Shown: positions 1 through 64,000, counted from the stretch's first letter. The stretch is 64,000 bases of DNA from Candidatus Nitrospira kreftii (GCA_014058405.1 CP047423.1:2712501-2776500); one strand, 5' to 3'. The notes: generated by a model from the letters alone, not told the origin. Numbers and translations are program-made.

Positions 1-404
1 TACTCCACATCGTCGAGGTGATCGGTCTTGGCTCCGGAGACTTCCCCGACGATCGTCATCTTGGTTCCCGCTACAATCGTCGCTGGGTCGAGAAACTTCG
101 GCTGGATCGCGAAGAAACGTCCTTGTGATTGTTGGCGGTCCAAGATCGGCCGTTCGTCCTTATTGAGCGGCAATTGTAGCAGCTCGATCTGCGTTCCATC
201 TTTCAGTCGCTTAGCCTTCAGCACCTCCCCGCCGAGGACCAGCACTCGGCCTTGGTACGATTCAGGTGCCGCAATGACCTCGGCAAAAGTCACTGTTCGA
301 TCAACCAAGGGCTCCAGCTCATCAGGAACCACTCGCTGAGAAGCACAGCCTGCGATCAACAGCCCGACTAGCAGCCAGAGCACGTTGCGAGGGAGGACAT
401 GCAT
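1..404 (-). CDS. Slp-family outer-membrane lipoprotein (3' part cut by window edge)
   Basis: I read this on the minus strand from an ATG at 404-402; it runs off the left edge, so about 134 residues are visible. The start shows a short lipoprotein signal with lipobox LIAGC (Cys20), followed by a mature region with PEL(E)PLVD and then GRVLVLGGEVLKAK and GTQIELLQLPL, a pattern typical of the Slp (starvation-inducible outer-membrane lipoprotein) family. Slp proteins are anchored in the outer membrane; their molecular role is poorly known. It is divergent from the DUF2959 lipoprotein gene at 568. The family call rests on remembered motifs, not on a search. Confidence 0.72.
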   Translation of the reverse strand, partial: MHVLPRNVLWLLVGLLIAGCASQRVVPDELEPLVDRTVTFAEVIAAPESYQGRVLVLGGEVLKAKRLKDGTQIELLQLPLNKDERPILDRQQSQGRFFAIQPKFLDPATIVAGTKMTIVGEVSGAKTDHLDDVE

Positions 405-567
405 GTTCACACTATAGCGCTATCGCAGCACCGTTGCTATCATCAATGATCGTTGAGAATGTCAACTAGGATCTTTCCCCTTCGCCCAGCATCAGTTATG
501 ATGGGAGCCTTAGATCCCTGCATGAGTTTCTTTGATCATTTGCCCTGTGCGATTGGAAGAGGTGATT

Positions 568-1224
568 ATGTTGAGAGTCGTTCTGGCCATCATGCTGCTG
601 TGGATCCCGCTGAGCCTCTCCTCATGCGACAAAGCCTATATCGCAACGATGGAAAAAATGGGCTACGCCAAACGCGACATTCTGAGCAGCCGCGTCAAGT
701 CCGCGCGCGATGCGCAGGAAGATGCCAAGCAGGAGATCCAAACCACCTTGGAGCAATTTGGGAAAGTGGTCTCTTACGAAGGGGGAGACCTGGAAGATAC
801 GTACAAGAAACTGAGTGGCGAACTGGAGACGAGCGAAGACAGTGCGGAGGCGGTCAACAAGCGGATCCAAGATGTCGAAAGCGTCGCCGACGCACTCTTC
901 TCGGAATGGGAACAAGAACTCGGCCAGTACTCCAGCGTCGACCTGCGGCGGAAGAGCCAAGCCAAACTCACTCAGACCAAAAGCCGCTACAAGGACATGC
1001 TCGCGGCCATGAAACGGGCCGAACAGCGAATCGAACCGGTGCTCAAACCGCTGCGCGACCAGGTACTCTACCTCAAACATAATTTGAATGCCCGAGCGCT
1101 GGCCGCCATCAAGGGCGAACTGGTCAAAGTCGATGCGCAGGTCGATCAGCTGGTCAAGGATATGAACCGTTCCATTGCCGAAGCCGACAAGTTCATTCAG
1201 TCGATGGAAAAAGAATCGGACTAA
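568..1224 (+). CDS. DUF2959 family lipoprotein
   Basis: A 218-residue protein. The ATG at 568 is chosen over an upstream in-frame start at 532 because it follows an AAGAGGTG Shine-Dalgarno and begins directly with a lipoprotein signal, lipobox SLSSC (Cys20). The mature part is a long, charged, nearly all-helical protein with the DUF2959 pattern: MEKMGYAKRDIL near the start, RDAQEDAKQ, a GGDLEDTYKKL block, ALFSEWEQEL and YLKHNLNARALAAIKGE near residue 170. Members are periplasmic-facing coiled-coil lipoproteins of unknown function. It is followed after 25 bases by the metallopeptidase gene, so the two are probably cotranscribed. Confidence 0.8.
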   Translation: MLRVVLAIMLLWIPLSLSSCDKAYIATMEKMGYAKRDILSSRVKSARDAQEDAKQEIQTTLEQFGKVVSYEGGDLEDTYKKLSGELETSEDSAEAVNKRIQDVESVADALFSEWEQELGQYSSVDLRRKSQAKLTQTKSRYKDMLAAMKRAEQRIEPVLKPLRDQVLYLKHNLNARALAAIKGELVKVDAQVDQLVKDMNRSIAEADKFIQSMEKESD

Positions 1225-1249
1225 TTTTCAGACGTCAGAGGGAACGGCG

Positions 1250-2122
1250 ATGCGTATCGAAGGCCAGCGGGGAAGCGACAACGTTGAGGATCGTCGCGGT
1301 ATGGGGCCTGCCCGTATCGGAGGCAGGGGCGGCCTCGGCATCGGAACGATTGTGCTCGTGCTGGCCGTCAGCTATTTCACCGGAGCCAATCCCCTCACCG
1401 TCTTCAACATGATCAACGGGGTCCAGAGCGTGACTGAGACTATGTCGCCGTCGGCCCCATCGGAGTCCGGACCTGTCGGCGCGCCAAGCGACCAACTCGG
1501 CAGATTTGCCTCGGTCGTCCTCGCCGATACCGAAACCACCTGGCGCATGCTCCTCGGTCCCCGTTACGAAGACCCGCGTATGGTACTGTTCACCGGCGCC
1601 GTCCAATCCGCTTGCGGCACAACCTCTTCGGCCGTCGGTCCCTTCTATTGCCCCAACGACCACCGGGTATATCTCGATCTTGCATTTTTCGACGAGATGG
1701 CGCATCGTTTGGGAGCGGCTGGCGACTTCGCCCAGGCCTATGTGATCGCGCATGAGGTCGGCCATCACGTGCAAAATCTCCTCGGCGTCGCAGAGAAAGT
1801 GCATCGCCTCCAGCGACAGGTCTCCGAAGCGGAAGGAAACGCCCTTTCGGTCCGGATGGAACTTCAGGCCGACTGTTATGCTGGCGTGTGGGGATATCAC
1901 GCCAAGCAAGAACGCAATTTGATCGAACCAGGAGATTTTGAGGAAGGGCTACGGGCAGCGGCGGCTATCGGAGATGATCGGCTGCAGAAAATGTCACGGG
2001 GCCACGTGCAGCCGGAAAGTTGGACCCATGGCTCATCGGAACAGCGCATGACGTGGCTCAAACGTGGGCTGGAGTCCGGTGATCCAGCCGTGTGCAACTC
2101 ATTTGAGGAGAGTCGATTATGA
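1250..2122 (+). CDS. YpfJ-like neutral zinc metallopeptidase
   Basis: A 290-residue protein starting MRIEGQRGSDNVEDRRG, the typical N-terminus of the YpfJ/KPN_02809 neutral zinc metallopeptidase family. I prefer ATG 1250 to the longer in-frame start at 1175, which lies inside the upstream gene. There is one membrane segment at about residues 29-46, so the enzyme is probably anchored with its catalytic domain outside. The zinc motif HEVGH sits at 168-172 and is followed by HVQNLLG, with a downstream ELQADCYAGVWG block that supplies the third-ligand region. Substrates are unknown in the family. Its stop overlaps the next start by 4 bases (ATGA). Confidence 0.85.
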   Translation: MRIEGQRGSDNVEDRRGMGPARIGGRGGLGIGTIVLVLAVSYFTGANPLTVFNMINGVQSVTETMSPSAPSESGPVGAPSDQLGRFASVVLADTETTWRMLLGPRYEDPRMVLFTGAVQSACGTTSSAVGPFYCPNDHRVYLDLAFFDEMAHRLGAAGDFAQAYVIAHEVGHHVQNLLGVAEKVHRLQRQVSEAEGNALSVRMELQADCYAGVWGYHAKQERNLIEPGDFEEGLRAAAAIGDDRLQKMSRGHVQPESWTHGSSEQRMTWLKRGLESGDPAVCNSFEESRL

Positions 2123-2565
2123 GCGCCGTACAAAGCTCAGCTCACAGCGGGTTCTTTGGGAAGACCTTCGGCACAATTCTCTCCAATCCTCCCTGGGCAG
2201 CGAAATCCTTTCTCGCTGCCGGTGCTACCACCGTCGCCGGGTTCGGCGCCTGGCTCAGCGACATGATGTCCCCGGCGCTCGCTCGTGGAGGAGCCAGCTT
2301 CCTTGGGGGCTTCCTTATCGGATGGGCACTTCGAAAGACCTTGATGCTCGCCTTGCTGATCACCGCCGCCTTGGCCGCGCTCGTTTTCGCTTTAAAAGCG
2401 ACCGGCTGGATTCACCTGGAGTGGAATTTGATCCAAGCGGATGTGACACACACCCTCGATTGGGCGCGCGGCAAGGCTCAAGGTCTCAAAGAAATAGTAA
2501 CCGGCTACTTATCCTCGATCGGCGCCGGTGCTGCCGGAGCCTTGTTTGGATTTCTAAGGAAGTAA
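2119..2565 (+). CDS. FUN14-like small membrane protein
   Basis: A 148-residue protein translationally coupled to the upstream metallopeptidase (ATGA overlap at 2119-2122). It has three hydrophobic stretches: AAGATTVAGFGAWL, GASFLGGFLIGWAL and a long segment around MLALLITAALAALVFAL. The order GGFLIGWALRKTLMLALL followed by GWIHLEWN resembles the FUN14 domain (GF-x-G-Y-x-L-K-K ... V-N-W-D), though it is too short and divergent to be certain. Bacterial FUN14 proteins have no settled function; the coupling suggests a partner or accessory of the membrane metallopeptidase. Confidence 0.6.
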   Translation: MSAVQSSAHSGFFGKTFGTILSNPPWAAKSFLAAGATTVAGFGAWLSDMMSPALARGGASFLGGFLIGWALRKTLMLALLITAALAALVFALKATGWIHLEWNLIQADVTHTLDWARGKAQGLKEIVTGYLSSIGAGAAGALFGFLRK

Positions 2566-2631
2566 CATAAGTCGCGAAATCGATCTGGCTCTAAGCTTTT
2601 CCCGAATCTCTCCGCATCACTACCCAGCTGC

Positions 2632-3033
2632 CTAATGTTTCCTCACCGACCGGACATCCAATGTTCCTAGATAATGTCCTTCGATCGTGACCTCATCGCC
2701 GTCTTTGAGCATGACCGGTTCCATCTGGCAAAGCGCTGCATAGCTTGCCTGAATCGTCCCGGTGCCGTCCTCAACCATAAAGTCCTGTATGCATTTCTCC
2801 AGCTTGGTATTGTTGCCGATGAAATGATGCATTTGGTACCCGCTGACTATGCCTTCAACCTGGACGACTTTCATCTTGTAGGCTTCAGGATAGGTCTGTA
2901 AGGAACTGATCTTGACCGGTTCCGCTGCCCAGACTGTGGATGCCAGGAACGCAAGCGTGGCGAACATGAGTCCAACTGGTCTCGTCACCACTGCCATCAA
3001 GAATCGCTCTGAGTTGTGCGCGTGAGGCTGCAT
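2632..3033 (-). CDS. Secreted OB-fold-like hypothetical protein
   Basis: A 133-residue protein. The ATG at 3033 is preceded by a strong GAGGAGG sequence at the right distance; the internal Met13 has no such site. The first ~36 residues form a signal peptide with a long n-region ending AVVTRP...STVWA, cleaved probably before AEPVKISS. The mature part has a beta-rich pattern (VVQVEGIVSGY, FMVEDGTGTIQ, DEVTIEGHYLG) like small bacterial OB-fold proteins that bind ligands in the periplasm, plus two cysteines (C-I-Q-D and L-C-Q-M-E) that could form a disulfide. It lies 26 bases after the secreted Lon-like gene and is probably its operon partner. The function is unknown. Confidence 0.65.
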   Translation of the reverse strand: MQPHAHNSERFLMAVVTRPVGLMFATLAFLASTVWAAEPVKISSLQTYPEAYKMKVVQVEGIVSGYQMHHFIGNNTKLEKCIQDFMVEDGTGTIQASYAALCQMEPVMLKDGDEVTIEGHYLGTLDVRSVRKH

Positions 3034-3059
3034 TATAACCCCTCCTCTTCTATTGATTC

Positions 3060-3953
3060 TTAGGGTGCGGGCCGAAGCGCTTGACCGGTCGCGGCGCTAT
3101 AGGCTTCCGCGAGTGAGTACACTTGGATCACCCCAATGGATCGTTCGGCACCGGTAAAGCTGAGATGGCTGTTATCCAAACCATCGGGCACGATCATGGT
3201 GGTCTTTCTGAGGTCACGGCAGGCCCCCATCTTATCCACCAATCCGCCCACAGGCCTGATCTCTAAATCTGGCTCAATAGTCCCCGACATGCAGATATCT
3301 TGGCGAATGGAATCGCCAAGCAGTGCCGCGGCAATGCCCACGGCGAATATCCCTCCGGCACTGGGCCCGTCCATCGGCATTGGAACCAACAAGCGCACCG
3401 AAAGGTATCTCGGATCGTACCCGACGGCTTTAGCAGCGGCGACAACAGCCGTCCATAATGAATGTACGGAAACGGGCATCATATTCGAATCTGGGATTAC
3501 CTCTGGGCCCTTTCCATCCGCTTTGTAGGCGACGATGAGATGTGCAAGCAACCCGGCCCATGCGCCGGTGATAAACCCTGGCTTGGCTTGCGTCACACCC
3601 AACACAGGCAACGGTACAGAGACTTCAGCAAAGGGCAACGGCTTTCTGCCGTGAAATAGTGATGGAGAATGGGGAGTGGCGGCGCCCGACGCAGGCGGCC
3701 GAACGACCATCGGAGGTGTAGGGCGCAACGAAGGAGAAATCTGAAGGGGCGAATAGGTCTTCGCCTCCCCGAACTGTCGGCAGCCTGGGTATTCACGGTC
3801 CGTATAGAGATCCGACTGCCCGGGTCGAGGACAGACCCAGGTTTCAGCCCATCCTGTATGAGGGAAAATATAAGCCGATCCGACACAGGCCAATAGGCAT
3901 AGGAGAGAACGCAGGTGTAGGCAGCGCGAGAGTATCGGAATCTCTGGATACAT
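3060..3953 (-). CDS. Exported protein with Lon-type (S16) protease domain
   Basis: A 297-residue protein. The N-terminus has a signal peptide (hydrophobic LLCLLACVGSAYIF, possible cleavage near GWA-ETW, residue 36), then a cysteine-bearing, proline-rich linker. Residues ~110-290 look like the proteolytic domain of Lon: MDGPSAGG with Ser198, then a CMSGTIEPDLEIRPVGGL block and VDKMGACR with Lys241. The Ser-Lys spacing of 43 residues equals that of the Lon catalytic dyad (family knowledge). There is no AAA+ ATPase domain. An exported, ATPase-free Lon domain would act in the periplasm. It precedes the OB-fold-like gene on the same strand. Confidence 0.72.
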   Translation of the reverse strand: MYPEIPILSRCLHLRSLLCLLACVGSAYIFPHTGWAETWVCPRPGQSDLYTDREYPGCRQFGEAKTYSPLQISPSLRPTPPMVVRPPASGAATPHSPSLFHGRKPLPFAEVSVPLPVLGVTQAKPGFITGAWAGLLAHLIVAYKADGKGPEVIPDSNMMPVSVHSLWTAVVAAAKAVGYDPRYLSVRLLVPMPMDGPSAGGIFAVGIAAALLGDSIRQDICMSGTIEPDLEIRPVGGLVDKMGACRDLRKTTMIVPDGLDNSHLSFTGAERSIGVIQVYSLAEAYSAATGQALRPAP

Positions 3954-4056
3954 GCTGGCTTATGCGAATGAGCGGCATCTGAAGCCTAGCTCTGGAAGCC
4001 ACTTTCGTCAAAGCCACGGTAGTTTGTGACGAATCGACGGGTTCAACGGCGGAACA

Positions 4057-5331
4057 TCATCCAGGCAAAGCTTGATACCAGCCGTTGGTCTGGACAAGGG
4101 TCATCTTACTGTCGAAGAGCGCGCTGACTCGGTCATTCGTGAGCACGGTGGATTTGTGGCCGTCGGCAATGATCGTCCCCTCTTTGAGGAAGACCACGCG
4201 ATCGATCTCAGGTGGGATTTCATGCAGATGGCGAGTCACAAGCAGAATCGTCTTCCCTTTAGCAATTTGGGCACGCAACAGATCCAGATATTGAAAACAG
4301 GCTTTGGGATCGAGCCCGCTGGTTGGCTCATCGAACACCAGCACCGGCGGATCATGCACCAACGCTCTCGCCAACAAGAAGCGCCGCTGCTCGCCGGTTG
4401 AGAGATGGCCGAATCGTCGACCGGCCAAAGATTCGATACCGAACTCCCGTATCAGTTCATCGGCCCTCGTCAACTGAGTTTTACTGAACTCTTGGTGGTC
4501 GTAGGTGTCATTGCTGGCATAGAAACCAGAGAGGATGACATTGAGCCCTTCGGCACAGATTAAGTAATCGCGCTGGAGATCGTGCGAAATAATGCCGATC
4601 TGCTTCCGCACATCCCAGACATTCCAGCGCTCATCACCGAACAGGACCATCCGTGTGTCGTCTCTCGGCATGGCATGCACATCGCCTGAGAGCAATTTGA
4701 GGAGTGTCGATTTTCCCGACCCATTGGGTCCGAGAACGGCGGCGTGCTCACCCTCCCGAAGCATGAAGGACAAATCAGAAAACACACAGGTGTCGCCTCG
4801 ATAGACCGTAGCATGTTGGATATCGATAATTGATGGAGAGTCGGCCGACGGTGCTGGCCCTTGTGTCCGTACATCAATTGGGCTACTGACAGGCTGCCTC
4901 GTGCGGCGAACCTGCTCAAGACCGGCCCGAGCCAACGCATCGACACGTTCATTATCAGGATGTCCGTTGTGCCCTCTGACCCAGTGCCATTCCAGCGTAT
5001 GACTCGAAGCCAGATGATCGAGCCGTCGCCACAAGTCTTCATTCTTGACCGCTTCTTTTCCGGCTGTTTTCCACCCTCGCCGCTTCCAACTGTGGATCCA
5101 CTCACTGATACCCTTCTGAACATACTGTGAGTCGGTGTAGACACGAGCGGTTACCGGCTGGGTGAAGGACTGCAACGCCTCAATCACGGCGAGTAATTCC
5201 ATCCGATTGTTCGTCGTCGACGGCTCACCCCCACAGAGTTCGGTTTCACTATCGCCGTTTCTCAGCAAGACTCCCCATCCACCTGGTCCAGGATTCCCGC
5301 TGCAGGCACCATCCGTATAAATCTCCACCAT
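4057..5331 (-). CDS. RNase HI fused to ABC-type ATP-binding protein
   Basis: One uninterrupted 424-residue frame. The start at 5331 gives [15 protein letters not shown] and has GAGGA nine bases upstream; two in-frame Met codons lie 5' of it. Residues 1-150 are RNase HI, with the four acidic catalytic residues visible: Asp7, Glu45 (NNRMEL), Asp67 (YTDSQ) and Asp131 (NERVDAL). A ~25-residue Ser/Pro linker leads to an ABC ATPase at ~168-424: Walker A GPNGSGKS (201-208), signature LSTGEQ (310-315), Walker B VLVFDEP (330-336) and H-loop His368. No membrane segment is present. RNase HI removes RNA from RNA:DNA hybrids; the ABC half resembles soluble, ModF-like ATPases. The biological reason for the fusion is unknown. 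Confidence 0.9.
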
Positions 5332-5423
5332 TCCGTGCATTCCTCGGTACCTTCGGCAAGGCAAAAGCAGTCTTGCCTACTCCGCTAAATGTTTGGAACA
5401 TATCAGTTTGCCTATGGAGCAAA

Positions 5424-5603
5424 CTAGGGGTTGGCCAATAACTTCAGGATGCGCTTCGCAAGATATTCATTGATCTCGGCATGTCGTGGAACCGGCTGAG
5501 ACATATTTGTGGTAGGATTGTGATACCAGTCATGCTTTCCTCCATGGCGAACCAACTGACAGCCACGGGCTTCGAGTTGCCGAATCAGATCCCTTCGCTT
5601 CAC
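5424..5603 (-). CDS. hicA: HicA-family mRNA interferase toxin
   Basis: A 59-residue protein read by eye. It starts with GTG at 5603-5601, which overlaps the hicB stop as GTGA, and ends with TAG at 5424. The sequence begins MKRRDLIRQLEARGC and contains VRHGGKHDWY, where the G-K-H motif holds the catalytic histidine of HicA, followed by PVPRHAEINEYLAKRIL. HicA toxins fold as a small dsRNA-binding-like domain and cleave mRNA during translation. The order is hicB then hicA, with translational coupling expected to keep toxin and antitoxin levels linked. Confidence 0.88.
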   Translation of the reverse strand: MKRRDLIRQLEARGCQLVRHGGKHDWYHNPTTNMSQPVPRHAEINEYLAKRILKLLANP

Positions 5604-5791
5604 CGGAGCGTCAGTTCAGCGAGTTTTCGGACCCCAGGGATTTCTCCGCTGGTGAGGTCTTGATAAAGATCTCGGAGATGGGACTGCAACTCTTCGAGGG
5701 ACTGCCCCTGCGTCCAATAATCCGGATAGTCCTGCAGATAACCGAGCCACTGTTCTTTGTCCTGCCAATAGATATAGTGAGTCGATTCCAT
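5600..5791 (-). CDS. hicB: HicB-like antitoxin
   Basis: A 63-residue protein beginning MESTHYIYWQDKEQWLGYL and continuing QDYPDYWTQGQSLEELQSHL, the partial RNase H-like fold of HicB antitoxins (G-Y-L-x-D-Y-P, then the T-x-G-x-S-x-E-E-L helix). No C-terminal helix-turn-helix or ribbon-helix-helix domain is present, so DNA binding, if any, needs another part of the complex. It is immediately upstream of, and overlaps, the HicA toxin gene. An upstream -10 hexamer only seven bases from the ATG suggests a leaderless or very short-leader transcript. Confidence 0.82.
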   Translation of the reverse strand: MESTHYIYWQDKEQWLGYLQDYPDYWTQGQSLEELQSHLRDLYQDLTSGEIPGVRKLAELTLR

Positions 5792-5798
5792 ATGAGCT

Positions 5799-5826
5799 AT
5801 TATAGCGGCGATCTTCTGGCTTGCAA
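5799..5826 (-). promoter_or_regulatory. Predicted hicBA promoter with palindromic -10 region
   Basis: On the minus strand, TTGCAA (5826-5821), a 16-base spacer and a perfect TATAAT (5804-5799) lie just before the hicB ATG at 5791. The -10 box sits inside the perfect palindrome GCTATTATAGC (5796-5806), a plausible autoregulatory operator. A normal start site would fall on or next to the ATG. Confidence 0.55.
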
Positions 5827-5894
5827 AGAGACCGAAGATTCAAGCTCCTATAGCGTCTGTCATGGTGCACCCGAAAATGGCTTCATCCGATCGC

Positions 5895-5923
5895 GTGACT
5901 CGACTCAACCACTTGGGTACAAT
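5895..5923 (+). promoter_or_regulatory. Predicted promoter of crcB-DUF190
   Basis: GTGACT at 5895-5900 and TACAAT at 5918-5923 with a 17-base spacer, 41-56 bases before the possible crcB start codons. The -10 matches five of six consensus bases and the -35 four of six. I found no fluoride-riboswitch sequence between this promoter and crcB. Confidence 0.4.
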
Positions 5924-5979
5924 GGGGCGCTAATCGTACCGAGCCTTGTGGAGCGAGACAAATACTGCGTACACTTCTG

Positions 5980-6348
5980 TTGATCGGCACAGGCGGGTTC
6001 ATCGGGTCGATACTCCGTTACCTACTGAGCGGGTATGCGCAACATCTCAGCAAAAGTATCCAGTTTCCATTCGGCACTCTGGCCGTCAATATCGTGGGCT
6101 GTGCGTTGGTCGGATTCCTGGCTGAGCTTGCCGATCATCGAGGCGTCATCTCCGGTGAACACAGAGCCTTTCTGATGGTCGGGTTATTGGGGGGGTTCAC
6201 GACCTTTTCAGCATTCGGCAACGAGACGATGAACCTCCTACGCGACGGAGAACTGTGGTTGGCCTGCGGCAATGTCGTCGGCCATACAGTGCTTGGGTTG
6301 GCCGCCGTATGGGCCGGTTATTCCACAGCCTATCTGCTCTGGAAATGA
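5980..6348 (+). CDS. crcB: CrcB/FluC-type fluoride channel
   Basis: About 122 residues with four hydrophobic segments. Family motifs are visible: GTGGFIGSILRYLLSG at the start, FPFGTLAVNIVGCALVGFL (the conserved G-T-L-x-V-N), then LLGGFTTFSAFGNE (G-G-x-T-T-F-S-T/A-F) in TM3. These residues line the fluoride pore in FluC channels, which act as dimers to export fluoride. The first possible start in this frame is not ATG: TTG at 5980 is given here, but CTG at 5965 would give the more usual MRTLLLIGTGG start and lies a better distance from a GGAG at 5950. It forms an operon with the DUF190 gene four bases downstream. Confidence 0.88.
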   Translation: MIGTGGFIGSILRYLLSGYAQHLSKSIQFPFGTLAVNIVGCALVGFLAELADHRGVISGEHRAFLMVGLLGGFTTFSAFGNETMNLLRDGELWLACGNVVGHTVLGLAAVWAGYSTAYLLWK

Positions 6349-6351
6349 TCG

Positions 6352-6696
6352 ATGCAAACTAAAAACGGATGTGTGCTGAGAATCTATGCGGGAGAAAGCG
6401 ACAAACACGAGGGGCGACCGCTCTATGAATGGATTGTCGCGCAGGCCCATACACGGCAGTTATCCGGCGCCACCGTCTACCGCGGACTCATGGGATTCGG
6501 ACCCCGCACTCGCGTGATTCACACCTTCAAAATTGAGCGCCTGGCCGAAGATCTTCCCATCACCGTCGAAATCGTTGATTCGCGAGACGAGGTCGAGGAG
6601 TTTCTCGCCTTCATCGAACAGCAGGGTCACACAGGTCTGGTAGCCACCCTACAGTCTGTGGAGCTTCGCACGTTTGAGAGACGTACCTCGCAGTAG
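6352..6696 (+). CDS. DUF190 (PII-like) protein
   Basis: A 114-residue protein with the DUF190 pattern: CVLRIYAGESDKHEGRPLYEWI, then ATVYRGLMGFGP and LPITVEIVDSRDEVEEFL. The fold of this family resembles PII signalling proteins. It starts three bases after the crcB stop; crcB-DUF190 pairing is a recurrent gene order in bacteria, so a role in sensing or regulating fluoride export is a reasonable inference. The stop at 6694-6696 lies 69 bases before the left end of the IS element. Confidence 0.85.
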   Translation: MQTKNGCVLRIYAGESDKHEGRPLYEWIVAQAHTRQLSGATVYRGLMGFGPRTRVIHTFKIERLAEDLPITVEIVDSRDEVEEFLAFIEQQGHTGLVATLQSVELRTFERRTSQ

Positions 6697-6765
6697 CTCG
6701 TCTGTCTCACGACCTTCCAAGCATGACAAACCATGCAAGTAGGAGACTGATTCTTTATCCTTTAG

Positions 6766-6780
6766 CCCGGATTCCGCAGT
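6766..6780 (+). repeat. IS left terminal inverted repeat
   Basis: Fifteen bases exactly complementary to 8314-8328. It lies 25 bases beyond the transposase stop codon, so the element is compact at this end. Confidence 0.9.
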
Positions 6781-6790
6781 AGAGAGATGC

Positions 6791-8254
6791 TTAAGGGGAA
6801 GCTCTTGGCGTGTGGGGTGACGGTCGGCCTGTCGGCACTGGGACATTCGCGGCGTGCACAGCGGTCTGATTCGGCTCATTCGCGTCGGTGAAATCCCACT
6901 CCAACTGCGCCGCAATCGGGAGCCCCTCGGCAAGCGTGCGCAGGCGCTGGAGAAATTCGAGCCGTTCCTCCGGAGGCACCGCGAAGCGGACGCGCAGCCG
7001 TTGCGCATCAGGCATCAGATCCGCCCCGACGAGAAAGACTCGATCCCGGACGGCCCGCAGCCGCCGTTCAAACCAGCACGACGGAAGCACGGTTTCCCGA
7101 AACCCCATCAACAGATTGTAGAGCACGCAGCCCGTGCGGAAGGCGGCATCCGTCGCATCGAAGGACTGGAGACAGAAGGTGTCCAGGCTCAGGTCTTCCT
7201 TGAGTTCCTTGATGCGGTTCTCACAGTCGGCCCGGCCCGCATACATGCGGGTGACCAGTTCCGCGGCAAAGGGCACGGTGGTGACAAAGACGCGGTAGGT
7301 GTAGCCGGGACACTCGATCAGCCGCCGCCCACTGGCCGTGGGCCGCTCCGTCAGGGTCTGACGCAGACAGACAAACCGGCGAGTCTGGCCCCGCCAGGCC
7401 GGGAGCGTCGCCAGCACGTCCGCGACCGCGATGCCTCGCGTGACGGGCTGCCAGTCCGCTTCGGGAATGCGGTGGATGACCAGCTTCCGCACCAGCGGAG
7501 TCAGCCGGGCCACGATGATATACGGGAGCTCGTGCGCTTCCAAAGCAGTAAAAAACGCCGTCACACAGAAGCCAGCATCGGCCCGCACGAGTCCGATCCG
7601 ATGCCCCGCCGGCAACATGGTCAGCGCTTGTGCGAGAACCTCTCGCACGCCGTTGGCCGTCCCCGCATGCCCAGCCCGCAAGGTGGCCCATAAGAGTCGC
7701 CGACGTTCGCTCAGCCAGGCCACCAGCGGATGATGGGAAGGCCGACCGTGTTTGAGCGGATTGTGCCCCTTCAGGCTCCCCGCTTGCTCGCCATAGCGAC
7801 AGAAGACGGTCGAGTCCAGATCGAGCGTATGGCCCAACAGAATCGGTCGCATGGTGGCGAGTGACATCCGCATCAGCGCCTCTGCTACCTCAGTAGTCCG
7901 TCGGTACGTGAAGCCCTGAAAGAACCGACGCAGCGTATCCGGTGACGAGAACCGGGGGACCCCCAGTAGTCGCGGCAGCAGGGGATCCCGGCGATAGCGG
8001 GTGAAGTGCTCGAAGCGCTCCGCCCCCAGGGCCAGCCCATACCACCAGGCCAGCAGCACGTCGACCGCGGGAATCTGATTGTTGGACGTCTTGGTGAAGG
8101 AGACGAGGAGGGGCACACCCGCCGCGCGCAACCCGATCAGTTCAAAGTACAGTCGCAGCAGGATGGCTCCGGCCCAGACGGTGATCGGATGGTCGGTGAA
8201 CGCAAAGCGGAGCTTGGGGTAGAGCGGTGAGGCCGGAGCCGGACGATTGCGCAT
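6791..8254 (-). CDS. IS1380-family DDE transposase
   Basis: A 487-residue transposase. ATG 8254 is preceded by AGGAGG at good distance; an in-frame TTG at 8275 would add seven residues. The RNase H-like catalytic core shows a first Asp in GHTLDLDSTVF, a second in GLVRADAGF, and the glutamate in MYAGRADCENRIKELKEDL, the Y-x-x-R-x-x-x-E-x-x-I-x-E-L-K signature region of IS4/IS1380 enzymes. The N-terminal part has WYGLALGAERFEHF and GVPRFSSPDTLRRFF, typical of IS1380. The frame is intact, so the element may still be active. Confidence 0.92.
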   Translation of the reverse strand: MRNRPAPASPLYPKLRFAFTDHPITVWAGAILLRLYFELIGLRAAGVPLLVSFTKTSNNQIPAVDVLLAWWYGLALGAERFEHFTRYRRDPLLPRLLGVPRFSSPDTLRRFFQGFTYRRTTEVAEALMRMSLATMRPILLGHTLDLDSTVFCRYGEQAGSLKGHNPLKHGRPSHHPLVAWLSERRRLLWATLRAGHAGTANGVREVLAQALTMLPAGHRIGLVRADAGFCVTAFFTALEAHELPYIIVARLTPLVRKLVIHRIPEADWQPVTRGIAVADVLATLPAWRGQTRRFVCLRQTLTERPTASGRRLIECPGYTYRVFVTTVPFAAELVTRMYAGRADCENRIKELKEDLSLDTFCLQSFDATDAAFRTGCVLYNLLMGFRETVLPSCWFERRLRAVRDRVFLVGADLMPDAQRLRVRFAVPPEERLEFLQRLRTLAEGLPIAAQLEWDFTDANEPNQTAVHAANVPVPTGRPSPHTPRASP

Positions 8255-8310
8255 GCCAACCTCCTGGGTTGCCAAGAGAATATGGCCGCCGATTCTACCT
8301 CAATTCCAAA

Positions 8311-9486
8311 TCAACTGCGGAATCCGGGTTCAGTAGAGTCTGGATTGATCTTCATGGCAAGTTTTAGCTTGTCCTGTGGGGTCATCCGCCTGACCGAGGC
8401 CGCGATTTTCGGAGTCTTCGTCGTCACTTCAGCATTTTGAGCCCGATGTAAGAGTGCATGGTCCATCAACACTAGCGCCATCATTGCTTCGGCGATCGGT
8501 GTGGCGCGGATGCCGACACAGGGATCGTGTCGGCCGTTTGTTTCGATCGTTACCGACTTGCCTTGTTTGTCGATCGATCGGCGTGGGATGCGGATGCTCG
8601 ATGTCGGCTTAATGCCGATCGTCACGATAATATCCTGCCCGGTCGAGATGCCCCCAAGAATGCCTCCTGCGTGATTCGTTACAAAGCCTTCGGGAGTCAG
8701 TTCGTCGCCATGCTCCGATCCGCGCTGGACAACTGATGCAAAACCTGACCCGATCTCGACGGCCTTCACTGCATTGATGCTCATCATCGCCGCAGCCAAG
8801 TCAGCATCCAATTTCCCATAGACCGGCGCCCCCCATCCGACCGGCACATGTTCTGCTACCGTCGTAACTCTGGCGCCGACCGAATCGCCGGCCCTTCGCA
8901 ACTCATCCATGAACGATTCCAACTTGGCCACCGCATCCGGATCAGCCGAGAAAAATGGATTCTGACTGACCGCCTCCCAATCCTTCAATGGCAACTCGTG
9001 AGGCCCCAGCTGGCTCAGATAGCCACGAATGACGACACCGTATTTCTCCGATAACCATTTCTTTGCGATTGCGGCTGCGGCGACACGAACAGCCGTTTCC
9101 CTGGCCGAGGCCCGCCCGCCTCCACGGTGATCACGAATCCCGTACTTCTGCCAGTAGGTATAATCCGCATGGCCAGGACGGAAGGTCTCGATCAAATTTC
9201 CATAATCGCGGCTCCGGGCGTCTTCATTCCGAATCAGCAACCCGATCGGAGTTCCTGTCGTCTGGCCTTCAAACACACCCGAGAGAATTTCGACACGATC
9301 TGATTCCTGGCGCTGAGTCACGTGGCGGGAGGTACCAGGCTTCCGCCGATCGAGGTCTCTTTGAATGTCTTCTACTGATAACGCAAGTCCGGGTGGGCAT
9401 CCATCGACCACGCAGCCAATCGCCGGTCCATGGCTTTCGCCAAAAGAGGTGATGGTGAAAATTCGGCCGAAGATGTTGGCAGTCAT
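8311..9486 (-). CDS. aroC: Chorismate synthase (last codons supplied by IS)
   Basis: A 391-residue enzyme that converts 5-enolpyruvylshikimate-3-phosphate to chorismate, using reduced FMN. It starts [20 protein letters not shown] and has [18 protein letters not shown] and [14 protein letters not shown], all hallmark motifs. The reading frame enters the right IS repeat: the final residues PGFRS and the stop come from IS DNA. The pre-insertion gene would have ended ...NPDSTEG-stop, so only the last residue was replaced and the enzyme should still work. It lies six bases after aspS in a minus-strand operon. Confidence 0.96.
8314..8328 (-). repeat. IS right terminal inverted repeat, inside aroC 3' end
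   Basis: Perfect complement of 6766-6780. Read on the minus strand it encodes Pro-Gly-Phe-Arg-Ser of the altered aroC C-terminus, and the aroC stop (8311-8313) follows directly inside the IS. Confidence 0.9.
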
Positions 9487-9492
9487 TAGGAC

Positions 9493-11256
9493 CTACTCAA
9501 TGAGATCCATCTTAATACGTAATTCCTTGAGTTGATCGGCACCGACGGTAGACGGCGCGTCGGTGAGCGGGCATTGCGCTTTTTGTGTTTTGGGAAAGGC
9601 AATGACGTCGCGGATCGAATCGGCGTTGCCGAGCAGCATGACCAATCTGTCCAACCCAAAGGCGATGCCGCCGTGCGGCGGCGCTCCGTACTCGAGGGCC
9701 TCAAGCAGAAACCCAAACTTGACCGCGGCTTCTTCTTTGCCGATCCCGAGAAGATCAAAGACTTTGCTTTGCACGTCTCGCCGGTGGATACGAATGCTCC
9801 CACCCCCGATTTCGCTCCCGTTCAACACCATGTCGTACGCCTTGGCTCGTACCTTCAATGGATCGGATTCGAGCAGCGGCAGATCATCATCAAGGGGTGC
9901 CGTGAAGGGATGGTGCATGGCCACATATCGCTTTTGTTCCTGATCGTAATCTAACATCGGGAAATCGATGACCCACAGAGGCCTCCACGCAGTCTTATCT
10001 ACCAAATTCAATTCTTCGCCAAGCAAAAGTCTGATTCGCCCCAACACGTCATGCACGACCGAGGCTTTATCCGCGCCAAACAAGACAAGATCATTCGGCT
10101 TTGCCTCAGGCAAGGCCGAAGTAAACGCCGTGGCATCCAGAAATTTTGCAATGACCGATTCAAGCTGACCTTCAGCTGTAACCTTCAACCACGCAAGTCC
10201 CTTCGCACCGAAATGTTTTGCCGTCTCTCCCAAGGCATCGATTCGCGTTCGAGAGAGCGTCGCGCCACCCTTCACGATCAACGCCTTAACGATACCACCC
10301 TTGGTCGCCGCATCTTTGAAGACTTTAAACTGGCTGGCTGCACCGAACGCCGTCACATCATACAGAGGCATATCGAAGCGGAGATCGGGCTTATCTGAAC
10401 CATAGCGGCCCACGGCTTCGGCATAGCTCATTCGCCGGAAAGGTGTCGGAAGTTGGACACCTCCCGCCTTGTTGAAGATCGTCACGATCATGCGCTCCAT
10501 CAGGCTCATGACCTGCTCCCGGTCCACAAACGACAGCTCGAGATCGATCTGGGTGAATTCTGGCTGGCGATCGTTGCGGAGATCCTCGTCACGGAAACAT
10601 CGCGCGATTTGATAGTAGCGATCGACTCCACTCACCATCAGGACTTGTTTGAACAGTTGCGGTGACTGAGGCAAGGCAAAAAACTGTCCGGGATTGACCC
10701 GACTGGGCACCAAGTAGTCCCGTGCTCCCTCCGGTGTACTTTTCGTTAGAATAGGGGTCTCTACTTCCAGAAATCCTTCGGCATTCACGAATTCTCTCGT
10801 CGCCTGCATAATGCGATGCCGTAGGCTTAAGAGCTCCTGCATCCTGGGACGGCGAAGATCCAGAAACCGGTACTTTAAGCGAATCGCTTCCGTCACATCC
10901 GCATCGTCTTCGATCAAGAACGGCGGAGTCTTGGCCTCATTCAGAATCTCGACCTCATCCACGAACACCTCGATTTCTCCGGTGGAGAGATTGGGATTCT
11001 TTGACTCATCCGGCCGCGCCATAACTCGGCCCGACACCGACACGACACACTCAGGGCGTAATAAGTGTGCAACCTGGTGAACCCTCATATTGCGCTCAGC
11101 GTTGAACACGACTTGCGTAAGCCCTGTCCGATCGCGGAGATCGATGAAGATCACCGTCCCATGGTCACGCCGCCGCTGGACCCAACCGTTCAACACAACG
11201 GTCTGCCCCACATGTTCCTTGTGCAATTCACCGCATCGGTGTGTGCGAATCTTCAT
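9493..11256 (-). CDS. aspS: Aspartyl-tRNA synthetase
   Basis: A 587-residue class II aminoacyl-tRNA synthetase. The order is an N-terminal OB-fold anticodon domain ([23 protein letters not shown]), then motif 2 with [21 protein letters not shown], a GAD insertion domain near the middle, and motif 3 [14 protein letters not shown]. It charges tRNA-Asp, and in bacteria lacking AsnRS also tRNA-Asn. The length fits bacterial-type AspRS. The start overlaps the stop of the upstream pseudouridine synthase gene by four bases, so the two are translationally coupled. Confidence 0.97.
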
Positions 11257-12098
11257 ACTGCTCGTACTTTCTTGGAGGAAAACTTCTTTGTTTTTTCCGG
11301 TTTGGCCCAGCCAGCCTGTCGCACTGGTCGTTTCGACCGAACCACCTGCGCATCTCCCCGTTCGACAGCCTCTTGCCGCGTCTCCACAAGCTCACGCAAC
11401 GCGTTGGTTTCTCGATCGGTCAAGAATCGAAACTCTCCAGCCGGGAGATCTCCCAGAGATATCGGCCCCATACGAATCCGTATCAACTTGATGACTGGGT
11501 GCCCAACGGACTCCAACATACGTTTGACTTGATGTTTCCGCCCTTCGCGTATGGTCAGCTCCAGCCACGAGTTTTGTTCAGCCTTCTTCACTTTCTTCAC
11601 AAATGCTGGGCTGGTCATCCCATCGTCGAGCCGGACGCCCCGCTCTAACCGCTGAATCTCTTCATCGGTTAAGATTCTTTTGACCTTGATCAAGTAAGTC
11701 TTAGGGACATGGTATCGAGGGTGTAACAGAGCCTGTGCGAGCTCACCATTGTTCGTCAACAACATCAACCCTTCACTATCAAAATCGAGTCGACCAACCG
11801 GGAACACGCGAACGGACACGCCCCGCAAGAAATCCTTCACGGTCGTTCGCCCGCCCGGATCATCAAGCGTAGACATGACGTTTTTGGGTTTATTCAGGAT
11901 CAGATATACAAATGGCTGTGCCGATGTCAGATGCTTTCCGTCCACCTTCACGTGATCACGCTCGGGGTCGACCTTCGTGCCAAGTTCAGTCACAACCTTG
12001 CCATTCACTGACACGCGTCCAGAGGCAATCAGTATCTCCGCCTTCCGCCTTGACGAGAGCCCCGTGCTCGCAATGAGTTTTTGGAGTCGAACTTCCAT
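11253..12098 (-). CDS. RsuA/RluB-family rRNA pseudouridine synthase
   Basis: A 281-residue protein with an N-terminal S4 RNA-binding domain ([21 protein letters not shown]) and a catalytic domain with [20 protein letters not shown], where the aspartate of G-R-L-D is the pseudouridine synthase nucleophile, followed by KTYLIKV and [13 protein letters not shown]. This best fits the RluB type, which modifies 23S rRNA, but RluB, RluE, RluF and RsuA cannot be separated safely by eye. The C-terminus is basic and Lys-rich. It overlaps aspS by four bases. Confidence 0.9.
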
Positions 12099-12239
12099 CG
12101 GCTTTCTTTTCCCCTCTCAAACTTGAAGTAGTCTGGCTGGCTCTCACTGTGCGCATCCAGCGAGCACGATCCGAAAAGAGTCATCGAATAAAATCTGCGT
12201 GTGCGCTGGGCGAACACAGGAGACTGCTTCCAATCCTCC

Positions 12240-13796
12240 CTACTCCCACTCAATCGTCGAAGGCGGCTTTGAGCTGATATCATAGACCACTCGATTCACA
12301 CCTTTCACTTCATTGATGATTCGATTCGACATTCGGCTCAGCACCTCATTGGGAATCCTGGCCCAATCCGCTGTCATGCCGTCCACGCTGGTGACAGCAC
12401 GAATCGCGATCACGTGCTCATAGGTCCGTTGGTCGCCCATCACTCCGACGGTCCTGATCGGCAACAACACGGCAAAGGCCTGCCAAATTTCACCATAGAG
12501 ACCTGCGCTTCGTATCTCCTGATCGACGATGGCTTCCGCTGCCCGCAGAATCGCTAACCGTTCAGGCGTCACCGCACCCAACACGCGAATCGCCAAGCCA
12601 GGCCCCGGGAACGGTTGCCGCCACGTGATCTCATCCGGCAATCCCAATTCCGTTCCCAGTACCCGTACTTCGTCCTTAAAGAGTTCACGAAGCGGTTCGA
12701 TGAGCTTAAGCTTCATGCGAGCCGGCAATCCGCCGACGTTGTGATGCGTTTTGATGGTCGCCGAAGGCCCCTTAAAACTGACACTCTCGATGACATCGGG
12801 ATAGAGCGTGCCCTGAACGAGATACCTGACACCTTTCAGCTTTTTCGACTCAGCTTCAAAATGTTTGATGAACTGTCGACCGATGATCTTTCGCTTCCGC
12901 TCAGGATCCGTAACATATTTTAGCCCGGCGAGAAATGGCTTGCTCCCGTCCAGAATCTTCAGATTCAGATGAAGCTGCGACGAGAATGTCTTTCGAACCT
13001 GCTCACGTTCACCGGTTCGCAAGACACCGTTATCGACAAAGATGCAGGTCAGCTGATCACCGATCGCTCGGTGCGTCAACGCCGCTGCAACCGATGAGTC
13101 CACACCACCGCTCAACGCGCAGATGACCCGATCCTTGCCGACCCGTTCACGAATCTGACTGACCGCTGTCTCAACATAAGACTGCATGGTCCAGGTCGGT
13201 TTGCAGCCGCAAATCTCATAGACGAAATTGCGTAGGATCTTCGTCCCTTCCGGCGTGTGTGCCACTTCGGGATGGAACTGCAAGCAATAGATACGGCGCT
13301 TGTGATCGTCCCGCTTCATCGCTGCAACAGGCGAGTTGCTTGTATGCGCAATCGATCGAAACCCTGGAGGCATCCGCTCGATACGATCTCCATGCGACAT
13401 CCACACAACTGTCTTCTGATCAGTTCCGACTCCCTTGAAGAGATCGCTCTCATCGTCGATGGTGAGATCGGCGCGGCCGTACTCGCGATGGGTCGACTTG
13501 CCGACTCCTCCTCCGGAGAGATGCGTCACTAACTGCATGCCGTAGCAGATACCGAGAATCGGAATGTGCTGATCAAACAGTTCCTTGGCGACAATAGGAG
13601 CCTTTTTGTCATAGACGCTGGATGGCCCACCCGATAGAACAATGCCTTGAGGGCGATAAGCCAGAATCGTTGCTAGGGAGACCGTACAGGGAAAAATTTG
13701 GGAATAGACCTGTGCTTCTCGGATGCGGCGAGCGATCAACTGCGTGTACTGCGAGCCAAAATCAAGGACAAGGATTCTATCGTGCCAAAGCTCCAT
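12240..13796 (-). CDS. guaA: GMP synthase (glutamine-hydrolysing)
   Basis: A 518-residue enzyme that converts XMP to GMP. I place the start at ATG 13796 ([16 protein letters not shown]), because the 40 residues upstream in frame do not look like protein. The class I glutaminase domain has GICYGMQL with the nucleophilic Cys and CLQFHPEV with the His; the ATP pyrophosphatase domain has [10 protein letters not shown]; the dimerisation domain ends KPPSTIEWE. It lies 110 bases downstream of guaB, as a guaB-guaA unit for guanine nucleotide synthesis. Confidence 0.97.
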
Positions 13797-13906
13797 TGTG
13801 GTTAATCGAGAATCGCTACACGTTCTATTGTTGGAGTCATTATGCGTGAAGGGAACTGGCTCTATTCGTCTGGTCGATTCACGGTTAACGAGTGATGGTG
13901 ACGGCC

Positions 13907-15373
13907 TTACTCCCAATCCATTCGGTAGTTCGGCGCCTCTTTGGTAATGATCACGTCATGCACATGGCTCTCACGGAGACCGGCCACCGACTGTCTGATG
14001 AACTTCGCATTTCGCTGCAAGTCGGCAATCGTTTTACAGCCGCAGTATCCCATGCCCGATTTGACGCCCCCGACCAACTGGTACACCACCGCAGCTAGCT
14101 GACCTTTATAGGGGACGCGGCCCTCAATCCCTTCAGGAACGAGCTTCTGAGCGGGGCGTCCTCCTTGCCCATACCGATCCCCGCCTCCTCGCTCCATCGC
14201 CCCGATGGAGCCCATACCACGATAGACCTTATAGGTTCTCGCCTGATAGAGGACCGTCTCGCCAGGAGATTCTTCTGTTCCCGCGAACAGGCCGCCAAGC
14301 ATCACCGACGATGCCCCGGCAGCCAGCGCTTTCGTGATGTCGCCTGAAAATTTGATACCTCCATCGGCAATGATCGGCACTCGGCTCCCATGTAAGACCT
14401 TGGCACAATCTGCGATGGCAGTCAGCTGCGGCATCCCAGCACCCGACACGATGCGCGTCGTACAGATCGATCCCGGTCCAACCCCAACCTTCACCGCATC
14501 GACTCCGACCTTCAGGAGGTCCTTGGCTGCCTCAGCCGTGCCGATGTTGCCCACCACCAGCTCAAGGGACGGATATAGCTTCTTGATCATCTTCGCGGTA
14601 TCCAATACGGCTTGCGAATGCCCATGCGCCGTGTCAATCACCACGAGATCCACACCTGATTTCTTCAGCAGTGCCACGCGTTCTTCCGTATCCCGCCCCA
14701 CACCGACCGCCGCCCCGACTCGCAACCGGCCATGGCTGTCTTTACAGGCATGGGGATATTTAATTCGCTTTTCGATATCCTTGATGGTGATGAGCCCTTT
14801 GAGTTCATACTGCTTGTTGACGACCGGAAGCTTTTCGATTCGGTGTTCATGGAGAATCTCTCGTGCCTTCTCGAGACTGGTGCCCTCCGGCGCCGTCACC
14901 AATCGATCCCGTTTCATCACCTGCGAGACTTTCAGGTCCATTCTGTTTTCGAATCGCAGATCTCGATTGGTGAGAATCCCGACCAGCTTACGTCCTTTGG
15001 TGACGGGAATACCGGATATCCGATATTTCGCCATCAGCTGGTGCGCATCACGAATTGTTTCGTCTGGAGAAATCGTCACAGGGTCCAGAATCATCCCGCT
15101 CTCTGATTTTTTGACTTTATCGACTTCGATCGCCTGATCGGCCGGAGACAACACGCGATGAATGATACCGATCCCGCCTTCGCGCGCCATAGCGATCGCC
15201 AGTCGCGACTCCGTCACCGTATCCATCGCAGCGCTGACGAGCGGGATGTTGATCCGGATGTTGCGCGACACAAAGGTGCCGGTATCGACCTCATTGGGGA
15301 GGACCTGCGACTTGGCCGGTACGAGGACCACGTCGTCATAAGTCAGTCCCTGTCGCGGTTCTTTGTCAAGCAT
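13907..15373 (-). CDS. guaB: IMP dehydrogenase
   Basis: A 488-residue enzyme that oxidises IMP to XMP with NAD. The start at 15373 gives [19 protein letters not shown] and has GAAGAGGG just upstream. Two CBS domains interrupt the barrel near residues 95-210 ([24 protein letters not shown]). The catalytic loop [13 protein letters not shown] carries the active-site Cys, followed by [14 protein letters not shown] and the flap GMGSIGAM. Only ten bases separate it from the upstream NHL-repeat gene, so its translation is probably coupled to that gene. Confidence 0.97.
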
Positions 15374-15383
15374 CGTTCCCTCT

Positions 15384-18353
15384 TCAGACCTTCTGCGTTC
15401 GTTGCGCTTTTTCCAATTCCGCCAATTCTTCCGCTTCATCCTGGAGCCGCTCGCCACCCTCTTCTGCCGGCATAAACTGCTGAACCCGCGTGTTGCCGCT
15501 ATCGACGACAAAAACGCTCCCTCTCGCATCGACCGCGATCCCATAGGGAAAATTGAATTGTCCGTCACCATTCCCGAATCCGCCCCACTGGGTCATGAAA
15601 TTCCCCTCTCGGTCGAATTTCTCGATTCGGTGATTGCCTGTATCCGTCACATAGACATCGCCTGCTCCATCGACGGTGATCCCCCATGGGGAACGCAATT
15701 GCCCGGCCTCTTGAGCCAAGGGACTGCTGGCATGCCCGGCTGCCGGACTGCCACCCCACTTCGTCAACAGCTGCGGCAACACGTTCGTGCTGGTATCAAA
15801 TTTCTGGATCCGATGATTCCCCATGTCGACGACATATACCGATCCATCTTCCTGATCGACCGCCACTCCACGTGGAAAATAGAACTGTCCGTCCCCGTTC
15901 CCGAAGCTGCCCCAGGCCATGATGAATTCACCGGTCATGTCGAACTTCTGAACGCGGAAATTGGCGCTATCGACGACGTAGAGATAGCCTCGCACACGGT
16001 CAACCGCAATCCCCCAGGGAGCATTAAACTGTCCCTCTCCGTTCCCCCGTGAGCCGAACTTCATCATGTACCCGCCCAGCTTACCGTCGAACTTTTGCAC
16101 GCGATGATTATTCGTATCCACAACCCAGACGTCGCCCTTCCCGTCGCAGGCCATGCCGGTGGGATTATGAAAGTTGGCGTTCGCCGAACCGAAGTTTCCC
16201 CAGAGGATGATGAAATTTCCCGCATTGTCGAACTTTTGAATCCGATTGTTTCCGTTGTCGACGACGAACAGCGATCCCTGCTGATCGACGGTAAGTCCGT
16301 ACATCGGCGCCATAAATTCTCCGCCATGCAAGAGCGAGGCGCCACGTCCAGGCTTCCCCCATTTGGCCACACACAGATATCCGGAGGTATTGACAAGAAT
16401 CGTCGCGGTAGCCGGTGTCGAAACGTTGTTGCCGATGTCTTTGAACCATACGTAAATCGTCTTTTGCCCGTCCGCCGGAGAGAGGATAAATGGAATGGTC
16501 GCCCCGAACTTGATTGCCGACGCCACATCCACCCAGCCCGGCGTGCCGGCCATCGGAGTCAAGGGGCTCTCGGAAATGAAGTAGGCGCCGACCCCTGTGT
16601 CCAAATCGGTGGCCGAGATTGTCACGACGACATCCGGCGAGTTCGTCATGAACGCTCCATGATTGATAACGGCATAGGGGTTCTGCGGCGCTGTAATATC
16701 AATGAGCACAGGCATCGCCGTCACTTCTTCTGATAGTCCACTTTCCGTCCCGTCTTCGAACGCGGCCGTCACGGCATAAAAGTAGGGCGTATCGTTCGTG
16801 AGGCCCTCATGTGTATAAGGATTCGTCACGCCTTCGATCTTGGTGGCACCCTGAACCGTGATATGAGGAGAGGTACTAAAATAGAGGTTATAGGACTGGG
16901 CACCCGGCACTTCCATCCAACTCAAAAAGACCTCTGTGTCGCCGGCTTTCACCGCAAGACTGCGGGGAGGCTGTACCGATCCAGCTTCCATCACCTGTGT
17001 AGGCTGCTCCTTCCCACGATTCATCTCCTCTTCCGTCGGCACATACTTGAGAACGCGGTTGTTCCCACTGTCGACGACGAACACGCCACCTTCCCTGTCC
17101 AGAGCGATCCCGTAGGGGAAGTTGAGCTGTCCCTCGGTCTTTCCACGATTACCGAACGAACAGAGGAAGGTCCCGTTGCCGTCGAACTTCTGAATTCGGT
17201 GATTCCCGCTGTCGACGACATAGACGTTACCCAGCGCATCGCAAGCGATGCCCCACGGCGACTTGAACTGCCCCGGTCCACTCCCCTCGCGTCCCCACTT
17301 TGTCAAGAAACTTCCGCGTGTATCGAACTTCTGGATACGATTGTTGCTCTCGTCGGCTACATAAATATTGCCGACGAAATCTACCGCCACGCCGCGCGGG
17401 AAAAAGAACGCGCCGTCAAAACTACCGTCGCGTCCCCACTTTAACAGCGGTTGGCCATCGGCTTGAAACTTTTGAATGCGCGCATTGCTGGTGTCAGAGA
17501 CATAGACATTCCCGTCTTGATCGGTGGTAATCCCCCACGGCACGTCGAAGCGGCCCATATCGGCTCCGCGCCAGGCGAATCCAAACTTACCCCAGGCTTT
17601 CTGCACATTGCCTTCCAGGTCGAACTTTTGGACACGATTGTTTCCGCTATCGGCCACGTACACCACGTCGTCTGGTCCGACCGCGAGCCCCCGAGGATAG
17701 TAAAACTGGCCTTCCTGCGAACTGGGCTCGCCACCCCATCGAGCCAAGAACGTTCCGGTCTTATCGAATTTTTGGATCGAATGATTGTCAGTATCGGCCA
17801 CATACATATTGCTGTCTTTGTCGAGTGCAATCCCCGTGGGCGAACTGAACTCACCATCATCTACACCCTCTTGACCAATAACCATGGCCAACAGATAGGG
17901 TGAAGGGATCGCCATCACTTCTTGCGACTCAAGACTTTCCCCCTTCGATGTGACCACTGTCACAACATAGTGGTAACAGGTCCCATTGGCGAGATCGTCG
18001 TGAACATAGGGACTCGTCGGGCCCTCGATACACGTAGCCTTATCTTTTTTTACACCGATGACACTCTTGAAATCGTCGGCACCGGCGATGGGACGAGTGA
18101 GCTCAGAAAACTTGATCTGCACACCCTTCGTCGTCTGGAAATAGAGGTTATAGTACATGGCGTCCGGGACCGGATCCCATGTGATGGTAATACGTCCGTT
18201 ACCGGGTTTGGCCTGGACATTCTGCGGCGGAGATGGCAGTTCCTCCGCTTCCGCTACCGAATCCCCGCCGCCCCATTCATCTTGAATCCCTTCAATAAAC
18301 AGACGGAACCGATCGGCATACCACATTGCATCGAATAGCCAAGATTTCATCAC
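15384..18353 (-). CDS. Double NHL-propeller protein with fibronectin-type domains
   Basis: A 989-residue protein. The order is: a short N-terminal helix region, an FN3-like domain ([20 protein letters not shown]), six NHL repeats (~170-450), a second FN3-like domain ([18 protein letters not shown]), an Ig-like stretch with [14 protein letters not shown], then six more NHL repeats (~660-970). Each repeat carries the P-x-G-I-A-x-D ... V-x-D-x-x-N-x-R-I-Q-K-F signature, so two six-bladed propellers are predicted. No signal peptide is visible, so its location is uncertain. It sits ten bases upstream of guaB, an unusual partner. A role as binding or scaffold protein is inference. Confidence 0.85.
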
Positions 18354-18427
18354 GGTGTTGCCTCGAAGTGCTTATGGGAACGGTTCAGAAACAGCGGATG
18401 TTTCAATCGCTTAGACTTGGATTGAGC

Positions 18428-18457
18428 ACTCTAGCAAAGCAGCTGAAATAGAGTCAA
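18428..18457 (-). promoter_or_regulatory. Predicted promoter for NHL gene-guaB-guaA unit
   Basis: On the minus strand TTGACT (18457-18452) and TAGAGT (18433-18428) lie 18 bases apart, and the -10 box is preceded by TGC, an extended -10. It is about 75 bases upstream of the NHL gene start and is the best promoter in the gap 18354-18621. Confidence 0.5.
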
Positions 18458-18621
18458 GGCAACGACCCCGCTCCTTCGTGAAGGAAACATACGAACGAGC
18501 TCTCGATCCTCTATGGTATCCATCATCGGATCGATTACAATACGCCGATGCACGTGAGGCAAAACCAGCTCGAGCGTTAGAGTGAAAAACAAAAACGGAG
18601 AAACGCTCGACGGAGGCGGCG

Positions 18622-18831
18622 ATGCGAAACTTTATACTCGGTGTCATGGTTGGTACACTGTTGACCACGATAGGCGTACAGGCCGCGGGCAAGGAGGGAA
18701 TGGGACAGGGTGGGCGGCCTCCGCACATGAATGATGAACATGAGCGGCAATTTCAACTTCAGCTCGAACATATCCGAAAACAGACAGAACTAGAACAGGC
18801 GCGGATGCAAGGACGTAAGAATCCGTGTTAA
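18622..18831 (+). CDS. Small exported hypothetical protein
   Basis: A 69-residue protein with GGAGGCGG just before the ATG. Residues 1-22 form a signal peptide or membrane anchor (MRNFILGVMVGTLLTTIGVQAA). The rest is Gly-rich (GKEGMGQGGRPP) and then a charged helix with repeated Gln/Glu (RQFQLQLEHIRKQTELEQA). I recognise no family. It lies in a run of small genes with the acidic 57-residue protein and the cytochrome c, in the same direction. Confidence 0.6.
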   Translation: MRNFILGVMVGTLLTTIGVQAAGKEGMGQGGRPPHMNDEHERQFQLQLEHIRKQTELEQARMQGRKNPC

Positions 18832-18944
18832 GAAGCCACTGAACAACCTGACGCAACCGGTTAAAACTCGTCACCTGTGGGAGTTCAGCATCCAAAAGTT
18901 GACTTCGACATCTCACAACAGTAGGTTTTGAAAGGTACCCTCTT

Positions 18945-19118
18945 ATGCGAATGTTTCAAGTCAGGCAGACCGTTACGTATGAACTGACGATGGCGGCAGG
19001 AACAGAGCAGGAAGCCATTTTGAAAGCGAAGGGCATTCCACGAGCACAATGGACCGCTGAAGCTGACGAGATCACAGCTGAGATGCTGGACGAGACTGAC
19101 GAGATTGACGATTACTGA
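18945..19118 (+). CDS. Small acidic hypothetical protein
   Basis: A 57-residue frame below the usual length cut-off. It starts MRMFQVRQTVTYEL and ends in a very acidic tail (ADEITAEMLDETDEIDDY). AAAGG lies about ten bases upstream. The pattern of synonymous-looking third positions and the sensible amphipathic sequence suggest a real gene, but I cannot assign it to a family. It is 38 bases upstream of the cytochrome gene. Confidence 0.5.
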   Translation: MRMFQVRQTVTYELTMAAGTEQEAILKAKGIPRAQWTAEADEITAEMLDETDEIDDY

Positions 19119-19156
19119 CTGCTTCACCGGTATGGAACGTCAAGGGAGAAAAGACC

Positions 19157-19687
19157 ATGCACATTTCTCACGCCGTTCGAACTTCAACTCTCTGCCTGCT
19201 TCTAATCGCCGGTATGACGGCCACTGCCGCCGCTGAAGAAAAGGTATACACGATCGGTCAGGTAAAGCCGGTGGACAAGAAAACCGAGGAACGGGGTCGA
19301 TATATCATCAAAATCGCTGGATGCAACGATTGCCATACCGCAGGCTATGCCGAGGCGGCCGGAAAGATATCGGAAAAAGACTGGCTTAAGGGAGATACCG
19401 TCGGATGGCGAGGCCCATGGGGCACAACCTACGCGAGCAATCTACGACTTTATATGCAGAATCTCTCGGAGGACCAGTGGATCCTGGTCTCGCGCATGGT
19501 CGAGTTTCGTCCCCCGATGCCATGGTTCGTCCTGCGCGAGATGACCGAGCAAGACCTACGGGCTATCTATCGATTCATTAGAAACCTTGGGCCTGCCGGT
19601 GAGCCAGCCCCCAGCTATCTTCCACCTGACCAGGAACCCAGAGGACCGAGTATCCTATTTCCTTCGAGTCCAGGCGCAGCCCATTAG
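19157..19687 (+). CDS. Periplasmic monohaem cytochrome c
   Basis: A 176-residue protein with a cleavable signal peptide (residues 1-26, ending TAAA). It contains one haem-binding motif, CNDCH at 56-60, and a likely axial methionine Met121 in RPPMPWF. The sequence ILVSRMVEFRPPMPWFVLREM and DLRAIYRFIRNLGP is typical of small class I cytochromes that act as periplasmic electron carriers or as oxidase-associated subunits. It could serve any of the respiratory complexes encoded elsewhere; no enzyme partner is adjacent. Confidence 0.85.
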   Translation: MHISHAVRTSTLCLLLIAGMTATAAAEEKVYTIGQVKPVDKKTEERGRYIIKIAGCNDCHTAGYAEAAGKISEKDWLKGDTVGWRGPWGTTYASNLRLYMQNLSEDQWILVSRMVEFRPPMPWFVLREMTEQDLRAIYRFIRNLGPAGEPAPSYLPPDQEPRGPSILFPSSPGAAH

Positions 19688-19729
19688 AGAGAACTCTCCC
19701 GCTTCACAGAACGGATAGATCATCCAGGA

Positions 19730-19760
19730 ACAGGCGATACCTCTGTAAGCTACCGCCTGT
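19730..19760. terminator. Candidate bidirectional terminator hairpin
   Basis: ACAGGCG (19730-19736) pairs with CGCCTGT (19754-19760), followed on the plus strand by TCCTTCTTT. It stands between the cytochrome gene and the convergent small-protein gene at 19836-19919. Confidence 0.4.
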
Positions 19761-19835
19761 CCTTCTTTAACTTACTGAGTAGGGCGTCGGCTCTTCGACA
19801 ATCCTTCTGCAGGCCAGCCCACTCGTCACATTCGG

Positions 19836-19919
19836 CTACTGACTTTTCTTGTACACGACCAACCCGCCGACGAAAATGGCAAACATGACACCAATGAACA
19901 TTAAAAGAGTAGTGTCCAT
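19836..19919 (-). CDS. Candidate single-TM microprotein
   Basis: A 27-residue frame on the minus strand starting at 19919, with AAAGGAGT seven bases before the ATG. It reads MDTTLLMFIGVMFAIF then VGGLVVYKKSQ: one membrane helix followed by a short basic tail. The strong ribosome site and this textbook topology suggest a real small membrane protein, similar in kind to KdpF, CydX or CcoQ, though I cannot assign it to any of them. It is convergent with the cytochrome c gene. Confidence 0.45.
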   Translation of the reverse strand: MDTTLLMFIGVMFAIFVGGLVVYKKSQ

Positions 19920-19944
19920 GGCTGACTCCTTTCATTCGAACCAT

Positions 19945-20540
19945 GACCTAGAATGTTGCGTGTGTGCTATTGCTACTTCCCAGAAACCAACTCTCTGAAG
20001 AAATCTCGACGGTCAGCCCTCTACAATACACGGACCGCCTAGACAACCTATCGAATTGATCTCAAATTGGCCCGCGGGAAGATGGGGCGAGAATGGAACC
20101 CATTGAAAGCGAAGATATTTAACTACCGGCGCACATACTTCCTTGCCCCGGTGCGACACTCTAAAACAGAAACCTTCGCGTTCTAATTCGGTTCCATCAC
20201 TGAAGGCCGACCGTCATGAGAATCGGCCAGTGTTACTGAAGAGCCATCCGCCCATCACTCGACGGGCCGTTGTAGTCCGGTGGACTAAGGTCTTCCATCT
20301 TGACCTCCTCCTGCTGCTGAACGAAAAGAATACCGTTCTGCCATTCAGTAGATGAAGTAATTCCTCTTTACTCCTCTTGAATATTTTCTGTCAACTAAAA
20401 CATCCATGGAAGCCTTTCAAGAAAAACAGGCATAAGCTATGCCAGTCCATTCGAGACCATGGGAGAACAAAACATCACCCCCCTGAGCATATAAAATTCT
20501 TGGAAATTTATTAGACGGAGGACCGTTTCTGCTGGACGAC
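19945..20540. other. AT-richer gap with a possible micro-ORF
   Basis: About 600 bases with no recognisable conserved gene. A 21-codon frame on the minus strand (20233-20298) has an exceptionally strong ribosome site and is listed separately. A perfect TTGACA (minus strand, 20394-20389) lies about 90 bases upstream of it but lacks a clear -10. Otherwise I see nothing here. Confidence 0.5.
20233..20298 (-). CDS. Candidate 21-residue peptide
   Basis: A short frame, MEDLSPPDYNGPSSDG then RMALQ, preceded by AGGAGGAGG four to ten bases before the ATG at 20298. The quality of the ribosome site is the only strong evidence for translation. The peptide is proline- and aspartate-rich, without a hydrophobic segment. 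It could be a leader peptide, a precursor of a modified peptide, or a chance frame. Confidence 0.3.
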   Translation of the reverse strand: MEDLSPPDYNGPSSDGRMALQ

Positions 20541-20557
20541 TGCAACCTATGCAGCAC

Positions 20558-21553
20558 CTACCGCTGTACCCTGAGGATCGGACCGAGGGTCAGCCACTTC
20601 GTCGGACCCAAGGCCGCCATATGTGGCAAGTGGGCGACATACCAGAACACGACGTCTTGCTCCTGCACCCCTTGATTGTCCTCGTCATACCCCAGTTGTC
20701 CACGGGCGCCGAATGCCCAGGGCACATCCTCACTGGCATTGGCACGACGAATGGCCACATCGAGGTCGGCAAATTTGTCTCGCTTGCCGTCATCTTTCAG
20801 CGGCACGTACCCGGTGCCGGGTAAAATCCAGACGCCATGACCATTCATTTGGTCTCGGACCAACCAAGTCTTGTTAAGTCCTGAAATTTTGACGTCGTTC
20901 TGCTCATTCGAATACTTCCGCCATCCTGGCCCCCAGCCCCGGTCTGGCCCTCCCTCTTCATGAACGAAGACCTGATCCATACCGTTACCATTGATATCAA
21001 AATCGAACCGCCAATATGGGTGGTGGTCATGATTGGTGTTACACGACAAGCCTCGGCTATGCAGCACGGGACGAAGCTCGCCGTCATCCGACAGGTGCCA
21101 GGCTTGATACAAATGATATTCGCCGATCCGAGCATAAATCCCCAATTCGAGCCATTTCACATTATGCTGCGTCGAGCTTTCCATACAGACTTTCTGATCA
21201 CCGCAATTCATGATCGGCACGAGATCCTGCCACCGCAGCCGATCTTGAAACGGGCCGCAGCGCCCGCTCTCAGCTCGTGACCCGAACCAGGTGAAGGGAT
21301 TCCACCAAACCATCTCTTTCACATATTTCACACGGACGACCGGCATGCTGGCCTTATTCAGAATCAGCTCATCGGCAAACTTCACGTTTCGCAATGCCAA
21401 ACCCGTATTGTCCCTCACTTCCCAGTCGAAGCTCCACCTCCCCCAATCCACATGTTCGGACTGCGTCTCGGCCACAGCAGGCCCTGACCACGCCAAGACA
21501 GCGAGCATGAACCAGCCGATGAACCAGATACGCTTCATCTCATTCCTTTTCAC
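20558..21553 (-). CDS. Copper-amine-oxidase-like catalytic domain, exported
   Basis: A 331-residue protein with a signal peptide ending about AVA (28). By pattern it matches the catalytic domain of copper amine oxidases: WGRWSFDWEVRDNTGLAL at the start, the TPQ-cofactor segment at 144-160 (IGEYHLYQAWHLSDDGEL, candidate Tyr146), copper ligands His175 and His177 in NHDHHPYWRFDFDING, and the third ligand His311 in DVVFWYVAHLPH. The N-Y-D/E consensus around the cofactor tyrosine reads E-Y-H and the usual base Asp appears as Glu95, so oxidase activity is uncertain. It overlaps the upstream gene by four bases; that gene holds the missing N-terminal domains. Confidence 0.65.
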   Translation of the reverse strand: MKRNEMKRIWFIGWFMLAVLAWSGPAVAETQSEHVDWGRWSFDWEVRDNTGLALRNVKFADELILNKASMPVVRVKYVKEMVWWNPFTWFGSRAESGRCGPFQDRLRWQDLVPIMNCGDQKVCMESSTQHNVKWLELGIYARIGEYHLYQAWHLSDDGELRPVLHSRGLSCNTNHDHHPYWRFDFDINGNGMDQVFVHEEGGPDRGWGPGWRKYSNEQNDVKISGLNKTWLVRDQMNGHGVWILPGTGYVPLKDDGKRDKFADLDVAIRRANASEDVPWAFGARGQLGYDEDNQGVQEQDVVFWYVAHLPHMAALGPTKWLTLGPILRVQR

Positions 21554-22335
21554 GAACGAGGCGGCTCCTCTCCGGCCTCAAGCACTTTGTCTTCCGTCAA
21601 ATCGACCACCGCCCAGTATTTCGGATCGCCGTCCTGCCCTTTTGAAAAGGTAATCCAAATGGTCCGGTGTCCATACCCTGGATCGTTCCTGAAGAACCCG
21701 CCATCGGGTTGCATAAGGAGTCCGTGACCTTGGAGCTGATCGACCTTGCCGACCAAGCGTGGATCGGCTTTGGCCAGTTCAATCCCCCGTTGAACATCCT
21801 GTCGTCCCTCCGGGGGCTGATACCTCTCAAGGCGGGCGACGTTGAGCACACCTGTCTCTTTCAGACGGACTTCTACGGCAACATTCTGGCTGTAGCTATA
21901 ATAGACGAGACGAACAAGGCCGGTGGTCTGCCGACAGCAACCGAACGTGACCTTGCCTTCCGGCGGAATCCGATCAGCGTCAATGAAAGCCCATCGGGAG
22001 CCCAGTAGCGTGGCGACGCGGCGATCGCTTTCGGCGGCTTTCCGTAATGTCACAACGTCCTCTGCGGTCAGGATGGCGGAGGTATTCGTGGCGCGCTTCG
22101 CACCTGCGTCTTGAATGGTCCCGGCCATCTTCGGTTTGTGGTGACCAGCGATATCCTCACCGGAAAACTGGAACACATGCGGGACAGGAGGCTTTTCTGG
22201 GAGTGCTATTTTCTGAACGGCGGTTTCAGGATCCTCGGGCCCGAACGGTCCCCGTGAACCGGCATTGAGGCTGCAGCCATAACCGAGGCCGATTGCTACG
22301 AAGCAGACGGTCCGCATGGTGATCCAACTGCTCAT
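21550..22335 (-). CDS. Amine-oxidase N2/N3-domain-like exported protein
   Basis: A 261-residue protein with a hydrophobic N-terminus and Cys21 in a loose lipobox (GLGYGC). From ~85 it follows the N2/N3 domains of copper amine oxidases: LTAEDVVTLRKAAES, a short beta region (RLVYYSYSQNVAVEVRL), then LERYQPPEGRQDVQRGIELAKADPRLVGK, and at the end KYWAVVDLTEDKVLEAGEE, the strand that normally leads into the catalytic domain. The protein stops at that domain boundary, and the catalytic part follows in the next, overlapping gene. So one oxidase-like protein appears split in two. The assignment is by pattern and needs a profile search. Confidence 0.5.
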   Translation of the reverse strand: MSSWITMRTVCFVAIGLGYGCSLNAGSRGPFGPEDPETAVQKIALPEKPPVPHVFQFSGEDIAGHHKPKMAGTIQDAGAKRATNTSAILTAEDVVTLRKAAESDRRVATLLGSRWAFIDADRIPPEGKVTFGCCRQTTGLVRLVYYSYSQNVAVEVRLKETGVLNVARLERYQPPEGRQDVQRGIELAKADPRLVGKVDQLQGHGLLMQPDGGFFRNDPGYGHRTIWITFSKGQDGDPKYWAVVDLTEDKVLEAGEEPPRS

Positions 22336-22847
22336 GCCAACTTTCCAGCAATCCCTATGGCCAATTTGGAAATTTTCGCCGCCGCCTTGATCACGGCCGC
22401 ACGCTTCTTGCGTGAGGCAGCATCCAGCACGGCTTCCTTCATGAGCTCTTTGTAGGTCTTGATCTCGTCCCGAGTGAACGGAACGATTTGCGAGATGGTC
22501 CCGTTATTAAAGGTGTTGGCCAGCTGCAAGTACAGATTGGAGATTTCTGCCGCATAAATCCCACGACGAAGTGGATCATTCTTATAGGTTTCAAATTTCT
22601 TCCGGAGCGTCCCCACCGCTTCGAGAAGTGCCTTCTGGCGAATCTTGGTTTCGTCTTGCTTACTCACCTCAAATTCCACCGCCCCCAACTGATCGACCAA
22701 CACCTTCGCTTCTTCGCGGGCATGATCGACTTGGACCGACAGATCGGAGATTTCCTGACTTGCACTTTCCGCGGTTTCCATGAGCTGTTTGATAAGGCTG
22801 TCGTTGCCTTCCAAAAAACCGACGACTCCCGCGATACTGGTCTCCAT
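22332..22847 (-). CDS. Helical hypothetical protein (split-oxidase operon)
   Basis: A 171-residue, almost entirely helical protein with no signal peptide. Residues 20-75 are a heptad-like coiled coil (MTETAESA..., DLSVQVDHAREEAKVLVDQL), followed by KKFETYKNDPLRRGIYAAEISNLYLQLANTF and a basic C-terminal helix (SRKKRAAVIKAAAKISKLAIGIAGK) that could lie on a membrane. I recognise no family. The stop overlaps the next gene's start by four bases, and ten bases separate it from the lipoprotein gene upstream. Confidence 0.7.
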   Translation of the reverse strand: METSIAGVVGFLEGNDSLIKQLMETAESASQEISDLSVQVDHAREEAKVLVDQLGAVEFEVSKQDETKIRQKALLEAVGTLRKKFETYKNDPLRRGIYAAEISNLYLQLANTFNNGTISQIVPFTRDEIKTYKELMKEAVLDAASRKKRAAVIKAAAKISKLAIGIAGKLA

Positions 22848-22857
22848 GGTGCCTCCT

Positions 22858-23568
22858 CTATTGCCCGTCGTCTTTCTTCAGGTTATCCAGAAGGTCGACC
22901 AAGTCGGCTGTGAACGTACGCCCGCGCTGCAGAGCCCTTGAGCGGATGATGCGCGAGCTGGTGACCTCCTCCAGCGCATCATTGACGGTCCGCGAATGAT
23001 TGACGATCTCCATGATGCGGTCTGACGGTCCCGGCGCGTGCTCAACCACAGCCGCCACAAACTCAGGATCGACGGAGGCCAAGCCAGACTTGTCGGCATA
23101 GCGTTTCAACTGCGCGTGAATCGCCGCCGTATATTTCCAGGACTCGTTCAAAGCATTGGCAGTATCGCGGAGCCCGCAGAAATCTTCTTCAAATTGATCC
23201 CACACGACCTTCTCCAAACCCTGATAGTCGTCCAAATACATTTGTCCGACCAGATACGCGGCGGCGTAGGCGGCCTCTCCCTTCTTGCCGCTGATATTCC
23301 GGTAGGGCGCGAGGACGAACTGATGCTTCGCTTCCTGAGCCTGCAAGGCCTTAAAACTCTCGTGCAGCGCACTGCGGGACTGCTCTAAAAACTTGATCCG
23401 CGCTTCAGTTTCTTTTTGGAACAGATCGATGTTCGTCTGAGCCGCATCGATCTTCGTGCCTTCCATCCTGAGCAGATCGCGAACCGCACTGCTATGAATT
23501 GCGTTGCAGCCGACTGCACTGAATAGAATGAACCCGAGGCTCACAACCGTGACTGTGTGTGAGATCAT
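22858..23568 (-). CDS. Helical lipoprotein of unknown function (split-oxidase operon)
   Basis: A 236-residue protein with a lipoprotein signal: hydrophobic VVSLGFILF then SAVGC (Cys21). The mature part is helical: a coiled coil at ~35-80 (EGTKIDAAQTNIDLF, EQSRSALHESFKALQAQE), an AAYAAAYLVGQMYLDDYQGLEKV stretch, then ESWKYTAAIHAQLKRY. A C-terminal helix is basic then acidic. It has no family I recognise; it is the second gene of the five-gene minus-strand operon. Confidence 0.7.
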   Translation of the reverse strand: MISHTVTVVSLGFILFSAVGCNAIHSSAVRDLLRMEGTKIDAAQTNIDLFQKETEARIKFLEQSRSALHESFKALQAQEAKHQFVLAPYRNISGKKGEAAYAAAYLVGQMYLDDYQGLEKVVWDQFEEDFCGLRDTANALNESWKYTAAIHAQLKRYADKSGLASVDPEFVAAVVEHAPGPSDRIMEIVNHSRTVNDALEEVTSSRIIRSRALQRGRTFTADLVDLLDNLKKDDGQ

Positions 23569-23598
23569 ACTGATTTCCTCCCTCTCAGGAGCGTTCTC

Positions 23599-24231
23599 TT
23601 ATCGGCGTAATGTGCGCACGGCCTCCGCGATGGACTGAACCTCATCGCGGGGCAGTGTGACATCAACATCCAGATATTGCTTAATGATCGCGTTGATTCG
23701 GCGAAGCGCCCCCACGTTGGTGCGATACTGATCGAAAGCCGTCAAATCCAGGGTCGAGGAGGCTTGGGAGTCTTTCCTGACGCGCTGCTCGATCCGACTG
23801 AGGAGTTCCGGCAGTCGCTGCAGAAGGTTCGACATGTCCCCGGTGCCAGACTGAAAGACGATCTGTCCATTCGGCCCTTTTCGGTCTGGAAGATTTTTGA
23901 GCCGAATCTCGTTGATGAACGCAATAACCTCAGGCCCCAGTAACTCGGCGTCATCGTTGGCCAGTTCCGCGTCCGCCACGTCGGCCAACTTCGGGTTGGT
24001 CGTAGCCCATTGCAGCGCCAAGTTCAGTTTGAGGCGGGTTTGGACATGGCGATACCACTGTTGATGCCGTTCGGTGACATGACTCACCAACTCGCGGTAT
24101 TGCTCCATCAGCCGCTGATTCTCGGCATACGCCTGGTCTTTGGCGACCAACGCCTGTTTCACTTCAGGCGGAGTGGCGCACCCGAGACAGACCAGACTCA
24201 GCGCCACAATGAGGATATACGCCGCTTTCAT
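23599..24231 (-). CDS. Helical lipoprotein, first gene of split-oxidase operon
   Basis: A 210-residue protein. Start ATG 24231 has GGAGGAAAC just before it and gives the lipoprotein signal MKAAYILIVALSLVCLGC (Cys18); the longer frame upstream lacks a ribosome site. The mature part is helical (KQALVAKDQAYAENQRLMEQYREL, then HQQWYRHVQTRLKLNLALQW). The C-terminal half ends LPELLSRIEQRVRKD and DVTLPRDEVQSIAEAVRTLRR. It shares the lipoprotein-plus-coiled-coil style with the next gene, without clear sequence similarity. Confidence 0.7.
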   Translation of the reverse strand: MKAAYILIVALSLVCLGCATPPEVKQALVAKDQAYAENQRLMEQYRELVSHVTERHQQWYRHVQTRLKLNLALQWATTNPKLADVADAELANDDAELLGPEVIAFINEIRLKNLPDRKGPNGQIVFQSGTGDMSNLLQRLPELLSRIEQRVRKDSQASSTLDLTAFDQYRTNVGALRRINAIIKQYLDVDVTLPRDEVQSIAEAVRTLRR

Positions 24232-24420
24232 GAGGTTTCCTCCTTCCGACGTACGCCCGGAACGAGCCTGAACGAGAAAGCAACTTGCCTGTTGACTGCA
24301 ACTTGTTGAGGAGCGGGCCAAGGGTAGCGAGCTACCACACAGGATTGCAAGAGAAATATCTGATATTTCAGGATTTCTGTTGGACGCAGGGCAGCAAACT
24401 AGTACAAGCCAGTAGCTTTA

Positions 24421-25605
24421 CTAGGGTAACCCCCGGATGATTTCCTGATAGTACGCCTCAAGCAACGCAGCGCGGGCCTCTTCCATCAAAACCAGCTGCC
24501 GTTGATCGAAGGTATTCGCACAGTACAGATAGTGCGTTTCATCCACGATACCCAACTCGACATGCACTTGTCGGCCATTCGGCTCCTCGCGCGTCAGCTC
24601 GTGGATAATCGTTCGTCCCGGCAACTCTTCCCAGGCCACCTGCGCCGAGGGTCCATGATTCTCATAGAGCGGTTGGCTGGGATCAACCGAGTTCTTCAGC
24701 ATGGCATTAAGATCGAATAGAGCGCCATCATCCAACTCCGGCAATTCATCCCAGCCCATTGTAGCCGGCCTCCCTTTCTCCAACACATAGTAGGGCCCAT
24801 CCTCCACCACCTCTTCGATGGATCGGTATTGAATCGGCTCTGCAGACTGCACGAGCTCTAATCCTCTGCCGGCCAGCGCACGTTGGAAGGGTACTCGCCT
24901 GGCCAACTGCCGCGTTTTCTCACTCACGATCATACGGCCATGTGGGCGTAGAACCTGGCACAACCGGTCAAGCCGGACCCCCAGCCCTGTCCGTTGTTCA
25001 AACGCTGTCTGTTGCGATGGGTCGTCCGCACGATCAAACGTCCGCCAACTGTGACTGGAAATCCCAGGGTCCTGTTCAGCCTGAAGCAGCGCATGCATCG
25101 TCAAGACCAGGTCGAAGGAACCTGAAAGAGGTTCCTTCTCGATGTCCAGGCAGATGAACCGAAGATTGCGCAGGCCCAGCTCCCTCGCCTTTCGTTGTGC
25201 GATGGCAATGGATGCCGCTGAACGGTCGACGCCCACCAGATTCGCATCAGGGAACCGGCGGGCATAAAAGGTCGTCAGGATGCCGAGGCCACAACCAAAA
25301 TCGAGAATGTCCTGAGCTTGGCCGAGGTGCGCGATGGTTCGCGACCCAATTGTTTGATAATATTCATACCGCTGGCTATAGAGCACTGGGAAGATCGTCG
25401 GCTGCGCCGCGAGATCATAAAATGCGATTTCATCCTGGCGATCGCCCTGGCGCTTCCTTTCAGCGAGGAATGAAAGCTGCGTGAGATCTTCAGTTGACAG
25501 CCGTTGTCGCTGCCACGCGAAATACTCGCGATCCAACGTGACATGTTTCAGGCCCCACCAAGTCAGATGCTCGCGAAGCGCTTCTTGTAACGAGTCAGTG
25601 GCCAT
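24421..25605 (-). CDS. SAM-dependent methyltransferase
   Basis: A 394-residue protein; ATG 25605 (MATDSLQEAL) is preferred to the in-frame start six codons upstream. A class I methyltransferase domain spans about 80-260: motif I ILDFGCGLGILTTFYAR, GVDRSAASIAIAQ, then DLVLTMHALLQ and VLRPHGRMIVSEK. The C-terminal ~130 residues (from DGPYYVLEKGRP) form an unassigned extension with WEELPGRTIIHEL and WDELPELDDG. Substrate unknown. It is divergent in style from its neighbours but not obviously horizontally acquired. Confidence 0.8.
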   Translation of the reverse strand: MATDSLQEALREHLTWWGLKHVTLDREYFAWQRQRLSTEDLTQLSFLAERKRQGDRQDEIAFYDLAAQPTIFPVLYSQRYEYYQTIGSRTIAHLGQAQDILDFGCGLGILTTFYARRFPDANLVGVDRSAASIAIAQRKARELGLRNLRFICLDIEKEPLSGSFDLVLTMHALLQAEQDPGISSHSWRTFDRADDPSQQTAFEQRTGLGVRLDRLCQVLRPHGRMIVSEKTRQLARRVPFQRALAGRGLELVQSAEPIQYRSIEEVVEDGPYYVLEKGRPATMGWDELPELDDGALFDLNAMLKNSVDPSQPLYENHGPSAQVAWEELPGRTIIHELTREEPNGRQVHVELGIVDETHYLYCANTFDQRQLVLMEEARAALLEAYYQEIIRGLP

Positions 25606-25611
25606 TGTACC

Positions 25612-25736
25612 GCGCCTGCTCAAAACGATTCACAGCAAGACCGCAAGGAGTGAAGACCACGAGGCGTACGCGGTGAGGGTACGTTGAGTGGTTCGAACGA
25701 CTGAGAACGAACCTGGGGAACGTGTTCAGCAGGCGC
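25612..25736. repeat. Dispersed intergenic palindromic repeat, copy A
   Basis: The ends are inverted copies, GCGCCTGCTCAAAACG at 25612-25627 against CGTGTTCAGCAGGCGC at 25721-25736 (14 of 16 pair). Inside are segments nearly identical to copy B: CAGCAAGACCGCAAGGAG at 25633 (17 of 18) and CGAACGACTGAGAACGA at 25694 (17 of 17). It fills the gap between the methyltransferase and the proA-like stop. Confidence 0.75.
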
Positions 25737-27107
25737 TTACGGCCGTTTCAGCATAATGGCATCGAAGTAGGTATCGGGCACCGGATGAGGCAACCGCAGT
25801 TGCCCCATACCAAACACGACATATTTCTCACAGGTTAGTTGATCCAGACCGATCGGGCCCTTTGCATGCAGCTTCCCCGTACTCAACCCTACGTCGGTTC
25901 CCATGCCAAAACTGTCGCCGGCATGAAGTCGAGTCGACGCATTGACCAGCACCGCCCCGGCATCGACTTCTTGCGTAAAGCGTATGGCAGACTCATAGCG
26001 ACTGGTGGCGATGGCGGCCGTCAGACACGGTCCATGCGCCCTGATATGTTCTAACGCCTCACTGAGGTCTTCTACCATCTTGATGGCCAGAACCGGACCT
26101 GCGAACGGTGTGTGCCAGTCTGAGTCCGTAGCAGGCACGATCGCCGTATGGCCTGTCATGGCCATTTGCCCCATCAGGGCAACCGTCTTCGGGCACGCTC
26201 GCACTTCAACCTTGAATTGGTCCAGTAATCGGTTGATCAGTGGTGGTAAGAATTGCCGTCCAATAACCTGCTGTACAAGTAATGTATCCAGTGCGTTAGA
26301 GGCTCTCACGAGTTGCACCTTCGAGTTAATCACCAGATTCTGGGCCATCGGGAGATCGGTGCCTTCGTCGACATACAAATGGGTCAGCCCGCCGTCGTCA
26401 CACAGGATCGGAACCTTCGCCTGTTCTGCAACGGTTTTTCGGAGACCGGCTCCGCCACGCACGATCATCGCGTCCAGACTTCCTTTTCCTGATCGCATCA
26501 ATTCGATCGCGACCTCTTTTTCTTCACGGTCGATTAGCGCCCACGATCCTCCCGGTATGCCGCTCGCCGTTGCCGCTTCGCGCAACAGCGTGTCAAGCGC
26601 CTGAAACGTCCATTTCCATTCCGCAGCCCCCCGAAAGATACAGAGGTTCCCCGACTTGAGGCAGAGCGCGATCGATTCAGCCATCACCAGTGGGTTCCGC
26701 TCAGAAATCACCCCGATGACCCCGAGGGGAACCCTCACTCTCGACACTTGCAAGCCATCCGGTCGCTCCTGTCTGGAGGTCACCATTCCGACAGGATCCG
26801 GCAGGTCAGCAATGAGATGGAGCCGATCGATGATCTCCTTCACATGGTCAGCTGTCAGACGCACCCGAGCCACAGCAGCCTTCGTTCGACTCTTCGCGTC
26901 GACACTCTCGAAGGACTTCCCGACAGCATCGACATCTATGGCATTGGCCGCGAGAACGGTCGCGTAATCCGCGGCGATCCGATCTGCCATGGCATGAAGC
27001 GCGTTCCTCTTAACCACGCTGGCAAGCCGAGCCACCCCCATAGACGCTTTGCTACAGTCTTTCAACAACTTATCAATATAGAGCTTGCAGGGGACTTCGT
27101 TCGGCAT
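25737..27107 (-). CDS. ProA-like gamma-glutamyl-phosphate reductase paralogue, catalytic Cys replaced
   Basis: A 456-residue protein of the ProA (gamma-glutamyl-phosphate reductase) family, with LGVIGVISERNPLVMAESIAL, LKSGNLCIFRG, a Gly-rich IVRGGAGL and the C-terminal STRLHAGDSFGMGTDVGLST then KLHAKGPIGLDQLT. In ProA the catalytic cysteine lies in C-N-A-x-E-T-L-L-V; here the codon is TCT and the segment is RASNALDTLLV, so it is Ser270. The usual Y-E-A-R-P-N-V-T is also altered (SERNPLVM). It may be inactive, or act on another substrate; a true ProA should exist elsewhere. Confidence 0.8.
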   Translation of the reverse strand: MPNEVPCKLYIDKLLKDCSKASMGVARLASVVKRNALHAMADRIAADYATVLAANAIDVDAVGKSFESVDAKSRTKAAVARVRLTADHVKEIIDRLHLIADLPDPVGMVTSRQERPDGLQVSRVRVPLGVIGVISERNPLVMAESIALCLKSGNLCIFRGAAEWKWTFQALDTLLREAATASGIPGGSWALIDREEKEVAIELMRSGKGSLDAMIVRGGAGLRKTVAEQAKVPILCDDGGLTHLYVDEGTDLPMAQNLVINSKVQLVRASNALDTLLVQQVIGRQFLPPLINRLLDQFKVEVRACPKTVALMGQMAMTGHTAIVPATDSDWHTPFAGPVLAIKMVEDLSEALEHIRAHGPCLTAAIATSRYESAIRFTQEVDAGAVLVNASTRLHAGDSFGMGTDVGLSTGKLHAKGPIGLDQLTCEKYVVFGMGQLRLPHPVPDTYFDAIMLKRP

Positions 27108-27331
27108 GGAGAAGGCCTATTCCTAGAAAGATATCTTCCAACGATTCATTGCATTCAATCCAACACCCTGAGAAAATGGTGCTGACTTGTGGCGGACTAT
27201 AACACGCATTTTTTTGACGAGTAAACCAGGAAGCCGTCTTTTTCTTTTTGCCGAGAACAACTTAGACATTAGGGTCGCGAATGAGAGGCTGGCGAACGGA
27301 CTCGCATGTTGCGCAATCGGAAGGAGGACTG

Positions 27332-28162
27332 ATGCGGGCTGAGGCACGAATGGATGGACGGGGGCTTCGTCTGATTCTCTGTGTGTTAGTGGGAGGGTTG
27401 TTAGGCGCATGCGGTGAGCTGAAACCGATGAAGCCCAAGGACCCTCCGACTCAAGCGAGCCCTCAACAAGCGGCCGAACGAAATCGAGAGAGCCCACCCT
27501 CCAAGATCATGCAAGCGCGACCTGACGCGGGCAATCCACAACAGTGTCTTGTGAATTTCGACGATGAAGGCGCGCTGACACAAATCCTGGGCCAGGCCAG
27601 ATCGACCGTCGCTCTTAAGACTGGCCGGTCACCTTCCGGACAACTACAAATGTGTGATCCCTCCAAGCACAACGACTGCTGGACCTACCGCCAACGCTGC
27701 TCGAAACATGAGGTCAACGTCGACAGCCTCGGGCATGCGCATTTTCACCTGAGTATGGAAACGGGCATCGAGTGCTACACCTTGCCTGATCCGGGAGATG
27801 GTCTCGGCCGAGGCTTTGGGAAGCTGGTTGAATGGAAATGCACCCATGTCGATTGGGCACAAACCCCACGCGTCTTGTCCTCGCATGATCTCAATCAGTG
27901 GATCAAGGTCTGGGTCAGCGATGCCGAAAACCACGCCCCCACATATTTCGATCTGGAATCAATTCGCGTGCTGCCGGATACCTCGATACAACTCTGGTTT
28001 CAAAAGCGCGATGGGACATGGTGGTTCTGGCCGGAGCTGACGTCCGCCAGAACCTGGAATATCCGCGAATGGGTACGCGACGTGTCGGAAGTGCGGCTAC
28101 GAGGCACCAGAGCAGGGCGCGCCAGTTCCTACATCATCGATTCGCTTGTTGTTCGCGACTAG
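27332..28162 (+). CDS. Lipoprotein of unknown function
   Basis: A 276-residue protein. ATG 27332 is preceded by AAGGAGG; an upstream in-frame start at 27281 lacks a site. The signal has lipobox LLGAC (Cys27). After a Pro/Gln-rich linker the mature part has a Cys-containing segment (LQMCDPSKHNDCWTYRQRC) and many Trp residues (LWFQKRDGTWWFWPEL), like a beta-sandwich carbohydrate-binding-like module, with VRLRGTRAGRASSYIIDSLVV at the end. No known family is identified. Confidence 0.6.
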   Translation: MRAEARMDGRGLRLILCVLVGGLLGACGELKPMKPKDPPTQASPQQAAERNRESPPSKIMQARPDAGNPQQCLVNFDDEGALTQILGQARSTVALKTGRSPSGQLQMCDPSKHNDCWTYRQRCSKHEVNVDSLGHAHFHLSMETGIECYTLPDPGDGLGRGFGKLVEWKCTHVDWAQTPRVLSSHDLNQWIKVWVSDAENHAPTYFDLESIRVLPDTSIQLWFQKRDGTWWFWPELTSARTWNIREWVRDVSEVRLRGTRAGRASSYIIDSLVVRD

Positions 28163-28164
28163 CC

Positions 28165-28205
28165 GGGTGCCTAGATGACTACTCACCTTAGTGACGGAGG
28201 CACCG
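28165..28205. terminator. Candidate bidirectional terminator
   Basis: A GGTGCCT/AGGCACC stem (28166-28172 with 28198-28204) with a flanking CCG/CGG extension, between convergent genes ending at 28162 and 28220. There is no long T-run, so the call is tentative. Confidence 0.35.
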
Positions 28206-28219
28206 GTGCTCGTAGCGAT

Positions 28220-29506
28220 TTAGAAAGATGTCGACGATCGGCGCTTTTCTTCTCGGGCCAGCAGAGTGGCCAACCAAGCCCAACATCCCATCACGGGAAC
28301 CAACACCCAGGCAATATGAGTCGTTGTCGCGCCAAGAGCTTTGAAGGCAGTCACGAGCCACGCCGTCGACGCGTCGCCCCCGCGTGAGATGGCCGTATCG
28401 ATGAAGTTCTTGGCTTTGTACTTTTCTTCACGATTGACGACCGTGAACAGCACCTCGCGTGCCGGTTTCGACAGCGCATACTCCCCCACTCGCCGCAGCA
28501 CGGAAAAGACGACATAGAGTAGGAGGGTTGGCCACAAAGCGATCCCCGCAAATCCCACCAGACTCACCAACGGAAGAAACAACAGAGGCGCGACCAAACC
28601 GAATCGGCTGACAAGTCGTCTCGTCATGAAGACCTGCGTCAACCATGTGAGAAGATTGGTCGTAAAGTCCAACGAGGAAAAGAGACGCGTACGGGCTTCC
28701 GGCTGATCGAGGTACTCTGAAACTAAGCGCGTTTGTTCAAGATATAGGAACGTGGCGGTCATGGTCAGAAGACTCAGATAGCCGCAAATCCCAAGCAAAT
28801 AAGGCGACGAAAGGGTCAGACGAATCCCAGCAAGGAACCCTCCACCAAGAGCATCACCTGGTTGTGGCCGATGATGTTTAGATCGCTCTCGTCCCCATTT
28901 TTCAAGTCGGTAGATACAGCCCAAGCAGAGGCACAGGAAGACTGCCGACACCAGCATAAGCACTGGAACCGGAGCTATAAATGTGAGACCGGTCGTCAGG
29001 AGCGGACCGATCAGAGCCCCGCTGCTTCCGCCTGCGGCAATCACTCCAAACAGCCGCGCGCCCTGTTCCGGCATAAACAAATCGGCCATAAAGCTCCAGA
29101 AGACCGACACGATGAACAGATTGAAGACCGACAGCCAGACAAAAAATCCACGGGCCACCCACTCCGGCGACACCTGACTCATCATGACCACATAGAAGGT
29201 CACAAGATTGGTGATGAAGAAGGTGTAGACGGTCAGCAGCAGCCGGTAACGTGAACAGCGAGCCGACAACCACCCAAATAGCGGCGTGACGCAGAGCATG
29301 GTCAGAAATGTCCCGGTCATCATCCATGGGAGATTCTTTAACCCACCTTCGATAGCCATTTCGTCGCGAACGGGACGGAGGATGGAATACCCACAGAGAA
29401 GACAGAAAAAATATGTGAAAGCCCAAGCCAATGGAACAAGTTCTTCTCGGTGGGCTCCCAGGAAACCGGCGCATCGAGTCAGAAGTGATTGATCATGTTC
29501 GGCCAT
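28220..29506 (-). CDS. MFS-fold/NTT-like membrane transporter
   Basis: A 428-residue membrane protein with about 12 hydrophobic segments. ATG 29506 gives MAEHDQSLLTRCAGF. The opening GYSILRPVRDEMAIEGG and RLFGVIAAGGSSGALIGPLL resemble the Npt/Tlc NTP-NDP exchange transporter group, which bacterial genomes also annotate as MFS proteins. Free-living bacteria do not usually import ATP, so the substrate should be regarded as unknown. A central loop (KWGRERSKHHRPQPGDA) is basic and cytoplasmic. Confidence 0.7.
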   Translation of the reverse strand: MAEHDQSLLTRCAGFLGAHREELVPLAWAFTYFFCLLCGYSILRPVRDEMAIEGGLKNLPWMMTGTFLTMLCVTPLFGWLSARCSRYRLLLTVYTFFITNLVTFYVVMMSQVSPEWVARGFFVWLSVFNLFIVSVFWSFMADLFMPEQGARLFGVIAAGGSSGALIGPLLTTGLTFIAPVPVLMLVSAVFLCLCLGCIYRLEKWGRERSKHHRPQPGDALGGGFLAGIRLTLSSPYLLGICGYLSLLTMTATFLYLEQTRLVSEYLDQPEARTRLFSSLDFTTNLLTWLTQVFMTRRLVSRFGLVAPLLFLPLVSLVGFAGIALWPTLLLYVVFSVLRRVGEYALSKPAREVLFTVVNREEKYKAKNFIDTAISRGGDASTAWLVTAFKALGATTTHIAWVLVPVMGCWAWLATLLAREEKRRSSTSF

Positions 29507-29555
29507 GCGTCTGCAGTGTATCAGGTGTACGTTCGCCTGCAAGCCGAACATCTGC

Positions 29556-29561
29556 TAGAAT
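29556..29561 (+). promoter_or_regulatory. Extended -10 box upstream of ltaE
   Basis: TAGAAT at 29556-29561 preceded by TGC, 37 bases before the ltaE start. No good -35 is visible, in keeping with an extended -10 promoter. Confidence 0.35.
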
Positions 29562-29597
29562 GCCGAGACCGTACGGAATTCTTGGGAGGGAGAACGT

Positions 29598-30629
29598 ATG
29601 ATCGATCTTCGGAGCGACACCGTCACCAAACCAACGGATGAGATGCGCAAAGCTATGGCGCGTGCCGACGTCGGCGATGATGTCTATGGTGAAGACCCCA
29701 CCGTCAATCGCCTTCAAGACATGGCAGCCAACATGCTTGGCAAGCGCTTCGCACTTTTCGTTCCCTCCGGCACCATGGCCAATCAACTCGCAATCCGGTC
29801 TCAAGCCCAGCCTGGACAAGAGATAATCGTGGAGAGCAAGAGTCACATCGTCCGGTATGAGCAAGGAGCGGCAGGAGCGCTGGCAGGCGTGCAACTCCAT
29901 TGGATCTACGGCGAGCGAGGAGTCATGTCTGCGGAGCAAGTCGAAGCCGCCATCCGACCGAACGACCCCCACAGCGTCACAACCGCCTTGATCTGCCTCG
30001 AAAACACGCACAACGCTGGAGGCGGCACAATTTATCCGCTGTCCACCATTGAGAGAATCCGTACGATCGCCGTACGACACAGGATCCCCATGCATCTCGA
30101 CGGAGCACGACTGTTCAACGCAGTCGCCGCCACGACGCTCCCACCGACGGTGTATGCCCAGCACTTCGAAACGGTGTCGATTTGTTTATCCAAAGGCCTC
30201 GGGGCCCCGGTCGGATCGCTGTTGCTGTCGAACGATCAACAAGTCATCGATCGTGCGCGCCGCTTCCGTCGGATGTATGGAGGAGGCATGCGCCAGGCCG
30301 GCATCATCGCCGCCGCTGGGATCTATGCATTGGAGCGGCATATCACACGCCTGAAGACCGACCATGAGCATGCAAAAAAGCTCGCTCGCCTCCTCCAACA
30401 GATCCCCGCGATCCAAATCGTGCCTCAGCATGTGGAGACGAACATCGTTATTTTCGACATCATCGATGAGCAACGCACTCCCACCGAACTGGTGGCCGCG
30501 CTCAAAGATCACGGCGTGCTCATCAATACGCTGGGTGGAAACACCTACAGAGCAGTCACACACCTGAACATTGCGGGGAAACAGATCGACGAAGCCGCCG
30601 GTATCTTTACCAAGGTCCTTTCGCGTTGA
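29598..30629 (+). CDS. ltaE: Low-specificity L-threonine aldolase
   Basis: A 343-residue fold-type I PLP enzyme that cleaves threonine or allo-threonine to glycine and acetaldehyde. It starts [28 protein letters not shown], the family signature; [10 protein letters not shown] follows. PLP contacts include [20 protein letters not shown], and the lysine in [11 protein letters not shown], which forms the Schiff base. [18 protein letters not shown] is also conserved. It is preceded by GGGAGG and stands alone. Confidence 0.93.
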
Positions 30630-30803
30630 CCGTTCAACGTTGACACCTTCATCCTCCACCCATAGAATGCGGAGAGAGATGTCGCAGGCTGGCTACCTCT
30701 CCTTCACTAGGCTGGGTTTCAACAAAGATCCCGGATGCATAATTCACTATGCTGACACACAGAGGTTGCCGGTACTCGTAATGGCTAACATTTGGACACT
30801 GTC

Positions 30804-31589
30804 ATGAATTCCGATACGACTACAAGCCCCCCCTCTCGTGAAGAGCTGAACGCGGAGCTGCTGGAGGTCCCCGAGCCCCCGGAACAGCCGGAACTCCCTC
30901 CTCCACCTGGATTTGAGGATAGCGTAGAGGTCGCCTTACGCCATGTGAAAGGCCGACGGGGCGGTGACTTGGTGGGCGTCATCCTGGTGGGATCAGGCGC
31001 ACGGAGAGCCGTCACGCCCCACAGCGATATCGACGTGATCGCCCTCGTCAAAGGAGAGGCCGACCATCATGAAATTCTCAGGGTCGGCGAACGACTTGCG
31101 GATATTCGTTATCATGGGTACCAGTCCGTGGAAGACGACCTCGCCTATTCTCTCCGGCTCCCCTCTCTGCTTCGAAAGGGCCGAATCCTCTATGATCACG
31201 ACGATGTCTGCGCCAAACTGATCGAAAAAGTGCATCAACGGTTCCGGCAAGGGCCGCCACCGTCCTCTATCAATGAACAAATTCGCCTCAAAGCGCAGTG
31301 CTATCACCAACTAGGAAAAGCACAGGATCTCGCGGATAAACCTGGAACAGCCTACTATCTCTTGACATTATTCTATGAAGATTGCATCTCCGCATTCTTT
31401 CGTTTGAGAGGGTTTTGGTTGGTCGCCCCGGTGGATATTCATCGATTCATGTTTTCGCGTGAACCGGCACTCGCAGACCTGGCTGGGCAGTTCCTCACAG
31501 CGACCACCCTCCCTGACAAGCTCAACTTTGGGCGGCAATTTGCCGATCTCCTCTTTAAGGATGTCCCGAATCCTGCTCGCATCGACTGA
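30804..31589 (+). CDS. Nucleotidyltransferase-domain protein
   Basis: A 261-residue protein; ATG 30804 is used, with an in-frame TTG at 30792 as alternative. Residues 1-45 are Pro/Glu-rich and probably disordered. A nucleotidyltransferase core follows: VILVGSGARRAVTPHSDIDVIAL, with the G-S ... D-x-D metal site typical of the MNT/kanamycin nucleotidyltransferase fold. The C-terminal half is helical (AQCYHQLGKAQDLADKPGTAYYLLTLFYEDCIS), possibly HEPN-like. This looks like an MNT-HEPN architecture in one protein. The substrate is unknown. Confidence 0.65.
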   Translation: MNSDTTTSPPSREELNAELLEVPEPPEQPELPPPPGFEDSVEVALRHVKGRRGGDLVGVILVGSGARRAVTPHSDIDVIALVKGEADHHEILRVGERLADIRYHGYQSVEDDLAYSLRLPSLLRKGRILYDHDDVCAKLIEKVHQRFRQGPPPSSINEQIRLKAQCYHQLGKAQDLADKPGTAYYLLTLFYEDCISAFFRLRGFWLVAPVDIHRFMFSREPALADLAGQFLTATTLPDKLNFGRQFADLLFKDVPNPARID

Positions 31590-31722
31590 CCGCAGGTGTG
31601 TGCGAAACCGGTGACCACTGCGTAACGACATGGGTTTGCAGGCGACCTAAGAGACATCACCCTGCCCATTGATCGGCGGGCGCTGAATCCACGATTACCG
31701 TCATTCACACCAAGGAGTCCAC

Positions 31723-32616
31723 ATGGAACTGGGATTTATTGGGTTAGGCAAGATGGGAATGAATATGGTCATCCGTCTACGGCGAGACCAGCACCGCCTA
31801 GTTATTTATGATCGATCCAATGAGCTAATCAAACAGGCCGAAGGCCACGGATGTGTCGGTTCGTCTTCCCTGGCCGACCTCGTGAGTAAACTCAGCGCAC
31901 CACGTGCCGTCTGGGTCATGGTGCCATCCGGTGCTCCCACAGAAGAAACCGTGGCATCCGTAGCGGCGCTGTTGAGCCCCGGTGATACCATCATCGACGG
32001 TGGAAATACTCGGTTTCATGACGATGTACGGCGTGCTGCCGAGCTTACAAAAAAGGGTATCCACTACGTGGATGCAGGGACCAGCGGAGGAATCTGGGGG
32101 CTCACTGTCGGCTACTGTCTCATGGTCGGCGGCGAGGAATCGGCTGTGCAACGGCTTGCCCCGGTCTTCAAGACCCTTGCTCCCGAAAACGGCTGGGCAC
32201 ATGTCGGAGGGGTCGGCGCCGGACACTATGTCAAGATGGTCCATAACGGCATTGAGTACAGCATGATGCAGGGCTATGCGGAAGGTTTTGAGTTGATGGC
32301 GAAGAGCGAGTACAAACTAGACTTGGCACAGGTCGCTGATCTGTGGATGCACGGGAGTGTCGTCCGATCCTGGCTGTTGGAGCTGGCCGCGGGCGCGCTC
32401 AAACAGGACCCTAAACTGGATCATCTGAAGGGCTATGTCCAGGATTCCGGTGAGGGCCGTTGGATGATCGCCGACGCGATCGAGAAGGACGTGCCGGTTC
32501 CGACCTTGACGACGGCCCTGTTTACCCGATTTCGGTCACGGCAAGACGAATCATTTGCGGAAAAAATGCTGGCGGCTCTCCGAAATGCGTTCGGTGGTCA
32601 CGCCGTCCGGCGATAA
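31723..32616 (+). CDS. gnd: 6-phosphogluconate dehydrogenase, short (NAD-type) form
   Basis: A 297-residue protein, shorter than the ~470-residue E. coli Gnd and like the short bacterial form (GndA/YqeC type). It has the dinucleotide fold GFIGLGKMGMNM, then IIDGGNTRFHDD, AGTSGGIWGL, and the catalytic lysine in GHYVKMVHNGIEY. It decarboxylates 6-phosphogluconate to ribulose-5-phosphate. It precedes zwf by 27 bases, so both oxidative pentose-phosphate enzymes are together; no pgl is adjacent. Confidence 0.93.
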   Translation: MELGFIGLGKMGMNMVIRLRRDQHRLVIYDRSNELIKQAEGHGCVGSSSLADLVSKLSAPRAVWVMVPSGAPTEETVASVAALLSPGDTIIDGGNTRFHDDVRRAAELTKKGIHYVDAGTSGGIWGLTVGYCLMVGGEESAVQRLAPVFKTLAPENGWAHVGGVGAGHYVKMVHNGIEYSMMQGYAEGFELMAKSEYKLDLAQVADLWMHGSVVRSWLLELAAGALKQDPKLDHLKGYVQDSGEGRWMIADAIEKDVPVPTLTTALFTRFRSRQDESFAEKMLAALRNAFGGHAVRR

Positions 32617-32643
32617 TGACCCAGCAACACTGAGGAGGCCTTG

Positions 32644-34191
32644 ATGGCGCCGACGACGAGTCAACGCATCGACATCCGCCCTACGCAGGAAACTCTGCCT
32701 CCCGTAGAACCCTGTACCCTGGTCATTTTTGGAGGCTCCGGAGATTTAGCCCGCCGACGCCTCATCCCCGCTGTGTACAATCTCCTCCTCGACGGCCTTC
32801 TCCCCTCAAACTACCTCGTCCTGGGTTTAGGTCGCACGCCGATGAGCGACGAGGAGTTCCGCGCCACGGTCCGCGAGGGTGTCGTCAAGCACTCCCGTCA
32901 GGCCTTGATCGACGAGACATGGAGCACCTTTTCCGAACACCTCTTCTATTTGTCTGGGGAAAACGACGACCCTCAGACCTACGAGCGCCTCAAAGCGCGA
33001 GCGGAGGAACTCGAGAGGAAATTCCAGCTGCCAGGAAACCGTATTTTCTATCTCAGTATTCCTCCCAGCTCCTTTACCGCAGTCTGCGAAGGCTTGTCCC
33101 ACTCTGGTCTGGCGGGAACCCCAGGAGCTCGCTCACCCTACACCCGCATCATCGTAGAAAAACCGGTCGGACGGGACCTGACCAGCGCCAAAGCCATCAA
33201 CGAAGTCACAGGCCGCGTCTTCGACGAGTCACAAATTTTTCGGATCGATCATTACCTGGGAAAAGAGACTGTTCAGAATCTCATGGTCGTGCGGTTCGCC
33301 AACAGCATTTTTGAGCCGATCTGGAACCATAAATACGTCGATCATGTCCAAATTACTGTGAGCGAAGCTGAAGGTGTCGGAACCAGGGCGAGCTACTATG
33401 AAGAAGCCGGCGCGTTGCGCGACATGATCCAAAACCATTTACTTCAATTACTCTGCCTCGTTGCGATGGAGCCGCCCTACTCCCTCGATCCGGATGTGGT
33501 GCGAAACGCCAAGATGGAAGTGCTGCGCTGCTTGCGGCCCATTACGGTGAAAGATGTGGAGAAGTGCACCGTCCGCGCCCAGTACACGGAAGGGAAGGTC
33601 CACGACACTCCGGTTCCCGGCTATCGACGCGAGAAAGGCGTCAAGCCCGATTCCACGACTGAGACCTACGTGGCCATCAAATGTTTCGTGGAAAACTGGC
33701 GTTGGTCCGGGGTCCCCTTCTACTTGCGGACCGGAAAAGCGTTGCCGCTACGGGCGAGCGAAGTCGCTGTTCAATTTAAAGAGATCCCGCAGATCCTCTT
33801 CAACGCCAATGCGCAAAATCCTCAAGCCCCGAACGTCCTGGCGTTGAAAATTCAGCCGGAAGAAGGGCTCTCATTCCGAATCGTCTCTCGCGTGCCGGGA
33901 ACCCGCGCTCAAACCCATCCGGTTGAAATGGATTTCCAGTACGGGGAGGTGTTCGGTCGACCATCACCAGAGGCTTACGAGCGCCTGTTGCTTGACGTGA
34001 TGGCGGGTGACGCATCCCGCTTTATGCGGCGCGATGCCGTCGAGGCCTCCTGGGCCTGGATTACCCAGATTCTCGAAGCCTGGGAAAAGTCTGGTCAACG
34101 CTGGCTCCCAGAATATCAAGCAGGCACATGGGGTCCGGTGGAAGCTGACCGCCTGATCCAAAACGACGGCCGCACCTGGCGGGTGATGTAA
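32644..34191 (+). CDS. zwf: Glucose-6-phosphate dehydrogenase
   Basis: A 515-residue enzyme; ATG 32644 is chosen and a TTG precedes it in frame. It has LVIFGGSGDLARRRLIPAVY (nucleotide binding), the active-site motif FRIDHYLGKETVQN, and later KCFVENWRWSGVPFYLRTGKALP. It oxidises glucose-6-phosphate to 6-phosphogluconolactone with NADP or NAD. GAGGAGG lies just upstream. Together with gnd it gives NADPH and pentose phosphates. Confidence 0.96.
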   Translation: MAPTTSQRIDIRPTQETLPPVEPCTLVIFGGSGDLARRRLIPAVYNLLLDGLLPSNYLVLGLGRTPMSDEEFRATVREGVVKHSRQALIDETWSTFSEHLFYLSGENDDPQTYERLKARAEELERKFQLPGNRIFYLSIPPSSFTAVCEGLSHSGLAGTPGARSPYTRIIVEKPVGRDLTSAKAINEVTGRVFDESQIFRIDHYLGKETVQNLMVVRFANSIFEPIWNHKYVDHVQITVSEAEGVGTRASYYEEAGALRDMIQNHLLQLLCLVAMEPPYSLDPDVVRNAKMEVLRCLRPITVKDVEKCTVRAQYTEGKVHDTPVPGYRREKGVKPDSTTETYVAIKCFVENWRWSGVPFYLRTGKALPLRASEVAVQFKEIPQILFNANAQNPQAPNVLALKIQPEEGLSFRIVSRVPGTRAQTHPVEMDFQYGEVFGRPSPEAYERLLLDVMAGDASRFMRRDAVEASWAWITQILEAWEKSGQRWLPEYQAGTWGPVEADRLIQNDGRTWRVM

Positions 34192-34211
34192 GAAGCACTC
34201 AAAAACTCAGG

Positions 34212-34544
34212 TCAACTCGACAAGACGAACTGAATTTTCATCCTTATTTCATCATGCTTTCCCAGCCCGCCGATGAAGCCCACGAACTCGCCGTGCCGAT
34301 ACAGCGCCAGTGCGGGAAGCGATGAGATTTCCAATTCTGCAGGGATCTGAAAGTTTTCATCGACGTTCATGGTGAGGATGAGGAGCCTTGCCCCCATCTC
34401 CCCTTGCAGTCGTTCCAGCTCAACCATCAAAGCGCGGCAATGGCCGCATCCAGGCTTCCAGAATTCCACCAAGACCGGGACCGAGCTCGCCTCAACTACC
34501 CGATCAAACTCCCGATCAGTCACGGATTGAAGAGAGATCATCAC
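34212..34544 (-). CDS. Thioredoxin-like protein
   Basis: A 110-residue thioredoxin fold with the CGHC active site in EFWKPGCGHCRALM, plus LTMNVDENFQIPAELEISSLPALALYRHGE with the conserved cis-proline. No signal peptide is seen, so it should be cytoplasmic. CGHC is found in both thioredoxins and PDI-like proteins. It overlaps the esterase gene upstream by four bases. Confidence 0.88.
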   Translation of the reverse strand: MMISLQSVTDREFDRVVEASSVPVLVEFWKPGCGHCRALMVELERLQGEMGARLLILTMNVDENFQIPAELEISSLPALALYRHGEFVGFIGGLGKHDEIRMKIQFVLSS

Positions 34545-35179
34545 GATGGTGCGGATCGAGTCAACAATGGCTTGAGAATCTGAGCAACCTGTTGGGCAAA
34601 GAGCTGATAGCCTGCAGTGGTCAGGTGAATCCCATCGTTCGAATAGATCCTAGCCAGTTGCCCGGTCTCCGGCTCGGCGGTGATGGTGAACAGATCAACA
34701 GACGCGAGGCCTTTGGAGTCGGCATAGTCATGAATAAGCTGGTTCAGCTGGCTACGACGCGTAAGATGCCCCGCGATCCACTCCTGTCCTTCACGACTTT
34801 CAGAAGAGTCTTCTACTCGGATCGATGGGACGGTCACCGGAATCGGCAGGCTCCCTAGTGCCAGCGCTTGTTCGTACATCTTGATGAGATTTTGCATGAT
34901 TTCTGGTGGAGAAGCGTTCCACCCGAGATCATTTGTTCCTCCAAGAATTGGCACATAACCAGGCCCGTGCTCAAGTACATCTCGCCGGAATCGCGTGACC
35001 ATTTCGCCCGTCAACTCACCGCAGATGCCGCTTATTCGAACCTCTACCACATCACCCAAATAAGACTGGAGGAATTGCCCGTATGGGGTCTCCCGTCCAG
35101 TCGGGTTGTCCCGAGTCGGTGACTGAAACCCCGCAGTCAGACTATCACCAAAACACATCACCAGAGTCGATCGGCTCAT
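34541..35179 (-). CDS. SGNH/GDSL hydrolase (esterase)
   Basis: A 212-residue protein starting at ATG 35179 (MSRSTLVMCFGDSLTAGF). It carries the four SGNH blocks: FGDSLTAG with the nucleophilic Ser, SGICGELT, LGGTNDL and, near the C-terminus, DGIHLTTAGY with the catalytic Asp and His. Related enzymes are TesA-like lysophospholipases, arylesterases and acyl hydrolases. There is no signal peptide, in contrast to periplasmic TesA. It is operonic with the thioredoxin gene (four-base overlap). Confidence 0.88.
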   Translation of the reverse strand: MSRSTLVMCFGDSLTAGFQSPTRDNPTGRETPYGQFLQSYLGDVVEVRISGICGELTGEMVTRFRRDVLEHGPGYVPILGGTNDLGWNASPPEIMQNLIKMYEQALALGSLPIPVTVPSIRVEDSSESREGQEWIAGHLTRRSQLNQLIHDYADSKGLASVDLFTITAEPETGQLARIYSNDGIHLTTAGYQLFAQQVAQILKPLLTRSAPS

Positions 35180-35347
35180 GCCCACCACGTGAAGGCTCAA
35201 GGCCCATTGGCCCAATCAGGATACCGCTCGATTCTACCGATACCCCCGACTCCAAACAAGGTACCGGTATACCCATCTCCATCAATTCTGATAGCGGAGA
35301 ATGGCGATTTTCTTGACGAATTCTTGAACTGCCGGTAGGTCTTACGT

Positions 35348-37210
35348 ATGTCAACGGAGATGAAGACCGCGCAGGAAATGATCGCGGCCGCAATGGCTGC
35401 ACGGGCAGCAGAAGACCCGGAAATCGTCTCGATCAAACGTGTCCTCAAGCTTTTGGACAAAACAGCGAAGTCGAATCGGACGTACGGTTCGACGAATCCT
35501 GTCGCTCAAAAGTTTTCGCAACAGCTATTCACCGAGCTGACCGCCCACTTGACCACTTACTCCAAACTCCCCTTTCTGGTCCAACGAACCCAACTATTGT
35601 GCAAAGAGTACGTCGTGTATCAGGCCGAGCAGGATGGCGGAAGTGAGAGTATTGCATTCAAGCTCTATGCGGACGGGATTCGAGAATTGATTCTCAACCA
35701 AGGCTTGACCCAGGAGGACCTCAGCTTCTTTCTGGACTCCCTGTGGGGAGGGCTTGACCCCAGCAAAGACGATGACGACATCGTGACTCGTATCTGGGCA
35801 CGGAATCTGTCGACGATTTCCATCGTGACCGCTGAAGAAGTCGCGAAAGCCTCTGTTGGTAACGAGGGATTCCTTCGCCTCGATAGCGGGATGAGCTTGT
35901 CGGAGTCGACCCTCCGGGATCTCTTGGACCGCGAGCGGAGTCGAGGCAGACAAGGCCCCGGAGGAGACGGCACTGGAACAGGACAAGGAGGCTCTTCCAG
36001 TGGGAGCACTCCAAGCGACAGCTCACGAGGCACTGGAGGCCCTCCCAACAACCGATTCCAATCGGGGCTGGTTGGCTACGAGGTAACCAACGAAGAGCTC
36101 GCCGCACTGGCGAAGGAGATTGAAGCAGAGAGCAAACAGGATGCTCTCATGTACCTCTTGGATACACTGACCGCGATCCTGGCGTCTGAAAAGTCATCGG
36201 TATTACTGACGAAGCTCTTCCGTCTATGGGGCCATATCGTGGAAGCCCTCCTTCGCGAAGGGAAATGGACGGTGTTGGAGAACGTGTTGAGCCTGCTTCA
36301 TGAAACCGACGCCGTCCGACCGGACTTGAGTGAGGAGCACAAGCAGCAGCTGGTCTCTGTGCTCAATGGACTTGGTCGTGCGGAACGAGTCAAGGCCGTC
36401 GAGAGCTATCTGAACAAAAATCCAGAAGCGAATGTGGAAGGGCTCTCCACCATCTTGCTGCTGATGAAGCCAGATGCAGTGCCTGCACTCTGCTCTCTCC
36501 TTGCCAACGTCACATCCCCAGCGCATCAGGCCATTGTGACGGAAGCCCTGATGGTATTAGCCAAGGACCAGCCAGAACCACTAGTGAGAGGGTTGTCGGA
36601 CCGCAGAGCGACATATGTCCGCAATCTGTTGTCAATCTTCATCAAATGGAATAATCCCAAATTCATTGAACCGATCGAAAAATTGACCCGGTATCCAGAC
36701 GCACAGGTCCGGCGTGAAGTGGTACGCGCGATCGGCCTCTTTCGTTCCAGCGGCAATGGCATACGACTCGTTTCGCTCACCGATGATGAAGATGAGAGTG
36801 TCCGCTTTGCCTCGCTCAAGCTACTGATATCCGGGCAATACACTGTGCCGTTTACGCACTGGTCTCCACTTCTGTCCGATGAAGGCTTCATCGACCGGCC
36901 GATCAGCGAGCGCCGAGGCATCTTTCAGGCGATGCGCGCCACGTGCGGGGATGAAGCCGTGCCCTATTGGCAAAGCCTCATGACGGCCTGGGCCTGGACC
37001 AACCGGCGCAAAAAGGAAGAGCTGGCTGTGCTCGCGGCAGAAACGCTCGGTAGGCTTGCGTCGCCCGCCGCCGCCGTTGCATTGGAACTCGGCGCACGAA
37101 AAGGAGGCTCCGCAGTTCGTCAAGCTTGCACCGTGGCTCTTACACAATTGCAGAAGCATCAAAGAGGGAAACGGATGGTCTCGCAAGCAGAGGACGGAGA
37201 GCTCTCATGA
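35348..37210 (+). CDS. HEAT-repeat protein coupled to an HD-GYP protein
   Basis: A 620-residue cytoplasmic protein. Residues ~20-150 form a domain (KRVLKLLDKTAKSNRTYGSTNP, then GIRELILNQGLTQEDLSFFL) that reappears in divergent form in the downstream HD-GYP protein. A Gly/Ser-rich linker follows at ~205-240. The C-terminal half is made of HEAT-like helical repeats, such as PDAQVRREVVRAIGLF and DEDESVRFASLKLLIS. HEAT repeats mediate protein contacts. The stop overlaps the next start by four bases (ATGA), so the two products are made together. Confidence 0.75.
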   Translation: MSTEMKTAQEMIAAAMAARAAEDPEIVSIKRVLKLLDKTAKSNRTYGSTNPVAQKFSQQLFTELTAHLTTYSKLPFLVQRTQLLCKEYVVYQAEQDGGSESIAFKLYADGIRELILNQGLTQEDLSFFLDSLWGGLDPSKDDDDIVTRIWARNLSTISIVTAEEVAKASVGNEGFLRLDSGMSLSESTLRDLLDRERSRGRQGPGGDGTGTGQGGSSSGSTPSDSSRGTGGPPNNRFQSGLVGYEVTNEELAALAKEIEAESKQDALMYLLDTLTAILASEKSSVLLTKLFRLWGHIVEALLREGKWTVLENVLSLLHETDAVRPDLSEEHKQQLVSVLNGLGRAERVKAVESYLNKNPEANVEGLSTILLLMKPDAVPALCSLLANVTSPAHQAIVTEALMVLAKDQPEPLVRGLSDRRATYVRNLLSIFIKWNNPKFIEPIEKLTRYPDAQVRREVVRAIGLFRSSGNGIRLVSLTDDEDESVRFASLKLLISGQYTVPFTHWSPLLSDEGFIDRPISERRGIFQAMRATCGDEAVPYWQSLMTAWAWTNRRKKEELAVLAAETLGRLASPAAAVALELGARKGGSAVRQACTVALTQLQKHQRGKRMVSQAEDGELS

Positions 37211-38784
37211 AACTACCCAAGGCAGTGCAGCCGAAGCAGACCGACAACCAGGCACAACCACTTCTGACGCATGAGAAATCACTGGCCGGAAAAATCGGGC
37301 AAGGCTCCGAAGCCGGCGATATCCTCGACCAACAACTCGCGATGCTGGGCTTTCAGCTCATCACGCATCTGAATACACTCATCAAAACATCGCGGATTCA
37401 TGGACGGACCAATGCGGCGCTCGATAAACCGGTCGAGACCATGCTGACCCTGATCCAAACCTTGGCGCACGATCAGCCCGTCACGCTGCGAGTTCAAAAT
37501 GACTTTCTCTTTCTTGGAGAACGCCATCTCAAGGTGAGCCCTCAGCAGATGCTCGTCGCCTCAAGTATCATCGATACCATGAACAAATGGAAGGTCGGCG
37601 GGCTGACGTTCACCTCGTCAACGTCTTCAGAAGATCTTCGTGAGTTCGCCTATCTGTTTGTCACCCTCGACCCCGCCGTCAAATCCCTCGATGACTTTCG
37701 ACAGGAACTAAAAACTCACGAGGTGGGCAGCGTCCAGCTTGAAGATCCACGCGAACTCGCCCTCCGAGAGGAAGTGTCGGGAGCTGGCCAAGGATCAGGA
37801 TCAGGTGAAGGCACAGAGCCAGGCTCGAAGATACACCATAAGGCCCAATCCAAAATCGCGTACGGGAAGGCCGCCGGCGCCGTGGGAAACTTGACACAAT
37901 CGGTCCGTGATGGAGGTACGCTGAACTTCAAGCAAGCAAAACGGGCGATTCAAAATATTGTCGACCTCATGATGCAGGACGAATCGACGCTCCTCGGCCT
38001 CACAACCCTTCGCTGTCACGATCAATACACGCACAACCATTCCGTCAACGTGTCTCTCTTATCGCTCGCGCTTGCCAATCGTGCCGGGTACCCGAAAGTC
38101 GAACTGGCGGATCTTGGGCTGGCGGCGCTCTTTCATGATATGGGGAAGTCGACCATTCCGCTCGAAGTACTAAACAAACCCGGCGAATTCACGGAAGATG
38201 AGTGGGCCATGATGCGCAATCATCCGACGGAAGGTGTCTTGAGTCTCACACAACTCCGTGGCATCACCAACCTTCCAGCGCGCATGGTTGCGGCTTCCTT
38301 TGAACACCATATGAACCTGGACTATTCCGGTTACCCGAAACTGAAGACACCATGGAAGCTGTCCCTGACGGGCCGCATCCTCACGATCGCGGATTGCTAT
38401 GACGCAATGACGTCGTCCCGTGTGTATCGGCGAGAGCCGATGTCCCCGTCGAAAGTCTTGAATATGATGTTCTCGAAGTCGGGAAAGAGTTTTGATGCCA
38501 CCCTCCTCAAGCTATTCGTCAATTGCGTCGGGATCGTTCCGATCGGAAGCCTGGTCATGTTGGATACTGAGGAACTCGCCGTGGTTCTTAAGCCGGCCAT
38601 GAACAAGTCCGACGCGGAGCGCCCGCTTGTTAAAGTCATTACCGACCGACAGGGTGCGCCGATTGAAAATGGCGAAGAGCTGGATCTCACCGAAAAGGAC
38701 GATGTCGGAGCCTACCGGCGCAGTATTATCCGACTGGTCGACACCACCGAATACAACTTCGATACGAGCCGATACTTCGTGTAG
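37207..38784 (+). CDS. HD-GYP domain protein (c-di-GMP phosphodiesterase type)
   Basis: A 525-residue protein. Residues ~35-185 match the N-terminal domain of the upstream HEAT protein in pattern (LITHLNTLIKTSRIHGRTN, EDLREFAYLFVTL). The HD-GYP domain runs ~270-430: THNHSVNVSLLSLALA, the metal motif ALFHDMGKSTIP, NHPTEGV, FEHHMNLDYSGYP and ADCYDAMTSSRVYR. The GYP motif is present, though the R-x-D before it reads LDYSGYP. It probably hydrolyses cyclic di-GMP or a related dinucleotide and is coupled to the HEAT protein; activity is inferred from motifs. Confidence 0.88.
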   Translation: MKLPKAVQPKQTDNQAQPLLTHEKSLAGKIGQGSEAGDILDQQLAMLGFQLITHLNTLIKTSRIHGRTNAALDKPVETMLTLIQTLAHDQPVTLRVQNDFLFLGERHLKVSPQQMLVASSIIDTMNKWKVGGLTFTSSTSSEDLREFAYLFVTLDPAVKSLDDFRQELKTHEVGSVQLEDPRELALREEVSGAGQGSGSGEGTEPGSKIHHKAQSKIAYGKAAGAVGNLTQSVRDGGTLNFKQAKRAIQNIVDLMMQDESTLLGLTTLRCHDQYTHNHSVNVSLLSLALANRAGYPKVELADLGLAALFHDMGKSTIPLEVLNKPGEFTEDEWAMMRNHPTEGVLSLTQLRGITNLPARMVAASFEHHMNLDYSGYPKLKTPWKLSLTGRILTIADCYDAMTSSRVYRREPMSPSKVLNMMFSKSGKSFDATLLKLFVNCVGIVPIGSLVMLDTEELAVVLKPAMNKSDAERPLVKVITDRQGAPIENGEELDLTEKDDVGAYRRSIIRLVDTTEYNFDTSRYFV

Positions 38785-38854
38785 CCTGCCGGCTCGGCAC
38801 TTTCCACCTTACATCCGCTCTCCCCTCCTCGACTCTCGCTTGACAGGCCGAAAG

Positions 38855-39817
38855 ATGATCTCCGACAATGCCCCGATGGGCGGACAGATCATCATCGAGC
38901 AGCTTGAATTTCGCGGTCGCTGTGGTGTGACGCCCGAAGAACGAGCACGTCCACAGCCATTAGCCGTCGACCTGGAATTAGATTGTCGACTTGAGCCGGC
39001 AGGACTCTCCGACGATCTGAGACGAACGGTCGACTATGCGTCAGTGGCGCGGCGCATGATAGAACTTGGAACCGGTCAAGATTCTCATCTATTGGAGGCC
39101 ATGGCTGAACGGTTCCTGACCGCTCTCTTCGATGAATTTTCGGTCGACGGCGCGAAGCTCTGGCTCCGAAAGCTTCACCCCCCAATCTCCCATGTGACTA
39201 AGTCGGTCGGTGTCAGCCTAGAGCGTACCAGGCAGGCGCACACACTGCTTCGCGCAAATCCATCGCCTTCCCATTTTCTTGTGCAGCAGCTTCCCCGTCT
39301 TCCCAAAGGCAAGGTCCTCGATGTCGCATCCGGGATCGGGCGTCACGCGCTGTTTCTTGCCTCACAAGGCTACCAGGTTGACGCGATTGATCACGATGTC
39401 CAGGCGCTCGCGCAGCTCTCGTCAGCGGCTCATGCGCAAAACCTCACAGGAGTCACAACACAGATGGTGGATCTGGAACCACCTCCGCCGAGTAAGCCGA
39501 ATATCGGGCAGGAGGCCTACGATGTCATACTCGTGTTCTTTTATCTGACTCGTCCACTCTTTCCTTACCTGATTGATGCACTGAGGCCCGGCGGTGTGTT
39601 GCTATATGAAACGTTCCTAATCGATAATCACTTCCAGCATCAGCATCCCAAACGGAAAGAGTTTTGCCTTGCGCACAACGAACTCATCGACCTCAGCTCC
39701 GGTCTTCGTATCGTGCATTACGATGAAGGGGCTCACGAAGGCCATCGCAGTGGGGAATCGGTCTATACCGCACAACTTGTCGCACAGAAGCCGCTAGCGA
39801 CTGAGATTTCGTTATGA
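38855..39817 (+). CDS. FolB (dihydroneopterin aldolase) fused to a methyltransferase
   Basis: A 320-residue protein in one frame. ATG 38855 is given; ATG 38876 is also possible. Residues ~8-125 look like dihydroneopterin aldolase: IIIEQLEFRGRCGVTPEERARPQPLAVDLEL, HLLEAMAERF with the conserved Glu, and LRKLHPPISH with the likely catalytic Lys. Residues ~145-310 are a TehB-like class I methyltransferase: GKVLDVASGIGRHALFLA, YDVILVFFYLTRPLF, LRPGGVLLYETF. FolB acts in folate biosynthesis; the methyltransferase substrate is unknown. The frame is continuous with the PHP gene through a four-base overlap. Confidence 0.85.
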   Translation: MISDNAPMGGQIIIEQLEFRGRCGVTPEERARPQPLAVDLELDCRLEPAGLSDDLRRTVDYASVARRMIELGTGQDSHLLEAMAERFLTALFDEFSVDGAKLWLRKLHPPISHVTKSVGVSLERTRQAHTLLRANPSPSHFLVQQLPRLPKGKVLDVASGIGRHALFLASQGYQVDAIDHDVQALAQLSSAAHAQNLTGVTTQMVDLEPPPPSKPNIGQEAYDVILVFFYLTRPLFPYLIDALRPGGVLLYETFLIDNHFQHQHPKRKEFCLAHNELIDLSSGLRIVHYDEGAHEGHRSGESVYTAQLVAQKPLATEISL

Positions 39818-40662
39818 GCCGCTTGGACTTGCACCTCCACACCACTCACTCTGATGGAAGCTGTACACCGACGGAGGTGGTTGGACTGGCACACCAAGCT
39901 GGAGTCACGGCCCTGGCGATTACCGATCACGACATCACGACCGGTCTCGTAGAAGCAAGCGCCGCCGGAGAGGCGTTGGGCATCGAGGTCATCCCTGGAG
40001 TCGAGATCAGCTCGATCCTCGGGAATTCCGAGTTACATATTCTTGGGTACTTTCTCGATTGGCAAGACACTCACTTGAATGAGCGGCTCAAGACCTTGCG
40101 AGACAGTCGCCATCGTCGCAATCCCAAAATCGTCGAACGGCTACAAAGTCTCGGTATCGATCTCACCTACGATGAAGTTCGTGCGCTGGCCGGGAGCGAC
40201 TCAGTCGGCAGACCGCACATTGCTCGTGCCCTCATGGATAAAGGAGTCGTTACATCAGCCAAGGAGGCCTTCGATCGATTTCTGGCCGACGGGAAACCGG
40301 CCTACGTGCCTCGTGATCTCCCAAGCCCCGCCGAAGCCATTCACTGGATCAAGGCAGCGCGAGGACTCGCTGTCCTGGCTCATCCGACCTGGGTGAGGTG
40401 TACGGATCAATCGCTTATCGAGTTGGTTCGCCAGCTCAAAGCGGACGGACTCGATGGCGTGGAAGTCTACTACAGCACCCATGCTGCACGGCAGACCCGA
40501 GAATATCTGAGTCTCGCTCAACAACTCGGCCTGCTCGTGACGGGTGGCAGCGATTTTCATGGCCTCACCAAACCCGACATTGAAGTCGGCATCGGCAAGG
40601 GATCCCTCCATGTTCCGACTTCCTTACTTCCGAAGATGAAAGACCTAGCGGCCCGAGCATAA
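39814..40662 (+). CDS. PHP-domain phosphoesterase
   Basis: A 282-residue protein of the PHP family: DLHLHTTHSDGSCTP carries the first metal ligands, ALAITDHDITTG the next, then IPGVEIS, HILGYF and a C-terminal GGSDFHG. This is the pattern of the RNase AM/YciV group (3',5'-nucleotide bisphosphate phosphatase and short-RNA 5' processing). It starts inside the stop of the FolB-methyltransferase gene (ATGA). Confidence 0.9.
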   Translation: MSRLDLHLHTTHSDGSCTPTEVVGLAHQAGVTALAITDHDITTGLVEASAAGEALGIEVIPGVEISSILGNSELHILGYFLDWQDTHLNERLKTLRDSRHRRNPKIVERLQSLGIDLTYDEVRALAGSDSVGRPHIARALMDKGVVTSAKEAFDRFLADGKPAYVPRDLPSPAEAIHWIKAARGLAVLAHPTWVRCTDQSLIELVRQLKADGLDGVEVYYSTHAARQTREYLSLAQQLGLLVTGGSDFHGLTKPDIEVGIGKGSLHVPTSLLPKMKDLAARA

Positions 40663-40694
40663 GACTTCATCCTCTGCCTATTTTCTCCGTTCCA

Positions 40695-40722
40695 TTGACT
40701 CCTCTTTAGTATCCGCTAGACT
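40695..40722 (+). promoter_or_regulatory. Predicted promoter of the kinase gene
   Basis: TTGACT at 40695-40700, a 16-base spacer and TAGACT at 40717-40722 lie 27 bases before the kinase start at 40749. Confidence 0.5.
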
Positions 40723-40748
40723 TTGGAGGTCTTCGGATCTTGTCGCCC

Positions 40749-42146
40749 ATGACCAACACGCCTAGCTGGGCCTTTCAATATTTTCTGGCCGCGCTCCTCG
40801 CGCTTTTTGCGGGTCCTATTCTAAGCAAATTGCCAGGCGCGCAGTCGTTCCCTCTGACCCTGTTCGGACTCAATGGCGCACATACCATCCGCCTCATTGT
40901 TGCAGCAGCCGGACTGGCTCTGCTTAGTGTGCTATCACTCCGTGCGTTCCGACACATGCCCGATAACGGACGCGGATTTTCGTTTCTGCGAACACTGGTG
41001 TTGCCTCTTACGACGCTGCTTATTGTGATCGCGGCAGACAAGACCGTCCGGGTTGTCGGACAGTCACTGATCAGCCGACTTGGCTTCGCACAGTATACAC
41101 TGACATACGCCGCTCTCCTGGCATTCATCGGCCTCTGGATCACCGCTGCTTGGCTGTTGAATATGGACGCGCTCCACCGATTTTTCTCGAAAGCGTCAAC
41201 ATCGCCCCGGCGCAAAGAATCGGCAACACCGATCGAGGAAACCGACGAAATTCATTCAGAAGAAGAACGCGTCGAGCAAGAGACCAGGTTAGATATCCAA
41301 GCTGCACCGAACGGACCTCCTGCCATGCTCGGTCGATATAAGGTCCTGAAGGAGTTGGGACGGGGATCAATGGGAGTGGTCTACCTTGGAAAAGATCCGA
41401 CGATCCAACGGTTTGTGGCGATCAAAACGATGCAACTTAATGAAATCGACGAAGCCGACAAACTTCAAGACGTAAAGGCGAGGTTCTTCCGAGAAGCCGA
41501 GTCGACGGGACGCTTATCTCATCGAAACATTGTGACGATTTTCGATGCCGGAGAAGAACATGACCTCGGGTACATCGCGATGGAGCTGCTTCAAGGAACG
41601 ACGCTGAAAGACCGGTCAAGAAAACCGAATCTGATGCCGTTCCAGAAAGTGGTGCCGATCGTGGCGACCGTCGCCGAGGCGATGGATTATGCCCACCAGC
41701 AAGGCGTCGTACATCGAGACATCAAACCAGCCAATATCATGCTCACCGACGACGAGGTGGTAAAAATCATGGACTTCGGCATCGCCAAGATGGCGACTTC
41801 GTCAAAGACTCAGACGAATATCGTCATGGGAACGCCCACGTATATGTCGCCGGAGCAGATCGCCGGGAAAAAAGTGGACGGACGTTCCGATATTTTCTCT
41901 CTTGCTGTTGTGATGTTCGAACTGCTGACCGGCCGTCCACCGTTCGTGGCCGACAACGTTTCAGCCTTGCTGTTTGCCATCGCCCACACCCCCCATCCCA
42001 GTCTGAAAGCGATCAGACCAGACTTGCCATCCATCCTCAAGAATGTCCTGGATCGCGCGCTCCATAAGGACCCCGTCCACCGGTATCGTCGCGCCAACGA
42101 GTTCGCACTAGAACTCCGCTCCTGCGTCGAAGGATTAGCCGCGTAA
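40749..42146 (+). CDS. Membrane-linked Ser/Thr protein kinase
   Basis: A 465-residue protein; ATG 40749 is chosen over an in-frame TTG at 40740. Four membrane segments lie in the first 140 residues (FQYFLAALLALFAGP, IRLIVAAAGLALLSV, VLPLTTLLIVIAAD, ALLAFIGLWITAAWLL). An acidic linker leads to a Hanks-type kinase: GRGSMGVVYLG (P-loop), Lys226, HRDIKPAN with catalytic Asp325, DFG at 343-345, then GTPTYMSPEQIAG and GRSDIFSLAVV. The kinase domain faces the cytoplasm and reaches the C-terminus. Targets are unknown. Confidence 0.92.
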   Translation: MTNTPSWAFQYFLAALLALFAGPILSKLPGAQSFPLTLFGLNGAHTIRLIVAAAGLALLSVLSLRAFRHMPDNGRGFSFLRTLVLPLTTLLIVIAADKTVRVVGQSLISRLGFAQYTLTYAALLAFIGLWITAAWLLNMDALHRFFSKASTSPRRKESATPIEETDEIHSEEERVEQETRLDIQAAPNGPPAMLGRYKVLKELGRGSMGVVYLGKDPTIQRFVAIKTMQLNEIDEADKLQDVKARFFREAESTGRLSHRNIVTIFDAGEEHDLGYIAMELLQGTTLKDRSRKPNLMPFQKVVPIVATVAEAMDYAHQQGVVHRDIKPANIMLTDDEVVKIMDFGIAKMATSSKTQTNIVMGTPTYMSPEQIAGKKVDGRSDIFSLAVVMFELLTGRPPFVADNVSALLFAIAHTPHPSLKAIRPDLPSILKNVLDRALHKDPVHRYRRANEFALELRSCVEGLAA

Positions 42147-42185
42147 TGGAAGGTTGGCAGCTCTTCTTACTCTCCGTGAAGCATT

Positions 42186-42797
42186 TTAGTTCCGCGTCTG
42201 GAGCCTCCCCTTGGGCAAGGTTTGGTAGCAGGCTTCTGAAAGATCCTGCTCATGCTCCTGCAAACACTGCAGAATGCGGCCATCACCGGACGGAACCGTC
42301 CGACAGAGGCGTTTCACGTCTACGGCACAAGACAACTTGTACCCATCAGCTTCTTTCCAACGCACCAATCGCTGCTGCATGATCTGTTGACAAGTCGGAG
42401 CGAGTCGCTTGAATCGCTGGATCACACAATAGCGGCGGTCGTCTCCAGAAAGAGAGTCAGGACAGTATTGTTGAACCTCTGCGTCACACTTTACCTCCGC
42501 AATTTGTCTGGCACGACTGTCGCGTGGAACGGATAACCCACCAAGAGTCGTCACAGACGCCGCCTCTCCGGCTCCAGCCGCGTTGGTGGCTGGCTGACTG
42601 GATACGCCGGGGATCGTCAAATCGAGAGCAGGAACCTGCGAGGCTTCCACAGAGGATGTCCCTGACTGAGCCGACAGCAGCTGTTCTTTAGAGGGAAAGT
42701 TGGCCCATACGATTGTCCACACTAAGATCAATCCGGCCACCGTCACGAGACTCGCGGCGCTCCTTCCTGATCGTTCCTTGGCACTGATCGTTTTCAT
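42186..42797 (-). CDS. Cys-rich repeat (GLG1-type) anchored protein
   Basis: A 203-residue protein with one N-terminal membrane segment (SLVTVAGLILVWTIVW). After a low-complexity linker it has two Cys-rich units: VKCDAEVQQYCPDSLSGDDRRYCVIQ and SCAVDVKRLCRTVPSGDGRILQCL, matching the Cys-rich Golgi-type (GLG1) repeat in pattern C-x3-V/D-x3-L/Y-C-x-x-V. Such bacterial proteins are probably exported and disulfide-bonded. It is convergent with the kinase gene. Confidence 0.75.
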   Translation of the reverse strand: MKTISAKERSGRSAASLVTVAGLILVWTIVWANFPSKEQLLSAQSGTSSVEASQVPALDLTIPGVSSQPATNAAGAGEAASVTTLGGLSVPRDSRARQIAEVKCDAEVQQYCPDSLSGDDRRYCVIQRFKRLAPTCQQIMQQRLVRWKEADGYKLSCAVDVKRLCRTVPSGDGRILQCLQEHEQDLSEACYQTLPKGRLQTRN

Positions 42798-42922
42798 CCT
42801 GATGAGGATAAAATAAAGCTACCAGAAAATCACCGAAACGGGGGTTTTTAGCAAAGGGTTCTTGTTGACCGAAGCACGTGTGTGAAGGAGCGGCCTCAAG
42901 GCAAGGACAAGAGAAGGTGGAA

Positions 42923-43936
42923 TTAGTTGTCCGGGGTTTCGACGATATGATTCTCGAACCGTGTGCAGCCTTCTGCCAGTAACCGATTGGTTAACATTTC
43001 ACCAGGCCATTCAATCGGCAGATCAGCCGTAAAGACCCAGACGTCGGGAGAAGTCCAGACCGGGCCGTGCTCTTCCGGAAGTTCCGGATCGAACAGGTCG
43101 GTCCACACAGGCATATACACCCCGTTACCACATTGCGTATGGAGATGCACGATGGTGCGGGACCTCACCAGCGGATCCAGCTCTCTCCACACAGCAGCGG
43201 TTTCATCGGCCAAGTGATGCAGCCGTACCGCATTCTGTGCGTCAAACATGGCATAGGCAGCATACACCGGTGCCTCGATCGTATCCGGCGCGCAGGCTAA
43301 TTCCGGACATTGCTTGACCAGGCCGTCGAGAATTTCTCGACGCTGATGGTCTTCCCACGAGTCGGGCAACCCGGGGTCTGGTGCCCCCAACAGTTCAAAC
43401 AAGAGAAACGCGGTGTTCTCAACAGGAGGAAGAAGCCGGGCCGCCACCGACTGTGCACGCCGTGAATCGGCAACCGTCACCAGGTGGTCGTGGAACATCT
43501 GAAGGTTCAACATCTCTAATGTGGCATCAGTCAAAAGTCGCGACTCGACACGAACGACTGTTCCGGCAGGAAGTTGCAGATTCCGATGCAGGAGATCAGC
43601 AGTCGCAATGGGATCAATCTTGAGCTTGAGCGGAGAAGTCAGGTTCGCCTGCAGAGGTAACTCCAAGGCCGCGATCGTCGCGTAAGTTGGCTTTTCATCG
43701 TTCGCGCCATCCAGAAGCAGCGTGCAACTCGCCTCTGCCACAAGATCGAACAACCATTCCGCCATTTCCTCGTCGAGCGCAGCGAGGACCGTCAGAAGAT
43801 CGTGTTCACGTCCCTGTTCAAGAAATGCTTGCAGGGTATCGATGGCATCATCCGTATCGCCATGATCGTGCCGACGAGCATTGATGAGATGGATAAGATC
43901 GCGGGTGAGTGGATCAGGACGAGACCAGGCTAACAT
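42923..43936 (-). CDS. Hypothetical cytoplasmic protein, acidic
   Basis: A 337-residue protein without signal peptide or membrane segment. The N-terminal part is helical (TLQAFLEQGREHDLLTVLAALDEEMAEWLFDL), followed by a beta-alpha region with ALELPLQANLTSPL and VVRVESRLLTDATLEMLN. The C-terminal part has several strands and HIVETPDN. I considered a DUF2863-type assignment but could not support it. Confidence 0.6.
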   Translation of the reverse strand: MLAWSRPDPLTRDLIHLINARRHDHGDTDDAIDTLQAFLEQGREHDLLTVLAALDEEMAEWLFDLVAEASCTLLLDGANDEKPTYATIAALELPLQANLTSPLKLKIDPIATADLLHRNLQLPAGTVVRVESRLLTDATLEMLNLQMFHDHLVTVADSRRAQSVAARLLPPVENTAFLLFELLGAPDPGLPDSWEDHQRREILDGLVKQCPELACAPDTIEAPVYAAYAMFDAQNAVRLHHLADETAAVWRELDPLVRSRTIVHLHTQCGNGVYMPVWTDLFDPELPEEHGPVWTSPDVWVFTADLPIEWPGEMLTNRLLAEGCTRFENHIVETPDN

Positions 43937-44073
43937 CGCAACTCCCTACAACACGAACTGAAAAACATCGCTCCACACCTCAGAGTCAATGTTGCCAAAC
44001 TTTTCATACCCATGCAAGCGTCCCAACGATTCCTCTACGCGTGACTCGGGTGTACCGCTGTTCGATACCGGCC

Positions 44074-44487
44074 CTAGTCCCCGATGATCTTCACCAGGAC
44101 GCGCTTGCGGCGACACCCATCGAACTCTCCGTAGAAAATCTGTTCCCATGGACCGAAATCGAGTACGCCCTCCGTGATCGCCACCACGACTTCTCGTCCC
44201 ATGACTTGTCGCTTCAGATGTGCATCTCCGTTATCTTCACCTGTATTGTTGTGCCGGTAACGGGCCCCATGAGGAGCAAGTCGTTCCAGAAACTCGTCAT
44301 AGTCTTGCAACAGACCTGGCTCATCGTCGTTGATATACACACTCGCGGTAATATGCATCGCGTTGACCAATACCAGGCCCTCCCGGACCCCACTCTTCTT
44401 GACCAATGCCTCGATCTGTGGCGTGATATTCAGGTAGGCCCGTCTGGTCTTTGTCTCAAACCAGAGTTCTTCGCGATAGGACTTCAT
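44074..44487 (-). CDS. YjbQ/UPF0047 family protein
   Basis: A 137-residue protein starting at ATG 44487 ([22 protein letters not shown]). Family motifs are [46 protein letters not shown] and the C-terminal [15 protein letters not shown]. Members have been linked to a thiamine phosphate synthase-like activity and a conserved His/Asp site. It may be a small metabolic enzyme; the exact role is not settled. Confidence 0.9.
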
Positions 44488-44862
44488 GTTTGTCGATAGG
44501 CCTATTGTGCCTGCCGGTTTGACGGACATGCAAGAGGCGCCGGCGATTCATTCTGGACTGAATGTCGACGACGTTATAACATCCGCTATGTGCATTATGA
44601 CGACCAGGCGGCCATCACCGAGACTGTCTGCAAGTGCGCGGACAGCTTTATGTCGACCCTACTTAGCGAAAAACCTGATACAACACATTTTCGATGCCGT
44701 GAGGGACCAGGTGCTGTCTTGGTCTCTTGTACATTCCTGCTGAGCCTGGAGCCGTCTCAGAATGGCCTCTGCTCGATATTCATACAAAATTGACAGCCTA
44801 TGCCCTTGATGATAAGTACTTTTTCAGATCGTACGATGCAGTCCGCTGGAGGGAGGTGCTCG
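44488..44862. other. Gap without recognisable gene
   Basis: About 375 bases between yjbQ and the SH3-like gene. A perfect TTGACA at 44790-44795 has only a weak candidate -10, so the promoter of the downstream gene is unclear. I see no conserved frame in either direction. Confidence 0.5.
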
Positions 44863-45624
44863 ATGTTCGCTTTCGCCGGAAACCCATCGCTAGGCGGCAG
44901 TCCTCTGACTTGGAACCTGTTCTTTGCCCGCCAACCTGAGCCTGACCTTGAATTCACTGAAGAAGAATTGGAGCAAACGACCACGGTCCGCTCACCCTCT
45001 CCCAAGAAACCGCCCAAGCAATCAAACGACCGCCCTATTTTGTGGGTGCTGTTGCTGGTGCTGATCGGCGGTGGCGCCTACGTTGCCATGGAACCAGAGA
45101 TGGTCATGGAGTATATCGAGCCGCTCCTTGGTGAGTCACCAGAACCCCCGACACCTATCGTGCAGCGGCCAATGCCTCCGAAACCTGTGGCACCCCCTCC
45201 TCAGCCTATGGAAGCCGCCCCGACTCCACCACCGGCTGTCGCACCAGTCGAGGTACCACAAGCCGCAACACCAGCTCCTGTCCCGATACCACCCTCTACC
45301 CCTTCGATGCCAAACACATCGGCCACGGTCGAAACTATTCCAACCCCAGTTCCAGCATCCGATACACCCGTGACCAATTCACCCCCTCCGCTATTCGGCG
45401 AGGGGCAACGAGTGAGCGTCTTGCCCAACCCCGCTGCTCCGGGGCAGAAAGTCGTGCTCACTCAGGATGCAGAGGGATCGCGACCAGGGCTGGCCATTCC
45501 ACCAGGAACCGTCCTGACAGTTCTTGATGGTGATCTTCAGGGGACTGGCTGGGTTTACTCCGTGCGCAGCGACTACGGCACCACAGGTTGGCTGCCTGAG
45601 CATCAGCTTAAAATGAAACCCTGA
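44863..45624 (+). CDS. Membrane protein with Pro-rich linker and SH3-like domain
   Basis: A 253-residue protein. ATG 44863 follows GGAGGGAGG; the in-frame start at 44800 is less likely. One membrane segment spans about residues 58-75 (PILWVLLLVLIGGGAYVAM), with a Pro/Ala-rich periplasmic linker to residue ~190 (PPPQPMEAAPTPPPA and similar), and an SH3-like C-terminal part (GTVLTVLDGDLQGTGWVYSV, GTTGWLPEHQL). This is the architecture of peptidoglycan- or envelope-associated proteins that span the periplasm. Function unknown. Confidence 0.7.
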   Translation: MFAFAGNPSLGGSPLTWNLFFARQPEPDLEFTEEELEQTTTVRSPSPKKPPKQSNDRPILWVLLLVLIGGGAYVAMEPEMVMEYIEPLLGESPEPPTPIVQRPMPPKPVAPPPQPMEAAPTPPPAVAPVEVPQAATPAPVPIPPSTPSMPNTSATVETIPTPVPASDTPVTNSPPPLFGEGQRVSVLPNPAAPGQKVVLTQDAEGSRPGLAIPPGTVLTVLDGDLQGTGWVYSVRSDYGTTGWLPEHQLKMKP

Positions 45625-45653
45625 TCCATCCCTTTCCGCGACACAGATCAACC

Positions 45654-45688
45654 CACAGAGGGTGGTGATTCGATCACCACCCTCTGTG
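45654..45688. promoter_or_regulatory. Perfect 16-bp hairpin next to an extended -10 box
   Basis: CACAGAGGGTGGTGAT (45654-45669), loop TCG and its exact complement (45673-45688). It is followed without gap by TGC-TATAAT (45687-45695). It could terminate the SH3-like gene, but lacks a T-run, or act as an operator for the downstream operon. Confidence 0.55.
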
Positions 45689-45695
45689 CTATAAT
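45687..45695 (+). promoter_or_regulatory. Extended -10 promoter of HAD-BtuF-hpnDE operon
   Basis: TGC followed by a perfect TATAAT at 45690-45695, 55 bases before the HAD gene start. No -35 is visible; the place where it should lie is inside the hairpin. Confidence 0.55.
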
Positions 45696-45750
45696 ACCGC
45701 CCGATCACGCCTCCATCGCATAGGTGATACATCGTAAGCCTCGGGATCTC

Positions 45751-46434
45751 ATGCAGGCCGTAATCTTCGACTTCGACGGCGTCATCGCCGACACTGAGCC
45801 GCTGCACTTTGAAGGGTTACGCCGAACGCTTGGAGAGATCCAGATCAATTTGACGGAAGACGACTACTACGCCAACTATCTCGGCTTCGACGATCGAGGC
45901 TGCATTCTGGAAGCCCTGCGCGTCAATCAGATCCCAGTCTCCCCCTCGCTCCTCGAAGACCTCATGACCAAAAAGGCGACTGCATACTTGGCGTCGATAA
46001 AAGACCATCTGGTCATTTTCCCGGGTGTCAGGGAGTTTATCGAAGAAGCCGCATCGATCTGCCCGATCGCCATCGCATCAGGTGCATTACGGGCCGAGAT
46101 CGAGCTGGTGCTGGAATGCATCGGTCTCCGAAAATCGTTTCGTCACATCACCAGCGCCGAGGACGTGACTCATGGCAAGCCGAATCCTGAACCGTTCCTT
46201 CATGCGCTGGCCGGATTGAACCGGTATCATTCCGCTGCATCGCTGTCACCGACTTCGTGTTTGGTCATTGAAGATTCCCGTCCCGGCATCCGGGCTGCAA
46301 AATCCGCAGGCATGAAGGTGTTGGCAGTGGCCAATACGCACACCGTGCAAGACTTACACGAAGCCGATGCCATCAGCCAGAGCTTGCGTGAGACACGTCT
46401 CACGGACGTACGCGCGCGCTTGTGGCCCACATAG
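45751..46434 (+). CDS. HAD-family phosphatase (beta-phosphoglucomutase-like)
   Basis: A 227-residue HAD protein starting MQAVIFDFDGVIADTEPLH (nucleophile Asp7, Asp9). The cap domain follows, then CPIAIASGALRAEIELVLE (motif II), KSFRHITSAEDVTHGKPNPEPF (motif III with Lys) and CLVIEDSRPGIRAAKSAGM (motif IV). The sequence fits the phosphoglycolate phosphatase/beta-phosphoglucomutase subgroup; the substrate is not determined. It opens the operon with the BtuF-like and hpn genes, 13 bases upstream of the next start. Confidence 0.88.
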   Translation: MQAVIFDFDGVIADTEPLHFEGLRRTLGEIQINLTEDDYYANYLGFDDRGCILEALRVNQIPVSPSLLEDLMTKKATAYLASIKDHLVIFPGVREFIEEAASICPIAIASGALRAEIELVLECIGLRKSFRHITSAEDVTHGKPNPEPFLHALAGLNRYHSAASLSPTSCLVIEDSRPGIRAAKSAGMKVLAVANTHTVQDLHEADAISQSLRETRLTDVRARLWPT

Positions 46435-46447
46435 ACTCACAACCACT

Positions 46448-47389
46448 ATGAGAATCTGCTCACTCGTCCCTGGTGCAACAGAAGTGGTCGCGTCCCTCGG
46501 TTTGACCGACCATCTTGTCGGCATCAGCCATGAGTGCGATTTTCCTCCCTCGATTCGACAGGTTCCAGTGTTGATTGAACCACGAGTCGAGGCTCACCTG
46601 ACAGCGAGCTTAGATATCGATCAACGGGTCAAAGAATTGGTCTCGTCGGGAAGTCCGCTGTATCAGCTCAACGAGCAAGCCTTTCATCTGGCCCGGCCTG
46701 ATGTGATTCTGACACAAGATTTGTGTCATGTCTGCGCCGTGACGCCAGACCAGCTCGCACGTGCCATCCAATCTGTTCCACTTCCGCCTGATATCCTCAC
46801 GTTGAGTCCGACGACCCTTGAAGACATGATCCATGATATCGAGCGGATCGCTGGAGCTGTCGATCGACTCGAGAGGGGACACGCGCTTGCCGCGGAGCTT
46901 CGCCGTCGATTGAGCCATATCAACCAAAAGAACATGGGCATACATTCCCGTCCTCGTGTCGTCTGTCTTGAATGGCTGGACCCTCTGTTTGTCGCAGGGC
47001 ATTGGGTTCCGGAAATGATAGACCTGGCTGGTGGACACGATGTGCTAGGATCCAGACATGCTCCATCGTATGAAACGACTTGGCGTGAAGTGGAAACTGC
47101 ACACCCCGATATGCTCATCGTCATGCCCTGTGGCTATTCCATCGATCGTACTCTGAACGAACTCAAGCAGAGCGGGCCCGTTCAAGAGACATGGCGACAG
47201 GCCTGTGAGCAATGGCCGAATCTCTACGTCGTGGATGCCGCATCATATTTCAGCCGCCCTGGCCCTCGTCTGGTGGATGGTGTGGAGCTGCTGGAGTCGA
47301 TTCTGCATCCACATCCCCATCTCCCTATCGACCCCATCAAAGCCATCAAACTTGAGACGTCGGTCCTGACTGGAGGGTGCGCGTCATGA
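46448..47389 (+). CDS. BtuF-like cobalamin-binding protein without signal peptide
   Basis: A 313-residue protein starting MRICSLVPGATEVVASLGLTDHLVGISHECDFP, the periplasmic-binding fold of the BtuF/cobalamin-binding group. No signal peptide is seen, so a cytoplasmic protein is likely. VVCLEWLDPLFVAGHWVPEMIDLAGG and AHPDMLIVMPCGYSID are conserved blocks. Such cytosolic homologues occur in several phyla with unknown role. ATGA overlap with hpnD. Confidence 0.78.
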   Translation: MRICSLVPGATEVVASLGLTDHLVGISHECDFPPSIRQVPVLIEPRVEAHLTASLDIDQRVKELVSSGSPLYQLNEQAFHLARPDVILTQDLCHVCAVTPDQLARAIQSVPLPPDILTLSPTTLEDMIHDIERIAGAVDRLERGHALAAELRRRLSHINQKNMGIHSRPRVVCLEWLDPLFVAGHWVPEMIDLAGGHDVLGSRHAPSYETTWREVETAHPDMLIVMPCGYSIDRTLNELKQSGPVQETWRQACEQWPNLYVVDAASYFSRPGPRLVDGVELLESILHPHPHLPIDPIKAIKLETSVLTGGCAS

Positions 47390-48246
47390 AGACCGCTGAG
47401 GCGCAGGCCTATTGCACGGCGTATACAAAGAACAGTGGCAGCAATTTTTACTATTCATTCCTGTTCCTGCCTAAAGCCAAGCGAGAAGCCATGTATACCG
47501 TTTATGCCTTCTGCAAGGCGGTAGACAGTGTCGTCGATGAACCGGCTGCCGGGAGCGACCCGAAGGAGGAACTCAAACGCTGGTTGAGCGAGCTCGACGC
47601 GGTCTATTCTGGAACGCCGACCACCCCAATCATGGTAAGCCTTGCCCACCATGTGAAAACCATGGGAATACCCAAAGCCTACTTTGAAGAATTGATCAAA
47701 GGCGTTGAGATGGATCTGTTCAATAACCGCTACGTCACATTCGACGAGCTATCTCTCTATTGTTACCGTGTCGCCTCCGTCGTCGGCCTTATCTGTTTAC
47801 ATATTTTCGGCGTCACCTCCGCTCGCGCTCAGGATTACGCGGTCGCGCTCGGAATGGCCTTCCAGCTGACTAACATTCTTCGCGACGTCGGCACCGATGC
47901 CGCCGAACGCCGTATTTATCTCCCGCTCGAGGACCTACGGAAGTGGAACTATCCTGAAAAGTCCATGCTCAATCGGCACTATTCTCCGGAGTTCTGTGCG
48001 TTGATGGAATACGAGGCCTCTCGCGCCCATCATTATTACAAGCGAGCCGACGCGGCTCTGAAGGGATTATCGCCACTCGAGCGCCGTGCATTGACGGTGG
48101 CAGAAATCATGCGCGGTATTTACAGCCGAATCTTGGATCACATCGAACGATCGAACTATCAGGTGTTCGGACAACGAATCAGTCTGACTACGACACAGCG
48201 GTTGTTCATCGCGTTACGCATTTGGATCCGGTCCCGATTCTCGTGA
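47386..48246 (+). CDS. hpnD: Presqualene diphosphate synthase (HpnD-type)
   Basis: A 286-residue trans-isoprenyl diphosphate synthase of the squalene/phytoene synthase family. The start ATG 47386 overlaps the previous stop. The first aspartate motif is AVDSVVDE, then RVASVVGLICLHIFG, and the second motif is NILRDVGTDAAERRIYLP. HpnD makes presqualene diphosphate from two farnesyl diphosphates, an early hopanoid step. Its pairing with hpnE (GTGA overlap) supports hopanoid over phytoene synthesis. hpnC is not adjacent. Confidence 0.88.
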   Translation: MKTAEAQAYCTAYTKNSGSNFYYSFLFLPKAKREAMYTVYAFCKAVDSVVDEPAAGSDPKEELKRWLSELDAVYSGTPTTPIMVSLAHHVKTMGIPKAYFEELIKGVEMDLFNNRYVTFDELSLYCYRVASVVGLICLHIFGVTSARAQDYAVALGMAFQLTNILRDVGTDAAERRIYLPLEDLRKWNYPEKSMLNRHYSPEFCALMEYEASRAHHYYKRADAALKGLSPLERRALTVAEIMRGIYSRILDHIERSNYQVFGQRISLTTTQRLFIALRIWIRSRFS

Positions 48247-49559
48247 CTGTTCCAGCCTCACAAACCGTCCTTATCCTCGGCGCCGGGTTGGTCGGTCTCA
48301 CAACCGCCTATCATCTACATCGACAGGGCTACCGCATCACGCTGCTCGATCACGCTGATTGGCTCGACGGATTCCGACTCAATGCAGCCGATCTCGCACC
48401 GATTCTCTTAGGATGTCATCACGAGAGCCTCCGGCTCCTTCAGGCGCTGGATCAGGAACAGCCTTCACAACGAGATCAAGCGATCCCACTCGAGTTTCAA
48501 CTACCCGATGGGCGCAACGTGTCATATCAGTCTGCCCGCCTTCCCGGCGCCTTTCAATGGATGATGAGTCTCTTTAGCTTCCAAGGCCTGGCATGGCAGG
48601 ATCGCTGGAAGCTGTTCTCTCATGTCGAGCAGATTTGGGAGCAAGCGCAGACCCTTCCGACTGATCTAGAGACTCGCACTGCGCACGAATGGCTGACTGC
48701 GACAGGCCAAAGCGTCCAAGCCCAAGAACGGATTTGGGGGCCGCTCGCTCATTGGCTGACGGGAAACGATCTCGCGCGCCTCTCCGCCGCGACCTTTGTG
48801 CAATTGCTCTCAACCATATTTCTCAGCGACGCGTCGGATGCCAGGCTCACCTCTGTGCGTGGTTCCGTCGAACAAAGGCTCATGGCACCGATCAAACTGG
48901 CGTTGAGTCACGACCCAATCGAGTTCCACACCCTGACAACTCCTCCATACCTCCGCTTTGGAGACAGCGGCGTGCATGACATTCGGCTCCAAGACGGCAC
49001 GACAATACAAGCACAATGGTACATCCTCGCGCTGCCGCACCAGCAGTTGCTTCCACTCCTGCCGGAGCGGTTGTTAACGCGCTATGCCTACTTCGCTCAG
49101 ATGACGGAACTGAGCGATCTCAGCGAGGTCGTCGTCCAATTGACATGCCAAAAGGCTGCTCAAACCCCTCGCCTTGTCTTGCTACCAGGGCGTCCGTTCC
49201 ACCAATTGGCCATCACTCCGTTAGGGAATGGCGAAATCGGCTGTCGTCTCTCTGCGCAAGCCGACTCGCTTGCAGACTTAAGTAATGATCAGGTGGTAGA
49301 CGCTGCAATCGCCGGGCTGAGCCGGATATTTCCAAACATGATTCCAAAGGACATACTCACTCACGAAACCATTCAAGAACATCATGCCGCGCTCTCGCTC
49401 GCGCCGGGCACTGCACGGCTCCGGCCGCTCCCGCAAAGCCCTATCCAGAACATGCTCGTCGCTGGAGCCTGGACTGATACCGGCTGGCCTGCTAACCTCG
49501 AAAGTGCGCTCGTCAGTGCCCGCCGCTGCGCGGAGATCATCACGGGACACTCAGCTTGA
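48243..49559 (+). CDS. hpnE: Hydroxysqualene dehydroxylase (HpnE-type FAD enzyme)
   Basis: A 438-residue FAD amine-oxidase/desaturase-fold protein. GTG 48243 overlaps the hpnD stop (GTGA); an in-frame TTG lies seven codons upstream. The Rossmann motif is VLILGAGLVGLTTAYHL; SVEQRLMAPIK and AGAWTDTGWPANLESALVSARRCAE are typical of HpnE/phytoene desaturase-like proteins. HpnE reduces hydroxysqualene to squalene. Together the pair gives squalene, the substrate of the hopene cyclase encoded elsewhere. Confidence 0.85.
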   Translation: MTVPASQTVLILGAGLVGLTTAYHLHRQGYRITLLDHADWLDGFRLNAADLAPILLGCHHESLRLLQALDQEQPSQRDQAIPLEFQLPDGRNVSYQSARLPGAFQWMMSLFSFQGLAWQDRWKLFSHVEQIWEQAQTLPTDLETRTAHEWLTATGQSVQAQERIWGPLAHWLTGNDLARLSAATFVQLLSTIFLSDASDARLTSVRGSVEQRLMAPIKLALSHDPIEFHTLTTPPYLRFGDSGVHDIRLQDGTTIQAQWYILALPHQQLLPLLPERLLTRYAYFAQMTELSDLSEVVVQLTCQKAAQTPRLVLLPGRPFHQLAITPLGNGEIGCRLSAQADSLADLSNDQVVDAAIAGLSRIFPNMIPKDILTHETIQEHHAALSLAPGTARLRPLPQSPIQNMLVAGAWTDTGWPANLESALVSARRCAEIITGHSA

Positions 49560-49591
49560 CCGCAGTTGTACCGCATGGTACTCACACCTAC

Positions 49592-49900
49592 ATGTTGTCG
49601 TGGTCCACACGCATGATCATAGGTCTTCTGTTGCTTGGCGTTGGCTGTGCCCAGAGTCCTTATGAGCGTGGGGGTTACCCCAGTGGTCTCAGCCGGTATG
49701 ATGTGGAGCGCGACTATATGGAATGTGAGTACAAGGCGAGATTAGCCAACGAGCATCACTTCTATAGCCAGACCTCACCCTTCCCCTTCAGCCCTAGCCC
49801 TCAGAGTCCCGCCGACCATGCCCGAGCCCTGCATGGCCTATCAACCATCAATGCCATGAGGGATACCTGCCTTTTGGCTAAAGGATATCGGCTTAATTAG
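49592..49900 (+). CDS. Small lipoprotein
   Basis: A 102-residue protein with lipobox LLGVGC (Cys19). ATG 49592 is used; a TTG at 49556 overlaps the hpnE stop and would add 12 residues. The mature part has SRYDVERDYMECEYKARLANE, aromatic and Pro/Ser-rich spacing (FPFSPSPQSP) and INAMRDTCLLAKGY. I recognise no family. Its stop overlaps that of the convergent gene by eight bases. Confidence 0.6.
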   Translation: MLSWSTRMIIGLLLLGVGCAQSPYERGGYPSGLSRYDVERDYMECEYKARLANEHHFYSQTSPFPFSPSPQSPADHARALHGLSTINAMRDTCLLAKGYRLN

Positions 49901-50510
49901 CTGAGTGGAGATAGCACAGATCCTCAAACCGTTCACCGCCTCGATACTTCGCAATCACCAGCCATTCCCTTCTGGCATCGGATAAACCGACGTAGGACGT
50001 GCCATCGAGAACAAAGGGTTGGAGAGAAAAGGTGGTCGTCAACGCGTGAGACGCCTGGCCTTTGTCCATCCGGAGCGACATCAGCGGATAGGTTCCACCG
50101 GTTCGTTCAAACTTGTCACGAGTCGCCAACAAGGGGCTCAAGTCTTGCCAATTCGTTTCTTCAAGGACATTACTATCGGCTGGAAACACATAGAGGCTGT
50201 CACTCGGCTCCCCTTTCATGCAGAACGTGGTCTTCACCAACAAATCTGCTCGCCCATCGTTATCCAAATCGATGATCGTCTTATCGAGACTCGAACAGCG
50301 CCTCACTGTTGGGCCTTCGCCTTTCAACTCAACCGGCACCCACTCTATCGTCCTTGAAAGGCCACTCTCGATAACGAACTGATCACCCATCAAGCGGGCT
50401 ACGGTTTCGCAGAACTGTTTCTCTGCGAAGGCCGTCACTTCGACTGAAGCCGCAGCCGTCATCGCGGGCACGATCGTCAGCAGCATACTTGCCATGCTCG
50501 TAAGTTTCAT
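49893..50510 (-). CDS. Exported hypothetical protein
   Basis: A 205-residue protein with signal peptide MKLTSMASMLLTIVPAMTAAA. ATG 50510 follows a GTG in frame at 50513. It has four cysteines (QFCETV, RRCSSL, TFCMKG, EDLCYL) that could form disulfides, and a Ca-binding-like IDLDNDGRADLLV (FG-GAP-like). Function unknown; it may be a periplasmic beta-rich protein. Confidence 0.6.
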   Translation of the reverse strand: MKLTSMASMLLTIVPAMTAAASVEVTAFAEKQFCETVARLMGDQFVIESGLSRTIEWVPVELKGEGPTVRRCSSLDKTIIDLDNDGRADLLVKTTFCMKGEPSDSLYVFPADSNVLEETNWQDLSPLLATRDKFERTGGTYPLMSLRMDKGQASHALTTTFSLQPFVLDGTSYVGLSDARREWLVIAKYRGGERFEDLCYLHSAN

Positions 50511-50607
50511 CACCGTTTCTCCCGTCCGTTGACCTCATTATCGTGATTGACATCCTGACTCGCCAATTTCTAAGATACCACCACCACATTTTTCACTTTC
50601 ATGACAC

Positions 50608-51264
50608 ATGACACTCACGACTCTCCAAGAGCTTGCCGACTCGCTTCATGATTGCCAGCGTTGCAAACTGGCGAAGCTGGGGCGCAGCCAGGTCGTCTTC
50701 GGCGTCGGCAATCCTCACGCAAGTATCATGTTTGTCGGGGAAGCGCCAGGTTTCAATGAGGATCAGAAGGGCGAGCCGTTCGTTGGGGCAGCCGGTAAAC
50801 TCTTGAACGACTTACTCGTTTCCGCAGGTCTCTCGCGCGATCACATCTACATTGCGAATGTCATTAAGTGTCGGCCACCGAATAACCGCGACCCGGAGCA
50901 GGATGAAGTCGAGACCTGCAAACCATTCCTGCTGCAGCAGATTCAATTGATCAAACCAAAACTCGTCTGTACGTTAGGAAACTGGGCCACTCAGACTCTA
51001 TTAGAACGCAAAGTCGGCATCACCAAAGTCAAAGCACAAGCATTCTATTTGAAAGATTTTGTCCTCTTTCCGCTCCTACACCCGGCCGCAGCGCTACACC
51101 AAGGCAACCTGCTCCCCACGCTGAAAGAGGATTTTAAGAAGCTGAAGGAATTTCTCGACAGCCATTCCACACCGGCGGAACTAACCAGTGCCGCCCCGAC
51201 CCCAGCCGCACCAGTCTTGAAGATCGAATCGCCCCAGCCGGCACAGATGGATTTGTTCGGTTAG
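50608..51264 (+). CDS. Type-4 uracil-DNA glycosylase (Fe-S)
   Basis: A 218-residue UDG of family 4. Four cysteines (16, 19, 88, 104) match the [4Fe-4S] ligands; motif A is VGEAPGFNEDQKGEPFVGAAG and motif B is LFPLLHPAAALHQG. It removes uracil from DNA. The final ~35 residues are a Pro/Ala-rich tail ending PAQMDLFG, which fits the bacterial beta-clamp-binding pentapeptide pattern Q-x-D/S-L-F; this could recruit the enzyme to replicating DNA. Confidence 0.9.
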   Translation: MTLTTLQELADSLHDCQRCKLAKLGRSQVVFGVGNPHASIMFVGEAPGFNEDQKGEPFVGAAGKLLNDLLVSAGLSRDHIYIANVIKCRPPNNRDPEQDEVETCKPFLLQQIQLIKPKLVCTLGNWATQTLLERKVGITKVKAQAFYLKDFVLFPLLHPAAALHQGNLLPTLKEDFKKLKEFLDSHSTPAELTSAAPTPAAPVLKIESPQPAQMDLFG

Positions 51265-51266
51265 TA

Positions 51267-51336
51267 CGCTGGTGAAAAAGGTCGCCAGCTTTGTTCTCGC
51301 GCCGCTCTAAAGCTCAACGTACGGAAGGCGATGGCA
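51267..51336. repeat. Dispersed intergenic repeat, partial copy C (inverted)
   Basis: Complement of the same family as copies A and B: CTCAACGTAC at 51313-51322 is the complement of GTACGTTGAG in copy A, and GCTGG...AAAAAGG-like ends are present. The rest of the gap to 51480 is degenerate; it has a 12-base direct repeat TGATGAGATGCA at 51366-51377 and 51397-51408. Confidence 0.5.
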
Positions 51337-51482
51337 AGATGCTTCGCTTCGATCTCTCCTATTAATGATGAGATGCAGCGACGTTCTACCCTTCCCTGAT
51401 GAGATGCAAAGCTCAAAGCGAGGATCAACGAAGGAGTACAGACCTTCGACGTTCCACTGAGATAGGAAATGGTGGAGAGAGA

Positions 51483-51938
51483 CTATGCTTCCGCTTTAGT
51501 GGTCACTGAGGAATCTGAATCAGCTGATTTATTAGCCTCTTCTTCGGCTGGCTTCTCCTCCTCCGGCACATCGAACCACTGGACCAACATCTCTTCCCAC
51601 CAGGCTTCGGTCACATCCTCGCCCGGATCCGTGCCGAGGAATGCGACATCCTCTTGCTTAAGAGACGCCCCGACGAGCTGCGGCTGGAACTTTGCTCGAT
51701 TAATGACTTCCTTCGTCGCATAGCCACCGATGATCCAGGAGTCAGGGTCGGCCCGACGAGACTTGTAGGCCTTCAACCCCAACTTGAGATACATAAAGAT
51801 CTGCTGCTGAATCTGATCGAGAACGCCGGACTGCGGGAGGCTGAGCGTTTTTTCGATCTTGCTTCGCCAATGCCGATCATCGTAGCGTGACGTGACCAAC
51901 TGAAGCATTTTCTTTCCAAGTTCGGCATCAAGCGGCAT
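51483..51938 (-). CDS. Small hypothetical protein
   Basis: A 151-residue protein, hydrophilic and without signal or membrane segment. The N-terminal part is helical (AELGKKMLQLVTSRYDDRHWRSKIEKTLSL), a middle YATKEVINRAKFQPQLVGASL follows, and the C-terminus is a strongly acidic tail (EEEKPAEEEANKSADSDSS). I recognise no family. It stands alone between two intergenic repeats. Confidence 0.6.
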   Translation of the reverse strand: MPLDAELGKKMLQLVTSRYDDRHWRSKIEKTLSLPQSGVLDQIQQQIFMYLKLGLKAYKSRRADPDSWIIGGYATKEVINRAKFQPQLVGASLKQEDVAFLGTDPGEDVTEAWWEEMLVQWFDVPEEEKPAEEEANKSADSDSSVTTKAEA

Positions 51939-51980
51939 AGTGAACCGTTCCTCTACCCTATTCCCATACGCGAGTTGCGA

Positions 51981-52101
51981 GACTGATCAAAAAGGCTTTC
52001 CAGCAAGGCCGCAAGGAGGTCGACGACTGGGGTGTACCTCCGGAATACGTCGCAGGAAGACGAACGACTGAGAACGACGCTGGAAGTCATTTTCATCAGC
52101 C
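51981..52101. repeat. Dispersed intergenic palindromic repeat, copy B
   Basis: Inverted ends GACTGATCAAAAAGG... against ...ATCAGCC, with CAGCAAGGCCGCAAGGAG at 52001 and CGAACGACTGAGAACGA at 52061-52077, both shared with copy A. It overlaps the stop codon region of the dienelactone hydrolase gene by six bases. Confidence 0.75.
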
Positions 52102-52800
52102 GAGATGTTGCTGAAAGAAGGCCTTCGTCCTCGCCCATGCATCCTTCGCTGCTTCCGGCCGATATACAGATGGGTCCGTATCTCGGAAGAACGCATGAGG
52201 CGCACCGGGATAGGTTTTAATCTCGCCGGCCTTCCCGTACTTCTTCAATGCCGCCGCCAATCGCTGCACATCGGCCTTGGTGATCCACCCGTCATCCTCA
52301 CCATAAATATAGAGAATCGGACAGGCCAGCTTCTGAATAGGATTATCTGGGTTGGGCACTTGGCCATAAAACGGCACCGCCGCTTTGATTTCAGAATTGA
52401 TGCAGGGCAGCATGAGTGCATAGGAACCGCCCATACAGAACCCCGTGATGCCGATCTTTGTCGCGTCGACTTCTGGAACCGATTTCAAATAGTTCACCGT
52501 CGCATTGAGATCGGTTAGACCATCCTCCTGTTTCAAGCTGTTCATCAGTTTGCCGGCTTCTCCGGCATCGGTCGTCAGCGCATGTCCCAAGCGAGAATAC
52601 AAATCCGGAGCAATGGCTACGTAGCCTTCGGCCGCATACCGCCGCGCAATATCCTTCATGTGGTCCGTGAGTCCCCACCATTCCTGGACGATGATAATGG
52701 TCGGCCGTTTTTCCGTGGTCTGTGGAGCCGCCACGAACGCCTTCATTCCCACTTTTCCACTCTGGTACTGAACGGTCGTCTCTCGAATAGATTCAGCCAT
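52096..52800 (-). CDS. Dienelactone hydrolase family protein
   Basis: A 234-residue alpha/beta hydrolase. ATG 52800 (MAESIRETTVQYQ) is chosen; an in-frame start lies five codons upstream. The nucleophile elbow GFCMGGSYA has Cys as nucleophile, as in dienelactone hydrolase, and GEDDGW and PGAPHAFF supply Asp and His. It probably hydrolyses cyclic esters or lactones; the natural substrate in this organism is unknown. Confidence 0.88.
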   Translation of the reverse strand: MAESIRETTVQYQSGKVGMKAFVAAPQTTEKRPTIIIVQEWWGLTDHMKDIARRYAAEGYVAIAPDLYSRLGHALTTDAGEAGKLMNSLKQEDGLTDLNATVNYLKSVPEVDATKIGITGFCMGGSYALMLPCINSEIKAAVPFYGQVPNPDNPIQKLACPILYIYGEDDGWITKADVQRLAAALKKYGKAGEIKTYPGAPHAFFRDTDPSVYRPEAAKDAWARTKAFFQQHLG

Positions 52801-52928
52801 GCCGCACCTCCGCACGCAGGGTACTAGGGCTATGTATCGAGTACTGGGTGATACGGTGTGAATTCGAAACTGAAGACTTTGTTCGGTCTGTCATCTCCAA
52901 CACTCAGGACTCGCGTTTCGGCACTGAT

Positions 52929-54314
52929 CTAGTTTCCCGCCACCATCATCTCTGAAATTTTCAGCGTCGGGCTGGCAATGCGTCCCCGGAACACAAGATC
53001 GCTTCCGACAACTTCGATATCCTTGAACATCTGTTTCAGATTTCCCGCGATGGTGATTTCTTCAACTGGATAGGCCAATTCCCCATTTTCAATCCAGAAC
53101 CCGCTGGCTCCTCGAGAATAATCGCCGGTGACCATGTTAATCCCGAACCCGATCAACTCGGTGACATAGAGCCCATCCTTCACCGACGCGACGATCTCCT
53201 GCGAGCTCTTCGTTCCGGGAACAAGGTAGAAGTTCGTCGGGCCGACTGAAGGACTTTCGCCCACACTCCGTGACGCATTCCCTGTCGAGGGCAACCCCAG
53301 CTTCCTTCCGGAATAGGTGTCAAGCAGGTAACTCTTCAACACTCCACGCTCCACGATCGTGTTCTTACGAGTGGCCAACCCTTCACCATCGAACGGGCGA
53401 GACCCAAGACCGCCGACCATCCGGCCGTCGTCATGCACTGTGATCAGATCCGAGGCAATCGTCTGACCCAATTTGTCGAGAAGAAAGGAAGCCCGCTTAT
53501 AGAGGCCATACCCCGACACCGCACTGCACAAGTTGGCGAGCAGGCTGCCGGCCGCCTCCTGATCGAACACCACCGGAACTCGTTTAGTCGCCACCTTGCG
53601 CGCACCTAAACGGCGAACAGCCCGTCTCGCAGCCTCTTCTCCGATCGATTCCGCGGGGGCGAGTCGTGCAAATTTGCGTTGAACCTCGTACCAGGCATCC
53701 CGCTGCATGGCACCCGTCTCGGCCTCGGTCGCAATCGGAGAAACGGAGAGTGAAAAACTCGAACTCTTGTAGGAACCGACGAATCCATGACTGTTCGCCA
53801 GCACGACTCGTCCGGAAGACGAATCGAACTCTGCACCTTCCGAGTTTGTCACACGTGGATCGGCCGCAAATGCCGCCGCTTCGCCCCGCTTTGCCCAGTC
53901 GATCTGAGTCTCCGTATCGAGGACGGTCCCATCATAGAGATCGAGACCAGGCTGCTCCGAGGCCATCTGAGCTGCATCGGGTAATCCTGAAACATCATCC
54001 TCGACAACCGCTCCTGCCAAGGTGCAGGTGTCGGCCACCAGCCGCTCGAGGGATTCTTGTGAAAAGTCAGATGTGGACGTCGTCGCCGATCGCTTTCCGA
54101 TGAAGACACGCAGACCAAGCCGCTTTTCTCGGGCCTTCGTCAATCGATCAACGGCACCGACCCGTACTTGGACCGAAAAGGTCTCGCCATCGGCAACCAC
54201 GATATCGGCTTCTGTCGCACCGCAGGACTTGGCGCGAGCCAGGACATCAGCGGCCAGTTGCGCATAGCCGTTGGCGGTGATGCTCAGTTCTGTTCTTGGT
54301 TGCTCTTGAAGCAC
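52929..54314 (-). CDS. pmbA: TldE/PmbA-type metalloprotease subunit
   Basis: A 461-residue protein of the TldD/PmbA family. It starts with GTG at 54314 (GAGGAG lies too close for a perfect site). Visible features are ADIVVADGETFSVQVRVGAVDRLTKAREKRLGLRVFIGKRSATTSTSD near the start and later GFWIENGELAYPVEEITIAGN. TldE lacks the metal-binding motif and pairs with TldD to make a heterodimeric peptidase that matures modified peptides and degrades CcdA-like proteins. It follows tldD on the same strand. Confidence 0.93.
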   Translation of the reverse strand: MLQEQPRTELSITANGYAQLAADVLARAKSCGATEADIVVADGETFSVQVRVGAVDRLTKAREKRLGLRVFIGKRSATTSTSDFSQESLERLVADTCTLAGAVVEDDVSGLPDAAQMASEQPGLDLYDGTVLDTETQIDWAKRGEAAAFAADPRVTNSEGAEFDSSSGRVVLANSHGFVGSYKSSSFSLSVSPIATEAETGAMQRDAWYEVQRKFARLAPAESIGEEAARRAVRRLGARKVATKRVPVVFDQEAAGSLLANLCSAVSGYGLYKRASFLLDKLGQTIASDLITVHDDGRMVGGLGSRPFDGEGLATRKNTIVERGVLKSYLLDTYSGRKLGLPSTGNASRSVGESPSVGPTNFYLVPGTKSSQEIVASVKDGLYVTELIGFGINMVTGDYSRGASGFWIENGELAYPVEEITIAGNLKQMFKDIEVVGSDLVFRGRIASPTLKISEMMVAGN

Positions 54315-54411
54315 GACTCCTCTTCCGGGTCATTTGTCACGAGTCACTTGTTGAGTGGGTGAGAACTTTACGCTCTCCGTCTCGACCAATGGCTCATGAC
54401 TATTGACCCTC

Positions 54412-55842
54412 TTAACGTTGCGTCCCGCCGACGGTAATTTCGTCGATCTTGATGGTCGGCAAACCGACTCCGACCGGAACCGATTGGCCATCCTTCCCAC
54501 ATGTACCAATGCCGTTGTCGAGCTTCAGATCGTGTCCCACCATTGACACCTTCGTGAGAATCTCCGGCCCGTTTCCAATTAACGTAGCCCCCTTCACCGG
54601 CTTGGTAATCTGACCGTTCTCGATGAGATAGGCCTCACTGGCCGAAAACACGAACTTCCCGTTGGTGATGTCGACTTGTCCGCCACCGAATGATACGGCA
54701 TAGAGCCCATTTTTGACCGATCGAAGAATATCCTGAGGGTCCGACTCACCGGCCAACATGAAGGTATTCGTCATCCGAGGGAGTACCACACTCTGGTAAT
54801 TCTCCCGCCGACCGTTACCGGTCAGCGGAATCCCCATAAGGCGCGCATTGAGTTTATCGGTGATATAGCGGCGGAGGATACCTTTCTCGATGAGCGTCGT
54901 ACAGCCCGTCGGCGTCCCCTCATCATCCATATTTAACGAGCCCCGACGAAACGGAAGAGTTCCATCATCGACAATGGTACAGACTTCCGATGCCACCCGT
55001 TTCCCGATCAAACTTGAAAAGGCGGACGTTTTTTTGCGATTGAAGTCGGCTTCTAAGCCATGGCCAATCGCTTCGTGCAACAAAATACCGGGCCATCCTC
55101 CGGCCAGCACTACCGGCATCACCCCTGCTGGAGCATCGACTGCCGACAGATTGAGGATCGCTTCTCGCGCCGCTTCTCGGGCGTAGCTTAAATGGCGATC
55201 GCCCTCGCGATAGAATTCGAACGCGACTCGTCCGCCGCCGCCAAAGCTCCCCACTTGGCGATTGTCGTGGTCTTCGGCGATACAGGTAATCTGCAGGCGA
55301 GATAAGGGCTGAACATCACTGACTAACGTCCCATCAGATGTTGCCACCGCCACGAGCTTGTACTCGGTGTTAAACGAGGCCATCACGTTCTTGATGCGAG
55401 GGTCATACCGTCTGGCTTCAGCATCGATTTCGTTCAGCAGCGCCACACGCTCAGCCGTCGCGACTTCAGCCTTCGCACGCTCCATCGGATAGAGATCTCT
55501 CGTGGGACGTCGCTGCGTGGGCACCGGTACGGGAGAATCGCCTTTGGGGGAGTTGGCGATGTACCGTGCCGTGTCGGCTGCAATCTCCAGATCCTTCTTC
55601 GTGAGTTCATCCGAGTAGGCAAATCCGGTTTTTTCACCGGACGTCGCGCGAACCCCGACCCCTTGAGAAATGCTCTTGGCCGCGCGCTTGACGATACCTT
55701 CCTCCATGGACACCGACTCGGACGTACGGGATTCGAAATAGAGATCCGCATAATCAACATCCCGTACTTTTAATCGATCGAGGGCATGTTGCGCTTCGAG
55801 TTCCGTGACGCCGAATTTAGTCAATTGGACCAGCTCAGACAT
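54412..55842 (-). CDS. tldD: TldD metalloprotease
   Basis: A 476-residue protein with the TldD metal motif HEAIGH (His256, Glu257, His261) in GILLHEAIGHGLEADF, and the C-terminal Cys in GTCGKDGQSVPVG as a possible third ligand. It forms the active subunit of the TldD-TldE peptidase. It is the first gene of a minus-strand pair with pmbA, with a promoter in the divergent gap shared with uppS. Confidence 0.95.
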   Translation of the reverse strand: MSELVQLTKFGVTELEAQHALDRLKVRDVDYADLYFESRTSESVSMEEGIVKRAAKSISQGVGVRATSGEKTGFAYSDELTKKDLEIAADTARYIANSPKGDSPVPVPTQRRPTRDLYPMERAKAEVATAERVALLNEIDAEARRYDPRIKNVMASFNTEYKLVAVATSDGTLVSDVQPLSRLQITCIAEDHDNRQVGSFGGGGRVAFEFYREGDRHLSYAREAAREAILNLSAVDAPAGVMPVVLAGGWPGILLHEAIGHGLEADFNRKKTSAFSSLIGKRVASEVCTIVDDGTLPFRRGSLNMDDEGTPTGCTTLIEKGILRRYITDKLNARLMGIPLTGNGRRENYQSVVLPRMTNTFMLAGESDPQDILRSVKNGLYAVSFGGGQVDITNGKFVFSASEAYLIENGQITKPVKGATLIGNGPEILTKVSMVGHDLKLDNGIGTCGKDGQSVPVGVGLPTIKIDEITVGGTQR

Positions 55843-55883
55843 ACGTCAGTCTTTCTCTTCTCTGTGTGGGTTAAGGAATAAAC

Positions 55884-55913
55884 AGTATAGCCCAATCATT
55901 TCCGTAGTCGCAA
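55884..55913 (-). promoter_or_regulatory. Predicted tldD-pmbA promoter
   Basis: Minus strand TTGCGA (55913-55908), an 18-base spacer and TATACT (55889-55884), 41 bases before the tldD ATG. Five of six bases match in the -10 and four of six in the -35. Confidence 0.4.
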
Positions 55914-55979
55914 TGCAACGCGCGCGCTCCCCTCACAATTCCTCAGACAGCTCTCATTCTAGGATTACCGAGTTATCGT

Positions 55980-56008
55980 TTGACATTCCCTACCCTCACC
56001 AGTAGACT
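55980..56008 (+). promoter_or_regulatory. Predicted promoter of uppS-cdsA-dxr-rseP-proS
   Basis: A perfect TTGACA (55980-55985), a 17-base spacer and TAGACT (56003-56008), 55 bases before uppS. Confidence 0.6.
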
Positions 56009-56063
56009 CAGGCCACCTCACTCGCCTGCACGCTGGACATGTAGGAGCGTACTCAAGATTTCT

Positions 56064-56849
56064 ATGGCACAGCAGCCATCCTCAAGCCTCGACCACCTTT
56101 CAGAAAGCGAATTGACCGCCAAATTGGAGCTCGAACTACTCCCGAAACATGTCGCGGTTATTATGGACGGTAACGGTCGTTGGGCTGAACTTCGTGGCCT
56201 TCCACGTATTGCAGGCCACCGTGAAGGCATCAATTCCGTCAGAGAAATGATCACGCTATGCTTGGAACTGGGCATCCGAGCTCTGACAATCTACGCGTTT
56301 TCACAGGAAAACTGGAATCGTCCAACTCATGAAATCAGTGCCCTCATGGGGCTCTTGGAACATTATCTTTCGACGGAACGAGCCAGTTTAATCGAGCAAG
56401 GGGTTCGCTTCCGCGCCATCGGCCGCCACGATCTCCTTCCGGCATCGGCCCAACACTGGGTCCGCACCACTGAGAAAGAGACCGCGCATCTCGACAAAAT
56501 GATCCTGACCGTCGCTCTGAGCTATGGCGGACGAGCGGAGATCGTCGATGCTGTGAAAGCACTGATCGACGATGTCCAAACAGGCACCATACAGCCAAAC
56601 CAAATCGATGAAGCCACGTTCAAAGCGTACCTCTCCACCCATCCGCTTACTGATCCCGACCTTCTGATTCGGACGAGTGGAGAAACGAGGATCAGCAATT
56701 TTCTCCTGTGGCAATTGGCCTACACCGAGCTGTGCTTTAGCCCGACGCTCTGGCCGGATTTTCGCCGGCGAGAGTTCCTGCTGGCTTTGATCGAGTTTCA
56801 AAGGCGGGAACGTCGATTTGGTCGAGTCCTGAGCACCGTATCGTCATAA
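56064..56849 (+). CDS. uppS: Undecaprenyl diphosphate synthase
   Basis: A 261-residue cis-prenyltransferase. ATG 56064 is used; an in-frame start at 55980 would overlap the promoter. It has MDGNGRWAELRGLPRIAGHREG (substrate Asp in the first motif), FSQENWNRP, and DPDLLIRTSGETRISNFLLWQLAYTE with ARG/SGE residues. It makes the C55 lipid carrier for peptidoglycan and other envelope glycans. The first gene of the envelope-lipid operon. Confidence 0.96.
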   Translation: MAQQPSSSLDHLSESELTAKLELELLPKHVAVIMDGNGRWAELRGLPRIAGHREGINSVREMITLCLELGIRALTIYAFSQENWNRPTHEISALMGLLEHYLSTERASLIEQGVRFRAIGRHDLLPASAQHWVRTTEKETAHLDKMILTVALSYGGRAEIVDAVKALIDDVQTGTIQPNQIDEATFKAYLSTHPLTDPDLLIRTSGETRISNFLLWQLAYTELCFSPTLWPDFRRREFLLALIEFQRRERRFGRVLSTVSS

Positions 56850-56902
56850 CACTTGTGGGATATCCCCTCACAACAGAAGTTCTTGCCCATAGCGCAATAT
56901 TT

Positions 56903-57745
56903 GTGACGACCTCACCGGCACGCACCCGACGATTCGACCTCCGCCGTCTCTACACCGCACTCGCGCTGATTCCTGCGGTCTACATCATCATCGCGCATCT
57001 TGCTCCCTGGGTCTTGACTCTCCTCTTGCTTGTCGTCGGGTCTATTGCGTTGCTGGAACTCTACAATCTGAGCTTTCCTTCGCACGTGAGCCGCCTCCTC
57101 ATGGGAGGAGGACTCGCAGGCTTCACCCTTACACTTATTCACCCTCATTTTTCCTTCTCCATGCAGGAACTTCTCCTCGGCAGTGTGCTCCTGGCGGCAG
57201 TGATCATATCCATCTCCGCCGCGTCAACGGAGCACCGATGGAATGATGCAGTCGTGATTCTCCTCGGCGTGTTCTATGTAGGCTTTCCCCTGAGCACCGT
57301 GGTATCGACACGCACCTTGCCTGGCGGCGAATGGCTTGTGCTCTTTCTGGCCGTCGTGACGTGGGCCTCGGATACCGGCGCCTACTATGCGGGAACCTTG
57401 TGGGGGAAACACCCGTTGCTTCCGTCCATCAGTCCAAAGAAAACCGTCGAAGGAGTCCTCGGTGGGCTTGTCCTGGCGGTCGGTGTGGCGTTCCTGGCTC
57501 AACAGTGGTTCACGTCAGAGCTTTCCCTGGCGGATGCGGTGATCCTCGGACTGCTCCTGACGACAGTGGGCCTCCTCGGAGACCTTTTTGAATCGATGAT
57601 CAAACGTCGGACTGGGGTCAAAGACTCAGGCGGGATCTTGCCAGGTCATGGCGGAATGCTGGACCGGCTTGATAGTCTCTTGTTCACTGCCCCCACGTTC
57701 TACTACTATGTCGCCTACGTTCGAGGCTTGTCGCCCCCTTCATAG
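56903..57745 (+). CDS. cdsA: Phosphatidate cytidylyltransferase
   Basis: A 280-residue membrane protein with about seven segments. GTG 56903 gives VTTSPARTRRFDLRRLYTALALIP, a typical CdsA start; GTG 56855 is also possible but its extra residues look non-coding. The C-terminal SPKKTVEGVLGGL and GDLFESMIKRRTGVKDSGGILPGHGGMLDRLDSLLFTAP hold the CdsA signature. It makes CDP-diacylglycerol for phospholipid synthesis. Confidence 0.94.
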   Translation: MTTSPARTRRFDLRRLYTALALIPAVYIIIAHLAPWVLTLLLLVVGSIALLELYNLSFPSHVSRLLMGGGLAGFTLTLIHPHFSFSMQELLLGSVLLAAVIISISAASTEHRWNDAVVILLGVFYVGFPLSTVVSTRTLPGGEWLVLFLAVVTWASDTGAYYAGTLWGKHPLLPSISPKKTVEGVLGGLVLAVGVAFLAQQWFTSELSLADAVILGLLLTTVGLLGDLFESMIKRRTGVKDSGGILPGHGGMLDRLDSLLFTAPTFYYYVAYVRGLSPPS

Positions 57746-57765
57746 AAGAATGGAGAGGAGAGAAT

Positions 57766-58926
57766 ATGAAGTCGATTATCATCCTGGGATCGACCGGATC
57801 GATCGGGACCAACACACTCGATATCGTTCAGCGGTTTCCCGATGAATTTCGCGTGGTAGGGCTGACGGCCGGTAGCAACATCGACAAGTTAGAAGAGCAG
57901 ATTCACCAATTCAGGCCCAAAGCCGTGGCCGTCTCGACTGAATCCTCAGCCGCGCTGCTTCGAAGCCGATGTGCCGACCTCAGGGTTGAGATTATGTCCG
58001 GCGAAGAGGGCATCAGCCAGGTGGCATCAGTCCTAGATGCTGAGTTGGTGATCTCTGCCATCGTGGGAGGGGCCGGGCTCATTCCAACCTTGTCCGCCAT
58101 TCGGAGCGGCAAGCACATCGCATTGGCCAATAAAGAGCCGATGGTGATGGCCGGCAAGTTGATGCAGGATGAAGCTCGGAAACATGGTGTCAGAATTTTC
58201 CCGGTCGATAGCGAGCATAGCGCGATCTTTCAATCCTTGGAAGGCCACCGACTCGAGGACGTCCGACGTTTGATTCTTACCGCGTCCGGCGGAGCACTCT
58301 GGACATTGACTCACGAACAGCTCCAGGACGTGACGCCTGAGCGAGCCTTGCAGCATCCGAACTGGAAGATGGGGTCCAAGATTACCATTGACTCAGCCAC
58401 CTTGATGAATAAAGGGTTGGAAGTCGTAGAAGCCCGCTGGCTCTTCGATATCCCCGAGTCCAACATTGAGGTCATGGTTCATCGAGAAAGTATTATTCAT
58501 TCTCTCGTGGAATATCATGATCGTTCGATCATCGCCCAATTAGGGCTTCCGGATATGCGGACCCCCATTTCCTATGCCATGCGTTACCCGGCAAGGATGG
58601 CCCTTGATCTTCCCTCGTTGGATCTGACGGAGATCGGACAGTTGTCTTTTTGTAAACCCGACCATGACCGCTTTCCCTGCCTCAATCTCGGATACGAGTC
58701 GCTTCGCGTCGGAGGCACCATGCCTGCCACGATGAATGCTGCGAATGAGATTGCCGTCGAGGCGTTTCTCAACCATGGCCTCCGTTTTGTCGAAATCGCG
58801 CAAGTCATCCGCAGCACCATGGACGCCCACACTGAGCAAGATATCACCTGTCTCGAAGACGCATTGGAAGCCGATCGATGGGCGAGGGAGAAGGCAGAAT
58901 CATTGGTCCATGCGTTATCGCACTAA
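57766..58926 (+). CDS. dxr: 1-deoxy-D-xylulose-5-phosphate reductoisomerase
   Basis: A 386-residue enzyme of the MEP isoprenoid pathway. It starts MKSIIILGSTGSIGTNTLDIV (NADPH fold) and has LANKEPMVMAG, PVDSEHSAIFQSLEGH, ASGGALW, KITIDSATLMNKGLEVVEA and ESIIHSLVEY. The flexible loop and metal ligands are intact. It supplies C5 units to uppS and hopanoid synthesis. Confidence 0.97.
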   Translation: MKSIIILGSTGSIGTNTLDIVQRFPDEFRVVGLTAGSNIDKLEEQIHQFRPKAVAVSTESSAALLRSRCADLRVEIMSGEEGISQVASVLDAELVISAIVGGAGLIPTLSAIRSGKHIALANKEPMVMAGKLMQDEARKHGVRIFPVDSEHSAIFQSLEGHRLEDVRRLILTASGGALWTLTHEQLQDVTPERALQHPNWKMGSKITIDSATLMNKGLEVVEARWLFDIPESNIEVMVHRESIIHSLVEYHDRSIIAQLGLPDMRTPISYAMRYPARMALDLPSLDLTEIGQLSFCKPDHDRFPCLNLGYESLRVGGTMPATMNAANEIAVEAFLNHGLRFVEIAQVIRSTMDAHTEQDITCLEDALEADRWAREKAESLVHALSH

Positions 58927-58934
58927 CGATTGTT

Positions 58935-58962
58935 TTGCATTTCATGCGACGTCTGTTAGATT
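58935..58962 (+). promoter_or_regulatory. Possible internal promoter before rseP
   Basis: TTGCAT (58935-58940), a 16-base spacer and TAGATT (58957-58962), 39 bases before rseP, in the gap after dxr. Confidence 0.35.
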
Positions 58963-59001
58963 AGAACGGTAGGTAGACTGAGTACGCAACAGGGAGTTCT
59001 C

Positions 59002-60393
59002 ATGACATCCGCATTCGCTTGGTCCCCCGATACGCTCTGGCTCCTCCTCCAGAAAGCCTGGTGGTTTCTCGTCGTCCTTGGCGTGTTGGTCGCCTTCCAC
59101 GAGCTCGGCCACTTTCTCGCGGCCCGCTGGGTCGGAGTGAAGGTCTTGAAGTTTTCAATCGGTTTTGGCCCCAAAATATTCGGCCGTCAGGTGGGCGAAA
59201 CGGAGTATCTTGTCTCGGCCGTTCCGCTTGGTGGGTATGTCAAATTATTCGGCGAGGACGAGACGGAGGCTACGACTCCCGACGACCGTCGTCGCTCATT
59301 TTCGCATCAGGGGCTTTGGGGAAAAGTCCTCATCGTCGCAGCCGGCCCCGGATTTAACTTCATATTAGCCTATTTGATCTTTGCCGGATGGTTATCGACC
59401 GGTTCCCCTCTCTTTGTGCCGACCTTTCGCGATCTAAGCGCCGACGTCGAAGCTCTGGCTCCTGGATCTCCTGCATCGATCGCAGGGATGGAGGTTGGCG
59501 ACCGTATCGTCCGAGTCAATGGGCAAGATATCTCCACCAAGACCGAGTTGTTGGATATCGTGGCCAGGAGCAAAGGGCAACCTCTCTCACTCGAAGTCCG
59601 TCGAGAAGAGCAACTAAAAATGCTCACGGCGACACCCGTACCGATTACTGGAGACGGAGCCTCTCCAGACGAACCGCTCTATACGATCGGAGTCGAAGAA
59701 ACACCCCCGTTGGTTACCTCGGTCATGCACGGATCACCCGCCTCCATAGGTGGACTCCAGCCTGGCGATCGAGTGGTCTCGATCGAAGGACACACCATCT
59801 ATACGTGGGCGCAGATGACGACGCAGGTGAGAGAGCACCCAGAAAGGCCGTTAGCATTCGAGGTGCTCCGCGAAGGAAAGCGCACCACGCTGACCGTCAC
59901 GCCGACCAGTGAAAAGCTCACGATCAATGGGCAGACTTCAGAAGTGGGGAAGATCGGCATCTCCGGTCCTGGTCGCTCCTTGATGCGCTCCGACAACGTC
60001 GCCGAAGCCGTGTATCAAGGACTGGAAGCCACGTGGGGATGGACGGAACTGACGGCGATCGGCCTCTATAAGATGATCGTAGGTGATATTTCGAGTAAGA
60101 ATATCGGCGGTCCGTTGACGATCGCTAATATCTCGGGGGAGGCCGCCTCTCAGGGTGCTTCCAGTGTCGTCTTTCTGATCGCCATCCTGAGTATCAATCT
60201 TGGGGTCCTTAATTTGCTGCCCATCCCCATACTTGACGGCGGCCACTTGCTCTTTTTCTTAATTGAAGGCATCCTGCGCAAACCACTCGGTGAACGACAA
60301 CGAGAGGTTGCTCAACAGGTAGGGTTAGTCTTGCTGGTTGGTGTGATGATCTTCGCTTTCTGGAATGACCTGGAACGCATCTTCTCCCGCTAA
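59002..60393 (+). CDS. rseP: RseP-type site-2 protease
   Basis: A 463-residue membrane metalloprotease with the zinc motif HELGH (33-37) in the first segment, then two PDZ domains at roughly 120-205 and 210-290, and the second conserved membrane motif NLLPIPILDGGHL. It cleaves membrane-bound anti-sigma factors in the envelope-stress response. It lies between dxr and proS, as in many genomes. Confidence 0.95.
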   Translation: MTSAFAWSPDTLWLLLQKAWWFLVVLGVLVAFHELGHFLAARWVGVKVLKFSIGFGPKIFGRQVGETEYLVSAVPLGGYVKLFGEDETEATTPDDRRRSFSHQGLWGKVLIVAAGPGFNFILAYLIFAGWLSTGSPLFVPTFRDLSADVEALAPGSPASIAGMEVGDRIVRVNGQDISTKTELLDIVARSKGQPLSLEVRREEQLKMLTATPVPITGDGASPDEPLYTIGVEETPPLVTSVMHGSPASIGGLQPGDRVVSIEGHTIYTWAQMTTQVREHPERPLAFEVLREGKRTTLTVTPTSEKLTINGQTSEVGKIGISGPGRSLMRSDNVAEAVYQGLEATWGWTELTAIGLYKMIVGDISSKNIGGPLTIANISGEAASQGASSVVFLIAILSINLGVLNLLPIPILDGGHLLFFLIEGILRKPLGERQREVAQQVGLVLLVGVMIFAFWNDLERIFSR

Positions 60394-60400
60394 ACCTTTC

Positions 60401-62119
60401 ATGAAAACCTCCCAGTTACTTATCCCGACGCTACGGGACGATCCCGGAGAAGCAGAAACCGTCAGCCATCGATTGATGCTGCGCGCCGGACTGATCCGCA
60501 AGGTGGCGGCAGGTATCTACACCTATCTTCCACTCGGCCTACGCGTCATCCGTAAAATCGAGCAGATTATCCGTGAGGAGATGAATCGAGCCGGCGCACA
60601 GGAGCTGTTGATGCCGATCGCATCCCCTGCCGAGCTGTGGAAAGAGACCGCTCGCTGGGACTACTACGGGAAGGAACTCCTTCGTTTCAAGGACCGTCAC
60701 GAACGTGATTTCTGCTTGGGGCCAACGCACGAAGAAGTCATCACCGATCTATTCCGGCGGGAAGTGCGTTCCTATCGCCAACTCCCGTTGAATTTTTACC
60801 AAATCCAGACCAAGTTTCGAGATGAGATCCGCCCCCGCTTTGGACTCATGCGAGGGCGAGAATTCATCATGAAAGACGCCTATAGTTTTGACCTCGACGA
60901 AGCCGGCGCCAAAGTCAGCTACCAGAACATGTATGACGCCTATACCAGGATTTTCACACGTTGCGGCCTGACCTTCCGAGCCGTTGAGGCCGACACAGGG
61001 TTGATCGGTGGGGATATCTCTCATGAGTTCATGGTTCTCGCAGATACCGGCGAAGCGCTGGTCGCCTACAGCGACCAAGGATCCTATGCCGCCAATCTCG
61101 AGCGAGCTGAAGTGCTTCCACCCACTGAAGCCGATACCACCGCCCTCCTTCCATTGACGCCGATCGCGACACCGCAACGCCGGACCGTGGAGGACGTGAC
61201 AGCTTTTTTACAGATCACACCTCGGCAACTGGTAAAAACGCTGCTGTATCGAGCAGGAACCGAATCGGTTGCTGTACTGATCCGAGGCGACCATGAGGTC
61301 AATGAAGTCAAACTGGCCAGACTACTCAAGGTGACTGATGTCGCATTGTCCGATCCTGAAACGGTACAGCGACTCACGGGGTGTCCTCCAGGATTTGCTG
61401 GGCCGATCGGACTCCCACAGGTACGGATCCTTGCTGATTGGGCCGTCCAGGGGATGAGAAATGTCGTGATCGGCGCCAACAAGGCCGACACTCATTATCA
61501 GAATGCCAACATCGATCGAGACTTTACCGTCGAAGAATTTGCCGATCTTCGAAATGCCCAGGCCGGGGATCCTTCCCCTCGAGGCTCTGGTACGTTGACC
61601 CTTGCTCGGGGAATCGAAGTCGGGCAAGTGTTTTTGCTCGGCACCAAATATAGTCAGAAAATGAATGCCACGATCCTTGACGAGCAAGGCAAAGAGCGCC
61701 TTGCCATTATGGGTTGTTACGGAATCGGTGTAGGTCGTACGGCAGCGGCGGCAATCGAACAACATCACGACGACAAAGGCATCATCTGGCCGTTTCCCAT
61801 CGCACCCTTTCATCTCCACCTGCTGACCGTCAGCCAATCGGAAAAGACCACCTCAACCGCCACACGTCTCTATTCCGAATTGACGGCTGCGGGCTTTGAT
61901 GTGCTCTGGGATGATCGTCTTGATCGCGCAGGCGTGAAATTCAATGACGCAGATCTGATCGGGATCCCGCTCCAGATCATTGTAGGCGATAAAGGTCTTG
62001 CCGATGGTATCGTGGAGATGAAAATTCGGAGAGACGGAACCAAGTCGCGCATCGCCCCGGGGAATCTGGTTGCCCACATCAGGACACTTTGCTCTGAAAC
62101 GGATCAGTCCGACGCGTAA
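60401..62119 (+). CDS. proS: Prolyl-tRNA synthetase
   Basis: A 572-residue class II synthetase of the bacterial type. ATG 60401 (MKTSQLLIPTLRDDPGEAE) is preferred over ATG 60365, which lies inside rseP. It has RAGLIRKVAAGIYTYLPLGLRV, motif 2 QTKFRDEIRPRFGLMRGREFIMKDAYSF, an INS editing domain (~225-405), motif 3 GCYGIGVGRT and a C-terminal anticodon domain. It charges tRNA-Pro. Confidence 0.97.
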   Translation: MKTSQLLIPTLRDDPGEAETVSHRLMLRAGLIRKVAAGIYTYLPLGLRVIRKIEQIIREEMNRAGAQELLMPIASPAELWKETARWDYYGKELLRFKDRHERDFCLGPTHEEVITDLFRREVRSYRQLPLNFYQIQTKFRDEIRPRFGLMRGREFIMKDAYSFDLDEAGAKVSYQNMYDAYTRIFTRCGLTFRAVEADTGLIGGDISHEFMVLADTGEALVAYSDQGSYAANLERAEVLPPTEADTTALLPLTPIATPQRRTVEDVTAFLQITPRQLVKTLLYRAGTESVAVLIRGDHEVNEVKLARLLKVTDVALSDPETVQRLTGCPPGFAGPIGLPQVRILADWAVQGMRNVVIGANKADTHYQNANIDRDFTVEEFADLRNAQAGDPSPRGSGTLTLARGIEVGQVFLLGTKYSQKMNATILDEQGKERLAIMGCYGIGVGRTAAAAIEQHHDDKGIIWPFPIAPFHLHLLTVSQSEKTTSTATRLYSELTAAGFDVLWDDRLDRAGVKFNDADLIGIPLQIIVGDKGLADGIVEMKIRRDGTKSRIAPGNLVAHIRTLCSETDQSDA

Positions 62120-62192
62120 CTCAGCCCTCAGCACTCTCGCTTCCCTCCTGCCTCACCGATCTTTGATCTCCTCGATAGAAAGTGTCTTTTCC

Positions 62193-62220
62193 TTGCCTTC
62201 CCTTTTCTTTGGGCTAGACT
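62193..62220 (+). promoter_or_regulatory. Predicted promoter of the GspE-type gene
   Basis: TTGCCT (62193-62198), a 16-base spacer and TAGACT (62215-62220), 110 bases before the start of the secretion ATPase gene. Confidence 0.4.
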
Positions 62221-62330
62221 GAAATTCGACTCGCAGCTCTATAACCTAAACCTTTTCGCGACTCGGCACCTACGGATCCAGCGTACAACCAGATCCTTTC
62301 ACGTCTCGACGGCAGAGAAAGCAGAATCGG

Positions 62331-64000
62331 ATGCAAGCCAAGCCCGTAACTCCAAACGTCCAGGAACTGCAGCAAAAGGTCGAGCATGCGGAGCATATCA
62401 AACGCATTACCACGCAGATCCATGCCGCAAGCAATCTCGATCAGATCCTGCTCGATCTGCACAAGGACATCCTCAGTTTGTTCGATGCGCAAGATTTGAC
62501 ACTCTTCGCGTTCGACGCAGAGAAGAAAGAGATCTTCTCCAAGGTTCCGCACATCGACGGCGTAGAAGAAGTCCGTATTTCCATTACCGAACAAAGTCTG
62601 GCCGGCTTCTGCGCCAAGTATCTGCGCCCCGTGAACATCGCCGACGTCTACAATATCGCGGAGCTCCAAGCCACTCACCCGTCTCTGATTCATGATACTT
62701 CCTACGATAAGCGGACCGGGTTCAAGACCAAGCAAGTGCTCACATACCCGATCGTCGCTGACAACAAGTACTTGATGGGAGTGCTCCAACTTCTCAACAA
62801 GAAAAGCGGGAGTCGCTTTACCCGAAAAGATGAAGAAGCAGTTGATGAAATTGCAAAAGCGCTTGGGATTGCGTTCTTCAACCTTCGAAAGATATCCAAA
62901 AAAACTCCAACCAAGTTTGACCTTCTGGTCAGCAATAGCCGTATCACTCAAAATGAGCTCGACCAAGCCATCGCCGACTCCCGAAAAGGGATGAGCGATC
63001 TCGAAAGCATCCTGATCGAAAAATACAAGGTTCCAAAGATCGATATCGGCAAATCGCTCGCCCAGTTCCATAAATGTCCATATATCGAGTACAGCGAACG
63101 TACCATCGTCGATGTAGAGTTATTGAAGAATCTGAATGTCGACTATCTGAAAAAAAACCATTGGATGCCGCTCAAGCGCGATCGCACGGCTATCGAGATT
63201 CTAACCGACGACCCGGGCGACCTTGACCGGGTTCAAGATATCAAACGAACATTCCCCGGCCTCAATATCCGCTTCGCCGTCAGCCTCCGCCGGGACATCT
63301 CACAGTTTCTCGGCTCAGCAACCGGACAAAGCGACGTCGGAGGACGCAAACTTGACGAAAACGTGTCCGATATTCTCGGCGAACTCGTCACCGAAGCCCA
63401 AGCAGAGGCCATGGAGGACTCTTCCGGGGGCGGTGGACTAGATGAAAACGACAGTGCGATCGTCCGTCTGGCCAATCAAATCATTGCCGATGCCTACCGT
63501 CAAAATGCGTCGGACATCCACATCGAGCCCTATGGAGAAAAGCGTGAAACGCTGGTGCGCTTCCGAGTCGACGGGGAATGCTTTGAATATATGAAGATTC
63601 CCCAGAGTTACCGCCGTGCGATCGTTTCTCGACTCAAGATCATGGCCAGCTTGGACATTGCCGAACGCCGCAAACCCCAGGACGGGAAAATCAAGTTCAA
63701 GCTAACGGAATCGAAGGAAATTGAACTCCGCGTCGCGACACTTCCCACTGCTGGGTACAACGAAGACGTGGTCATGCGTATTCTCGCCGCGAGTGAACCG
63801 CTACCTCTTGATAAGATGGGGTTCTCTGACCGGAACCTTAAGGTGTTAAAAGAGATATCCGAACGGCCATATGGCATCATTCTGTGTGTCGGTCCGACCG
63901 GGTCAGGAAAAACGACGACCCTTCACTCGGTGCTCGGCAACATCAATACGCCGGATATCAAGATATGGACTGCCGAAGATCCCGTCGAAATTACGCAATA
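62331..64000 (+). CDS. GAF-linked GspE/PilB-type secretion ATPase (3' end cut)
   Basis: A protein of more than 556 residues; the window ends inside it. It starts MQAKPVTPNVQELQQKVEHAEH. Residues ~20-180 are GAF-like (LLDLHKDILSLFDAQDLTLFAF, VLTYPIVADNKYLMGVLQLLN), then a MshEN-like region at ~185-330 (SRITQNELDQAIADSRKG, DILGELVTEAQAEA), and the ATPase from ~380: ASDIHIEPYGE, VRFRVDGE, RRKPQDGKIKF, Walker A CVGPTGSGKTTTLHS. It resembles type II secretion or type IV pilus motors; the GAF domain suggests an added sensory input. Confidence 0.9.
   Translation, partial: MQAKPVTPNVQELQQKVEHAEHIKRITTQIHAASNLDQILLDLHKDILSLFDAQDLTLFAFDAEKKEIFSKVPHIDGVEEVRISITEQSLAGFCAKYLRPVNIADVYNIAELQATHPSLIHDTSYDKRTGFKTKQVLTYPIVADNKYLMGVLQLLNKKSGSRFTRKDEEAVDEIAKALGIAFFNLRKISKKTPTKFDLLVSNSRITQNELDQAIADSRKGMSDLESILIEKYKVPKIDIGKSLAQFHKCPYIEYSERTIVDVELLKNLNVDYLKKNHWMPLKRDRTAIEILTDDPGDLDRVQDIKRTFPGLNIRFAVSLRRDISQFLGSATGQSDVGGRKLDENVSDILGELVTEAQAEAMEDSSGGGGLDENDSAIVRLANQIIADAYRQNASDIHIEPYGEKRETLVRFRVDGECFEYMKIPQSYRRAIVSRLKIMASLDIAERRKPQDGKIKFKLTESKEIELRVATLPTAGYNEDVVMRILAASEPLPLDKMGFSDRNLKVLKEISERPYGIILCVGPTGSGKTTTLHSVLGNINTPDIKIWTAEDPVEITQ

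Follow-up and report, generated by a model that had tools for sequence, protein, structure and literature searches.

The window, a 64,000-nt stretch of Candidatus Nitrospira kreftii (GCA_014058405.1 CP047423.1:2712501-2776500), contains an operon of five genes, P0005 to P0001, on the minus strand (Table 1). An earlier sequence-only reading had placed five reading frames at these coordinates and in this order, with two four-base overlaps and a summed length of 592 residues for the last two products; all of this was recovered, the overlaps being ATGA and GTGA and the sum 261 + 331 residues. That reading was also right to take products 1 and 2 for lipoproteins and product 3 for a helical protein. 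By motif, product 4 (P0002, lipobox-like C21) is likewise a lipoprotein and product 3 is not. The lipobox cysteines of P0005 (C18) and P0004 (C21) are each invariant in nine of nine aligned relatives, and P0003 looks helical on inspection and lacks a signal peptide. None of P0003, P0004 and P0005 belongs to a known family in Pfam, NCBIfam or the PDB sequences; the P0003 family matched Hbl B weakly (E 0.086), which was taken as chance. The start codon of P0001 is GTG, with an ATG at residue 6 as a possible alternative. By inspection, P0001 has its own Sec-type signal peptide of about residues 1-28, ending in AVA/ET, as had been claimed for it.

Table 1. Genes, overlaps and active-site codons of the operon (coordinates count from the first base of the window).
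Feature	Position	Strand	Evidence or remark
Five-gene operon	20558-24231	-	Gene order P0005, P0004, P0003, P0002, P0001
P0005, helical lipoprotein, 210 aa	23599..24231	-	Lipobox C18
P0004, helical lipoprotein, 236 aa	22858..23568	-	Lipobox C21
P0003, helical protein, 171 aa, without signal peptide	22332..22847	-	By inspection
ATGA overlap, P0003 stop / P0002 start	22332..22335	-	4 bases
P0002, N2+N3 (D2+D3)-like lipoprotein, 261 aa	21550..22335	-	AF2, Foldseek, structure alignment, hhalign
GTGA overlap, P0002 stop / P0001 start	21550..21553	-	4 bases
P0001, predicted CAO catalytic domain (D4-like), 331 aa	20558..21553	-	Pfam, AF2, Foldseek, structure alignment
Y77 codon, counterpart of AGAO Tyr284 / HPAO Tyr305	21323..21325	-	Aligned to canonical VPY Tyr; 45/46 relatives
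D104 codon, probable catalytic-base Asp	21242..21244	-	45/46 relatives
Y146 codon, topaquinone-precursor Tyr position	21116..21118	-	Aligned with TynA Y496; 46/46 relatives
H175 codon, first Cu-ligand His of HxH	21029..21031	-	Aligned with TynA H554; 46/46 relatives
H177 codon, second Cu-ligand His	21023..21025	-	Aligned with TynA H556; 45/46 relatives
H311 codon, third Cu-ligand His	20621..20623	-	Aligned with TynA H719; 45/46 relatives

All five genes are under strong purifying selection, with dN/dS of 0.04-0.15 against five relatives, several of which are near synonymous saturation. These ratios, together with conservation, speak against chance open reading frames, which were rejected. Promoter and terminator scans returned signals no commoner than in shuffled sequence.

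By predicted fold, P0001 is a copper amine oxidase (CAO) catalytic domain. Its AlphaFold2 (AF2) model (pLDDT 88.7, pTM 0.88) retrieved CAOs as all of the best 50 Foldseek matches (E ~1e-14) and superimposed on AGAO residues 235-616 with a Z of 29.2 over 274 residues (rmsd 2.4), in agreement with the catalytic-domain pattern that had been recognised in product 5. P0001 scored 34.9 bits against Pfam PF01179 (cut-off 27), the best stretch being just residues 31-83. A profile built from 46 P0001 relatives (A2) matched the PDB amine oxidases at E 2e-16 across positions 5-278, near full length, and hhalign of the catalytic part against CAO gave E 2.8e-16. The D4 antiparallel beta-sandwich of the CAO superfamily is present in the predicted P0001 model according to Foldseek, VIA-align and the profile.

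P0002 is matched by no Pfam model. Its AF2 model (pLDDT 82.7) consists of two alpha+beta cystatin-like domains, each a helix and four strands; Foldseek ranks 1-30 in the PDB were CAOs only, and the model superimposed on residues 96-285 of E. coli CAO (Z 10.6) and on AGAO 12-196 (Z ~9.3). The hhalign match of its N2/N3 part had an E of 1e-4 and a probability of only 55%. By predicted structure, P0002 is the N2+N3 (D2, D3) pair of the CAO superfamily, here a separate chain. The two models jointly cover AGAO residues 12-196 and 235-616; thus mainly the linker is absent, and the gene boundary corresponds to the linker that joins N3 to the catalytic domain (AGAO 196 to 235). The predicted structures describe a CAO split cleanly at the boundary of support and catalytic domains, on two proteins that each carry an export signal. 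Structure prediction of each chain separately, the check proposed with the sequence-only reading, returned a CAO fold for both, and the N2/N3 pattern it had assigned to product 4, ending at a domain boundary, was borne out.

The active site of P0001

All six active-site residues in Table 1 are retained in 45 of the 46 relatives, and five of their columns rank within the 25 most conserved of 281 (chance ~4e-6). The sole exception is L121, from Kofleriaceae, in which Y77, D104, H177 and H311 are all changed. This pair (L121:787-1584), with four of the six positions altered, is a natural dead or altered copy. Sequence alignment places D104 on TynA D431 and not on the known base D413; because D413 is missed, D104 stays unproven as the base of catalysis, which it likely is.

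Around the topaquinone Tyr position P0001 reads R-I-G-E-Y-H (E145, H147) and departs from the T-x-x-N-Y-D/E consensus. The flanking residues vary across the subfamily, and the NYD core occurs in one Nitrospira paralogue, L040. In AGAO, the N381A mutation of the Asn before the Tyr lowers the rate of topaquinone formation to ~1/180 and kcat to ~1/160; topaquinone is still made (PMC9491219). The altered P0001 motif may therefore reduce activity without excluding it.

The spacings between active-site residues are 42 (Asp-Tyr), 29 (Tyr-His) and 134 (His-His) in P0001, compared with 83, 58 and 163 in TynA, which points to a trimmed catalytic half, perhaps at the dimer arms. This half comprises 303 residues versus ~380 in AGAO, most of the shortening falling between D104 and Y146; the Asp-Tyr spacing hints that the arm region is perhaps shortened relative to TynA.

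The two chains could also form a CAO fold that binds copper without topaquinone, or is non-catalytic, and serves as a copper-binding or copper-sensing scaffold of the envelope. Such a role would be in keeping with the off-consensus neighbours of the Tyr (E145, H147), AGAO catalysis depending strongly on the Asn, and the accessory domains of relatives (P-domain, dockerin, sorting tails) suit an adhesive or structural protein. Copper binding alone, however, would need neither the Tyr, conserved without exception in the 46 relatives, nor the retained Asp and second active-site Tyr. L121, with two His lost, lacks that Asp and that second Tyr as well, and this joint loss is the pattern expected for a site kept for catalysis. 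We consider a scaffold unlikely, if still deserving of weight.

The operon and its helical partners in Nitrospira

The full five-gene order, whose conservation in relatives had been proposed as a check, is intact in ~32 named Nitrospira/Nitrospiraceae loci. Among 296 Nitrospirota genomes, 35 encode a P0001 orthologue together with P0004 (P0001 being in two pieces in G094). Two have P0001 without P0004 (G055, G284), two have P0004 at decayed loci with no intact P0001 (G024, G016), and G152 and G295 have only P0001 fragments. P0003-P0005 are confined to Nitrospira-type genomes, where they are nearly always found with the oxidase pair. The pair of P0002 and P0001 families (F2 and F1) is present without helical partners in many genomes, and at locus L081 a distance of 3.4 kb separates an F5-F4-F3 module from the F2-F1 pair, which is on the opposite strand. 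F5-F4-F3 and F2-F1 can thus be described as two modules, co-travelling yet separable.

P0001/P0002 are broken or missing at L036:6454-6636 and L106:7421-8413, where P0004 and P0005 remain, with P0003 in addition at L106. G003 has an empty site, with cytochrome c and methyltransferase genes adjoining and no trace of the operon. The operon is missing in many Nitrospira and decayed in some; its function is therefore dispensable. The earlier proposal of an oxidase held by helical lipoproteins found no support: F2-F1 often occurs on its own, the modules are parted in L081, and decayed loci keep P0004 with P0001 broken. P0003-P0005 are probably accessory envelope components exclusive to the Nitrospira-type version.

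The near-constant company of P0003-P0005 in Nitrospira could also mean that a topaquinone enzyme oxidises lysines of envelope proteins to cross-link or mark them, with P0003-P0005 as its substrates or holders. The yeast lysyl oxidase PPLO is itself a CAO and matches the P0001 model with a Z of 25. PPLO is, however, no closer than other CAOs, and related pairs occur without P0003-P0005, some of them cytoplasmic, so that we judge this activity improbable.

Two further genes lie beside the operon. A 989-aa protein with NHL repeats and fn3, encoded at 15384-18353, adjoins it and is conserved in the genus. P0006 (19157-19687) is a small exported c-type cytochrome, of which relatives have intact, shortened or decayed copies. 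P0006 as an obligate electron acceptor was rejected; such a role is unsupported because P0006 is present without the operon in G002, G003, G004, G011 and G032 and is undetected or fragmentary in the operon genomes G001, G010 and G013.

Two-chain and one-chain forms across phyla

One scan of species genomes yielded 78 loci. Adjacent two-gene pairs were found in Nitrospirota, Pseudomonadota, Planctomycetota, Rhodothermota and Actinomycetota. The P0002-family gene comes immediately before its P0001-family partner in Nitrospirota, Chromatiales, Rheinheimera, Granulosicoccaceae, Gemmataceae and Rhodothermales, and also in Acidimicrobiales, Streptomyces, Nocardia and Saccharothrix. F2 and F1 are neighbours in split loci where the contig holds both; at L095 (Nevskiales) a P0002-like gene was looked for and not found. 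The 4-base overlap of the two genes is seen again in several phyla. A one-chain form occurs in Bacilli, Nonomuraea, Acidobacteria, Chloroflexi and others. Three of 247 genomes in an Actinomycetes sample carry the subfamily, and its members, where checked, are annotated as 'hypothetical protein' or not at all. A match on a Microvirga ossetica plasmid covers two neighbouring 'hypothetical proteins', the first of which may be a P0002 counterpart.

In a tree built by a quick method with SH-aLRT support only, and leaving out the Variovorax form, the one-chain forms make up a single clade of 17 and the split forms fall within a clade of 32 (support 87), from which the long-branched L121 stands apart. 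Either state, split or one-chain, may be the ancestral one. A later fusion is found inside the split clade, where Nocardia crassostreae L098, an in-frame join with an added linker, stands beside the split pair of N. colli (L102).

With N-termini read by eye, and leaving aside L094 with its incomplete F2, signals were found on both chains (exported pairs) or on neither (cytoplasmic pairs), and no mixed pair was seen. L088 and L092 have evident signals by eye, though crude automatic scoring made them cytoplasmic. Distances within the two families are correlated between the chains (r 0.93; 0 of 5000 permutations), a correlation of which shared descent could produce part. Adjacency, matched compartments and the one-chain sister clade support indirectly that the two chains belong together, as the sequence-only reading had proposed for its two-chain oxidase-like protein.

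The same evidence bears on the idea that P0002 and P0001, of common CAO ancestry, now do separate work. We find this very improbable, since the genes adjoin and overlap by 4 bases in different phyla, the compartments match and one-chain relatives exist. That the two genes are relics of a frameshifted or decaying CAO gene would suit the visible decay of the locus in a few genomes (G024, G016, L106), but is hardly credible, since start and export signal are separate for the two chains, dN/dS values are small and several phyla share the split; purifying selection and breadth led us to reject it for this window.

Several members of the subfamily depart from the simple pair. Two Nitrospira genomes also encode a single-chain, signal-less form (L041:7713-9365 and L042:7953-9572), and G012 has four subfamily members altogether. 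The exported P0001 relatives L040:7122-8591, L091:7920-9125, L090:7922-12043 and L104:7920-9827 have additional C-terminal parts; these additions include a P-domain, dockerin and TSP3 repeats, a T9SS sorting tail and an Ig-like domain. Outside Nitrospira, no conserved neighbour that would reveal the substrate was found. A beta-lactamase-fold protein recurs beside the Nonomuraea and Sporosarcina single-chain forms only, with no clear meaning.

A probable two-chain amine oxidase and its known relatives

We consider it probable that P0002 and P0001 each supply half of a single copper amine oxidase, a lipoprotein-anchored Cu/topaquinone enzyme of two chains. Most likely it represents an uncharacterised CAO subfamily, one that is shorter than the classical CAOs and in which the T-x-x-N-Y-D/E motif is relaxed. 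We infer as follows how it assembles, which metal and cofactor it uses, its chemistry and substrate, the loss of arms and what P0003-P0005 do. P0002 would be exported and lipidated and would then anchor the N2/N3 (D2/D3) half to a membrane; P0001 would be exported to the periplasm and bind to P0002 as the catalytic (D4) half. H175, H177 and H311 of P0001 would bind Cu(II), Y146 would be self-oxidised to topaquinone, and a primary amine, free or peptidyl, would be oxidatively deaminated to aldehyde, NH3 and H2O2. Besides tethering the enzyme, P0002 would complete its fold and substrate channel. Positions 155 and 156 of HPAO are, we presume, located in D3. Both are among the substrate-channel positions of that enzyme (PMC3382800).

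Given the shortening at the possible dimer arms, P0002 and P0001 may work as a heterodimer instead of as the classical homodimer. The fuller picture of a heteromeric topaquinone oxidase with a separate lipoprotein N2/N3 and no arm-exchanged homodimer, in a Nitrospira envelope complex with P0003-P0005, is tentative and on balance doubtful. As for substrate and role, the release of NH3 and H2O2 from free amines is a guess, and so is an oxidation of protein lysines. According to one study, Ca. Nitrospira encodes and transcribes an amine oxidase, of a kind left unspecified in the abstract (PMC11327836).

The topaquinone (TPQ) CAOs (EC 1.4.3.21; AGAO, E. coli TynA, HPAO; PF01179) have the N2, N3 and catalytic folds that are predicted here for the two chains, and share with P0001 the His triad, the TPQ-Tyr position and the second, strictly conserved active-site Tyr. 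They are, however, one polypeptide of 70-80 kDa with D2-D4, whereas here two genes encode two chains of 261 and 331 aa, the N-terminal half is a lipoprotein of its own, the catalytic half has ~303 instead of ~380 residues and the Tyr consensus is relaxed. The homodimer of a TPQ-CAO has two exchanged beta-hairpin arms. As of a 2012 review, every structurally characterised CAO was a homodimer whose 70-80 kDa subunits exchange arms (PMC3382800); the scope of a 2025 CuAO 'tree of life' is plants and animals only.

Closer relatives are the single-chain short CAO-like proteins of Bacillus, Nonomuraea, Acidobacteria, Chloroflexi and Variovorax plasmids, which belong to the same subfamily by profile and tree and join an N2/N3-like to a catalytic part with the same active-site residues as the split pair. 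In contrast to that pair, they are mostly 515-580 aa long, lack a signal peptide, are presumably cytoplasmic and form a separate clade. The Variovorax plasmid form (L246:4004-5593) is annotated 'hypothetical protein' and adjoins a galactose-oxidase-like gene. The actinobacterial L150 and L155 and the Chromatiales L151 resemble P0001 in their PF01179 match and HxH-type motif, but are longer, belong to another subfamily and seemingly consist of the catalytic domain alone. L151:1107-2519 and L156:1483-2709 are tandem CAO-like genes of a Chromatiales genome, both seemingly catalytic-only and the second apparently without HxH. No description of a two-gene CAO was found in the literature searched, mainly its open-access part. 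The earlier statement that no such system is known stays true of the five-gene set, but the two-gene oxidase occurs widely and lies within the CAO superfamily.

A natural two-chain CAO, exported as well as cytoplasmic, found in several phyla and accompanied by a one-chain sister clade, offers a test of the purpose of N2/N3 and the dimer arms, and of how much latitude the topaquinone-forming motif allows. In Nitrospira, the oxidase could supply the envelope with NH3, H2O2 and aldehyde from amines.
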